A stretch of 40,239 nucleotides of DNA from Candidatus Treponema merdequi (lineage in GTDB: Bacteria; Spirochaetota; Spirochaetia; Treponematales; Treponemataceae), in assembly GCA_018064525.1 (NCBI GenBank), contig JAGHVB010000009.1:1-40239 (forward strand), written 5' to 3'. Below the pieces are notes generated by a model. The model saw only the letters and a list, made by a program, of their open reading frames with translations, was not told the DNA's origin and searched no databases. A program made the translations under genes and the position numbers. Shown here one piece after another: positions 1 to 40,239 of this stretch. Each line of letters starts with the position of its first letter. Positions within the stretch are counted from its first letter, which is position 1.

Positions 1-84
1 GGGCTTCGTTGTGAGCTTCAAATTATCGCTAGCGGAGGTGCTTATAAGGTACTTCAAAAGTTATTATTATGGAGGGTACATTTT

Positions 85-459
85 ATGATGTATTCTGTAA
101 AACAGCGTCAGAACCCGCTCGACAGACAGGCGGATTCTAAGTATTATGCGTCAGCTGAGTATGGCGAAGAAATCGATGTCAATGATTTGGCTAAGGAAAT
201 TTCCAAGTCCTGCACTCTGACCCCGGCAGATATTGTAGCAGTTATTGAGAGTTTCTTGGATAAGATGCCGCAGTACCTGAAAAGTTCAAACCGCATCAGA
301 TTGAACAAGTTTGGTATATTTAAGCTTTCATTCAGTTCGGTGAGGCACGAGAAGAAAGACGATGTAAGTGCTTCTGATATTAAGAACTTACGTGTGCTTT
401 TTACTCCAAGTGCCGAGCTTAAAAAAGAGCTTTCTGATGTGAGCTACACAAGGAAGTAA
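85..459 (+). CDS. HU-related DNA-binding protein (long N-terminal extension form)
   Basis: A 124-residue protein of the HU-related family (the 'histone-like family' type common in Bacteroidetes and Treponema). Residues about 30-115 fit the HU/IHF fold: helices around DVNDLAKEISKSCTLTPADI, then the strand segment NRIRLNKFGIFKLSF, where the GxF turn is typical. An N-terminal arm (KQRQNPLDRQADSKYYASA) precedes the fold, as in this family. By homology it should bind DNA and shape the nucleoid; no direct DNA contacts can be read here. The start at the first of two adjacent ATGs is supported by GGAGGG at 71-76. The frame stays open to base 1 of the window, but no better start is visible upstream. 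It stands alone, followed by the 433-bp accessory gap. Confidence 0.85.
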   Translation: MMYSVKQRQNPLDRQADSKYYASAEYGEEIDVNDLAKEISKSCTLTPADIVAVIESFLDKMPQYLKSSNRIRLNKFGIFKLSFSSVRHEKKDDVSASDIKNLRVLFTPSAELKKELSDVSYTRK

Positions 460-827
460 GTACAGCTTCTTGCAGTAGCGTTTTAACAGTTTGTACTCAA
501 ATATCAGTCCAGCAGTGACTTAAAACTGCACTTTACAATTAATTCCTATTAATATTACGGCTGCTAATCTTTGTTGCAACAGATGCAAGCCTAAACTAAG
601 AATCAAATCCCCTTCGCCTGCAAAGCCAGCTCCGACAAGGAGATTTTTTAATTTATTCGTTCAATTCATTTTGAGAGCAAGCTTGACTTGCTCTCAAAAT
701 ATTCCTTTTTCCTTTATTTCGCGTTTACAAGTAATTTTTCTTTTAGCCCGTAAAGGGTGTACAGCGGATTTTTGCTTTTACAAAGGAATTTTTATACTTT
801 AAAAACCAGCGGCGCAGTGCGCCGTCC
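460..827. other. Gene-free stretch with hairpins
   Basis: No convincing gene lies between the HU-like gene and the attC-like site. The stretch holds a perfect 14-bp hairpin (669-701, listed separately), a short GC-rich palindrome GGCGCAGTGCGCC at 811-823 next to the attC-like site, and a weak hairpin CTCC-GACAA-GGAG followed by six T near 625-648. No promoter was recognised with confidence. It looks like non-coding spacer left by cassette or island turnover, but that is inference. Confidence 0.5.
669..701. terminator. Perfect 14-bp inverted repeat, possible bidirectional terminator
   Basis: ATTTTGAGAGCAAG (669-682) and CTTGCTCTCAAAAT (688-701) are exact reverse complements around a CTTGA loop. 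The arms begin with A/T runs on each side, so either strand would give a hairpin followed by several U residues. It may end transcription from the HU-like gene on the plus strand and from the cassette gene on the minus strand. The loop CTTGA is the same as the loop of the attC-like structure 160 bp away. No outer TAACAA/TTGTTA boxes flank it, so it is not called as a second attC. Confidence 0.5.
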
Positions 828-890
828 GCCTAACAACTGGTTGTACCGCAGCGGGCTTGACCCGCTGTCGGCTACGAACCTTTGTTATGT
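828..890 (-). other. Integron attC-like recombination site
   Basis: Read on the minus strand the site starts with ACATAAC (R'' box, complement of 884-890) and ends with GTTAGGC (R' box, complement of 828-834), a perfect match to the GTTRRRY consensus. Between them are TAACAA/TTGTTA outer arms (831-836, 882-887) and inner arms GGTTGTACCGCAGCGGG (839-855) and 861-880 around a CTTGA loop. The inner arms pair fully except for three unpaired bases, T868, C872 and G876, all on the R'' side. Unpaired bases on one arm are the orientation signal of attC sites. The site begins 2 nt after the stop codon of the gene at 893-1879 and has the orientation expected of a cassette. No integrase gene is visible in the window. 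Confidence 0.75.
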
Positions 891-892
891 GA

Positions 893-1879
893 TTATTCAA
901 TAGATTTAATTGTAATTCCAATTAAATTATTATCTTTAATATTAGGAATTAATTTTAATTTATTATTTATATCTGTAAATTCCATTGGATTAATTGTTGT
1001 CATTACAAAACATAATTCACCAGATATTTTTATACTTTCTTCTATTTCTTGTTTGTGTTTAGCAATAAACTGTTTTAACTGAGTATCAATTTGCTCATAA
1101 AAATGATAATGCAAATTCATTTTTAGAACACCAGAAGAAGATGTTTTTGCCGTATTTATTCCTCCACCAGGTGTTATATAATATTTCCCGTTTACTTCTA
1201 CTGGAGTATTAATACCTATTTTCCTAAGTTTAATTCTTTCTTCTTCAGTAGGATAAAATGATAGTCCTGTTACGTTAGGCAATTCCCACTTTTCTAATAC
1301 TTCTGGAAATTCAGTTTGAATTATTTTTAATAATTCTGTATCGCCCCATCTTCCATGTTTGTCAATACAAATAAAAAATGCTTTATTTTCTGTAAAAACT
1401 ACATATAAAATATCATCTTTTCCTTCGATTAAAATTGGATGTTTTTCATCTTGCTGTGCTCCTAAATGAAGATGATATATTCCGAAATCAAATAGAAGAC
1501 CATCGGAATATTTAGCTTGCAATATTTTTCGACTTAAATGAGGGGTCAAACTTTTTCCATTTTTAATTTTTTCTTCTAAAAGTTTTAGCCCATTTTCGCA
1601 ATCTGGTTTTCTTATGAAATTTTGCGAATATATAATTTTTCTTGGCTTTGCAGGAATTAATCTTTCACGCAAATTTGAATATTCATAAATGAGATGCTGA
1701 TTATATAATTCTTTTTTTTCTTTTTCAGATTTTTCTTCAAATTTTTGATCTTTTATTCTCTCCTGTTGTTCCCATTCATTATAATCTGTAAATTTAAATC
1801 CTAATTTCTTGAATTCATCTATATCATTTAACACATATTGCTCAAAATCTTTAACTATATCAATTTTTAATTCAAACAT
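893..1879 (-). CDS. Orphan cassette-type gene, uncharacterised 328-aa protein
   Basis: A 328-residue soluble protein without signal peptide or membrane segment that I cannot assign to a named family. It starts with a charged helical region (about 1-75, rich in E and K), then a block with SLTPHLSRKILQAKYSDGLL and FDFGIYHLHLGAQ (about 110-142), then ILYVVFTENKAFFICID and a WGDTELLKII segment, and a C-terminal lysine-rich helix and beta part. The H-L-H-L-G and D-G-L-L motifs look like conserved, possibly catalytic or fold-defining positions, but that is inference. AGGAG precedes the ATG by 7 nt. The gene is visibly more AT-rich than its neighbours and ends next to the attC-like site, so it is probably a mobile gene cassette. 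Cassette genes often encode toxins, defence or accessory functions; nothing here shows which. Confidence 0.75.
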   Translation of the reverse strand: MFELKIDIVKDFEQYVLNDIDEFKKLGFKFTDYNEWEQQERIKDQKFEEKSEKEKKELYNQHLIYEYSNLRERLIPAKPRKIIYSQNFIRKPDCENGLKLLEEKIKNGKSLTPHLSRKILQAKYSDGLLFDFGIYHLHLGAQQDEKHPILIEGKDDILYVVFTENKAFFICIDKHGRWGDTELLKIIQTEFPEVLEKWELPNVTGLSFYPTEEERIKLRKIGINTPVEVNGKYYITPGGGINTAKTSSSGVLKMNLHYHFYEQIDTQLKQFIAKHKQEIEESIKISGELCFVMTTINPMEFTDINNKLKLIPNIKDNNLIGITIKSIE

Positions 1880-2041
1880 TTTTTTTCTCCTATGCGCACC
1901 ATTGGCGTGTCACCATAACATCATCTTCTACTCATCCATCAAAATCCAAGATACTACACAAACCTGTCCATCTAAGAACTCCCCTGACGGATACAATTTT
2001 ATGTTACACTCATTTTCTAATTATATCTAGATTATTATCCA
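1880..2041. other. Upstream region of the orphan gene, no clear feature
   Basis: This 162-bp stretch holds the Shine-Dalgarno of the orphan gene and, on the minus strand, the sequence GTTATGG (complement of 1913-1919), an imperfect GTTRRRY box where the 5' boundary of a cassette would be expected. A partner TGTAACA lies about 90 bp upstream on that strand, giving TAACAT/ATGTTA arms, but the inner arms do not pair well. I see no convincing second attC, no attI and no integrase. Confidence 0.35.
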
Positions 2042-2173
2042 CTATAAATCTAACTCCCTGTCAAGCGGGCTTATTACTTCACCCGCTCTTTGTAAAAGAC
2101 TTTCATCCATATGCCATCCGAATTCTTTTGCATAAGTGGAATTTCTTCGAACCGCACTCTGTGGCATAGACAC
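2042..2173 (-). CDS. Small ORF of doubtful status, possible gene remnant
   Basis: An open frame ends at 2042 and reads MPQSAVRRNSTYAKEF... to ...LDRELDL from an internal ATG preceded by AAGG, giving about 41 residues. The frame stays open further upstream to 2284, but that part runs through the transcription terminator at 2239-2267, so the long version is unlikely to be translated as one unit. I do not recognise the sequence; the composition (S, R, E, L, with a DESLLQRAGEVI helix) looks protein-like rather than random. It may be the C-terminal remnant of a gene truncated when the accessory segment arose. Start coordinate is approximate. Confidence 0.3.
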   Translation of the reverse strand: MSMPQSAVRRNSTYAKEFGWHMDESLLQRAGEVISPLDRELDL

Positions 2174-2238
2174 CTTGCCCCATCCGTCTAAGATGTCCTT
2201 TAATATACGCGCGTTTACGAAAATTCCACCTAAAAAAT

Positions 2239-2267
2239 AAAAAAAAACTGCCCGCAAATGCAGACAG
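2239..2267 (-). terminator. Rho-independent terminator of the metallopeptidase operon
   Basis: On the minus strand CTGTCTGC, loop ATTT and GCGGGCAG form an 8-bp stem (two G-U pairs), followed by nine T. It lies about 30 nt after the stop codon of the gene at 2296-2868 and closes the minus-strand run of genes from pth downwards. Confidence 0.8.
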
Positions 2268-2295
2268 CCCGATATCACAAACAACTCCTGATATT

Positions 2296-2868
2296 TTATT
2301 TTTTATTTTTTCCTCCCGCTCTCTTCAAATATACATCTCCATTCTCTTTTAACCACTTATTCCATTTCTTATACTCAGGAAAAATTTTATCAATTTCTGC
2401 ATAAAATTCTTTCGAGTGATCCATGTGTCTTCGGTGGCAAAGTTCGTGAACTACGATGCTGTCTAAAACTTCTCTCGGCATTAAAACTAAAAGACAGTTG
2501 AAATTTAAATTTCCTTTTGCAGTGCAGCTTCCCCAGCAGGTCTTCTGCAGGCGGATGGAAATTGTGCCGTATGTAATTCCACTTAACGATGCATAATATT
2601 TTACGCGTTCGGGAATTATTTTCTTGGCTTCTTTTTTTATTTTTTTGATTTCGTCTTTTGTGAGAATGCCTAGTTCGTTTACTTTTTCATTTGTGGCTAA
2701 AGTTTTTTCGATATGCTTTGTAACCCAGGATTTTTTTGAAACGATAAAATCCTGAACTTCTTTTTCAGAAACAAAGTGCGGTGCTTTGACAAGGACAGTT
2801 CCATCGTCAGAAATTGTCATCGAGATTGAACGTCTGAAAGATTTTTTTATAACATAAGTAACCTGCAT
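2296..2868 (-). CDS. YgjP-like (DUF45) zinc metallopeptidase
   Basis: A 190-residue cytosolic protein of the YgjP/DUF45 family, related to SprT and WLM gluzincin-like peptidases. The zinc motif is IVVHELCHRRHMDHSKEF: H141 and H145 with E142 as catalytic base and H151 as third ligand. The upstream strand block WGSCTAKGNLNFN (about 112-124) is the other family hallmark. Substrates are unknown; family members are often found next to restriction or DNA-repair genes. No Shine-Dalgarno precedes the ATG, but a TATAAA hexamer ends 9 nt before it, so it may have its own promoter as well as being read from the upstream MBL gene (49-bp gap). The terminator at 2239-2267 follows. Confidence 0.85.
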   Translation of the reverse strand: MQVTYVIKKSFRRSISMTISDDGTVLVKAPHFVSEKEVQDFIVSKKSWVTKHIEKTLATNEKVNELGILTKDEIKKIKKEAKKIIPERVKYYASLSGITYGTISIRLQKTCWGSCTAKGNLNFNCLLVLMPREVLDSIVVHELCHRRHMDHSKEFYAEIDKIFPEYKKWNKWLKENGDVYLKRAGGKNKK

Positions 2869-2917
2869 AGATGGAACTTTATAGTACCCCGCTCATCTGT
2901 AACACCCGCAGGTTATA

Positions 2918-3649
2918 TTACATTTTTTCAAGTTCAAAACCGTACATATCGTGTCCGGGATAAACTTTTACTTCTTTCGGTAAGGTTTCTGTAATACGAC
3001 AGATACTCTTTTTAATTGTGATTTCGTCTCCGCCGTACAAATCTGTGCGGCCGTATGTTCCATAAAAAATTGTATCACCAGAAATCAAAACTTTTTCCGC
3101 ATCATTAAAATAACAGACACAGCCTTTTGAATGTCCCGGTGTATGATAAACTTTCCAATGTGAAAGTGCATTTGTCACAGCTTCTACATCAGGAGCATTA
3201 TCGCTTCCGTTAAAAGCTGCGACTATCATTTCTGGTGTAATGACTTTATCAAGCATCATTCCATCAGATAACAGAACATCAGGTTCCGGCAAATTGGAAA
3301 CAGACTGTAAAAGTTCCATTGCACCTTGCCCCATTCTGCCTAAAAATTTTTCCTGCGTAATTGCAGATGACAGACCTATACATTCAGCATCATCTTTATG
3401 AATTGCGATACAAAGTTCCGGCCACTTTTTCTTAAGAATTGAAAGACCTGCAACATGATCAAAATGTCCATGTGTCAGAAGAATACCGACGGCGACAAGA
3501 TTTTTTTCATTGAGATAGTCAATAAGAATATTTTCGTCGCCTGTCAATTCAGAACAGGCAGGATCGACAATTAAAACTGCCTGTCCTGCAAGCGGAACTA
3601 TGTAAGTATTTACTCCAAGAATGCCTGTATGTATAGGTTCTAATTCCAT
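2918..3649 (-). CDS. MBL-fold metallohydrolase, glyoxalase II-like
   Basis: A 243-residue metallo-beta-lactamase-fold protein. Metal ligands are visible as THGHFDH (H60, H62, D64, H65), H173 in TPGHSKG, D192 in SGDTIF and H233 in YPGHD, the complete dinuclear set of the glyoxalase II / YcbL group. GDTIFYGTYGRTDL is typical of small hydroxyacylglutathione hydrolase-like thioesterases. No C-terminal HAGH substrate domain is present, so the exact thioester is open. An insertion of about 50 residues sits between the H-x-H-x-D-H motif and H173. The gene follows the DbpA-domain gene by 15 nt and is probably cotranscribed; a short AAGG lies before the ATG. Confidence 0.87.
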   Translation of the reverse strand: MELEPIHTGILGVNTYIVPLAGQAVLIVDPACSELTGDENILIDYLNEKNLVAVGILLTHGHFDHVAGLSILKKKWPELCIAIHKDDAECIGLSSAITQEKFLGRMGQGAMELLQSVSNLPEPDVLLSDGMMLDKVITPEMIVAAFNGSDNAPDVEAVTNALSHWKVYHTPGHSKGCVCYFNDAEKVLISGDTIFYGTYGRTDLYGGDEITIKKSICRITETLPKEVKVYPGHDMYGFELEKM

Positions 3650-3664
3650 TAAGGATACCTTGAA

Positions 3665-4438
3665 TTAAACTAAATAGTTTGAATCAGTAGAAACAGCTTC
3701 TGTTGTTGCATTTCTTTCTGCTGCTGCGAGAGCTGCTGCATCATCTTTTGCTACTTCTGACTGTGGATCTGTATAACCAGAATCTACATTTGCTGGAATT
3801 GTTTCATCAGAACTATCAGTTCCTTCTGCACCTTCTTCACCTTTCTGGCGGGAATAGCTTACAGAAAGTTTTCTTCCGCGGTAATCATATCCGTTTAATG
3901 CGTTGATTGCTTTGTCTGCATCTTCTGTAAAAAGCTGAACAAAAGAATAATTTGCAAGAACTCTGATGTCACCGATTCTGTCACGGTCAAGACCTGCAAC
4001 ACTGATCAAAAGTCCAACGAGGTCGCGTGGATATACACGGCGGTTGCGTCCGATTCCTACAAAGATTGTTGTTGCAAGAGATTCATCAATCTGAACTCTT
4101 GGATGTGGCTGACGAGCTTCTGTGTTTTCTGAGCTGTCATTTGTATTATCGCGGTTTCTGTCCTGGCGATATTCATTTTTCTGATTGTCTTTTCTAAAGT
4201 CACGACGGTTGTTTCTGTCGTTTGTAAATTCTCTTCTTGGTCTGAAGTGTGAACCGCACTGTTTTGTAAGATATGCTGCTACATACATCCTGAGTGAGAA
4301 TGGAACATTTTTCTTGAAAACTTTTTTGATGTCGTTTAATAAATCAGGATTTTCCTGTGTTTTTACTTTATCAACTGCGTCCTGTAAAAATGCTGCAAGC
4401 TGATCCAAATCAATTTCGTTTTCTCTTCTGAATGACAT
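3665..4438 (-). CDS. Stand-alone DbpA-type RNA-binding domain protein
   Basis: A 257-residue protein with a helical N-terminus (1-65), a basic Arg/Asn/Asp-rich linker (65-115, many RN and RD pairs), one DbpA/CsdA C-terminal RNA-binding domain of RRM fold (about 123-197: TIFVGIGRNRRVYPRDLVGL to GRKLSVSYSRQKG) and an acidic, Ala/Ser-rich tail. In DEAD-box helicases this domain targets 23S rRNA hairpin 92 (DbpA/YxiN) or other RNAs; here the helicase core is absent. The protein may act as an RNA chaperone or helicase partner; that is inference. AAGAGG precedes the ATG, and it lies 24 nt after the GNAT fusion gene in the same operon. Confidence 0.8.
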   Translation of the reverse strand: MSFRRENEIDLDQLAAFLQDAVDKVKTQENPDLLNDIKKVFKKNVPFSLRMYVAAYLTKQCGSHFRPRREFTNDRNNRRDFRKDNQKNEYRQDRNRDNTNDSSENTEARQPHPRVQIDESLATTIFVGIGRNRRVYPRDLVGLLISVAGLDRDRIGDIRVLANYSFVQLFTEDADKAINALNGYDYRGRKLSVSYSRQKGEEGAEGTDSSDETIPANVDSGYTDPQSEVAKDDAAALAAAERNATTEAVSTDSNYLV

Positions 4439-4461
4439 AAAAAATACCTCTTAAAAAAAAT

Positions 4462-5367
4462 TTATTCAGCAAACAAAGATAAAATATATCCAGACCCCAA
4501 TTTCTTAAAACCTGTTCTGATCAATAAAGGTGTAAGAGTGTCTGTTATAAAAATGTCTGCTATAAGTACCCACTTAAAATGGCGGCTTTTCAATTCTGTA
4601 AGCGACTGTTCTAAAAGTTCACTTCCGATTCCAAGACCGCGGAATTTTTGCTGCACAAAAAAACTGGTGAGTAAAACAGTATTTGGTGCATTACCAAGAC
4701 ATGGAGAAAAAACTGCAGAGCCGATAAAATCTTTTAAAATGGAACGGCAGACAAATCCGCAGGAATCTTTTGAAAGATATCTCTGTGTTTTATCTTTTAT
4801 TAAATCTGATAAAGCCGATTCAATTTCAGACGGCCAGTTTTCTACATTGTCAAATGTGGCAGAATCTAAACATTTATAAATATCATTTCTGTCACTTTCA
4901 AAATAAAATGGCGTAAACACAAAGTCATCGTGAAGAAGTTCTTCTGTTTCTTCCACTTCACAATCAATCTGTTCAAGGCCCCATGTTTCACGCAAAGAGT
5001 TATACCACGAATTAATATAAACAATAAGCTCTTTATTTTTAAAAAAGTGCCAACGCTTTTCAACTTCGGGATATGACTTTAATACGTCTTTAAATCCTCT
5101 GAACACCCCCCTTCCGGAACGAAGTACATTTAATAAATCCGTTCTGGCCATCGGCGAATGAAGTTCATTTACAAATCGTTCCATCAAAGAAAAACCGTCT
5201 TTGCTTGTCCATGATGGAATTTCGTAAAACACTTCTTCGTCGCAAGTTATTTCATCATTTATTTCTACAAGTGAATTGTTCTCTGCGTCGATGACAAATT
5301 TTTTTTCCTGATTATCAAGAGCCGAGATAATAGAATCTACAAGTTCATCAGTTAGCTCAAAAGTCAT
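4462..5367 (-). CDS. UPF0158 domain fused to a GNAT acetyltransferase
   Basis: A 301-residue two-domain protein. Residues about 1-135 match UPF0158: FVIDAENNSLVEIND, then SLMERFVNELHSPMARTDLLN and RGVFRGFKDVLKSYPEVEKRW, the family core. Residues about 150-301 are a GNAT N-acetyltransferase: TSFFVQQKFRGLGIGSELLEQ carries the acetyl-CoA pyrophosphate loop (R243-G-L-G-I-G) and TGFKKLGSGY is the usual C-terminal strand. It should acetylate an amine, but the substrate is unknown. The gene lies 29 nt after clpP and before the DbpA-domain gene. No Shine-Dalgarno is seen; GTGGAATT (5380-5387) stands in the short gap. Confidence 0.8.
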   Translation of the reverse strand: MTFELTDELVDSIISALDNQEKKFVIDAENNSLVEINDEITCDEEVFYEIPSWTSKDGFSLMERFVNELHSPMARTDLLNVLRSGRGVFRGFKDVLKSYPEVEKRWHFFKNKELIVYINSWYNSLRETWGLEQIDCEVEETEELLHDDFVFTPFYFESDRNDIYKCLDSATFDNVENWPSEIESALSDLIKDKTQRYLSKDSCGFVCRSILKDFIGSAVFSPCLGNAPNTVLLTSFFVQQKFRGLGIGSELLEQSLTELKSRHFKWVLIADIFITDTLTPLLIRTGFKKLGSGYILSLFAE

Positions 5368-5396
5368 GGCGCACTATTAAATTCCACTTACAAAAA

Positions 5397-6002
5397 TTAC
5401 TTAATGTTTTTCAATTCATCGCGATTGGAAATCACTTTGCTGATGAGACCGTACGCAATTGCTTCTTCTGCATTGAGCCAGTAATCGCGGTCAGTATCTT
5501 TTTCTACAGTCGCAAGATCTTTTCCAGTTGCTTCAGAAATGATTTTATTAATTTTTGCTTTTGTCTTAGCAAGATTTTCTGCATGAATCTGAATGTCGCT
5601 GCAAGTTCCGCGCATTCCGCTCATCGGCTGGTGAATGAGATATTCACTGTTTGCAAATCCGACGCGGTGGTCTTTTGAAACTGCAAGCAAAATGAGAGCA
5701 GCTGCACTTGCAATGAGTCCGTTACCGATCAAAACAACCGGACACTTAACAAAACGAATCATATCATAAATTGCAAATCCCGCACTTACATCTCCACCAG
5801 GTGAATCGATATAAACATAAACAGGATCGCTCGAATCTGCTTCGAGAAGCAAAAGCTGCTTGTTAAATTTTTCAGCTAAATCTTTGTTGATTTCTCCAGA
5901 CAAAAGAATCTGACGAGTTTTAAGAAATTTTTCGGCAAGAGCGTCTGGTCCCTTGTCCTTTTTTTCGTCTTCTTTTTCATCATTCAAAAAAATATTATTC
6001 AT
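5397..6002 (-). CDS. clpP: ATP-dependent Clp protease proteolytic subunit
   Basis: ClpP serine peptidase of 201 residues from the chosen ATG. The catalytic triad is S99 (GLIASAA), H124 (YLIHQP) and D173 (DTDRDYW), with S-to-H spacing 25 and H-to-D spacing 49 as in E. coli ClpP. YIDSPGGDVSAGFAIYDMI is the substrate strand region. It would form the tetradecameric chamber served by ClpX or ClpA-type ATPases, which are not in this window. The usual ASMAAFLLA helix reads ASAAALILLA, and an acidic-basic N-terminus (NDEKEDEKKDKGP) replaces the short propeptide, so it may be the divergent second ClpP of treponemes. An in-frame TTG nine codons upstream is less likely as start: a TATATT -10 ends 6 nt before this ATG. 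Confidence 0.88.
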   Translation of the reverse strand: MNNIFLNDEKEDEKKDKGPDALAEKFLKTRQILLSGEINKDLAEKFNKQLLLLEADSSDPVYVYIDSPGGDVSAGFAIYDMIRFVKCPVVLIGNGLIASAAALILLAVSKDHRVGFANSEYLIHQPMSGMRGTCSDIQIHAENLAKTKAKINKIISEATGKDLATVEKDTDRDYWLNAEEAIAYGLISKVISNRDELKNIK

Positions 6003-6008
6003 ACTATT

Positions 6009-6037
6009 AATATAGTAAAAAACCGTCAAAAAGTAAA
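6009..6037 (-). promoter_or_regulatory. Predicted clpP promoter abutting the start codon
   Basis: On the minus strand TTTACT (complement of 6032-6037), a 17-bp spacer and TATATT (complement of 6009-6014) are followed by 6 nt and the clpP ATG. Transcription would start at or very near the ATG, giving a leaderless mRNA. A second candidate, TAAAAT preceded directly by TTCCAC (complement of 6042-6053), lies 28 nt further upstream. Confidence 0.5.
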
Positions 6038-6153
6038 TGAGATTTTAGTGGAACTTGCCCCGCCGAAATACCTCAAATACAGTCATCTCCAGATTTTTCA
6101 AGACCGCAAATCACCCGAACACCCAAATTTCATTTTATAAACAAAAGCCCGTT

Positions 6154-7071
6154 CTAAAGCCCGCGGGACTTTGCCTCGTCCCAGTATCTGTCCATCACCG
6201 AAAGTTTTCCGGGAACCATTTCATCTCCCGCTTCTTCCATTTTTTTCTGAACGTATGAAAATCGTCTGTAAAATTTTTCATTTGCCAGATTAAGAGCCGT
6301 TTCAGGATCAACTCCAAGCTTTCTTGCATAATTTACAACTGCAAACAAAAGATCGCCGACTTCTTCTTCAACTTTTAACTGAGTGGAATTTGCATCAGAG
6401 CCAGATTTTTTTTCAAACGGTTTAGCTTCCTGTTTATCAAGTGCTTTTTCTGCAGCCACTCTCGCTTCTTCAACTTCATCAATTTCTTCAAGAACTTTGG
6501 CTTTTACATCATCTGAATTATCCCAATCAAAACCTTTCTTTGCAGCTTTCTTCTGTAATTTATAAGCTTTCAATAAAGGCGGAAATCCTCCGGGAACTTC
6601 ATCAAGAATGCATCCTGTTTTTCTGCCTTCAAGATTTTCTTTAATTTTATCCCACTGAGACAGAACCTGTGACGCATCTTTTACTTCTTTTTCTGCACAG
6701 ACTTTTCCTTCACTGTCAGGAAAAACATGAGGATGACGTCTTATCAGTTTTTCAGAAAGTTCGTTAAAAACTTCGGCAACCTTAAAATCACCTGACTGCT
6801 CGTACATATAGGAAATCATTGTCGCATTGAGCATCACGTCACCAAGCTCTTCCTTTGCGTGTTCTGCATCCTCTTGTGTAATTGCATCAACTGCTTCAAA
6901 AACTTCTTCGATCAAATCCCGTCTCATCGAAAGCGGAGTCTGTTCTTTATCCCAAGGGCATCCGTTTTCAGAACGCAGAATCTTAATCACATTCAATAAT
7001 CTGTTAAACGCCTTCTCCGCAGTTCCAAAATCACCACTCATCACACTATCGAAATCAATTTTATTACTCAC
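6154..7071 (-). CDS. mazG: MazG nucleoside triphosphate pyrophosphohydrolase
   Basis: Two-domain MazG, about 305 residues from the chosen GTG. The N-terminal domain has GCPWDKEQT, the metal-binding EEVFEAVDAI and EELGDVM motifs, and the C-terminal domain repeats this with EEIDEVEEARV and EEEVGDLLFAVVNYARK, ending in YWDEAKSRGL. It hydrolyses (d)NTPs to NMP and pyrophosphate, cleaning the nucleotide pool and, in some bacteria, lowering ppGpp. A linker of about 30 residues (EKALDKQEAKPFEKKSGSDA) is inserted in the second EExxE region. The start is uncertain: the frame runs as TTG at 7104 inside a 7-bp repeat array; GTG at 7071 has GGGG 8 nt upstream; ATG at 7041 lacks a Shine-Dalgarno. Confidence 0.9.
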   Translation of the reverse strand: MSNKIDFDSVMSGDFGTAEKAFNRLLNVIKILRSENGCPWDKEQTPLSMRRDLIEEVFEAVDAITQEDAEHAKEELGDVMLNATMISYMYEQSGDFKVAEVFNELSEKLIRRHPHVFPDSEGKVCAEKEVKDASQVLSQWDKIKENLEGRKTGCILDEVPGGFPPLLKAYKLQKKAAKKGFDWDNSDDVKAKVLEEIDEVEEARVAAEKALDKQEAKPFEKKSGSDANSTQLKVEEEVGDLLFAVVNYARKLGVDPETALNLANEKFYRRFSYVQKKMEEAGDEMVPGKLSVMDRYWDEAKSRGL

Positions 7072-7088
7072 AAGATTACCCCAAATCA

Positions 7089-7137
7089 AATTCCCAATTC
7101 CCAATTCCTAATTCCTAATTCCTAATTCCTAATTCCC
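7089..7137. repeat. Seven tandem 7-bp units AATTCCC/AATTCCT
   Basis: Units are AATTCCC twice, AATTCCT four times and AATTCCC once, with no spacers, followed after a short gap by one more AATTCCT at 7144-7150. The array is flanked by direct copies of CCAAATCAAATTCC (7081-7094 and 7136-7149). It fills the pth-mazG gap on the upstream side of mazG, so copy-number change by slipped-strand replication could alter mazG leader length and the unlikely TTG start inside it. Confidence 0.85.
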
Positions 7138-7152
7138 AAATCAAATTCCTAA

Positions 7153-7803
7153 TTACCCCATCACATTCACCTTTCCCCATTCACCAAGCAGTCGGTTCGG
7201 ATCAGAAGAAAGCAGAACTTTCGCAAGCAGAAATCCAGCTTTTTCAAAAACAATGTCCATTAAAATTGCATCATCTTTTGAAAAATTACTCAAAACATAA
7301 TCTGCAATATCAACATTTGCAGGCTTGCCGATTCCAAAACGAAGACGCCAGAAATCAGCAGTATTCAAAACAGCCTTTGTCGATCTGAGTCCGTTATGTC
7401 CCGCAAGACCGCCGCTCCACTTAAGAGAAAAAAATCCAGGCTTCATTTCAAGTTCATCGTGAACAACTAAAACTTCTTCAGGTTTGATTTTATAAAACTG
7501 GCATACTTCACCAATACTCTGACCTGAAAGGTTCATGTAAGTTTCCGGTTTGAGGAAATATATTTTTTTCGGAGCCTTAGCAGGAATTTTTATTTCACCG
7601 CTTTTAGAAAGATCAGGATAAGCACTCTGCGCAAAATTAACAAACTGCTCATAATCAAGATTTGCAATCTGTCCCTGAAACTTTGAAGAAAAATTTAATT
7701 TAGAATAGAAAGGCAATTTTTCTGCAAACTGCCAGGCCGTATTATGTCGAGTCTTTTCATACTCTCGTCCATAATTCCCTAGAAATGCTACTAATTGAAT
7801 CAT
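7153..7803 (-). CDS. pth: Peptidyl-tRNA hydrolase
   Basis: Bacterial Pth, 216 residues, which releases peptides from peptidyl-tRNA dropped by ribosomes. Visible motifs: FLGNYGREYEKTRHNTAW with N10 and catalytic H20, YMNLSGQSIGEV, VVHDELEMKPG with the catalytic-site Asp, and GGLAGHNGLRS. The usual first motif GLGNPG reads FLGNYG. Length is slightly above the typical 185-195 because of an insertion around residues 40-70 (SKFQGQIANLDYEQFVNFAQ). No Shine-Dalgarno is present; a promoter abuts the ATG. mazG follows on the same strand. Confidence 0.92.
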   Translation of the reverse strand: MIQLVAFLGNYGREYEKTRHNTAWQFAEKLPFYSKLNFSSKFQGQIANLDYEQFVNFAQSAYPDLSKSGEIKIPAKAPKKIYFLKPETYMNLSGQSIGEVCQFYKIKPEEVLVVHDELEMKPGFFSLKWSGGLAGHNGLRSTKAVLNTADFWRLRFGIGKPANVDIADYVLSNFSKDDAILMDIVFEKAGFLLAKVLLSSDPNRLLGEWGKVNVMG

Positions 7804-7809
7804 AGTAGC

Positions 7810-7837
7810 ATTCTAGTGGAATTTTGTAATTTGTTAA
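7810..7837 (-). promoter_or_regulatory. Predicted leaderless promoter of pth
   Basis: TTAACA (complement of 7832-7837), a 16-bp spacer that ends in AATTCCAC, and TAGAAT (complement of 7810-7815). The ATG follows after only 6 nt, so transcription should start at about the A of the ATG. No Shine-Dalgarno is present. Confidence 0.6.
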
Positions 7838-7862
7838 AGTCAACGAAAATAATAGAATTAAA

Positions 7863-7898
7863 AGTGATAAAAAAGTCTTGATGGAATTTTTTATCACT
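7863..7898 (-). terminator. Terminator of the leucine-rich repeat lipoprotein operon
   Basis: AGTGATAAAAAA (7863-7874) and TTTTTTATCACT (7887-7898) are exact reverse complements with a 12-nt loop, beginning 2 nt after the stop codon of the repeat protein. On the minus strand the stem ends in TTTTTTATCACTTTT. The stem is AT-rich but long. Confidence 0.65.
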
Positions 7899-7899
7899 C

Positions 7900-10437
7900 C
7901 TAGTTTTTAGTACAGATGACTTCTACGCCATCAGGAATATACATTCCCTGAGCTCTCTCTGTCCATTCGGCTTCTGTTCCGAGGAAGGTAATTGTTTCAA
8001 GATCAAAGAAATTATAAAGACCAATTCCATCAAGATTTACATTAGGCAATGTAATTTTTTTCAAACCATAAACTGAGTCGAATCTTTGATCTCCCAATTC
8101 ATTTAAAGTCGATGGAAAAACAATTTCTTCAAGTGATTCACACATTTCAAAACAATTTCCATTTATTTTTTCTACACCTTCTGAAAAAACGATTTTCTTT
8201 AATTTACTGCAACCTTCAAAAACACAATACCCTACTGTCTTAACAGAACCAGGAATTTCAATATTTTCAAGATTTGTACAATATGCAAATGAATAATCAG
8301 TTATTTCTTTTACAGAATCTGGAATCGTAATTTCATTTATATCACTGTGATAATATGCAGAATCTATTTTTTCTATTCCCTCAGGGATAACCGAATTTTT
8401 ACAAGTCTGAAGCAATACAACAGCCTGAACTTTAGTTTCTTCATCTGTTTCAATTCCAATTATTGCATTGCAGTTATTACGATTGCCATATTTAGGATTT
8501 GATGATGAAACTGTTATTTTCTCGAGTGAAGAACATGCAAATGCTCCGCCACCAATTGATTCAACTGTTTCAGGAATATAGATTTCTTTTATACTGCAGC
8601 CTGCAAATGCTTTTTCACCTACAGTTTTTAATTTATCAGAAAAATTGACTGATGTAATTTTATAACAATTTTCAAAGGCTCTAGCTCCAATGTTAATAAG
8701 ATTTTTCGGAAGATTGGTTTCTACATTACGACTTCCAGTAAAGGCACCATTTCCAATTGTTTCAAGGCTTTCCGGTAATGAAACTTTTGATAAATAAAAA
8801 CAACCCCAGAATGCATTATCTCCTATTGAAGTAACACCTTCAGGAATTGTTACTTCTTTTAAATCTGTTACAGCAAACGCCCGTTCCCCAATAGTTTTTA
8901 CAGAAGATGGAATATCAATTGATTCGACATTTATATTCATAAAAGCACTCTTACCGATTGATGTTACTCCGTCCGGGATATTAATTTTCTCAAGTTCATT
9001 ACAGCCATTGCACAAGTTATCTGGAATAGTTGTTATGCGTGACGGAAGTTTAATTTCTTTTATTGTGCGCATATTTGCAAGTGCCCAAGGCTCTAAAGTT
9101 GTTACGCTTTCAGGAATGTAGAGATAAGTAATGTTCCATGTGTAATAAAATGCCCTCTCTTTAATTGTTGTAATAGATTCCGGCAGGATAACAGAAGCTA
9201 ATTCATAGCAATCATCAAATGCTTCTTTAGCGACTTCTGTTACATCTGTGCATTCAGACAGATCGAGATGAACACGTAAACCATTTCCACTTTTGAAAGA
9301 AGAATTTTTTAATAAACTGCTTATTGAATTAAAACTTGTAACTCCATCACCTTTTATTTTCAAGCTTCCAGTTTTTCCAGCGCTTTTCAGTGAAGAAAGT
9401 TCTGACCAGAGAGACGAAACATTAATTATTTTAGTATAACATGCATAAAATGTTGTCGGATTGTAAAGTTCTTTTGGCATAGAAGTAAATTTCTGACCAT
9501 AAAGGTTTTCTCTGTTGAACCACCCGAAAAACTCATAGCCTTCATCGCATTCAATATCATCTTTTGTCGGTAAAGCAGGTTCTTCACCAGGATTTTTACA
9601 AGAGACAGGGGTATAGCCGTCTTTAAATCTTCCTCCTGTGCCAAGATTAAAGCTTATAGGAGTAATTACATCGCTTGAAGTTACATTTAATACAGCATTT
9701 GTTGTTCTGTCAGCTTCTACAACAATTACATCTGTTACAGTTTTAAATGGATATGTACTGTCACTATCTGGAAGTTTGCTATTTAAAACATATTGTAAAT
9801 AATATTTTCCAGGTTCAATAGCGCCTATATAATATACAAACTGATTTTTATTTTTTGAATCATACAAAAAATTATCGTAAAGCTGTTTTGAAGGATTATA
9901 ATATGAAAATATTTTTGCCCTGATCATATAAATATTATCTTCAGACTTACAGTTAAACTCGATGTGAACATTTCCTTTTCCAGAAGTTGAAGTTCTTTCT
10001 GTTGTAAAATTCAAATGATTTTTTTTGTCAGAATAAACTGCTTTATTTGGAATTTTTCCACTCGCTAAAACAGTTCCATTTGAATTAAACAACTGAATCT
10101 CAAAAGTATAAGTTCCACTTGTATATTTAATTATGGAATCTGACTGCATTACTTCATAGGCAGTTTTTTCTTCAGTTGAAGTCCAGGTTTTAAATTCGCT
10201 GTCATTTGCAAGAAGTATGATTTTTGCAATCTCATCCCATCTTAAAGCACCCGGTGTAATTGTTTTGGCAGTTTCCAATGCATCGAGTGAAACAGAAACA
10301 TCAATCGTACACGGCAATCCGCTTACAACTTCTTCACAATTTTCATCATTTGAAAAACTCTGATCGAAAATTCCATTTAAATTATTACAGGCTGTAAGAC
10401 AGCATATTAAAGATAAAATAAAAATATATTTCTTCAT
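7900..10437 (-). CDS. BspA-type leucine-rich repeat lipoprotein
   Basis: An 845-residue surface lipoprotein. The signal peptide ends in a lipobox (L14-T-A-C17). Residues about 35-260 are beta-rich domains of unknown type with internal similarity to chaperone-usher-like or Ig-like modules only by inference. A Listeria-Bacteroides (InlB B-type) repeat lies around 270-335 (GYEFFGWFNRENLYG). From about 370 to the end there are some 18 LRR_5/TpLRR units of the form 'ITIPESVTSIGDNAFWGC'. This family in Treponema denticola and Tannerella mediates binding to host matrix proteins or other bacteria. AGAGG precedes the ATG by 7 nt. It lies 9 nt after the smaller lipoprotein gene, so the two are cotranscribed. 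Confidence 0.88.
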   Translation of the reverse strand: MKKYIFILSLICCLTACNNLNGIFDQSFSNDENCEEVVSGLPCTIDVSVSLDALETAKTITPGALRWDEIAKIILLANDSEFKTWTSTEEKTAYEVMQSDSIIKYTSGTYTFEIQLFNSNGTVLASGKIPNKAVYSDKKNHLNFTTERTSTSGKGNVHIEFNCKSEDNIYMIRAKIFSYYNPSKQLYDNFLYDSKNKNQFVYYIGAIEPGKYYLQYVLNSKLPDSDSTYPFKTVTDVIVVEADRTTNAVLNVTSSDVITPISFNLGTGGRFKDGYTPVSCKNPGEEPALPTKDDIECDEGYEFFGWFNRENLYGQKFTSMPKELYNPTTFYACYTKIINVSSLWSELSSLKSAGKTGSLKIKGDGVTSFNSISSLLKNSSFKSGNGLRVHLDLSECTDVTEVAKEAFDDCYELASVILPESITTIKERAFYYTWNITYLYIPESVTTLEPWALANMRTIKEIKLPSRITTIPDNLCNGCNELEKINIPDGVTSIGKSAFMNINVESIDIPSSVKTIGERAFAVTDLKEVTIPEGVTSIGDNAFWGCFYLSKVSLPESLETIGNGAFTGSRNVETNLPKNLINIGARAFENCYKITSVNFSDKLKTVGEKAFAGCSIKEIYIPETVESIGGGAFACSSLEKITVSSSNPKYGNRNNCNAIIGIETDEETKVQAVVLLQTCKNSVIPEGIEKIDSAYYHSDINEITIPDSVKEITDYSFAYCTNLENIEIPGSVKTVGYCVFEGCSKLKKIVFSEGVEKINGNCFEMCESLEEIVFPSTLNELGDQRFDSVYGLKKITLPNVNLDGIGLYNFFDLETITFLGTEAEWTERAQGMYIPDGVEVICTKN

Positions 10438-10446
10438 GTCAAACCT

Positions 10447-11232
10447 CTAGTCAATGTAATTAAACGAATCGATTTTGGTATACGACTTACCGTCAAGTTC
10501 CACAACAACAAGAACGCTGTGATAACCTTTTGTTATTTTTGAATAATTCAATTCAAGAACGTTGCCTGTTTCACCAGATAGCAAAGTTCCATCAAGAAGC
10601 CATTTATATGTTGCACCAGTTATTGATGAAGCAGTGCAAATCTTTGCACCAGTTTTATCAGATAGCGTAAGAGTCAGATTGATTTTATCAGCGTCTTCTT
10701 CCGGCAGTGAAATTGTAATTCCTTCTTTGAGCCAGACTGCTTTTGTATTAAAGCCATCAAGCGGCATTGTCTGCGGAAGTTCAGGATTCCAGTTTATAAA
10801 ACAATATCCTGCTTTTGTTGGGTTTACCGGTGGAACTATTGGTGCTCCATATTTTACAGAGATGTCATCGATAGAAGTTCCACCATCAGTATCAAATGAC
10901 AGTTTGAATATTTTTCTGTCGTAATAAATTTTTACTACAGTGGAATTATCGCTTTTAATTGTTTCCTGATTAAATTTTTTTGCTGTAAATCCGTCATAAG
11001 ATTTTTCAGCTGCGACAGTCAACGATCCAGAAATTCCTTTTAATATTTCTGTATCAGATTCAACAAGAGTGTAATCATCATCAGTTATATTCTGCTGATA
11101 ATATTCAACTTTGTATGAAGCTTCTGTCGATGTATTTTGTGGTTGATTAGAATCTCCTGCATAGCTGCAGCAAATTAATAAAGACATTACTAAAAATAAA
11201 AACACAGTAATGAAGACAGGGGTATGTTTCAT
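10447..11232 (-). CDS. Lipoprotein with MucBP-like and Listeria-Bacteroides repeats
   Basis: A 261-residue predicted lipoprotein (signal segment FITVFLFLVMSLLIC, lipobox Cys21). Residues about 40-108 (YKVEYYQQNITDDDYTLVES to VVKIYYDR) resemble the MucBP-type repeat, and 109-170 (KLSFDTDGGTSIDDISVKYG to AVWLKE) is a clear Listeria-Bacteroides/InlB B-repeat. Residues 170-261 form a beta domain that resembles a Big/PKD-like module (GATYKWLLDGTLLSGETGN). The likely role is adhesion or cell-surface binding together with the repeat protein downstream. The ATG at 11232 is chosen; a TTG four codons upstream is in frame but has no support. Confidence 0.72.
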   Translation of the reverse strand: MKHTPVFITVFLFLVMSLLICCSYAGDSNQPQNTSTEASYKVEYYQQNITDDDYTLVESDTEILKGISGSLTVAAEKSYDGFTAKKFNQETIKSDNSTVVKIYYDRKIFKLSFDTDGGTSIDDISVKYGAPIVPPVNPTKAGYCFINWNPELPQTMPLDGFNTKAVWLKEGITISLPEEDADKINLTLTLSDKTGAKICTASSITGATYKWLLDGTLLSGETGNVLELNYSKITKGYHSVLVVVELDGKSYTKIDSFNYID

Positions 11233-11291
11233 AATTAAATCCAAAAAACAGATTTTAAACTAACCCCGATTTACTTTTAATAATATTCATA

Positions 11292-11320
11292 ATTTTATAA
11301 GTGAAAATAAATTCTGTAAA
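11292..11320 (-). promoter_or_regulatory. Predicted promoter of the lipoprotein pair
   Basis: TTTACA (complement of 11315-11320), 17-bp spacer, TAAAAT (complement of 11292-11297). It would give a leader of about 50 nt before the ATG at 11232. The surrounding 11233-11449 stretch is extremely A/T-rich and holds no gene. Confidence 0.5.
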
Positions 11321-11449
11321 GAAAAAAATTTAAAAAAATAAAAAAAAGTCTAATATATTAATTTTTTGATTCTATCTAAAAAAATATTATCTATGCCAAA
11401 TTAAAAAAACACAAAAACAATCCCAAATCACTTACTTCTTAATTCTAAA

Positions 11450-12490
11450 TTATCCCTTACATCCCTTCACGACTCTTTCCTGGCCACTTAAATCACACAA
11501 AATCTTCACATCAGAAAAACCTGCATCTTCAAATAGCAACTTAACTTTTCTCGTCTGATACTCACCGCATTCCATCAAAAAACTTCCGCCATCATTAAGC
11601 GCATCATACGCAAGTGGAATCAAACGGCGGATAATCGCAAGTCCATCATTCGTATTAAAAGGAACTTCTTTCAAATCAAAATTATTTTTACAAGTGGAAT
11701 TTCTTTCATCGCGTTTCTGTTCTTCACCGCAATATTTTCCGCAATCTTTATCACCGTCAAGTGCAAGTCTCGGTTCCGAGCGTCCGTCTCTCAAAAGATC
11801 TTCAGTCATTTCATGCGGAACATACGGTGGATTTGATAAAATAAAATCAAATCCCGACTGTCCGCATAAAAGATCTCCGTTAAGAAATTTTATCTTTGAA
11901 AAATCTTTTTCAAAAAGCGACTCTGCATTTTTCTTTGTTACTTCAAGAGCCTTGTCACTTAAATCTGTCATCGTCAAATCAAAAATATTTTTGTCAGTAA
12001 TTTTTTCTTCAAGAGATTTTAAAACAGAAAGTCCGATACATCCGCTGCCAGAACAGATGTCAGCAATTTTAATAACGCGGAAATTATCAGCGATGTCTTT
12101 ATTGTTTAAATAGCCATTTGAAGAGATATTATCTTTCAAATTGATTTTCGCATTATAAAATTCCATTATCTCATTAACTGCATCTTCTACTAAAATCTCT
12201 GTGTCTGGTTTTGGAATCAGAACATCAGGAGTTACAAAAAAATCATAACCAAAAAATTCTTTTACACCTGTAATATAAGCAATCGGAAAACCGGTTTTTC
12301 TTTTTTGAACAAGTGCATTAAAATCAGAAATCTGAGTTTCAGATAATTCCAGATCATGATGAGTTAAAATAAAAGTTTTATCTTTTTTAAGAAAAAATTG
12401 AAGAAGACAGTCAGTATCAAGCGAAGCACTCGGAGAACCAGAGGCTTCAAGTACTTTGACTGTATTTTTTTTAATTGTCTGTAAAGTCAT
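11450..12490 (-). CDS. prmC: Release factor glutamine methyltransferase
   Basis: PrmC/HemK, which methylates the Gln of the GGQ motif in RF1 and RF2 using S-adenosylmethionine. Domains: helical N-terminus (1-75), then GVKEFFGYDFFVTPDVLIPKPDTEILVE, the SAM-binding motif I IADICSGSGCIGLS, and the catalytic NPPYVP. It is 346 residues, longer than the usual 275-290. Two insertions account for this: one before motif I (about 110-140, NAKINLKDNISSNGYLNN) and a 35-residue Cys/charged insertion between RLALDGDKD and DGLAIIRRL (about 243-283), where other PrmCs read directly ALDGGxDGLxxIRRL. The ATG lies 1 nt after the stop of the signalling gene upstream (TAATATG), so translation is probably coupled. 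prfA, its substrate gene, starts the operon. Confidence 0.93.
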   Translation of the reverse strand: MTLQTIKKNTVKVLEASGSPSASLDTDCLLQFFLKKDKTFILTHHDLELSETQISDFNALVQKRKTGFPIAYITGVKEFFGYDFFVTPDVLIPKPDTEILVEDAVNEIMEFYNAKINLKDNISSNGYLNNKDIADNFRVIKIADICSGSGCIGLSVLKSLEEKITDKNIFDLTMTDLSDKALEVTKKNAESLFEKDFSKIKFLNGDLLCGQSGFDFILSNPPYVPHEMTEDLLRDGRSEPRLALDGDKDCGKYCGEEQKRDERNSTCKNNFDLKEVPFNTNDGLAIIRRLIPLAYDALNDGGSFLMECGEYQTRKVKLLFEDAGFSDVKILCDLSGQERVVKGCKG

Positions 12491-12491
12491 A

Positions 12492-15400
12492 TTAATTCAT
12501 GAGTTTATCAATAAAACCGTTGTTCTCTTTCTGGATATATTGAACTCGGGCCGGAGCTCCACCCCAGCTTATTAATTTTGTACGCATTATATAACGCTCG
12601 CCCTTAATTTCGGCAATTGTTTCAACAAACTCTGTTGAAGCAGAAAGATTTTTCGGGCAATGCTTACACGGCGTTTTTGAATTCCACAAAGCCTCGTAAC
12701 ATTTTTTTCCCATACATTCGCGCTTTTCTTTCTGAGCAATGGAACATGCATTCTTGTTGATATATAAAAGTTCATAAGTATCTTTTGCACATACCATAAC
12801 CGCATCATTAAACTCATCCAGAAGCCAGTCCATATTTCTGTAAAAGATATATGACGGAAGAACTGTCTGCCCGTTAAAAATCTGATACTGATTTTTTCCG
12901 TAACGTTTGCTTGCAAGCAAAGCCATATCAGCATTGTTATAAAGTGTCTGATAATCTTTTCCAAATTCAGGAGCAAGGCACGCACCGATGGAACAGGTAA
13001 CCATTATCTTTTCTACAAGGAAAGAAAGATTGTCACATAGTCTTGTAAGCTTTAATTCAAGCTGTTCTTTATCAAATGCTTTTGGAAGGAAAATTGCAAA
13101 TTCGTCGCCACCCATTCTGCAGATAATATCTTCATCTCTAAATGACTTTTGCAGAACATCTGCAACAAACTTTAATGTTTCATCACCTTTAATGTGTCCG
13201 TATGTATCATTAACTTCCTTGAAATTATCAACATCAATCATTACAAAGACAGCACCCTTGTCATCTTCACTTGCAAAAAAGTCATTCACTTTTGACTCAA
13301 GAACTTTTCTTGTAGAAAGTCCTGTAAGCGCATCTTTGTTGACTGCGAGTTCTGCTTCGAGAAGTTCTTTATTAAGCTGTTTTTCAAATTCAAGTTTCTG
13401 AACATGTGAATTTAAAATTACATTTCTTACACGATGTTTTAAAATTACAGAATTATACGGTTTTGAAATAAAGTCATCAGCACTCATTGCGAGAGCTCTT
13501 TCTTCAGATTCTTCATCACCCTGGGATGTAACGACAACAGGGATACCCTGTGTCTTTTCATTGCCACGGATATTTTTCAAAAGCTGGTAACCGTCCATTA
13601 CAGGCATGAGAAGATCCATTAAAATGACAGTTATCTCTTCGTAATTTTTTTCAATGTAATTCCATGCCTGTTTTCCATCGCCGGCTTCTACAACATCATA
13701 ATCATTTTCGAAAATTCCCTTGATAATTTCACGGCTGAGTTCTATATCGTCAACAACAAGCATTGTTCCGATTTTTTTACCTTTTGCTTTGTGAATTTTC
13801 GTTTTACTTTTTTCAATGTAAGTTACGCTGCTGCTTGTAAGATACATTTCCTTGATGTTGCCGGTTTTCATAAGTTCAAAAAAATCTTCTTTACACAAAG
13901 GCTTTTCAAAATAAAAACCCTGTACATAATTACATTCCATCGAACTCAGAATTTTTATCTGTTCAACAGTTTCAACACCTTCTGCAACAACAGCAAGATT
14001 AAGCCACTTTGCAAGACTGATTACAAATCCTAAAATTCCTTTTCCACTTGATTTTTCAAGCTCATTTTTTACAAAGCCCATATCGAGTTTCAAAATATCA
14101 ATTGGAATTTCTGAAAGCATATTAAGTGAAGAATAACCAGAACCAAAGTCATCCATTTCTATCGGAAAACCTTTATTACGAAGCTGTGTAACAGTTTTAA
14201 TAATCTGCTCAGGGTTATCTGTATATGCACTTTCTGTAATCTCGAGGTGTAAATATTTACGTGGAACTTTATACTTGTCGCTCAGATCTGTTAAGATTTT
14301 TATCAGTTTTGGATTATAAATATCTGCGCGTGAAACATTTAAAGAAACTGCAAATGGTTTTCCGCCGCTTTCAATCCATTCCTGCATATCCCTGCAGACA
14401 CTTTCCCAGACAAACATATCTAGCTGAGTAATAAATCCGTTTTTTTCAAACAGCGGAATAAAAGAACCTGGAGACATAAAACCAAGTTCAGAGTTTTCCC
14501 AGCGGACCAGAGCTTCGGCACCTGCAACACATTCAGAAGAAAGTTCATACTTTGGCTGATAGAAAACTTTAAACTCATTGTTCTTGAGTGCATGTTCCAT
14601 CATATTTGTAATAGCCTGGATATCATGCATGTGTTTTCTGATATCATCCTGATAGTAAGCAACATTCTGTCCGTACTTTCCTTTGATGCTGTCTGTTGCA
14701 AGTTCAGCACGGTCACACATCGCCTGAATCGGAATTAATTTATCATGAATATAATAAATACCAAGACATAATTTTAATTTTATCTTTACGCCGACTCTCG
14801 GAAGATATTTATGAAGCTGCTGTGAAATATCTTCAAGGTAAAGATCATAGCCTTCTTCTCTGTGATTAATTGCAATAAAAAATCTGTCTGCACTGAATCT
14901 CGAACATATGGCAAAGTCACGGGTTGCTGCTTCAAGAATTTCACCAAGTTTAAAAAGGATTTTATCACCTGTTGCAATTCCGTAAGAATCATTTACCATC
15001 TTGAACTGTTCAACATCGAGACATAAAACATCAAATTCCTCATCAGGATGTTCTGTAAAAATCTCACGGACTTTTGTCATAAAATACTGTTTGTTATAAA
15101 CAGGTGTCAGATCATCACGGCTGACAAGACCTGCAACTTTAACAGCTTCCATAAGTTCAATTGTATTTGCAAGTCTGTGTTTAATAATCTGCGGATTATA
15201 CGGCTTTTGAAAAAAATCATATGCACCAAGAGCAAGCGCTTTTTCTTCGTCTTCTTCGGAGCTTGCCTTGCTTGATGCAAGAATTGGAATTTTCGAATAA
15301 TTATCATTCAAATGAATTTTTTTAAGAAGGTCATAACCATTAGAATAAGACATTTCAAGATCAAGAATTATTGCAGATATTCTTTTATAATTCGTTTTTA

Positions 15401-15524
15401 AAATTCGAAGTGCCTCACCTTCATTAACTGCAAGAATAAGTAAATATTCCTCCTGCAGAATTTTTGCGAGTACACTTCTATTGATCTGTTCTTCGTCTAT
15501 GATTAAGACAGTCCTTTTATTCAT
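12492..15524 (-). CDS. REC-GGDEF(deg.)-EAL-REC-GGDEF-PAS c-di-GMP response regulator
   Basis: A 1010-residue cytosolic signalling protein. REC1 (1-125) has acceptor D55 and K107. A degenerate GGDEF domain (135-295) carries SADRF at 211-215 instead of GGDEF. The EAL domain (305-555) keeps E337-A-L, LNVSRADIYN, EITES and DDFGSGYSS, so phosphodiesterase activity is plausible. REC2 (586-705) has D592/D593, acceptor D637 and K688. The second GGDEF (730-885) is intact (G805-G-D-E-F) with an inhibitory RxxD site (R796-D799). The C-terminus (895-1005) is PAS-like with CMGKKCYEALWNSKTPCKHC. It may both make and break c-di-GMP under two phosphorylation inputs. It sits between prfA and prmC: AAAGAG before its ATG, 8 nt after prfA stops. 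Confidence 0.9.
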   Translation of the reverse strand: MNKRTVLIIDEEQINRSVLAKILQEEYLLILAVNEGEALRILKTNYKRISAIILDLEMSYSNGYDLLKKIHLNDNYSKIPILASSKASSEEDEEKALALGAYDFFQKPYNPQIIKHRLANTIELMEAVKVAGLVSRDDLTPVYNKQYFMTKVREIFTEHPDEEFDVLCLDVEQFKMVNDSYGIATGDKILFKLGEILEAATRDFAICSRFSADRFFIAINHREEGYDLYLEDISQQLHKYLPRVGVKIKLKLCLGIYYIHDKLIPIQAMCDRAELATDSIKGKYGQNVAYYQDDIRKHMHDIQAITNMMEHALKNNEFKVFYQPKYELSSECVAGAEALVRWENSELGFMSPGSFIPLFEKNGFITQLDMFVWESVCRDMQEWIESGGKPFAVSLNVSRADIYNPKLIKILTDLSDKYKVPRKYLHLEITESAYTDNPEQIIKTVTQLRNKGFPIEMDDFGSGYSSLNMLSEIPIDILKLDMGFVKNELEKSSGKGILGFVISLAKWLNLAVVAEGVETVEQIKILSSMECNYVQGFYFEKPLCKEDFFELMKTGNIKEMYLTSSSVTYIEKSKTKIHKAKGKKIGTMLVVDDIELSREIIKGIFENDYDVVEAGDGKQAWNYIEKNYEEITVILMDLLMPVMDGYQLLKNIRGNEKTQGIPVVVTSQGDEESEERALAMSADDFISKPYNSVILKHRVRNVILNSHVQKLEFEKQLNKELLEAELAVNKDALTGLSTRKVLESKVNDFFASEDDKGAVFVMIDVDNFKEVNDTYGHIKGDETLKFVADVLQKSFRDEDIICRMGGDEFAIFLPKAFDKEQLELKLTRLCDNLSFLVEKIMVTCSIGACLAPEFGKDYQTLYNNADMALLASKRYGKNQYQIFNGQTVLPSYIFYRNMDWLLDEFNDAVMVCAKDTYELLYINKNACSIAQKEKRECMGKKCYEALWNSKTPCKHCPKNLSASTEFVETIAEIKGERYIMRTKLISWGGAPARVQYIQKENNGFIDKLMN

Positions 15525-15531
15525 TCTCTTT

Positions 15532-16623
15532 TTACTGATTTCCCATTTCTGTAATATCAGCTTTTAACTGTTCCTCTTTTGCATAAACATTCAAAGCATC
15601 AAGCATATCGTCCATATTTCCCATCATAAAGCCTGGAAGATTGTGGGCGCTGTAATTGATGCGGTGATCCGTTACGCGGTCCTGAGGATAGTTGTATGTT
15701 CTGATTTTTTCAGAGCGGTCTCCGTTACCGACCATACTCTTTCTGGCAGCAGAACGTTCTGCATCTTTTTTACTCTGTTCAAGATCAAAAAGACGCGCAC
15801 GCAAAACTGACCATGCCTTTTCTTTATTCTTAATCTGAGATTTCTGATCCTGCTGAATTACAACAAGACCTGTCGGAATATGTGTAAGACGAACTGCAGA
15901 GTCAGTTGTATTTACACACTGACCGCCAGGACCACCTGCACGCATTACATCTACACGGACATCATTCGGGTTAATCTGAATATCAACTTCATCAGCTTCC
16001 GGTAATACTGCAACAGTTGCAGTTGAAGTCTGAAGTCTTCCCTGAGATTCTGTCTGTGGAACACGCTGAACACGGTGAACACCAGATTCCCATCTCAAAG
16101 TTCCGTAAACAAATTTTCCGGAAATATTAGTTACGATTTTGTTGAAGCCGCCGACTTCTGTTTCCTGAGCTTCCATTGTCTCAGTCTTCCAGCCTTTGCG
16201 TTCTGCAAGATGACAGTACATTTCCCAGAGGTCGCGTACAAAAAGAGATGCTTCATCTCCGCCTGCTGCCGATCTGATTTCAAGAATGATGTTCTTTTCA
16301 TCAAGAGGATCAGGTGGAATTAATTTAAGCTTGATTTCTTCTTCAAGTTTCGGCTGACGTTCTTCCAGTTCCTTTAACTCTTCACGAGCCATTTCTTTCA
16401 TATCAACGTCATCTTCTTCTGTAATCAAAACTTTTGCGTCTTCAATTCCAGATAAAACCTTTCTGTATTCATCATATAATTCACAGACGCCTGCCAAATA
16501 ACCATGCTCTCGCATAGTGTCCTTATATTTTTTAGCGTCTTTTACAAGGTCAGGTGACTGAACAAGCTCTGAAACGACTTTAAAACGAGCTTCACACTGT
16601 TCAAGTTTTTTTAATAAATCCAT
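15532..16623 (-). CDS. prfA: Peptide chain release factor 1
   Basis: RF1, 363 residues, which ends translation at UAA and UAG. The stop-codon recognition tripeptide is P-Q-T in RVQRVPQTESQGR (PxT type, not the SPF of RF2), and the catalytic loop is AGGPGGQCVNTTDSAV, whose Gln is the target of PrmC, encoded two genes downstream. EIRSAAGGDEASLFVRDL is the conserved domain entry. The loop reads GGQCVN where most RF1 have GGQHVN, a small oddity. First gene of the prfA - c-di-GMP regulator - prmC operon; no Shine-Dalgarno, with a strong promoter 9 nt before the ATG. Confidence 0.96.
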   Translation of the reverse strand: MDLLKKLEQCEARFKVVSELVQSPDLVKDAKKYKDTMREHGYLAGVCELYDEYRKVLSGIEDAKVLITEEDDVDMKEMAREELKELEERQPKLEEEIKLKLIPPDPLDEKNIILEIRSAAGGDEASLFVRDLWEMYCHLAERKGWKTETMEAQETEVGGFNKIVTNISGKFVYGTLRWESGVHRVQRVPQTESQGRLQTSTATVAVLPEADEVDIQINPNDVRVDVMRAGGPGGQCVNTTDSAVRLTHIPTGLVVIQQDQKSQIKNKEKAWSVLRARLFDLEQSKKDAERSAARKSMVGNGDRSEKIRTYNYPQDRVTDHRINYSAHNLPGFMMGNMDDMLDALNVYAKEEQLKADITEMGNQ

Positions 16624-16632
16624 AGTATTACT

Positions 16633-16661
16633 ATTATATAGAATAAACTGTGGAATTTCAA
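16633..16661 (-). promoter_or_regulatory. Strong sigma70 promoter of the prfA operon
   Basis: TTGAAA (complement of 16656-16661), 17-bp spacer containing TTCCAC, and consensus TATAAT (complement of 16633-16638), then 9 nt to the prfA ATG. The predicted leader is at most 2-3 nt. Confidence 0.75.
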
Positions 16662-16761
16662 CGAAAAAGAATTTTGAAGGGAATTTACTTAATTTTGTAA
16701 TTTCATGTATTTTTTAAGGGAATAATTTTAATATGGAATTTATATATAAAATTCAGATATG

Positions 16762-17718
16762 TTAAACAACAACAACATCTTTAACAATTTCTTTAACTTT
16801 TTCAGGAGTCAAATTAAGCGATTTAGAAATAAGGTCAATCGAAACTCCATTGGAATAAAAGCTTCTTACGCTATCCAGTACAGCCTGTTCGCGCCCTTGT
16901 TCAATTCCTTTCTCGATTCCTTCTTCAACGCCGTCTTCAAACCAGTTGCGAAATGTCAGTTCTTCGTCATATTCTGTCAGAATCATACCCAATATCTCCT
17001 CTTTCTGAATCTTGAAAAAGCCTTCCAAAAGATTTTCACCGATTGCCCATTCCACTGCTTCATTAACTGCGTCTTTTGTATGTAGGCCGCTCTCTTTGCT
17101 TTTATTAACTCTTGAAACAAAACTTACATAATTATACAGCGGCTTGCACTTTTTTTGAAGAGCAGAATTATGGTCTTTATTTATATTTATCATCTCACAT
17201 GTCCATTCAAAACTTCCAGACTTTACCTCACCATCAAACGTATCAGAAAGTTTCAAAATCTGTCTGTCAGGAAAGTCCTTTTTTCCATTGTAAAACACGA
17301 CATAATTTGGAGAGGGAATTTTTACGACTGTCGACTTATGAAGAATCTTATTATTCTTCGCTAAATACATCTGATAAAGCTGGGAAAAATAAAACAGTCC
17401 CCTAAGCGGCATATTCGGATTATAAGTGCTCTGTTGTTCGTAAAGCGTCATCTGGGAATCAACAAGAAATGAAATGTCATTTTTCATCGTGATGTACAAA
17501 ACATTCTCAATTGTGTTTAATTCAAGTAAATCAGGATCTGTGTAGTTTGAATCATTGAGAGCGTTATAAAGTTCGAGCCGCCAGCGTTTGCTCTGTTCGG
17601 TCTCACGGCCAAAAATTGCCTTAAATAATCTGTCCCGAAACTGGAACTGAGTTTTTGCTGATGTGATGGAATCAGTTGATTGTGAAATATTTTCTGCAGG
17701 GAATAATGTATTTTGCAT
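16762..17718 (-). CDS. Rpn-family PD-(D/E)XK nuclease / putative transposase
   Basis: A 318-residue protein of the Rpn / PD-(D/E)XK_2 family often annotated as a putative transposase. RDRLFKAIFGRETEQSKR starts the domain; the core FLVDSQMTLYEQQSTYNPNMPLRGL holds the acidic residues and the QQxxxNxNMPLR signature, and VVFYNGKKDFPDRQILKLSD follows. A helical, charged C-terminus (DGVEEGIEKGIEQGREQA) ends it. E. coli RpnA-E are DNA endonucleases that raise RecA-independent recombination; in gut bacteria the genes are multicopy and may act in defence. No terminal repeats or duplicated target site were seen around it. AGGAGA lies 6 nt before the ATG. Confidence 0.8.
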   Translation of the reverse strand: MQNTLFPAENISQSTDSITSAKTQFQFRDRLFKAIFGRETEQSKRWRLELYNALNDSNYTDPDLLELNTIENVLYITMKNDISFLVDSQMTLYEQQSTYNPNMPLRGLFYFSQLYQMYLAKNNKILHKSTVVKIPSPNYVVFYNGKKDFPDRQILKLSDTFDGEVKSGSFEWTCEMININKDHNSALQKKCKPLYNYVSFVSRVNKSKESGLHTKDAVNEAVEWAIGENLLEGFFKIQKEEILGMILTEYDEELTFRNWFEDGVEEGIEKGIEQGREQAVLDSVRSFYSNGVSIDLISKSLNLTPEKVKEIVKDVVVV

Positions 17719-17820
17719 TGTTATCTCCTGCAGATATAGTACGAATTTTTATGAAAAATATATCCAATTTTAAACTTTCAAATAAAAGATGTTCTGTTAA
17801 ATTTCCAGTTAGACTGAATC

Positions 17821-18612
17821 TTACCATCCGCCAGATGCGCCGCCACCACCAAAGCCTCCGCCGCCTCCAGAGAAACCGCCGCCGCCAAATCCGCCGGAAC
17901 CACCAAAGCCACCGAAAAAATCGTCGTGATGATTTGAATTATAGCGTCTGTTCGAAGAACCCTGAAAAAGAGAAAACCATGGAAGCCAGCTGAGCCATTT
18001 GAATTTTCTTGAAAGTGCCCCGGAAAAAACAAAAAAATAAAAGAACATAAAAAATAAAACGATTATTGCAGAAACAGGATCACCAGATTCCTGCTCACGA
18101 ATTGCAATTTCCGGCTGTATTCCATCTGTTCCAATAATATTTTCTATTGTTTGTACAGCTTCTAGAATTCCGCGGCTGTAATTTCCACTTTGAAAAGCAG
18201 GAGCAATAATCTGCCTGATGATAAGTCCGCATTTTGTATCTGTAAGCTGGCCTTCAAGCCCGTATCCAACTTCAATTCTGATTTTCTTTTCTTCAAAAGC
18301 AATCAAAAGCAAAACACCGTCATCGTTTTCTTTAGAACCAATTTTCCATTTTTCGCAAACTTTCATTGAATATGCTTCAAGGGCTTCGCCTTTTAATGAT
18401 GGAATTGTCAGTACTACAATCTGTTTTTTAGTTTGTTCACTTATTGATAAAAGTTCAGTAGTCAGCATCTGAAAATCAGATGGATTAAGAAGTTTTGCAT
18501 TATCAACGACAGGTCCTGAAAGTTCCGGAACAGAAAGTGAAAATGCAGATATTCCACTTATAAAAACAAAAAGGAAAAACGCTATATATTTTTTAAGCTT
18601 AGAAAAAATCAT
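17821..18612 (-). CDS. TPM-domain membrane protein, YgcG type
   Basis: A 263-residue exported protein: N-terminal signal segment (8-25), then a TPM domain (about 27-160: LSGPVVDNAKLLNPSDFQML, IGSKENDDGVLLLIAFEEKKIRIEVGYGLEG), a transmembrane segment (ALIVLFFMFFYFFVFSGAL, about 182-203) and a Gly-rich tail (GGFGGSGGFGGGGFSGGGGG) ending in GGASGGW. The layout is that of YgcG/TPM phosphatase-like proteins; the tail composition is usual in this family. In other bacteria these proteins go with LemA. Third gene of the lemA-TPM-TPM operon; GGAG before the ATG. Confidence 0.85.
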   Translation of the reverse strand: MIFSKLKKYIAFFLFVFISGISAFSLSVPELSGPVVDNAKLLNPSDFQMLTTELLSISEQTKKQIVVLTIPSLKGEALEAYSMKVCEKWKIGSKENDDGVLLLIAFEEKKIRIEVGYGLEGQLTDTKCGLIIRQIIAPAFQSGNYSRGILEAVQTIENIIGTDGIQPEIAIREQESGDPVSAIIVLFFMFFYFFVFSGALSRKFKWLSWLPWFSLFQGSSNRRYNSNHHDDFFGGFGGSGGFGGGGFSGGGGGFGGGGASGGW

Positions 18613-18626
18613 CTCACACTCCGAAA

Positions 18627-19313
18627 CTAAACAAACAAAAGCCCGTCAGGCAATTCGTTGACATCATCTTTCTTAATCGGATAATGCTTTGAAAGAAGTT
18701 CACCGCACTTTTCAATTGCATTGCAGAATGCATCAACGCCATTTTTGCTCTGAATGTCTTTTGAAAGTTCATCTGCAATTTTTGAAAAATCATCATCAGA
18801 AATTTTTTCTGATATTCCTTTGTCAGCAATAATTCGTACTTCGCGTTCAAGATACGAAACGAAAATTAAAATGCCGTTATGGTTTTGAGTACAGTAAACA
18901 TTAGTCTGTGCAAACAAAGAAAATGCTTTTTCTGTAACATTTTTTTTCTTAAAGTTTTTTGGAATTATAATTCTATCGATAAATGGAATATTACAAACTG
19001 CGAAAAAAATAAGCGAAAGAACAAAAATCGTAAAAACAAAAAATGCTGGTAAATACAAATCATTATAAAGCCATACTCTGTTTTCAATAAATGTTTTTAC
19101 CGACGAAGAGAAAAAAAGAAGAATGCAAGAAACTATCATGCTTGCAGTAAGTCCCGCAGCAAGTTCCCAGATTGAATAGTCAGAACTTTCAGAAGCAAGA
19201 CAGACTGCAATTTCACCTGATGTTTTACTTTCGGCATTTTTCACAGCCTGTCTGATTTTATTTAAACCTTCTTCATCGAGTCCGAGTTTTTTTACGACAC
19301 TCTTTGTATTCAT
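18627..19313 (-). CDS. Second TPM-domain membrane protein
   Basis: A 228-residue protein with a cytosolic N-terminal helix (DEEGLNKIRQAVKNAESKTSGEIAVCL), two membrane segments (about 52-72 and 88-110) and a split TPM-type domain: TNVYCTQNHNGILIFVSYLEREVRIIADKGISEKI is the conserved core. This matches the short TPM proteins (YgcG paralogues) that accompany lemA. Role unknown; perhaps envelope stress or membrane protein quality control, by association only. It lies between lemA and the longer TPM protein, with 14-15 nt gaps on each side. Confidence 0.8.
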   Translation of the reverse strand: MNTKSVVKKLGLDEEGLNKIRQAVKNAESKTSGEIAVCLASESSDYSIWELAAGLTASMIVSCILLFFSSSVKTFIENRVWLYNDLYLPAFFVFTIFVLSLIFFAVCNIPFIDRIIIPKNFKKKNVTEKAFSLFAQTNVYCTQNHNGILIFVSYLEREVRIIADKGISEKISDDDFSKIADELSKDIQSKNGVDAFCNAIEKCGELLSKHYPIKKDDVNELPDGLLFV

Positions 19314-19328
19314 CAGAAAGCCTTTATT

Positions 19329-19925
19329 TTAAAATTCCACTGATGGAGCAGACTGAGCTTCTGCTGCTGCCTGAAAATATGAACGCTTTTCAAATCCATA
19401 CATTCCCGCAAAAATATTTCCAGGAAATCTTCTGATTAAATTATTATATGTTTTAACCATATCGTTATAGCGTTTTCTTTCTGTTGCGATTCTGTTTTCT
19501 GTTCCTTCAAGTTCATCCTGAAGAGCAAGAAAGTTCTGGTCGGCTTTAAGTTCAGGATAGTTTTCTGAAACTGCCATAAGACGCTGCAGGCTTGATCCGA
19601 GTTCATCCTGAATTTTCTGATAGCGTGCAAATGCTTCCGGGTCACTCAAAATTGAAGAGTCAACATTGATTACTCCGCCTGCTTTAGAACGTGCTTCTGT
19701 TACCTGAGTAAAAACATCTGATTCATGTTTTGCATAACCTTTGACTGTATTAACAAGATTAGGAATCAAATCCATTCGTCTCTGATACTGGTTTTGAACC
19801 TGAGCCCACTGACTTTCAACAGCCTCATCAGCTGCTACCATTGCATTATAATTACATCCTGTAAAACCGGCAGCAAATCCCAATACTGCACAAGACACCA
19901 GTACAAATTTACCAAAAGCTTTCAT
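19329..19925 (-). CDS. lemA: LemA-family lipoprotein
   Basis: A 198-residue LemA-family protein. It starts with a lipoprotein signal (lipobox F-T-G-C24) rather than the plain membrane anchor of most LemA proteins. The family core is VESQWAQVQNQYQRRMDLIPNLVNTVKGYA, followed by ENYPELKADQNFLALQDELEGTENRIATERKRYND and YNNLIRRFPGNIFAGMYGFEKRSYF, a long antiparallel helical bundle. Cellular role is not settled; the operon with two TPM proteins is the usual context. GGAGGG lies 8 nt before the ATG. Confidence 0.92.
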   Translation of the reverse strand: MKAFGKFVLVSCAVLGFAAGFTGCNYNAMVAADEAVESQWAQVQNQYQRRMDLIPNLVNTVKGYAKHESDVFTQVTEARSKAGGVINVDSSILSDPEAFARYQKIQDELGSSLQRLMAVSENYPELKADQNFLALQDELEGTENRIATERKRYNDMVKTYNNLIRRFPGNIFAGMYGFEKRSYFQAAAEAQSAPSVEF

Positions 19926-19953
19926 ATCAAGCCCTCCAAAGATAATTTATTTA

Positions 19954-19982
19954 AAATTAGTAGAAATTAAAAGAATCGTCAA
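19954..19982 (-). promoter_or_regulatory. Possible lemA promoter
   Basis: TTGACG (complement of 19977-19982), 17-bp spacer and a poor TAATTT (complement of 19954-19959). The leader would be about 25 nt and include GGAGGG, in contrast to the leaderless promoters elsewhere in the window. Confidence 0.35.
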
Positions 19983-20098
19983 CAAAAATCTTTTTAAATC
20001 TTCCAGACATTTCTGAAAAATAAGTTTTATATATTGCAGTTATTATGAAAAAGTAACAGAATACATATTATTTAATGTTTAGATTACAGGAGAATTTT

Positions 20099-21664
20099 AT
20101 GTTTCACTTTGGTTTTTCTTATATCGGTTTAATCTGGCTGCTGATGCTTTTTATTCCAAACTACTTCTGGACAAAAAACAAACCTGCCGGTTACGATAAA
20201 GAAGCAGCCGGTGAAAATAAAGTTCTTTTAATATTTGAACGCATCGGTCAGGCACTTGTAACTGTTTTTGTTTTGATTTTCAAAGATTTCAACATTGATA
20301 CAGACAGACTCTCTGCCCTGCCGCTTCTTGCATTATCTTTTTTACTTATGATCTGCTACGAACTTTACTGGCTCCGTTATTTTAAAAGTAAAAAAACAAT
20401 GAAAGATTTTTATTCTTCTTTTCTCGGAATTCCAGTCGCTGGAGCTACCTGTCCGATTCTTGCATTTTTCTTACTTGGTCTTTACGGTTCAAACTTTTTT
20501 CTGATGCTTTCTGTTATTATTCTTGGAATCGGTCATATCGGAATTCACGTTCAGCACAAAAATGCTGTTGTAGGAAAATCAAAAAGAAAGCTGCCTGTCC
20601 GTATTCTGAAAAAAACATGTGCTGTTCTAGGTTGCGTTTTTGTTCTCGCGTTAACTGTTTATTTTGGAATTAAAAATGTTCTGTTTATTAAAGCTTTTGC
20701 CGGTGCAAAAAATCCTGTTTACGAAGACTGTTATGTAAAACTTAACGGTCAGAAACAGTTTATAAGAGTAATTGGGAAAAACAAGGAAAATCCAGTTATA
20801 ATTATTCTTCACGGAGGACCTGGAGGTCCTGACGGTTCAATGAACTATGTATTTATGAATTATCTTCTTGATGATTTCACATATATTATATGGGATCAGA
20901 GAGGATGCGGAAGAACTTACTATAGGAATCACAAAGCCGATCCAGAAAATAAAACTGCAACTCCACAGCAGATTCTCGAAGATATAGACGCACTTGTAAC
21001 ATACGCTTCAAACAAATTCGGCTGCAATAAAGTCAACATCATCGGTCATTCGTGGGGATCATACCTTGCAGTAAGATATTCTCTTCTTCATCCGGAAAAA
21101 ATTAATAAAACAATCTGTATTGGACAGATTGTAAATATTATGAACGGCGATGAACTTGCATATAACAATGCCGTAAGAGAAGCACAAAATAAAGGTGATG
21201 ACATTTCAAAAATAACAGATGCATTTAACTCTTACAGACGAAATCCAGATTTTTTTACACTGACTGATTTAAGAAAAATTACAGGCATTTACAACAAGCC
21301 TTCCGTTCCGGAAAAAGCAATATTTCATGGGGCTATTTCTCCATATCTTGGAATTGATGATATGAGATGGTTGTTTATAGACAACAGTTCAACAGGAAAA
21401 GTTCAGAAAAATAATTCGATTCTTATAAACTACATGTTTTCTATAAAAAAACCAATTCAGACATTCGGAACAGATTTTAAAATTCCAGTATATTTTATAA
21501 GCGGCCAGATGGATTGGATCTGTCCGCCATCTTTAGCAAAACAATATTCAGAAGAAATCACTGCCCCTGACAAAGCTTTTTTTGAAATTGAAGGATGCGG
21601 ACATACACCGCAGGCCGACAAGCCAAAAGAAGTTGCAGAAATTATCGGTAAACTGCTTAAATGA
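20099..21664 (+). CDS. Alpha/beta hydrolase fused to an N-terminal multi-span membrane domain
   Basis: A 521-residue protein. The first about 195 residues hold six likely membrane segments (e.g. SYIGLIWLLMLFIPNYF, LLALSFLLMICYELYWL, FFLMLSVIILGIGHIGIHV, VLGCVFVLALTVYFGI). The rest is an S33/proline iminopeptidase-like hydrolase: oxyanion HGGPGG (238-243), DQRGCGRT, nucleophile S318 in GHSWGS, acid D472 in SGQMDW and base H502 in GCGHTPQADKP. The catalytic domain follows the last span, on the side of the membrane that the topology cannot settle here. It may cleave prolyl peptides or lipid-like esters. Start at 20099 is chosen because CAGGAG lies 5 nt upstream; an in-frame ATG eight codons earlier has none. 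Confidence 0.82.
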   Translation: MFHFGFSYIGLIWLLMLFIPNYFWTKNKPAGYDKEAAGENKVLLIFERIGQALVTVFVLIFKDFNIDTDRLSALPLLALSFLLMICYELYWLRYFKSKKTMKDFYSSFLGIPVAGATCPILAFFLLGLYGSNFFLMLSVIILGIGHIGIHVQHKNAVVGKSKRKLPVRILKKTCAVLGCVFVLALTVYFGIKNVLFIKAFAGAKNPVYEDCYVKLNGQKQFIRVIGKNKENPVIIILHGGPGGPDGSMNYVFMNYLLDDFTYIIWDQRGCGRTYYRNHKADPENKTATPQQILEDIDALVTYASNKFGCNKVNIIGHSWGSYLAVRYSLLHPEKINKTICIGQIVNIMNGDELAYNNAVREAQNKGDDISKITDAFNSYRRNPDFFTLTDLRKITGIYNKPSVPEKAIFHGAISPYLGIDDMRWLFIDNSSTGKVQKNNSILINYMFSIKKPIQTFGTDFKIPVYFISGQMDWICPPSLAKQYSEEITAPDKAFFEIEGCGHTPQADKPKEVAEIIGKLLK

Positions 21665-21724
21665 AAATCTATATCAGTTTTGATGTTGTAACGCAATCTT
21701 TACAGGAAATTAAAACTTTACAAG

Positions 21725-22936
21725 TTAAAAACTATATTTTGCTCCAAGCTTAAAGCATGAAAAGTCTTTTAACTTTCCATATTCACCTTCTCTTTCTGTA
21801 CCCGGAATAAGAAAAAATCCTTCAAGAGAAAGTTTAAGTTCATCTGTAATAGAATATTCTGCACCTGCGGCAATCACAGAATCTAAATCATTCAAATTAA
21901 TTATTCCGTTCAAAGAAAGATCAAGGTTAATATCTGTAATGGAATATTTAAGCATAAGACTTGCTTTGTGATCAAAATTTTTTCTTTCAAGTTTTTCTAC
22001 ATCGCCAAAAACGTAATCAGCAAAATACTGTCCGCTTAAAGTAAAATCTCCTTTCATCCAGTCAAAACCGATTATTCCTATCAGATTATTATGCTTTTCA
22101 ATTGAGATCATATTTGAAAAACTTCTTTCTGGATAAAAAGCAGCTTCAAATCTTACTGTCATTTCCCCTATTGGAACCGATGAATCAAAACCAATCATTG
22201 TTACACGCTCGTACTCTCCTCTGAGTTCAAAAGATGTTCCGTTAAAATCATACTTCAATGAAGGACTGTCTTCAAAACCGTAAAATCCATACAAAGAAAA
22301 ATCAGCAAAACCCAAATACGCGCTCAATCTCGCAGCAGCTTCTCCATTCCACAAAGAAAGTTCCGGTCTTATAAATTTTCCATCAACAGGTAAAACTGAC
22401 GGTGTAAAAAACGGAATCCAGTAAAAATCAAAAAGAAGAACATCATTGTTAAACGAAAGTTTTACAGCATCAATTCCTATCATCTTTTCAGAAACTTTCT
22501 GAGATGCAAGCATTGTTTCATCAACCGGACACAAAATATTTACAGCAACAAATTTATCGCCAGCACCCCATGTTGCAAGCTGTCTCCCAATTCTGAAAGA
22601 CCAGAAGCCCCCGTTGTAATCAAAGTATGCTTCATTCAATTTCAATTTAAATGCATTACTACCAAAATCATAACCGACTGAATAGTCGATGAAATTATAT
22701 TTAACGGGATTGTATGAAACCATTCCATCAACAACAAGTGCCGTCTTATCACCATAGTATTTGAGTTTTCCGTTTACGTCAGTTTCTGCAACTACAAATT
22801 TTCCCGGCTCTTTTGTCCACCAGAGTGTCATTGCAGCTTCAGTTTGTACACTTCCTGAAAAATTAATTTCTGCAGACAGATTTGATGCACAAATCGCTAA
22901 AAAACAGATTTCGATTATTATTTTAAATTTCCTCAT
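21725..22936 (-). CDS. Outer-membrane beta-barrel (porin-like) protein
   Basis: A 403-residue exported protein with signal peptide (KFKIIIEICFLAICASNLSA) and alternating beta strands to the end, finishing in FKLGAKYSF; a C-terminal Phe is the recognition mark of BAM substrates. AYFDYNGGFWSFRIGRQLATWGAGD resembles the GRQxxxWG region of DUF1302-type barrels. It lies 70 nt after the LolA-like gene in the RND operon and may be the outer-membrane part of that export route. TTGGAG precedes the ATG at 22936; an in-frame TTG nine codons upstream is less likely. Confidence 0.75.
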   Translation of the reverse strand: MRKFKIIIEICFLAICASNLSAEINFSGSVQTEAAMTLWWTKEPGKFVVAETDVNGKLKYYGDKTALVVDGMVSYNPVKYNFIDYSVGYDFGSNAFKLKLNEAYFDYNGGFWSFRIGRQLATWGAGDKFVAVNILCPVDETMLASQKVSEKMIGIDAVKLSFNNDVLLFDFYWIPFFTPSVLPVDGKFIRPELSLWNGEAAARLSAYLGFADFSLYGFYGFEDSPSLKYDFNGTSFELRGEYERVTMIGFDSSVPIGEMTVRFEAAFYPERSFSNMISIEKHNNLIGIIGFDWMKGDFTLSGQYFADYVFGDVEKLERKNFDHKASLMLKYSITDINLDLSLNGIINLNDLDSVIAAGAEYSITDELKLSLEGFFLIPGTEREGEYGKLKDFSCFKLGAKYSF

Positions 22937-23006
22937 ATCTATTTGGCTCCAATAAAAAATCAAATTATGTTTTTGTCATAATAATTGAAACATAAATTCA
23001 AACACA

Positions 23007-23798
23007 CTATCTGATATTTTCTCTCTCGAGCGAAGCCACTGTAAAAATATTGTCATCAATTGAAGCATTGTCATAAACAACATCTTTCATTTCAATTTTT
23101 GACCATGTTTCTGTCTGAACGTTTTCCATCTTCATTACAAGAGTAACCTTATAACCCTTTATCGTCTGAACATCAGATGCTGTTAAAACTCTGTGCAAAG
23201 CATTCTGCCTGTCAAAAAATTCACACTTTCTCAAAAGGAAATCTTCTTTACCGCAGTAAACAATTCTTCTCGGATCTTTTTCTTTACCTGATTTACTTAC
23301 ACACTCAACTTTGTAACACAAAACGCCGTTTACAGTTTCTTCTCCCAAAAGCTTGTAGTCATCTTTGGAAAGTGCACGTTCTCCAATATCTTCATAAGTA
23401 AAATCAGTTCCCATAAACTGACTTTCACTGTCTGTTCCGCTCGCTGCAATTCTTCTTGTCTTTTTCATTGCAGGCATATAAAGCCAGTTGTCACTGTCTT
23501 TTTTATTTCCAGAAGCATCCTCCGGATAATCAAACATAAGATATCCGACACCTTCAACATCTTTTGGAGTTTTAAAAACGATAACTTCTTTTTTTACTTC
23601 TCCAAAATCTTTCGTTTTCATAAGAATCTGTCTTACTCTTTCATTTCCTTTTTTGCTGTGAATTGTCAGAACAGCATTTACAGATGAATTTTCTGGTTCT
23701 GGAATTTCTTTCATCTGTTTTACAATCTGATAACCATCAAGTGCAAAAATATCTGCACACATCATAATTAAACCGGAAAGTACAATTTCTCTTTTCAT
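23007..23798 (-). CDS. LolA-like outer membrane lipoprotein-sorting protein (TP0789 type)
   Basis: A 263-residue periplasmic protein with signal peptide (REIVLSGLIMMCADIFA). The LolA/LolB-like fold region includes VGYLMFDYPEDASG, DSDNWLYMPAMKKTRRIAASG and SQFMGTDFTYEDIGER, the signature of the 'outer membrane lipoprotein-sorting protein' family that includes T. pallidum TP0789. Such proteins carry hydrophobic molecules between membranes and usually sit beside an MMPL-type RND pump, as here (30-nt gap to the upstream gene). The cargo may be a lipid rather than lipoproteins. AAGGAG lies 8 nt before the ATG. Confidence 0.87.
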   Translation of the reverse strand: MKREIVLSGLIMMCADIFALDGYQIVKQMKEIPEPENSSVNAVLTIHSKKGNERVRQILMKTKDFGEVKKEVIVFKTPKDVEGVGYLMFDYPEDASGNKKDSDNWLYMPAMKKTRRIAASGTDSESQFMGTDFTYEDIGERALSKDDYKLLGEETVNGVLCYKVECVSKSGKEKDPRRIVYCGKEDFLLRKCEFFDRQNALHRVLTASDVQTIKGYKVTLVMKMENVQTETWSKIEMKDVVYDNASIDDNIFTVASLERENIR

Positions 23799-23828
23799 AT
23801 AAAATCTCCTTATCGTTAAAAATCAAAT

Positions 23829-26180
23829 CTATTTTTTTTCTTTTCCAAATGGTTTTGTCATATATATCAAAACAGGTGTAAGCGTATAGTCTGCAATAAG
23901 TGCTGAAGCCATTCCAATCACAGAAAGACTTCCAATTTTTACAAGCGCAGCCATCTGACTTGTCATAAACACACCGAACATCGCACACAGAATTACAGTT
24001 GTCATAATCATTGATTTTCCAATCTCTCTGTATGAATTCAAAACAGCAGTACGATAATTTCCTGTAAGTTCAAAATAATATTTAATATGATTTGTAAAGT
24101 GAATCGTATCATCTACAGCAATTCCAAGAATCATCGGCATGATAAGAGCTGTAATCATATCAAGAGGATATTCTGCAAATCCCATGACAGCACCAATAAG
24201 AATAACAGGCGCAATATTCGGAATCATTGCAATCAAACCTGTCTTAACAGAACCAAAAGCAATAATCAAAAGAATACAAATAATCAGAAGTGAACTTCCA
24301 ATCGATTTAACAGAACCCTTAACAAGTTTTTCATTCATCGCGGCATACTGCATTACTTCTCCAACTATACCGCTTGTTTTTGCATCTGGAAAAAGTTCTT
24401 TAAGCCAGAGTTCAACTTTTTCAACATCATGCATACATTCATTTGCCGAATAATCATGCATTTCAACATGAAGATATACAGCACGAAAATCTTCACTTAC
24501 ATATTCATACAAATCGTTTCCACCGGAAATCTCATACAACAACATTATCTGACTTACAAATTCTTCATCATCAGGAATTACATACATTTCTTCTCTGTCT
24601 TCATTTAATGTTCTGTTCATTTCTTTTACGATTTTTGTAACAGAACTTACTCTCGGTTTAGAATTGGAAATCTTTGTCATTCTCAAAGTTCCGATTCTTT
24701 TTGTAAGCTCATCCATATTTTTTAACACTTCTGGATTTTTGATTGCATCTTCTTCTTCATATTCAATGAGAACATCATATCCATACTGACTTCCAAGCTG
24801 TGAACGTGCAATCTTAAGCAATCTTGCGATATATGGAATTTTCTCGCCCATCATATCTGAATAATTCATATTGATTTCAATTTTCATAATTCCGGGAATA
24901 CATAAAATCATAATTGTAAAACCGGCAATTACAGAAATCCATTTTCTATTGATGATATGCGTACCCATTTTTTCAATACTTAAATCTGCGTTTGTATTTC
25001 CTTCTGCATTTGCTTTTATATCCGGTTCGCAGTCTTTTCCAAAACTGTAAAAAACCGGAAGAAGAAGCATTACATAAATGTAAACACCAAATACACATGC
25101 TGCAGAAATTCCTGCAACCCATCTCATTGGACGAAGGCCCGAAGCATAAAACGAAAGCATACCGCCCATCGTTGTAATTACAGTAAATAAAATCGGCCAG
25201 CCTGATTCACGGACAGCAGCAACACAAGATTCTTTTCTGTTTCCAGTTCTTCGAAACAACATCTTAAAACTGTTTATGTAGTGAACTGAATAACCGACAG
25301 CAAGAGCCATCGAAAGAAGAACTACAAGAATAATCAAAATTGTATTTCCTTCGATATTCATCCAGCTTGAAATTCCAATCATTGATGCAATTCCAAAAAC
25401 AGTTGCAATCGCAGGAACTGCAACTCCCCTGAACGACCTTATAAAAACAATAAGACAAAGAAGCATTACCAAAAATCCAATGACAATTCTTGAAACACAC
25501 TGACTCATCATTGCAATCTCTTCTTCATATTCTGTATAAGAAAAACCTGAAGGAAGAATTTCATATTTATCAGATTTAAACTGAGGATCATCAAAAATCT
25601 TCATTGCAGCAGGAGCAATTATATTTTTTGCAGTCATTATATCTTCTGAATACTGTTCCATATTCAAAACGATAAAAGTTTCTGTTGCATCTTCACTTAC
25701 AATTGCATTTACAAGTGATTCACGGCTTAAAATAAATTCCTTTTTCTTCTGGAGCTCAACTTTATCTGTTGGAACACCGTCTTCAAACGGATTAGTAACT
25801 TCAAATCCTTCATCAGTTCCAACTGGAATACTTAATTCTGTCAGAGAAGTAATGCTTGATGCGTATGGAACTTCATCCAAAAGTCTTTCACCCAAAGCAT
25901 CAATCATCTCAAGAACTTCCGGATCAAAAACATCATCCGAACGAATAAACGCAACAACAGAATCACAGCTTCCAAAAATTTCTTCAAAGTGATCCTGATT
26001 CATCTTCACTTGATCCCAGTTGTCAAACCAGTCATTTTCACCGTTACTCAGTTTAAGCTTATAAAGTCCCAAAGAACTTACAACTGAAAAAACAAAAAGA
26101 ACGATAAGAAACGCCCATCTGTTTTTAATCTGAAATCTTCCAAACTTTTCAAAAAAAGAATTAATTCCAGAAATCTTCAT
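23829..26180 (-). CDS. RND/MMPL-family transporter
   Basis: A 783-residue inner-membrane transporter of the MMPL/RND type (like T. pallidum TP0790). Layout: one span near 23-43; a large extracytoplasmic domain to about 205; a six-span group (SRIVIGFLVMLLCLIVFI, NTILIILVVLLSMALAVGYSV, GWPILFTVITTMGGMLSFYA, VFGVYIYVMLLLPVFYSF); a span near 425 (WISVIAGFTIMILCIPGIM); a second large domain; and a closing group with the family motif MILGIAVDDTIHFTNHI, whose paired Asp lie where proton-relay residues sit. It probably exports a hydrophobic compound or lipid. First gene of a three-gene operon; GGAGGTGA precedes the ATG. Divergent from the TetR gene with four palindromes between. Confidence 0.9.
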   Translation of the reverse strand: MKISGINSFFEKFGRFQIKNRWAFLIVLFVFSVVSSLGLYKLKLSNGENDWFDNWDQVKMNQDHFEEIFGSCDSVVAFIRSDDVFDPEVLEMIDALGERLLDEVPYASSITSLTELSIPVGTDEGFEVTNPFEDGVPTDKVELQKKKEFILSRESLVNAIVSEDATETFIVLNMEQYSEDIMTAKNIIAPAAMKIFDDPQFKSDKYEILPSGFSYTEYEEEIAMMSQCVSRIVIGFLVMLLCLIVFIRSFRGVAVPAIATVFGIASMIGISSWMNIEGNTILIILVVLLSMALAVGYSVHYINSFKMLFRRTGNRKESCVAAVRESGWPILFTVITTMGGMLSFYASGLRPMRWVAGISAACVFGVYIYVMLLLPVFYSFGKDCEPDIKANAEGNTNADLSIEKMGTHIINRKWISVIAGFTIMILCIPGIMKIEINMNYSDMMGEKIPYIARLLKIARSQLGSQYGYDVLIEYEEEDAIKNPEVLKNMDELTKRIGTLRMTKISNSKPRVSSVTKIVKEMNRTLNEDREEMYVIPDDEEFVSQIMLLYEISGGNDLYEYVSEDFRAVYLHVEMHDYSANECMHDVEKVELWLKELFPDAKTSGIVGEVMQYAAMNEKLVKGSVKSIGSSLLIICILLIIAFGSVKTGLIAMIPNIAPVILIGAVMGFAEYPLDMITALIMPMILGIAVDDTIHFTNHIKYYFELTGNYRTAVLNSYREIGKSMIMTTVILCAMFGVFMTSQMAALVKIGSLSVIGMASALIADYTLTPVLIYMTKPFGKEKK

Positions 26181-26244
26181 ACTTCACCTCCGTGAAATCA
26201 TTTAATCAACTGCAGACATCGTATGTTTATATTCAACGGAAATT

Positions 26245-26340
26245 GATAACACTGTTACCAATTTCCGATAACAGTGTTATCATAACGATAACACTGTTAT
26301 CTTGTCAAGCAAATTCTGTAAAAAAAATAACATTGTTATC
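26245..26340. promoter_or_regulatory. Four copies of a 15-bp palindromic operator
   Basis: GATAACACTGTTACC (26245-26259), GATAACAGTGTTATC (26267-26281), GATAACACTGTTATC (26287-26301) and AATAACATTGTTATC (26326-26340) share the palindrome GATAACA-S-TGTTATC. Start-to-start distances are 22, 20 and 39 bp, about two, two and four helical turns, so bound proteins would lie on nearly the same face. They fill the gap between the divergent TetR and RND genes. The last copy ends 8 bp before the tetR -35 box; the first covers the likely promoter region of the RND operon. The TetR protein encoded alongside is the obvious ligand, with autoregulation. Confidence 0.88.
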
Positions 26341-26348
26341 ACTTTTTC

Positions 26349-26376
26349 TTGACTTGGACCGGATTTTCGGTAAAAT
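26349..26376 (+). promoter_or_regulatory. Predicted leaderless promoter of the TetR gene
   Basis: TTGACT (26349-26354), 16-bp spacer, TAAAAT (26371-26376), then 6 nt to the ATG at 26383. No Shine-Dalgarno. The fourth operator copy lies just upstream of the -35. Confidence 0.6.
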
Positions 26377-26382
26377 TAAGCT

Positions 26383-27006
26383 ATGTCAGAATCAGTAGAA
26401 GCAACAAAAACAAAAATCCTCGAAAGCGCAAAAAAAGAATTTCTCAAAAACGGCTTTACAAATGCTTCACTCAGGACAATCGCTTCAAATGCAGACCTGA
26501 CAACCGGTGCAATGTACCGTCACTTCAAAGACAAGGATGCCCTTTTCTGTGCTCTCGTTGACGATGCAATAGAAACTTCAAAACGCGTAATCTCAACAGG
26601 CAGCGTCGAATTCCACGAAAACTCAAAAGAAAATGTAATGGGTAAAAAACATTTTGACGAAGAAACAAAAATCATGTCTGACTTTCTCGATTACATCTAT
26701 GACCATTTCGACGCATTCGAACTTCTTTTGACAAAAGCTGCCGGCAGCACGCACGAAAACTTTGTCAAAGAAATGACAGACCTTCACACAGAAAACTGTA
26801 CCGCTCTTTTTGCGTGGTTAAAGAAAAAATTCCACGTACGTAAAGAAATCGACAAGATGTCTATTCACGTAATCTCAGATATGATCATCACAAGCTACTG
26901 CGAAATCATCCTGCACAGACTCGAAAAAAAAGCCGCCCAAAAACTTATCACCGACATGTCCGACTTCTTCCGCTTCGGCTTCATGCACCTTCTTGGATTG
27001 AAATAA
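26383..27006 (+). CDS. TetR/AcrR-family transcriptional regulator
   Basis: A 207-residue TetR repressor. The N-terminal helix-turn-helix is KILESAKKEFLKNGFTNASLRTIASNADLTTGAMYRHFKDKDALF (about 11-55), with the recognition helix around TTGAMYRHF. The rest is a helical ligand-binding and dimer domain without recognised motif (FDAFELLLTKAAGSTHENFVKE). It is likely to bind the four palindromes upstream and repress both itself and the RND - LolA-like - barrel operon until a hydrophobic ligand binds. The ATG is set by the promoter placed 6 nt upstream. Confidence 0.92.
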   Translation: MSESVEATKTKILESAKKEFLKNGFTNASLRTIASNADLTTGAMYRHFKDKDALFCALVDDAIETSKRVISTGSVEFHENSKENVMGKKHFDEETKIMSDFLDYIYDHFDAFELLLTKAAGSTHENFVKEMTDLHTENCTALFAWLKKKFHVRKEIDKMSIHVISDMIITSYCEIILHRLEKKAAQKLITDMSDFFRFGFMHLLGLK

Positions 27007-27150
27007 AAAAACTAACCATTTTGAAGTGCCCCTCATCCATCGCACACCCCAAAAATTCCACATTCCGCATTAACTTCCCCCTTGCAAAAAAGCTGTATTA
27101 ACTATATCCTAGAATAACTACATTATTTATAGTAGAAACAGGAGTTTTCT

Positions 27151-28545
27151 ATGGCTGGCGATACATTAGATTTTACAATTGAATCATTGGGACCTTGCAC
27201 TGTTAATTCACCGATTGAACTTTCACGCGTTGACGGACAGAACAGAGCAAACTATGCCCGTGATGATCAGTTTATCAGAAATAATATTTATGTTTCAGGA
27301 AAAAACGATGATGCTTTGGACATGACAAACTTGATGGAAAAAGCTGGTCCCCGCGAAAAGATTTTCTTTGACCCAAAACATGTTAAAGCTGGAATCTGTA
27401 CATGCGGTGGTCTTTGTCCGGGACTTAACGACGTTATCCGTGCAATCGTCCGCTGTTTGAATACACGTTATGGTGTAAAAACAATAAAAGGTTATCAGTT
27501 TGGTTTTCACGGTTTCTTCGCAGAAGAAGGATACGAACCAATTGATCTCGACCGTTATTTAATAGACGAAATTCATAAGATTGGTGGAACTTACCTCGGC
27601 ACAAGCCGTGGCGGCGGACAGAGAGTCGGTGACATCGTAGACTGTCTCGAACGCGACAACATCAATATGCTCTTCATCATTGGTGGAGACGGAACACAGC
27701 GCGGTTCATACGACATCGCATGCGAAGTTGAAAAACGAGGTTACAAATGTGCTGTAGTCGGAATTCCAAAAACAGTTGATAACGACCTTATGTTCATTGA
27801 CCGTTCATTCGGATTTGAAACTGCAGTTCAGAGAGCAAAAGAAGCTATCGCTGCAATCCACATGGAAGCAGCTTCACAGATTAACGGAATCGGTCTTGTA
27901 AAACTCATGGGACGCGAAGCAGGATTCATTGCAACTGCCGCAACACTTGCAAGCCACGAAACAAACTTCTGTTTAATTCCAGAAGTTCCATTTGAACTCG
28001 AAGGCGAAAACGGATTCCTCGCATGTCTCGAACGCAGACTTGCAAAACGCGGTCACGCTGTAATCGTAGTTTCTGAAGGTGCAGGTCAGGATCTTTTGAC
28101 AAGCACAAATGCAACTGACGCATCTGGAAACAAAAAACTTGCAGACATCGGTGTTTACCTTAAATCTCAGATTGAAAAATATTTCAAAGAAAAAGGTACA
28201 GAAATCAACCTTAAATACATTGACCCGGGATATCAGATCCGTGCATCAGTTACTGTTGCATCTGACTCTGTTTACTGCGAACGTCTTGGAAACAATGCAG
28301 TTCACGCTGCAATGGCCGGAAAAACAAAGCTTGTTATCGGTCTTGTTCACGACAAATTCGTTCACCTTCCTATCAAAATGGTTACACAGCACAGAAATGC
28401 CGTTAACCCGGAAGGTTCTTTGTGGCGTGATACACTCGATGCAACTGGTCAGCCGATCCTTATGGTAAATGACATGGAAGCTGCAAAAGCTAAAATGGCA
28501 AAAGCAGTTGCAGAAGCAAAGAAAAAACCTTCTGAACAGAAATAA
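27151..28545 (+). CDS. 6-phosphofructokinase, ATP-type of the plant/spirochaete clade
   Basis: A 464-residue phosphofructokinase, which makes fructose 1,6-bisphosphate in glycolysis. [16 protein letters not shown] starts the phosphoryl-donor loop; [11 protein letters not shown] (GGDGT at 178-182) has Gly at the position that is Asp in PPi enzymes, so ATP is the likely donor, while PKTVDND (206-212) has the Lys seen in PPi and plant-type enzymes. [15 protein letters not shown] is the conserved substrate loop. The N-terminal about 75 residues are an extension before the core, as in this clade. T. pallidum TP0108 appears to be the homologue. AGGAG precedes the ATG, and a terminator follows; the gene is monocistronic. 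Confidence 0.9.
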
Positions 28546-28559
28546 ACTTTAATTTTACA

Positions 28560-28587
28560 GCCTCGTGTTTTTCACGGGGCTTTTTTT
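28560..28587 (+). terminator. Rho-independent terminator after the phosphofructokinase gene
   Basis: GCCTCGTG (28560-28567), loop TTTTT, CACGGGGC (28573-28580) and seven T. One G-U pair in an otherwise full 8-bp stem, beginning 14 nt after the stop codon. Confidence 0.9.
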
Positions 28588-28609
28588 GTTACAAGTGGAA
28601 TTTATAAAA

Positions 28610-30841
28610 ATGGATAATCAAAAAGTTAAAAAATTTTTATTTTATTTTTGCAGAATCTTCCCTGCTGTATTTCTTCTGGCTTTATTTTTATTTCCAATAA
28701 GCATAAAAGAAATCAATCTGTATGATTCACTCTCCCCTGTAGAACTTATTTACGCTTATTTACTTCCTTTCTGCAGCAGTTCAGACTTTTATGTTCCTGT
28801 TTTACATTTTCTGTTTTTTATAATTTATTTTATTCCAGCAACAGTCATTATTCTGATAACTTCTATTTTTGTAAAAAAAATTTCAAATAAACTTTTGTTT
28901 TATTTTGTTCTTGCAGGTTTAACAATTTATATTTTCTGTTCTGTTTCCTGCATGATTATTTCTGCAAATACAATAATATGGTTTTCAAAAATTCCACCTA
29001 TAACTTACATATTTTTTCTTCTTGCATTTTTATCACATCTTGCACTAAGCATTACAGGAATACTTTATATCCGAATCAGTAATCCTGAATATGCACAATA
29101 CAAAGGTCTCAGAAAAGATGAACTTTTAAAATGCAAAAATCTTTCTGACAAACTGCAGAAAAAAAACATCAAGACAAAACTTACTCTTTCAATTATTTCT
29201 GCAATTGCCATTATTCTTTTTTCATTTATGGTTTTAATTCTCAGAAGATATGAAAACCTGATTACAGAAACTGTAAGCGAAACAGGACGAGTTCAGGCAG
29301 AACAGACAGCAGCAATCTATGAAACTGCAGAAGGAAAAAATGACAAGATTTCACTTTTCTTCAGTCAGCAGAAAAAATCAAATTCTTTTGCCGACACTCC
29401 TTTTGAACGAATTGATATTATCATTACAAATGCCGGAACAAACATTTATCTGGAAAACATTACTCCTGAAACAGAACTTCCGGATTACAATGTTTTTGCT
29501 TACACAACTTCAAAACGTTCACTTATTCCAGAAGAAGAACTTTCAATTACAGCAGAAAAAGCACACGAATACATTAAGCTTTATCAGTCAGGAGCTTACC
29601 GTAAAACACCTGTTTATAATAAAACACACAGAACATGCAAATTTATTCATCCAGTCACATTTACAAAAAAAGCAGGTCTTAAACTTTTAGGTTTTTCAAT
29701 TGTCACTTACCGTGAAGATGTCTTAATGAAAGCATTTTTTAAAACTAAAGTTTCTGTTTTTGCACTTTCATTTGTATTTCTTTATCTTTCTGTAATTCTT
29801 TCTTTATTTCTTTCTGACTACATCGCAAACCCTCTTCTCTTTTTACGAACAAATGTCAGAAAGACATCAGAATCACTTTCAACACTTTTATCTGGCCGCG
29901 GAAAAATCAAGGCAGAAACAATTACATTCGATGACACAATTAAAACTAAAGATGAAATCAAAGATCTTTCAACAGAAATCGGCAATATGGTTTCTTTAAT
30001 CCGGGGAATTGTTCCATACATTTCTTTCTCTACCCTGAAACACGCAGACGCAGAAACAAAAAAATCCGTATCGCGTGAACTCTGCTTTTTATTTACAGAT
30101 ATCCGTGGATTTACAACACTTTGTGAAGGACGCGCTCCAAAAGATATTGTTTCAATTCTCAATCATTATCTCGACATCGAAACAGAAATCATTTTGAAAA
30201 ACGGCGGTGACATCGATAAATTTGTCGGAGACGAAATGATGGCATTCTTTGCCGGTCCAAGAAAAGAAATCAATGCATGCAAAGCCGCAATGGAAATCCG
30301 CGCTGCAATGAAAGAACAGCAGAAACTTTCAAAAGCAAAAGGAAGTGATTTTATTTCCATCGGAATTGGAATCAACACAGGAAATGTCGTATTCGGTTCT
30401 GTCGGATCAAAAACAAGGATGGACTTTACTTCAATCGGCGACACCGTAAATCTTGCAGCGCGTCTTGAAGGAGCAAACAAAGCATACGGTTCAAAAGCCA
30501 TCATTACAGAAGCTGTTTACGAAAAACTGAACGAAACTTTTATATGCCGTGAACTCGATTTTATAAAAGTAAAAGGAAAATCAGAACCGGTCCGCATCTA
30601 TGAAATTCTGCAGTTAAAAACACAGGCTTCTGAAAAACTTAACGAAATAAAATCACTTTTTGAAAAAGGTCTGCACTTTTATCGAAGACAAAATTGGGAA
30701 AAGGCTGCACTTTATTTCAAGGAATGTAATGATAAATATTATGATCTTCCAAGTCAGGTTTTTCTGGAAAGAATAAGACATTTTAAATTTACGCCACCTC
30801 CTGCAAAATGGGACGGTGTATTTGAAATGAAGGTAAAATAA
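28610..30841 (+). CDS. Membrane-bound class III adenylate cyclase
   Basis: A 743-residue sensor cyclase. N-terminal part with four or five membrane segments (about 5-155), a span near 190-210, an extracytoplasmic sensor region (about 215-375), a further span (AFFKTKVSVFALSFVFLYLSVILSLFL, about 375-400), a HAMP-like linker (DYIANPLLFLRTNVRKTSESL) and a class III cyclase domain (about 489-675). Metal-binding Asp are D497 (FTDIRGFT) and D541 (KFVGDEMM); the Lys of DKFVGD and the Thr of DFTSIGDTVNLAARLE fit ATP rather than GTP. A C-terminal TPR-like helix pair (KGLHFYRRQNWEKAALYFKECND) ends it. Start at ATG 28610; the frame extends 15 codons upstream into the terminator, which is not credible. 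No Shine-Dalgarno; GTGGAATTTATAAA lies directly before the ATG. Confidence 0.87.
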   Translation: MDNQKVKKFLFYFCRIFPAVFLLALFLFPISIKEINLYDSLSPVELIYAYLLPFCSSSDFYVPVLHFLFFIIYFIPATVIILITSIFVKKISNKLLFYFVLAGLTIYIFCSVSCMIISANTIIWFSKIPPITYIFFLLAFLSHLALSITGILYIRISNPEYAQYKGLRKDELLKCKNLSDKLQKKNIKTKLTLSIISAIAIILFSFMVLILRRYENLITETVSETGRVQAEQTAAIYETAEGKNDKISLFFSQQKKSNSFADTPFERIDIIITNAGTNIYLENITPETELPDYNVFAYTTSKRSLIPEEELSITAEKAHEYIKLYQSGAYRKTPVYNKTHRTCKFIHPVTFTKKAGLKLLGFSIVTYREDVLMKAFFKTKVSVFALSFVFLYLSVILSLFLSDYIANPLLFLRTNVRKTSESLSTLLSGRGKIKAETITFDDTIKTKDEIKDLSTEIGNMVSLIRGIVPYISFSTLKHADAETKKSVSRELCFLFTDIRGFTTLCEGRAPKDIVSILNHYLDIETEIILKNGGDIDKFVGDEMMAFFAGPRKEINACKAAMEIRAAMKEQQKLSKAKGSDFISIGIGINTGNVVFGSVGSKTRMDFTSIGDTVNLAARLEGANKAYGSKAIITEAVYEKLNETFICRELDFIKVKGKSEPVRIYEILQLKTQASEKLNEIKSLFEKGLHFYRRQNWEKAALYFKECNDKYYDLPSQVFLERIRHFKFTPPPAKWDGVFEMKVK

Positions 30842-30912
30842 TTCCAGCAAAGATGATTACGTTGAAATCAAAGGCAAATTGAAAGTCACACCAAATGAAA
30901 ATTCATGTAAAC

Positions 30913-30941
30913 TTGAACTCTATTAAGATAAATCGTATGAT
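30913..30941 (+). promoter_or_regulatory. Candidate promoter of the structured RNA
   Basis: TTGAAC (30913-30918), 17-bp spacer and TATGAT (30936-30941), placing the transcript start near 30948. The -10 lies inside the left end of the inverted repeat. A mirror candidate on the other strand (TCGAGA with TAAAAT) is weaker but cannot be excluded. Confidence 0.45.
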
Positions 30942-31118
30942 AAAATTTCTATGTTAAAAACCTGCGAGAGGGAAGAAAGCAGAGCCCGGCAGGACTTGAA
31001 AGGCGAAAAGATAGTTTCCTTGCCGACTTTCATGTCCAGCGACGCCAGCTAGCGGTGCCGGGGTCTGCTTTCTGACCGGAAGTAAGTTTTTAAAAATAGG
31101 AATTTTATCCTACGATTT
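30930..31118 (+). ncRNA. Candidate structured RNA within a 189-bp imperfect inverted repeat
   Basis: Left and right halves pair over almost their whole length. From outside in: AAATCGTA with 31111-31118 and an AT-rich near-match inside it; AAAAAC (30956-30961) with GTTTTT (31086-31091); GAAAGCAGA plus CCCGGCA with TGCCGGG plus TCTGCTTTC; GGACTTGAAAG with CTTTCATGTCC (one mismatch); then GGC-GCC closing an A/T-rich tip. A 21-nt side element (around AGCGACGCCAGCTAGCGG) protrudes from the right arm only. The core is far more GC-rich than flanking DNA, as expected of structured RNA in an AT-rich genome. SRP RNA often lies just upstream of dnaX, but the conserved SRP domain IV tetraloop and AGCAG motif are not seen. 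Strand is set by the better promoter; T5 follows the stem at 31087-31091. Confidence 0.6.
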
Positions 31119-31126
31119 TCCTAATC

Positions 31127-31155
31127 TCGACTATTATCTAAATTTCCACTATAAT
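31127..31155 (+). promoter_or_regulatory. Predicted leaderless promoter of dnaX
   Basis: TCGACT (31127-31132), 17-bp spacer ending in TTTCCAC, and consensus TATAAT (31150-31155). Seven nt separate it from the dnaX ATG; no Shine-Dalgarno. It begins 9 nt after the inverted repeat ends. Confidence 0.65.
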
Positions 31156-31162
31156 ACTTTCT

Positions 31163-32950
31163 ATGGCATACGAAGTAACAGCGACACGAAGAAGACCGCA
31201 GTCATTTGACGCCCTCATAGGCCAGGAATTTGTTGCGGCAACTCTCAAACATTCAATCGAAAACGGACAGATTGCTCACGCTTACCTTTTTACAGGACCT
31301 AGAGGCTGCGGTAAAACATCTACAGCCCGAATTCTTGCAAAAGCACTTAACTGTCAGCACGGTCCGACAGCAACACCATGCGGAGAATGTTCCACATGTC
31401 AGGAAATCACAAAAGGCTCAAGCCTCGACGTAATCGAAATTGACGGTGCTTCAAACACAAGTGTCAACGACATCCGTCAGATTAAAGATGAAGTCATGTT
31501 CCCGCCAAACTCCTGCCGCTATAAAATCTATATCATCGACGAAGTTCATATGCTTACAACAAACGCATTCAATGCACTTCTCAAAACAATCGAAGAACCA
31601 CCTCCGTATGTAATTTTTATTTTCGCAACAACAGAACTTCACGAAGTTCCAGCCACAATAAAAAGCCGCTGTCAGCAGTTTAACTTTAGACTTGTTCCAA
31701 TTGAAAAAGTCAAGGAACAGCTTGCAGCTGCATGCAGCGAAATCGGAATCACTGCAGAAGACGAAGCTCTCTACTGGATTGCACGCGAATCAACAGGAAG
31801 TATGCGAGATGCGTATACTCTTTTTGATCAGGTTGCAGCATTTTCAGAAGGTCACATCACATATGAAAAAATCCGTGACAAACTCGGACTTGTCGGAACA
31901 GAACGCTTAAACGAAATCTTTGATGCATGTGTTGACGCATCTCCTGTTGCTGTTACAGATAAGCTCGATGCTTTCCTTCAGTCAGGAATCTCAATCGACC
32001 AGCTTATTACAAACAGTGCAGATTATCTTCGAAGCTGTCTCTTAATTAAAAATGGAGTCACAAAAGAAGCACTCCTCGGCCAGTCAATCGAACGATACAG
32101 CAAAAAAGTTTTAACAGAATGGTCATCGATTCAGATTGAAAGAGCTCTTTCTCTTTTCTTAAATCTTTACCGCGACATCCGTTTTTCACTTTCACCGCGC
32201 TATGAAATTGAACTTCTTTTCAGCAAACTCTGCTGGTTAAAAGAATATGTAAGTCCTGCAGAAGTCAAAAAAGCTGTTGATGCTGCACATGCACTTTTAA
32301 TGAACGGAACATCACAGATAAATTCTTCAGAAAAAAATTCCGCAAATGGAATTTCGTCAGGCACAAATTCAACTCAAAGCAGTTATTCCGCAGCAAGTTC
32401 TTCAAATTCTTCATCGCAGTTCATAAACCCGAATCTTCCAAAAATGGCAACATTTGAAGCACTGGAATCGAGCGGACAGAATTATTCTTCCCAACCCTCA
32501 GAACCGGAGCCTCAAGAAGACCCTTTTGACAATGGCGGTGCCCTGCCGCCTAAAACAATAGCGGCAGCCACAAACGAAACTGAATTTAAAGCAGATTTTT
32601 CAAATACACAGTCTGCACAGAACAATACAGATGAACTCGAAGCATTAAAAGCAAAAGTTGTTGCAACAATGTCTGTAAATGACGCTTTTGTCAGTGCTGG
32701 TCTTATGCAGACTGGAAAATGGATTTTAAACGAAAACAATATTTCCACAACAATTGAATCTTCTTTTCAAAAATCACAGCTTGATGCAAAAATAAAAGAA
32801 ATCTCATCCTGCATTTCTGCAATCATGGGACGCGAAATTAAATTTTCCATAAATCTGTTTGAGCAGAAAACAAATACAACACCTGTAGAAATTCCAGAAC
32901 AGGTAAATATATTGTGTAAAGTTTTTAAGGGAAGCGTTATCGGAGGTTAA
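31163..32950 (+). CDS. dnaX: DNA polymerase III subunit gamma/tau
   Basis: DnaX clamp-loader ATPase, 595 residues. Walker A is GPRGCGKT (45-52), the zinc module has C64, C73, C76 and C79, Walker B region is IYIIDEVHMLT, and sensor 1 is FATTELHEVP followed by the arginine-finger SRC. Domain III follows to about 370, then a low-complexity Ser/Asn/Gln linker (385-490) and a C-terminal domain that would bind the polymerase in tau. A run of seven A at 32331-32337 falls at the start of the linker; slippage there would give a shorter gamma-like product, but this is speculative. Cotranscribed with ybaB and recR: its stop overlaps TAATGATG of ybaB. Confidence 0.96.
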   Translation: MAYEVTATRRRPQSFDALIGQEFVAATLKHSIENGQIAHAYLFTGPRGCGKTSTARILAKALNCQHGPTATPCGECSTCQEITKGSSLDVIEIDGASNTSVNDIRQIKDEVMFPPNSCRYKIYIIDEVHMLTTNAFNALLKTIEEPPPYVIFIFATTELHEVPATIKSRCQQFNFRLVPIEKVKEQLAAACSEIGITAEDEALYWIARESTGSMRDAYTLFDQVAAFSEGHITYEKIRDKLGLVGTERLNEIFDACVDASPVAVTDKLDAFLQSGISIDQLITNSADYLRSCLLIKNGVTKEALLGQSIERYSKKVLTEWSSIQIERALSLFLNLYRDIRFSLSPRYEIELLFSKLCWLKEYVSPAEVKKAVDAAHALLMNGTSQINSSEKNSANGISSGTNSTQSSYSAASSSNSSSQFINPNLPKMATFEALESSGQNYSSQPSEPEPQEDPFDNGGALPPKTIAAATNETEFKADFSNTQSAQNNTDELEALKAKVVATMSVNDAFVSAGLMQTGKWILNENNISTTIESSFQKSQLDAKIKEISSCISAIMGREIKFSINLFEQKTNTTPVEIPEQVNILCKVFKGSVIGG

Positions 32951-32952
32951 TG

Positions 32953-33258
32953 ATGAACCCATTTGATATGTTAAAAAATATTAATCAGTTAAAAGACCAG
33001 TTTGGAAACATTCAGGAAGAATTGAAAGATGTTACTGCAACAGGTTCTTCCGGCGGAAACATCGTAAATGTTACAGTAAACGGAAAGTTTGAAATTACAA
33101 ACATCAAGCTCGATCCTGTTTGTGTTGATCCACGTGATGTTCAGATGCTTCAGGACTTGATCATTGCTGCACATCACGACGCAATGACAAAAATCGCTGA
33201 TACAATTAAATCAAAGTACGGACCACTTCTCGGCGGAATGGGAATTCCGGGACTTTAA
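32953..33258 (+). CDS. ybaB: YbaB/EbfC nucleoid-associated protein
   Basis: YbaB/EbfC family, 101 residues, a small dimeric DNA-binding protein (EbfC of Borrelia is the studied spirochaete member). NPFDMLKNINQLKDQFGNIQEELKDV is the N-terminal helix, GNIVNVTVNGKFEITNIKLDP the beta hairpin and PRDVQMLQDLIIAAHHDAMTKI the C-terminal helix. Two ATGs are adjacent; the second is preferred because GGAGG (32942-32946) lies 6 nt upstream, while it is only 3 nt from the first. Placed between dnaX and recR, as in many bacteria. Confidence 0.93.
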   Translation: MNPFDMLKNINQLKDQFGNIQEELKDVTATGSSGGNIVNVTVNGKFEITNIKLDPVCVDPRDVQMLQDLIIAAHHDAMTKIADTIKSKYGPLLGGMGIPGL

Positions 33259-33260
33259 TT

Positions 33261-33854
33261 ATGAATGCAATCGATGAATTGACAGAAAGTTTTTCCCGCC
33301 TTCCCGGAATCGGTAAAAAAAGTGCAGGCCGTCTCGTTAACTATATTTTAAAAGCAGACAAAACTTACGTTAATAAATTTGCATCACAGCTTTCAACTCT
33401 TCAGGATAAAATCAAACCATGTTCAGTCTGTGGAACCTGGACAGAAAACGATCCATGTCCAATCTGCACAGATTCACTTCGCGACCGTTCCATCATCTGC
33501 GTCGTTGAACAGCCTCAGGATGTTTCAACAATTGAAAGTGCACATGAGTTCTCAGGACTCTTTCATGTTCTTGGCGGAGTAATTGCACCGCTTGATGGAA
33601 TCGGACCAGACCAGCTTAACATTTCTTCACTTCTGCAGCGAACAAAAGATGACTCCGTAAAAGAAATAATCATTGCAACAAATCCGACAGTCGAAGGAGA
33701 TACAACTGCTTTGTACCTCCAGAGAATTATTCAGACTGCATCCCCGCAGATTAAAGTTACCCGCCTTGCATCAGGACTACCTGTCGGAGGTGATCTTGAA
33801 TATGCAGATAAACTTACACTTGCAAGAAGTTTTCGCGGACGAACAGAAGTTTAA
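33261..33854 (+). CDS. recR: Recombination protein RecR
   Basis: RecR, 197 residues, which acts with RecO and RecF in loading RecA at gaps. Helix-hairpin-helix at 11-27 (SRLPGIGKKSAGRLV), zinc finger C54-x2-C57-x8-C66-x2-C69, and Toprim domain from about 78 (IICVVEQPQDVSTIE) to the VTRLASGLPVGGDLEYAD Walker-like end. Starts 2 nt after ybaB stops and is the last gene of the dnaX operon. Confidence 0.96.
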   Translation: MNAIDELTESFSRLPGIGKKSAGRLVNYILKADKTYVNKFASQLSTLQDKIKPCSVCGTWTENDPCPICTDSLRDRSIICVVEQPQDVSTIESAHEFSGLFHVLGGVIAPLDGIGPDQLNISSLLQRTKDDSVKEIIIATNPTVEGDTTALYLQRIIQTASPQIKVTRLASGLPVGGDLEYADKLTLARSFRGRTEV

Positions 33855-33916
33855 TTCTTTTGAGTTTATAATTTTCATACAGAAGACATATATAATTATC
33901 AGACAGGAAAACTTTC

Positions 33917-34573
33917 ATGATTTCATTTACACATATTTTTTTTGATTTTGATGGAACTATCTGCGACACAGCTCCCGGAATCTGCGCTTCGATGCAGCGC
34001 GTCTGTGATCACTATTCCCTTCCATACGGACAGGATACTTTTCTTAAAATGATTGGCCCTTCTCTTGAAGAAAGTTTTACGACATTTTTCAAATTACCGC
34101 AGACAGAAATCCGAAACGCAATCAAAGTTTACCGCGATTATTATTCCACAAAAGGAATGTTCGAATGTACGCCATACGACGGTATCATCAAAACAATTGA
34201 AACACTTCGATCATACGGTATCAAAACCTATATCGCAACAAGCAAACCGGAACTTTACACAAGACATATTGCAGAAAAGAAAAATCTTTCTTACCTTTTC
34301 GATTTTATTGCCGGAGCCGATATGGAAGAAAAAAACAGAATCAATAAAATCGATGTAATAAACTATCTCATAAAAGAAAACAGTCTTGAAGATTATAAAA
34401 AAACGACTCTTATGGTCGGCGACAGAAATTACGACATCATCGGAGGCCACAAGGCAGAACTCAAAACCTGCGGTGTTCTCTGGGGATTTGGAAATGAAAA
34501 AGAATTCAAAGAAGCTGACGCTGACTTTATCATAAAAACGCCATCAGATTTATTAAATCTCATAAAACAGTAA
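33917..34573 (+). CDS. HAD-family phosphatase, phosphoglycolate phosphatase-like
   Basis: A 218-residue HAD hydrolase. Motif I FFDFDGTICD (nucleophile D10, D12), motif II ATSKPE (S109), motif III with K144 region, and motif IV GDRNYD (D169 and D173). The helical cap between residues 15 and 85 is the C1 type of Gph/PgmB-like enzymes. Substrate could be phosphoglycolate, a sugar phosphate or a nucleotide. AGGA lies about 9 nt before the ATG. TATAAT upstream (33892-33897) with no good -35 is a possible promoter. It follows recR by 62 bp. Confidence 0.88.
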   Translation: MISFTHIFFDFDGTICDTAPGICASMQRVCDHYSLPYGQDTFLKMIGPSLEESFTTFFKLPQTEIRNAIKVYRDYYSTKGMFECTPYDGIIKTIETLRSYGIKTYIATSKPELYTRHIAEKKNLSYLFDFIAGADMEEKNRINKIDVINYLIKENSLEDYKKTTLMVGDRNYDIIGGHKAELKTCGVLWGFGNEKEFKEADADFIIKTPSDLLNLIKQ

Positions 34574-34647
34574 TATACAAATTCCACCAGCCAAAATTAA
34601 AAAAAAATTGCAATCAAAATTGACACAAAATTATCAATTTATACCAT

Positions 34648-34675
34648 TTAACTATTTAATTCCATCTGCTATAGT
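34648..34675 (+). promoter_or_regulatory. Predicted near-leaderless promoter of the first MATE gene
   Basis: TTAACT (34648-34653), 16-bp spacer with TTCCAT, and TATAGT (34670-34675), then 8 nt to the ATG. No Shine-Dalgarno. Confidence 0.5.
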
Positions 34676-34683
34676 TATCTTAT

Positions 34684-36042
34684 ATGAAACAAAATACAAT
34701 GGATATGACAGAAGGAAGCGCTGTCAAACTTTTGTTAGTTTTTTCTGTTCCAATGTTGATTGGAAATATCTTTCAGCAGATTTACAATCTTGCTGACATC
34801 ATTATCGTCGGTCAGCTGATCGGTAAAAACGCGATTGCATCAATCGGTGCAACAAACTCAATTTCATTTTTCTTTTTCGCATTATGCAATGGTATTGCAA
34901 CAGGCGGTGGAATTGTTACTTCGCAGTTTTTTGGTGAAGGAAACGAATCAAAAGTAAAAACCTGTATCGCAAATACCGGATACATTATGATTGTATTTCC
35001 ACTCATTGTAGGAATCGTTTCATTTTTTTTAGCAGACCCGATTTTAACTTTACTTCAGACTCCAGCAGACAGCTTTCTCGATGCAAAAAAATATCTTGAA
35101 ACACTCTGTCTCGGACTTTTATTTGTTTCAGTTTACAATTATGCTTCATCAATGCTTCGTGCACTCGGAGATTCAAAAACTCCGCTCTACTGTCTGATTT
35201 TTACATGTGTATTGAATATTTTTCTTGATATTGCATTCATCAAATATTTTCATATGGGAGTTTTCGGCGCTGGAATTGCAACTGTTATTTCACAATTACT
35301 CTCTGCTGTTTTAGTTTTATTTCTTGCATTCCGATATAACGATTATTTTAAACTTGAAAAAGAAAATTTAAAACATAATCACGAAATAATAAGACAGACA
35401 TTAAAAATCGGATTTCCGCTCTCATTTCAGTTTTCACTGATTGCAATTTCATGCATGGGACTTCAGTTTGTCGTAAACGGATATGGCGCACTTGCAACAG
35501 CAGTCTTTACAACAACCGGAAAAATCGAACAGATTATTCACATGCCATATCAGACATTAAACGCAGCCCTTGCAACTTTCTGCGGACAGAATTACGGCGC
35601 AAAAAAAATCAAACGCGTAATTTCAGGATACAGAAAAGGAATGCTGATCATGGCTGTCTTTACTTTAATCATGTTTCCGGTTATCCAGCTTTTTGGCGAA
35701 ACAATTACAAGCTGGTTTGTCAAAAAAGAAGAAGCTGATGTTGTCATAATGGGAGCAAAAGCGCTCAGAATCTCAAGCCTCTTCTATCTTTTCTTAGGTA
35801 CAATCTATACAGTCCGTGGTATACTTAATGGTGTCGGAGATGCGTTCTTTTCTATGCTGAATGGAATTGTCGAAGTAATCGGACGCTTTACAGTTCCATT
35901 TATCTTAACAGCAATTCCTGCAATCGGCGTATGGGGAATCTGGTGGTCAGTAGGTGTAGTCTGGGCGTTGGCCGGAATTACTGCGTACTGGCGTTATCTT
36001 ATTGTAAAAAAACAGATAATCATAAAATTTGGAAATAATTAA
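34684..36042 (+). CDS. MATE-family efflux transporter 1
   Basis: A 452-residue multidrug and toxin extrusion transporter with 12 predicted spans. The N-terminal VPMLIGNIFQQIYNLADIIIVGQLIGKNAIASIGA, the SMLRALGDSKTPLY and ATFCGQNYGAKK segments are the conserved parts of this subfamily (DinF/NorM-like, sodium or proton coupled). Substrate unknown. Starts with MKQNTMDMTEG; no Shine-Dalgarno. It lies 40 bp before a second MATE gene and the two share one terminator. Confidence 0.9.
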   Translation: MKQNTMDMTEGSAVKLLLVFSVPMLIGNIFQQIYNLADIIIVGQLIGKNAIASIGATNSISFFFFALCNGIATGGGIVTSQFFGEGNESKVKTCIANTGYIMIVFPLIVGIVSFFLADPILTLLQTPADSFLDAKKYLETLCLGLLFVSVYNYASSMLRALGDSKTPLYCLIFTCVLNIFLDIAFIKYFHMGVFGAGIATVISQLLSAVLVLFLAFRYNDYFKLEKENLKHNHEIIRQTLKIGFPLSFQFSLIAISCMGLQFVVNGYGALATAVFTTTGKIEQIIHMPYQTLNAALATFCGQNYGAKKIKRVISGYRKGMLIMAVFTLIMFPVIQLFGETITSWFVKKEEADVVIMGAKALRISSLFYLFLGTIYTVRGILNGVGDAFFSMLNGIVEVIGRFTVPFILTAIPAIGVWGIWWSVGVVWALAGITAYWRYLIVKKQIIIKFGNN

Positions 36043-36082
36043 AAATTATTTTTTTATTACGAAAAAAAAATCAGGAGACTTT

Positions 36083-37441
36083 ATGATCAACACAATGTCG
36101 ATGCGAAAAGATAAAGATTTTATTTCTAAACTTTTTCACATTACACTCCCAATCACATTTCAAAACTTAATGCTTGCTCTCGTTGCTACAGCAGATGCAC
36201 TCATGCTCGGACAGATTCATCAGAACTCGATGTCCGCAGTTTCAATTGCAACACAGGTTCAGTTTGTACAGAACATGATAATTTTTTCAATCATATCTGT
36301 TGAATCAATTCTCGGTGCACAGTACTGGGGAAAAGGTGACAAAGAATCTGTAAATAAAATTTTCTGCATAGGATTAAAATGGTCAGCTGCCGTTTCACTT
36401 TTCTTTTTTCTTGCATGTGAATTTGCACCGCACTTTTTAATGCTCATCTTTACAGATTCCGAAGAACTCATTCCATACGGAATCGAATATCTTAAGATCG
36501 CCGGCTGGTCATATCTTTTGACAGGAATCTCTCAAAGTTACCTCTGCATAATGAAAATCACCGATCATCCTGAACGCACAGCCTTGATCAGTTCATGCAC
36601 TGTTGTAATCAACATCATATTGAATGCTGTTTTCATTTTCGGTTTATTTGGTCTTCCAAAAATGGATGTCAAAGGTGCGGCCCTTGCAACAGTTCTTTCA
36701 CGAATAATCGAGTTTACATGGTGTATCATAATTTCTTATAAAAAGAATTATGTTCATCCTAAAATCAAATTTCTTTTTTCTTTCGATAAACTTTTATCAC
36801 TCGACTTTGTAAAGACTCTTTATCCTCTCGTAGGTGCTTCTCTTTTCTGGGGCGTTGGATTCACATCTTACACAGCTTTTATGGGTCATCTTGGAACTGA
36901 CGCAGCCGCAGCCAATTCAATTGCAGCTGTCATCCGCGATCTTCTCTGCTGTGTCTGTAACGGACTTTGTAACGCAGCAGGAATCCTTGTCGGTAATGAA
37001 CTTGGAAAAGGTGATCTTCAAAAAGGAAAACTTTACGGAGACAGAATGCTTGTTCTTGCTTCTGTCAGCGGGCTTATTGTTGTTATCACATGTTTTATAA
37101 TCACGCCATTTTCAATTCACCTTGGAAAACTTTCTGAAACAGCAGACAGATATTTAATCCAGATGATGATTGTAATGAGCATTTATATGTTTGGAAGATA
37201 TTTTAATACGATTGTAATCAACGGAGTTTTTGCAGCAGGCGGAGACACACTTTTTGATATGTACAGCCTTGCAGTTACAATGTGGGGAATCGCCGTTCCA
37301 CTTGCAGCTCTTGGAACATTCGTATTTCACTGGCCGATATATCTTGTTTATGCCTGCACCTGTCTTGATGAAGTCGGAAAAATTCCGTGGGTAATCTTTC
37401 ACTTCAAAAAATACAAGTGGGTTAAAGATCTGACAAGATAA
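36083..37441 (+). CDS. MATE-family efflux transporter 2
   Basis: A second MATE transporter, also 452 residues, but clearly diverged: LFHITLPITFQNLMLALVATADALMLGQIHQNSMSAVSIA, then AQYWGKGDKESVNK and a C-terminal FGRYFNTIVINGVFAAGGDTLFD, the signature of the YeeO/NorM-like group with GDT. The start at 36083 has CAGGAG 6 nt upstream; an in-frame TTG 18 codons earlier overlaps the first MATE gene and is not supported. Probably cotranscribed with it. Confidence 0.9.
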   Translation: MINTMSMRKDKDFISKLFHITLPITFQNLMLALVATADALMLGQIHQNSMSAVSIATQVQFVQNMIIFSIISVESILGAQYWGKGDKESVNKIFCIGLKWSAAVSLFFFLACEFAPHFLMLIFTDSEELIPYGIEYLKIAGWSYLLTGISQSYLCIMKITDHPERTALISSCTVVINIILNAVFIFGLFGLPKMDVKGAALATVLSRIIEFTWCIIISYKKNYVHPKIKFLFSFDKLLSLDFVKTLYPLVGASLFWGVGFTSYTAFMGHLGTDAAAANSIAAVIRDLLCCVCNGLCNAAGILVGNELGKGDLQKGKLYGDRMLVLASVSGLIVVITCFIITPFSIHLGKLSETADRYLIQMMIVMSIYMFGRYFNTIVINGVFAAGGDTLFDMYSLAVTMWGIAVPLAALGTFVFHWPIYLVYACTCLDEVGKIPWVIFHFKKYKWVKDLTR

Positions 37442-37446
37442 AAAAA

Positions 37447-37498
37447 ACGGTCCAGAATTAATTTCAGTTTTTTACTGACATTCTGGACCGTTTTTTTT
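37447..37498. terminator. Bidirectional terminator between convergent genes
   Basis: ACGGTCCAGAAT (37447-37458) and ATTCTGGACCGT (37480-37491) form a perfect 12-bp stem, with an inner TCAGT-TTTTT-ACTGA hairpin. Eight T follow on the plus strand and eight A precede, so it can end the MATE operon on one strand and the sugar transporter gene on the other. Confidence 0.92.
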
Positions 37499-37568
37499 CT
37501 GATTTTAAACTAAATTTAACATCTTTTTTTTCAATTTCAACTTACATCAAAATCAGTTTTTTCATCAT

Positions 37569-38999
37569 TTAATCAAGCTTCTTTCTGATATCGTCATACA
37601 TCTCTTCTGTAATTTTATACTTTGTATTCAAAATTACAGCGGCAATTGTAATGGCGATAACCGGAACAAGAACAATTCCAAGTCTGAGTATCAAAAGCTG
37701 AGACGGCGCTGTCGACTGCAAAAAAGAATCTGCCTGAGAAAGGACCTGGTCTGATGTAAGTTCTCCAACAGCCTTTGCAGCTTCAAGATTTGAAACTTTC
37801 TGACTTATTGCAAACAAACCGCTCAAAATCAAAACGAGATTTATAATTCCCTGATTGACAGCACTTGCAAGTTTTACAGAAAAACTTCTTACAGTTGAAA
37901 TAACACTGTCATGTCGTTCATGAAATTTATATTCATCATATTCAACTGTGTTGTTGATCATTACAATCATAATAAGAGCAAAGAGTGACTGACAGAAGAA
38001 AATTATTGCTCCCAGAATAAATACAAGTACGGGAATCTTTGGAAGTACGTATCCAATTGATAAGAATAGAATGTAGGCAGTAAAAAGAATTACTGCAAGC
38101 ACTTTTATCAGCTTCTGTCTTTTTGCAAGCTTTGATACAAACGGAAATGCAACCTGTGCAAGCAGAGTTGAAACACCATAAATTACAGTAAAAATAAACA
38201 GAAGACTTCCAGTCTGCGAATAACCGAATTCAAAATAAAAAAAGTTCATTCCAAACATAAAAATCTGATTCTGTCCGATATAAAATAAAACACATGCAAT
38301 ACCTGCTGCTACAAGCTGATCATTTCTTGCAAAAATCTGAAACATCTGTTTAAGCGAAAGTTTTTCAACATTGTCTTCTGCAGCGTGATGTCTTTCTTTT
38401 ACACCAAATGTTGTCAACATCTGAAATGCAATAAGCCCAAGGCCTGCACAAAGTGCAACGATTCTATATGCACTTACAGCATTTCCGGCAATAATGACAG
38501 GTACGATTCCTGCAACAGAAAACTGACCGATGCTGATAAAAATGTGCATCATTGTAACAAGAGTATTTCTTTCTTTTGGATCCGATGAAAGGCTTGGCAA
38601 CATTCCCCAGTAAGCAATATCATTCATAGTATAAGTCATTCCCCACAAAAGATAACCCACACCAAAGAAAGCAACAAAACCCCAACCTGTCGGACGAAGA
38701 GTAAACAGAAGAATAATTACAATTGCATTTAAAATAGCTCCGGTAAAAATCCACGGTTTATATTTTCCGGATTTAAAATGACAGTTCTCAATAATGATTC
38801 CCATCATCGGATCATTAATCGCATCCCATACAAGACACAAAATCATGATTGCACCGATCACCGCAAACTGTGCAGCTGTCAGCTTCATTGTATATTGAAT
38901 ATAACTCATCAGATACATACTGATAAGTGTCCACGCAGCATCGCGTCCTGTCGCTCCTGCTGTATAACACCATTTGGTTCGCGAATCAAGTTTTTCCAT
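37569..38999 (-). CDS. GPH-family (MelB-like) sugar cation symporter
   Basis: A 476-residue glycoside-pentoside-hexuronide symporter of the MFS fold with 12 spans. LDSRTKWCYTAGATGRDAAW at the N-terminus, LVWDAINDPMMGIIIEN with the cation/sugar-binding Asp pair, KYKPWIFTGAILN and DIAYWGMLPSLSSDPKERN are family marks. It would import a plant- or host-derived glycoside with sodium or proton. CAGGAG precedes the ATG. The next gene upstream on this strand is a beta-helix protein, suggesting a polysaccharide-use locus. Confidence 0.9.
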   Translation of the reverse strand: MEKLDSRTKWCYTAGATGRDAAWTLISMYLMSYIQYTMKLTAAQFAVIGAIMILCLVWDAINDPMMGIIIENCHFKSGKYKPWIFTGAILNAIVIILLFTLRPTGWGFVAFFGVGYLLWGMTYTMNDIAYWGMLPSLSSDPKERNTLVTMMHIFISIGQFSVAGIVPVIIAGNAVSAYRIVALCAGLGLIAFQMLTTFGVKERHHAAEDNVEKLSLKQMFQIFARNDQLVAAGIACVLFYIGQNQIFMFGMNFFYFEFGYSQTGSLLFIFTVIYGVSTLLAQVAFPFVSKLAKRQKLIKVLAVILFTAYILFLSIGYVLPKIPVLVFILGAIIFFCQSLFALIMIVMINNTVEYDEYKFHERHDSVISTVRSFSVKLASAVNQGIINLVLILSGLFAISQKVSNLEAAKAVGELTSDQVLSQADSFLQSTAPSQLLILRLGIVLVPVIAITIAAVILNTKYKITEEMYDDIRKKLD

Positions 39000-39032
39000 T
39001 GCACGACTCCTGTTTTGATATTTTAATTATTA

Positions 39033-39062
39033 ATTATATAATGGAATTTTTAAATTGTGGAA
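39033..39062 (-). promoter_or_regulatory. Possible promoter of the GPH transporter gene
   Basis: On the minus strand TATAAT (complement of 39033-39038) is preceded by TTCCATTA and, about 17 bp upstream, by TCCACA, a weak -35. The leader of about 25 nt contains CAGGAG, so this one is not leaderless. Confidence 0.4.
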
Positions 39063-39092
39063 AAAAATTTTTTGTTTGTTTAATTTCGTTAA

Positions 39093-40239
39093 CTAATTTT
39101 TAAGTTCGCTGTAATAGTGATTCCTATTATCAAATGGAACATATCTGATTTGAAGTCCCTTATGATAACAGACAACAAAAGCTGGATTTCCGGAAATTGT
39201 AAAATCAACATCAAACGGCATATCATTCCAGCGGTAAGTAGTATAAGGTCTTCCATTTGAATCTGAAAGTGCTTCATCTGGAATTGCTTTATTTATCTGA
39301 GATCTTCCGCTGACAATATTTCCATGAAGTGCAAAATCACTCGGACAATGCGGAATTGAAAAAGTATAATTACCTTTATCCGTTTTTACGACAAGTTCGT
39401 GATCATTTTTTGTATCATTTGAAACTATTATATGTACTGTTCCACTTTCATCCTTCCATACAGAAGATACAAATAACAAATCATGATTATAAACATTTTC
39501 AACAACATCAGCTGAATAGGAATTATTATAAAAAATACCACCGTAATTATTTGAAACAAGAGCATTTTTTAAAATAAGATTTCTATGACTCCATCCACCT
39601 TTTATTGAACGTTCAGAATTTTTTTGTCCACCCAATGAAATTGAATGCCAGAATCCTGCTCCATTCACATACAGATCTTCAAAACTGCAGTTATCAACAT
39701 CGCTGTACTCAAGTGCAAACATCAGGCTTCCATTAACAGCAGTCGTACTACCTTCGAAATTTATTGATGGAATTTCAAAACGAATATTTTTCATATGAAT
39801 CTCGCCAGTTTCAACTTTTGAAATCCAATATCCATTTACTTCGTTATTTCTGGAACGCTGGTCCCCATATATTTGAATTCCATCAACATGAGTTCCATTC
39901 TGATTTCCTTCATGCATCAAATCATAGATATACAGATTGTTGCAATAAACTTCACGAAGCGGATTCATTCCATCAGAAGTAAAGCCTCCAATCTTGCAAT
40001 TATTTAATGTTAAATATGCAGAATTAACACCTCCACTAAAACTGCAGTTATTAAAAATACAATACATTCTGCTTGCAAGAGGTGAAGCAGAATCATTTCG
40101 AAAACTTTTAAATTTACAATTTGTAAATACAATAAATTTATTTTTTTTATAATAATCACTGCCTTGAATTACAAAATTATAATCTGAAAAATCATAATCA
40201 GAAATATTTATATAATCAGGACAGTTTTTATTTTGATTG
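39093..40239 (-). CDS. Right-handed beta-helix protein, 5' end outside the window
   Basis: The visible 381 residues are the C-terminal part of a larger protein; the frame is open to the window edge, so the ATG at 40067 is internal. Short repeating strands with Asn/Cys ladders (YCIFNNCSFSG, LTLNNCKIGG, VYCNNLYIYDL, HMKNIRFEIP, VDNCSFEDLYV, HRNLILKNALV) indicate a parallel beta-helix like pectate lyases and other carbohydrate-active enzymes. THVDGIQIYGDQ could be an active-site strand, unproved. The last about 110 residues form a separate beta domain (GTVHIIVSNDTKNDHELVV). Probably secreted, but the signal peptide lies beyond the window. It precedes the GPH transporter by 93 bp on the same strand. 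Confidence 0.75.
   Translation of the reverse strand, partial: NQNKNCPDYINISDYDFSDYNFVIQGSDYYKKNKFIVFTNCKFKSFRNDSASPLASRMYCIFNNCSFSGGVNSAYLTLNNCKIGGFTSDGMNPLREVYCNNLYIYDLMHEGNQNGTHVDGIQIYGDQRSRNNEVNGYWISKVETGEIHMKNIRFEIPSINFEGSTTAVNGSLMFALEYSDVDNCSFEDLYVNGAGFWHSISLGGQKNSERSIKGGWSHRNLILKNALVSNNYGGIFYNNSYSADVVENVYNHDLLFVSSVWKDESGTVHIIVSNDTKNDHELVVKTDKGNYTFSIPHCPSDFALHGNIVSGRSQINKAIPDEALSDSNGRPYTTYRWNDMPFDVDFTISGNPAFVVCYHKGLQIRYVPFDNRNHYYSELKN

Follow-up and report, generated by a model that had tools for sequence, protein, structure and literature searches.

A dispersed intergenic repeat with a conserved multi-helix fold, found before dnaX in Candidatus Treponema merdequi

The locus before dnaX

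The window, i.e. the whole stretch of DNA analysed, comprises 40,239 nt of Candidatus Treponema merdequi (GenBank assembly GCA_018064525.1, contig JAGHVB010000009.1, forward strand). Positions 30930-31118, between an adenylate-cyclase-like ORF and dnaX, are predicted to form a single long interrupted hairpin with an additional element on one side; the features are summarized in Table 1. The folding energy of the + strand of 30920-31130 is -91.4 kcal/mol against a mean of -49.6 kcal/mol for shuffled sequences (z = -10.4; none of 200 shuffles reached it), and the GC content of the core (approximately 136 nt) is 49-51%, in comparison to 27-38% in the stretches on either side. The original prediction was right on all of these points: the coordinates, the interrupted hairpin with its one-sided element, and the GC richness. 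In the H4 loop, one pair of positions (X-Y) covaries between copies as CG, GC, AU or UG, and in distant copies H4 is a perfect palindromic hairpin.

Table 1. Coordinates of the element and of dnaX in the window
Feature	Position	Strand	Remarks
Left outer arm	30930..30954	+	AT-rich palindrome arm, sequence copy-specific; partner 31094-31118
Helix H1, 5' strand	30956..30965	+	Partner 31082-31091; both-sided changes in all 8 pairs of the model
Purine internal-loop motif, 5' side (GAGA-GG-GA)	30966..30973	+	GNRA-like 4-nt strand, two G-C pairs, GA; strongly kept in A1 and distant copies
Helix H2, 5' strand	30974..30990	+	Partner 31057-31073; letters vary by subfamily, complementarity retained
Hairpin H3	30992..31037	+	Both-sided changes in all 13 modelled pairs
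H3 apical sequence ATAGTTTCC	31011-31019	+	Nearly invariant
H4, one-sided element (AGCGACGCCAGCTAGCGGT)	31038..31056	+	Side hairpin of the three-way junction; core letters invariant
Helix H2, 3' strand	31057..31073	+	Fold and covariation
Purine internal-loop motif, 3' side (GA-CC-GGAA)	31074..31081	+	CTGACYGGNAG in A1, CGACYGGGAG in distant copies
Helix H1, 3' strand	31082..31091	+	Fold and covariation
Right outer arm	31094..31118	+	Partner is the left arm
dnaX	31163..32950	+	Mere neighbour of the element; from the ORF list

The element had been proposed as a possible new structured RNA with its own promoter-like sequence and a following T-run. A promoter-like match does overlap the left arm (30913-30941), but it is weak (9/12), and the best match (10/12; 31127-31155) lies outside the element and is directed into dnaX; the T-run is present, yet it belongs to the outer palindrome arm, and no clear terminator is formed. 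In the interval that separates the element from the adenylate-cyclase-like ORF (30842-30929) there is, by eye, an apparent C-terminal remnant (..VEIKGKLKV..*) of a small gene that precedes dnaX in the nearest relative, G007, which suggests a local rearrangement.

Small SRP RNA can occur near dnaX in other bacteria, and it is likewise a long hairpin. Only the genomic position favours a housekeeping RNA such as a variant of SRP or 6S RNA, and this reading is refuted: the window has no match to the SRP RNA model (RF00169), the SRP RNA of the genome is located on another contig (C56:21177-21275; 59.7 bits), and the element is multi-copy. No tRNA or tmRNA genes were found in the window, and no Rfam 15 family scored above its gathering threshold in the window copy or in 20 loci holding other copies; a permissive scan of 30800-31250 gave two matches, both far below threshold and both outside the core. 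Variant SRP, 6S, tmRNA and RNase P RNAs and all other Rfam families were therefore discarded. Furthermore, the region upstream of dnaX is devoid of the element in G007, whose dnaX is 93% identical, and in 12 further relatives. An RNA gene at an SRP-like position before dnaX is hence not supported, as the position is not conserved; a role in dnaX regulation was rejected for the same reason, and any effect of the element on dnaX would be incidental.

Conservation of the fold and its strand

For 55 diverse copies aligned without reference to structure, RNAalifold predicted 39 base pairs, with double changes in 35 of them. In an alignment of 126 distinct copies, which was guided by the covariance model and thus leans toward the structure but agrees with the structure-free one, 95.1% of the cells were paired (64.5% when shuffled), both sides had changed in 38 of the 39 pairs, and covariation scored 0.746 (0.201 when shuffled; at most 0.132 in slid controls). 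Covariation across Treponema genomes, which had been proposed as a check of the structure, was hence confirmed. The distant copies preserve the layout and carry an additional hairpin in the H3 loop. The unpaired motifs hardly vary; these are the purine internal loop (GNRA-GG-GA / GA-CY-GGNA), ATAGTTTCC, and AGCGACG..TA..CTAGCG. The fold of the element is, to judge from this covariation, under selection. Together with the lack of an Rfam match and the SRP RNA on C56, the overwhelming covariation bears out the original view of a structured element outside the SRP, 6S and tmRNA families.

The mismatches tolerated within the inner helices are strongly asymmetric. In a count that was not planned beforehand and was made on related sequences, G.U exceeded A.C by 105:18 and G.A exceeded C.U by 120:8 in H2 and H3 (110:19 and 120:8 with H4 included), whereas H1 gave 14:10 for G.U against A.C; over the whole structure-free alignment, the ratio of G.U to A.C was 54:19. 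The + strand is therefore the folding one. Since single-stranded DNA, too, tolerates G.T and G.A better than other mismatches, the asymmetry picks out the strand and not RNA over DNA. The outer arms have no strand preference, neither in folding energy (p=0.18) nor in G.U count (152 vs 122), and their pairing is copy-specific: among 82 copies, the energy was -21.8 kcal/mol for arms paired in cis and -11.4 kcal/mol for arms paired with those of other copies (p=4e-13). The inner domain is, on this comparative evidence, selected as a folded + strand; H1 and the outer arms look like a double-stranded palindrome.

Alternatively, the element may be a transcribed non-coding RNA of a new structured class. 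Its inner domain would be a functional RNA that became multi-copy via mobile palindromic units and works either in trans or upon the unit that carries it. We consider this possible but rather unlikely. The confinement of the strand asymmetry to H2-H4, the near-invariance of the unpaired motifs in distant species and the both-sided covariation speak for such an RNA; against it stand the mismatch tolerance of single-stranded DNA, the lack of a conserved promoter or terminator, the random orientation of the copies, and copy numbers that fall to zero in some closed or near-complete genomes (below).

Distribution and site turnover of the copies

Six more copies of near-full length, at 85-93% identity to a 198-bp stretch covering the element, lie on other contigs of this genome, and approximately 10 dispersed copies were predicted in it by the covariance model. 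By BLAST, related copies were found in 15 of the 98 genomes of the genus and, at the family level, in three genera; the covariance model detected the element in 52 of the 98 Treponema genomes. The copy number ranges from 0 to 59, with 25 copies in the closed genome G044, 55 and 59 in the near-complete genomes G063 and G075, respectively, and none in some closed or near-complete genomes. An order-wide search with the model (294 genomes, 83 genera) placed the element in only three genera of one family (f1), and none in other families. When the pattern of the conserved core was compared with 85,000 species, only Treponema, Treponemataceae and Spirochaetales assemblies matched, from horse faeces and cattle where the record title states the source. 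The element was not found in phages, in plasmids or in a pattern scan of viral contigs (IMG/VR), and a phage or plasmid origin was dismissed on these grounds. No description of it was found in the open-access literature (CC-licensed PMC papers), and the repeat is apparently undescribed.

The sites differ between close relatives. G007 lacks the element also at the C10:42430 site, and a 6-kb stretch that carries two more copies is missing as well, whereas the C14:18462 site is common to both genomes; the empty sites have diverged too far to give junctions at single-base resolution. The copies are oriented at random with respect to neighbouring genes (17/15/15/11), and 90 of 93 copies are clear of ORFs of at least 90 aa. 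G086 carries units of 446-448 bp that form two pairs, 97.8% identical and set in unrelated flanks, and their sharp ends are bounded by AATGTCGAGTTTTG / CAAAACTCGACATT; each unit consists of one divergent and one canonical hairpin, facing away from each other. Among 21 close pairs of copies, 10 have their 5' ends facing, 11 are in tandem, and none have their 3' ends facing; many copies are single. Tandem duplications of 234-238 bp (element plus flank) are present at contig ends (L102:6700-7241 and L104:1-530), suggesting longer unassembled arrays. Other repeats and RNA elements occur close to some copies: seven 19-bp palindromes (TGACATCTAGTAGATGTCA and variants, spaced by 32-42 bp) surround two copies in L114:2507-2924, and a glycine riboswitch (RF00504; L215:1785-1883) is located approximately 130 bp from a copy in the closed genome G044.

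Some copies apparently lie inside terminator-like palindromes, and copy-specific flanks suggest that copies may have been inserted into pre-existing palindromes; no empty site is close enough to serve as proof. Such positions, as well as the large stable hairpin with an A-rich 5' arm and a T-rich 3' arm, are in line with a bidirectional transcription terminator or mRNA 3'-end element. This is very improbable, as neither a clear enrichment between convergent genes nor an orientation bias was observed, and neither a conserved side hairpin nor a conserved apical sequence is required for a terminator.

An ordinary palindromic MITE would be a DNA transposon shortened by deletion, with long terminal inverted repeats and a fold that is a mere by-product of the palindrome. 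In its favour are the dispersed, ORF-free copies, the TA at the ends in one burst, and the outer arms, which behave as terminal inverted repeats. Many dispersed copies with target duplications had been named beforehand as the mark of a MITE; the dispersed copies were found, but target-site duplications were not consistent, since TA is present at the ends of some copies only, in one burst, and none is seen in the G086 burst. Nor does a palindrome predict a conserved one-sided element, conserved loops, or a tolerance of G.U and G.A on one strand, and the MITE reading is already strained by this strand asymmetry. An autonomous parent with the same ends would be a further trait of a MITE; when the 578 ORFs near 93 copies (86 loci) were clustered, no transposase gene and no other partner-like protein recurred, and an autonomous neighbour gene was accordingly discarded. 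We regard a MITE of this kind as unlikely.

The genes between opposed copies are ordinary or, by eye, Rpn-like; in G075, two Rpn-family nuclease/transposase-like genes (by eye) lie between two opposed, equally scoring copies (L238:819-2645). Y1 transposases (PF01797) are absent from the closed genome G044 and from G077, G075, G063 and G004, which all hold 9-59 copies. RAYT-like genes co-occur with the subtype of the window (7/13 vs 5/85 genomes; p=7e-5, uncorrected for kinship), and no copy of the element was found within a few kb of them; a RAYT/Y1 transposase was thus rejected as the mobilising enzyme, being missing from copy-rich closed genomes and not flanked by copies. The RAYT-like Y1 genes of Treponema (approximately 250 aa; L257-L275, e.g. 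G000:C62:28688-29020), often found at contig ends, mostly have a GGGGTCTGTCCCC / GGGACAGACC repeat on either side. This repeat differs from the element, and the genes and their repeat look like a separate RAYT-REP system. Similarly, no reverse transcriptase (PF00078) was found in the genome of the window (G000; 99.8% complete), G044, G077 or G004, and there was no association between reverse transcriptase and the element across genomes (p=0.83); an RNA element mobilised by reverse transcription (group II intron or SINE-like) was rejected for these reasons.

Interpretation and closest known systems

The element is dispersed and multi-copy, its sites turn over between genomes, its fold is conserved in a strand-specific manner, and it has no genes of its own. 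It is probably a non-autonomous mobile repeat with a folded-strand core that is mobilised in trans by a putative enzyme. On this reading, the unit is a DNA palindrome with copy-specific pairing of its arms, and it encloses a folded single-strand domain made up of H1, the purine internal-loop motif, H2, and the three-way junction at which H3 (with the ATAGTTTCC loop) and H4 meet; many units contain a pair of these hairpins, which point outward from their 5' ends. Acting in trans, the putative enzyme may recognise the folded + strand via the conserved loops, either in single-stranded DNA exposed at replication or transcription or in an RNA copy, and may move or copy the unit into intergenic DNA. 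Once its fold is lost, a copy would cease to spread, and the fold would therefore be maintained by compensatory changes. The conservation at unpaired positions exceeds that of most mobile repeats, which leaves room for a host function.

More tentatively, the element might represent a new class of mobile elements, with a strictly conserved three-way-junction RNA (or single-stranded DNA) domain within a DNA palindrome and a new fold-reading mobiliser of a type other than HUH (Y1) transposases and reverse transcriptases. The dispersed repeats of bacteria are, as a rule, short hairpins of simple structure, whereas a fold of 39 pairs with a three-way junction and invariant loops is conserved here on one strand only, in a repeat that is confined to one spirochaete family and whose outer arms evolve as a DNA palindrome. 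A one-strand fold implies a partner that reads it, i.e. a transposase, RNA-binding protein or processing enzyme, and this partner should be findable by comparing closed genomes with and without the element.

Integron attC sites are imperfect hairpins with one-sided extra bases that are conserved as a fold and not as a sequence, a description that also fits the element; an attC identity was rejected, for the RYYYAAC/GTTRRRY ends are lacking by inspection and the copies are not in cassette arrays. REP/REPIN elements with RAYT transposases are described as dispersed intergenic non-autonomous hairpins for which the inverted doublet is the mobile unit (PMC3116915, PMC3733652), with REPs being 20-40 bp palindromes that carry a GTAG or CGTC tag (PMC3733652). 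The element is likewise multi-copy, dispersed, extragenic and non-autonomous, with alternative complementary residues in the stems and G-T pairing, and the 5'-facing arrangement of about half of its close pairs recalls the inverted doublet, although many copies are single. In contrast to the short tagged palindromes, its core has a three-way junction and purine loops, and the RAYT (Y1) association is missing. ERIC (RU), BOX and similar MITE-like repeats are palindromic, intergenic, approximately 100-200 bp in length and without a transposase of their own (see also PMC2759123, PMC10969869). The element shares with them the intergenic palindrome without a transposase gene, and differs in its restriction to one spirochaete family. 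We know of no strand-specific multi-helix covariation with a conserved side hairpin and loops in ERIC (RU) or BOX. In its lifestyle the element appears comparable to REPIN or ERIC, but it is larger and differently built.
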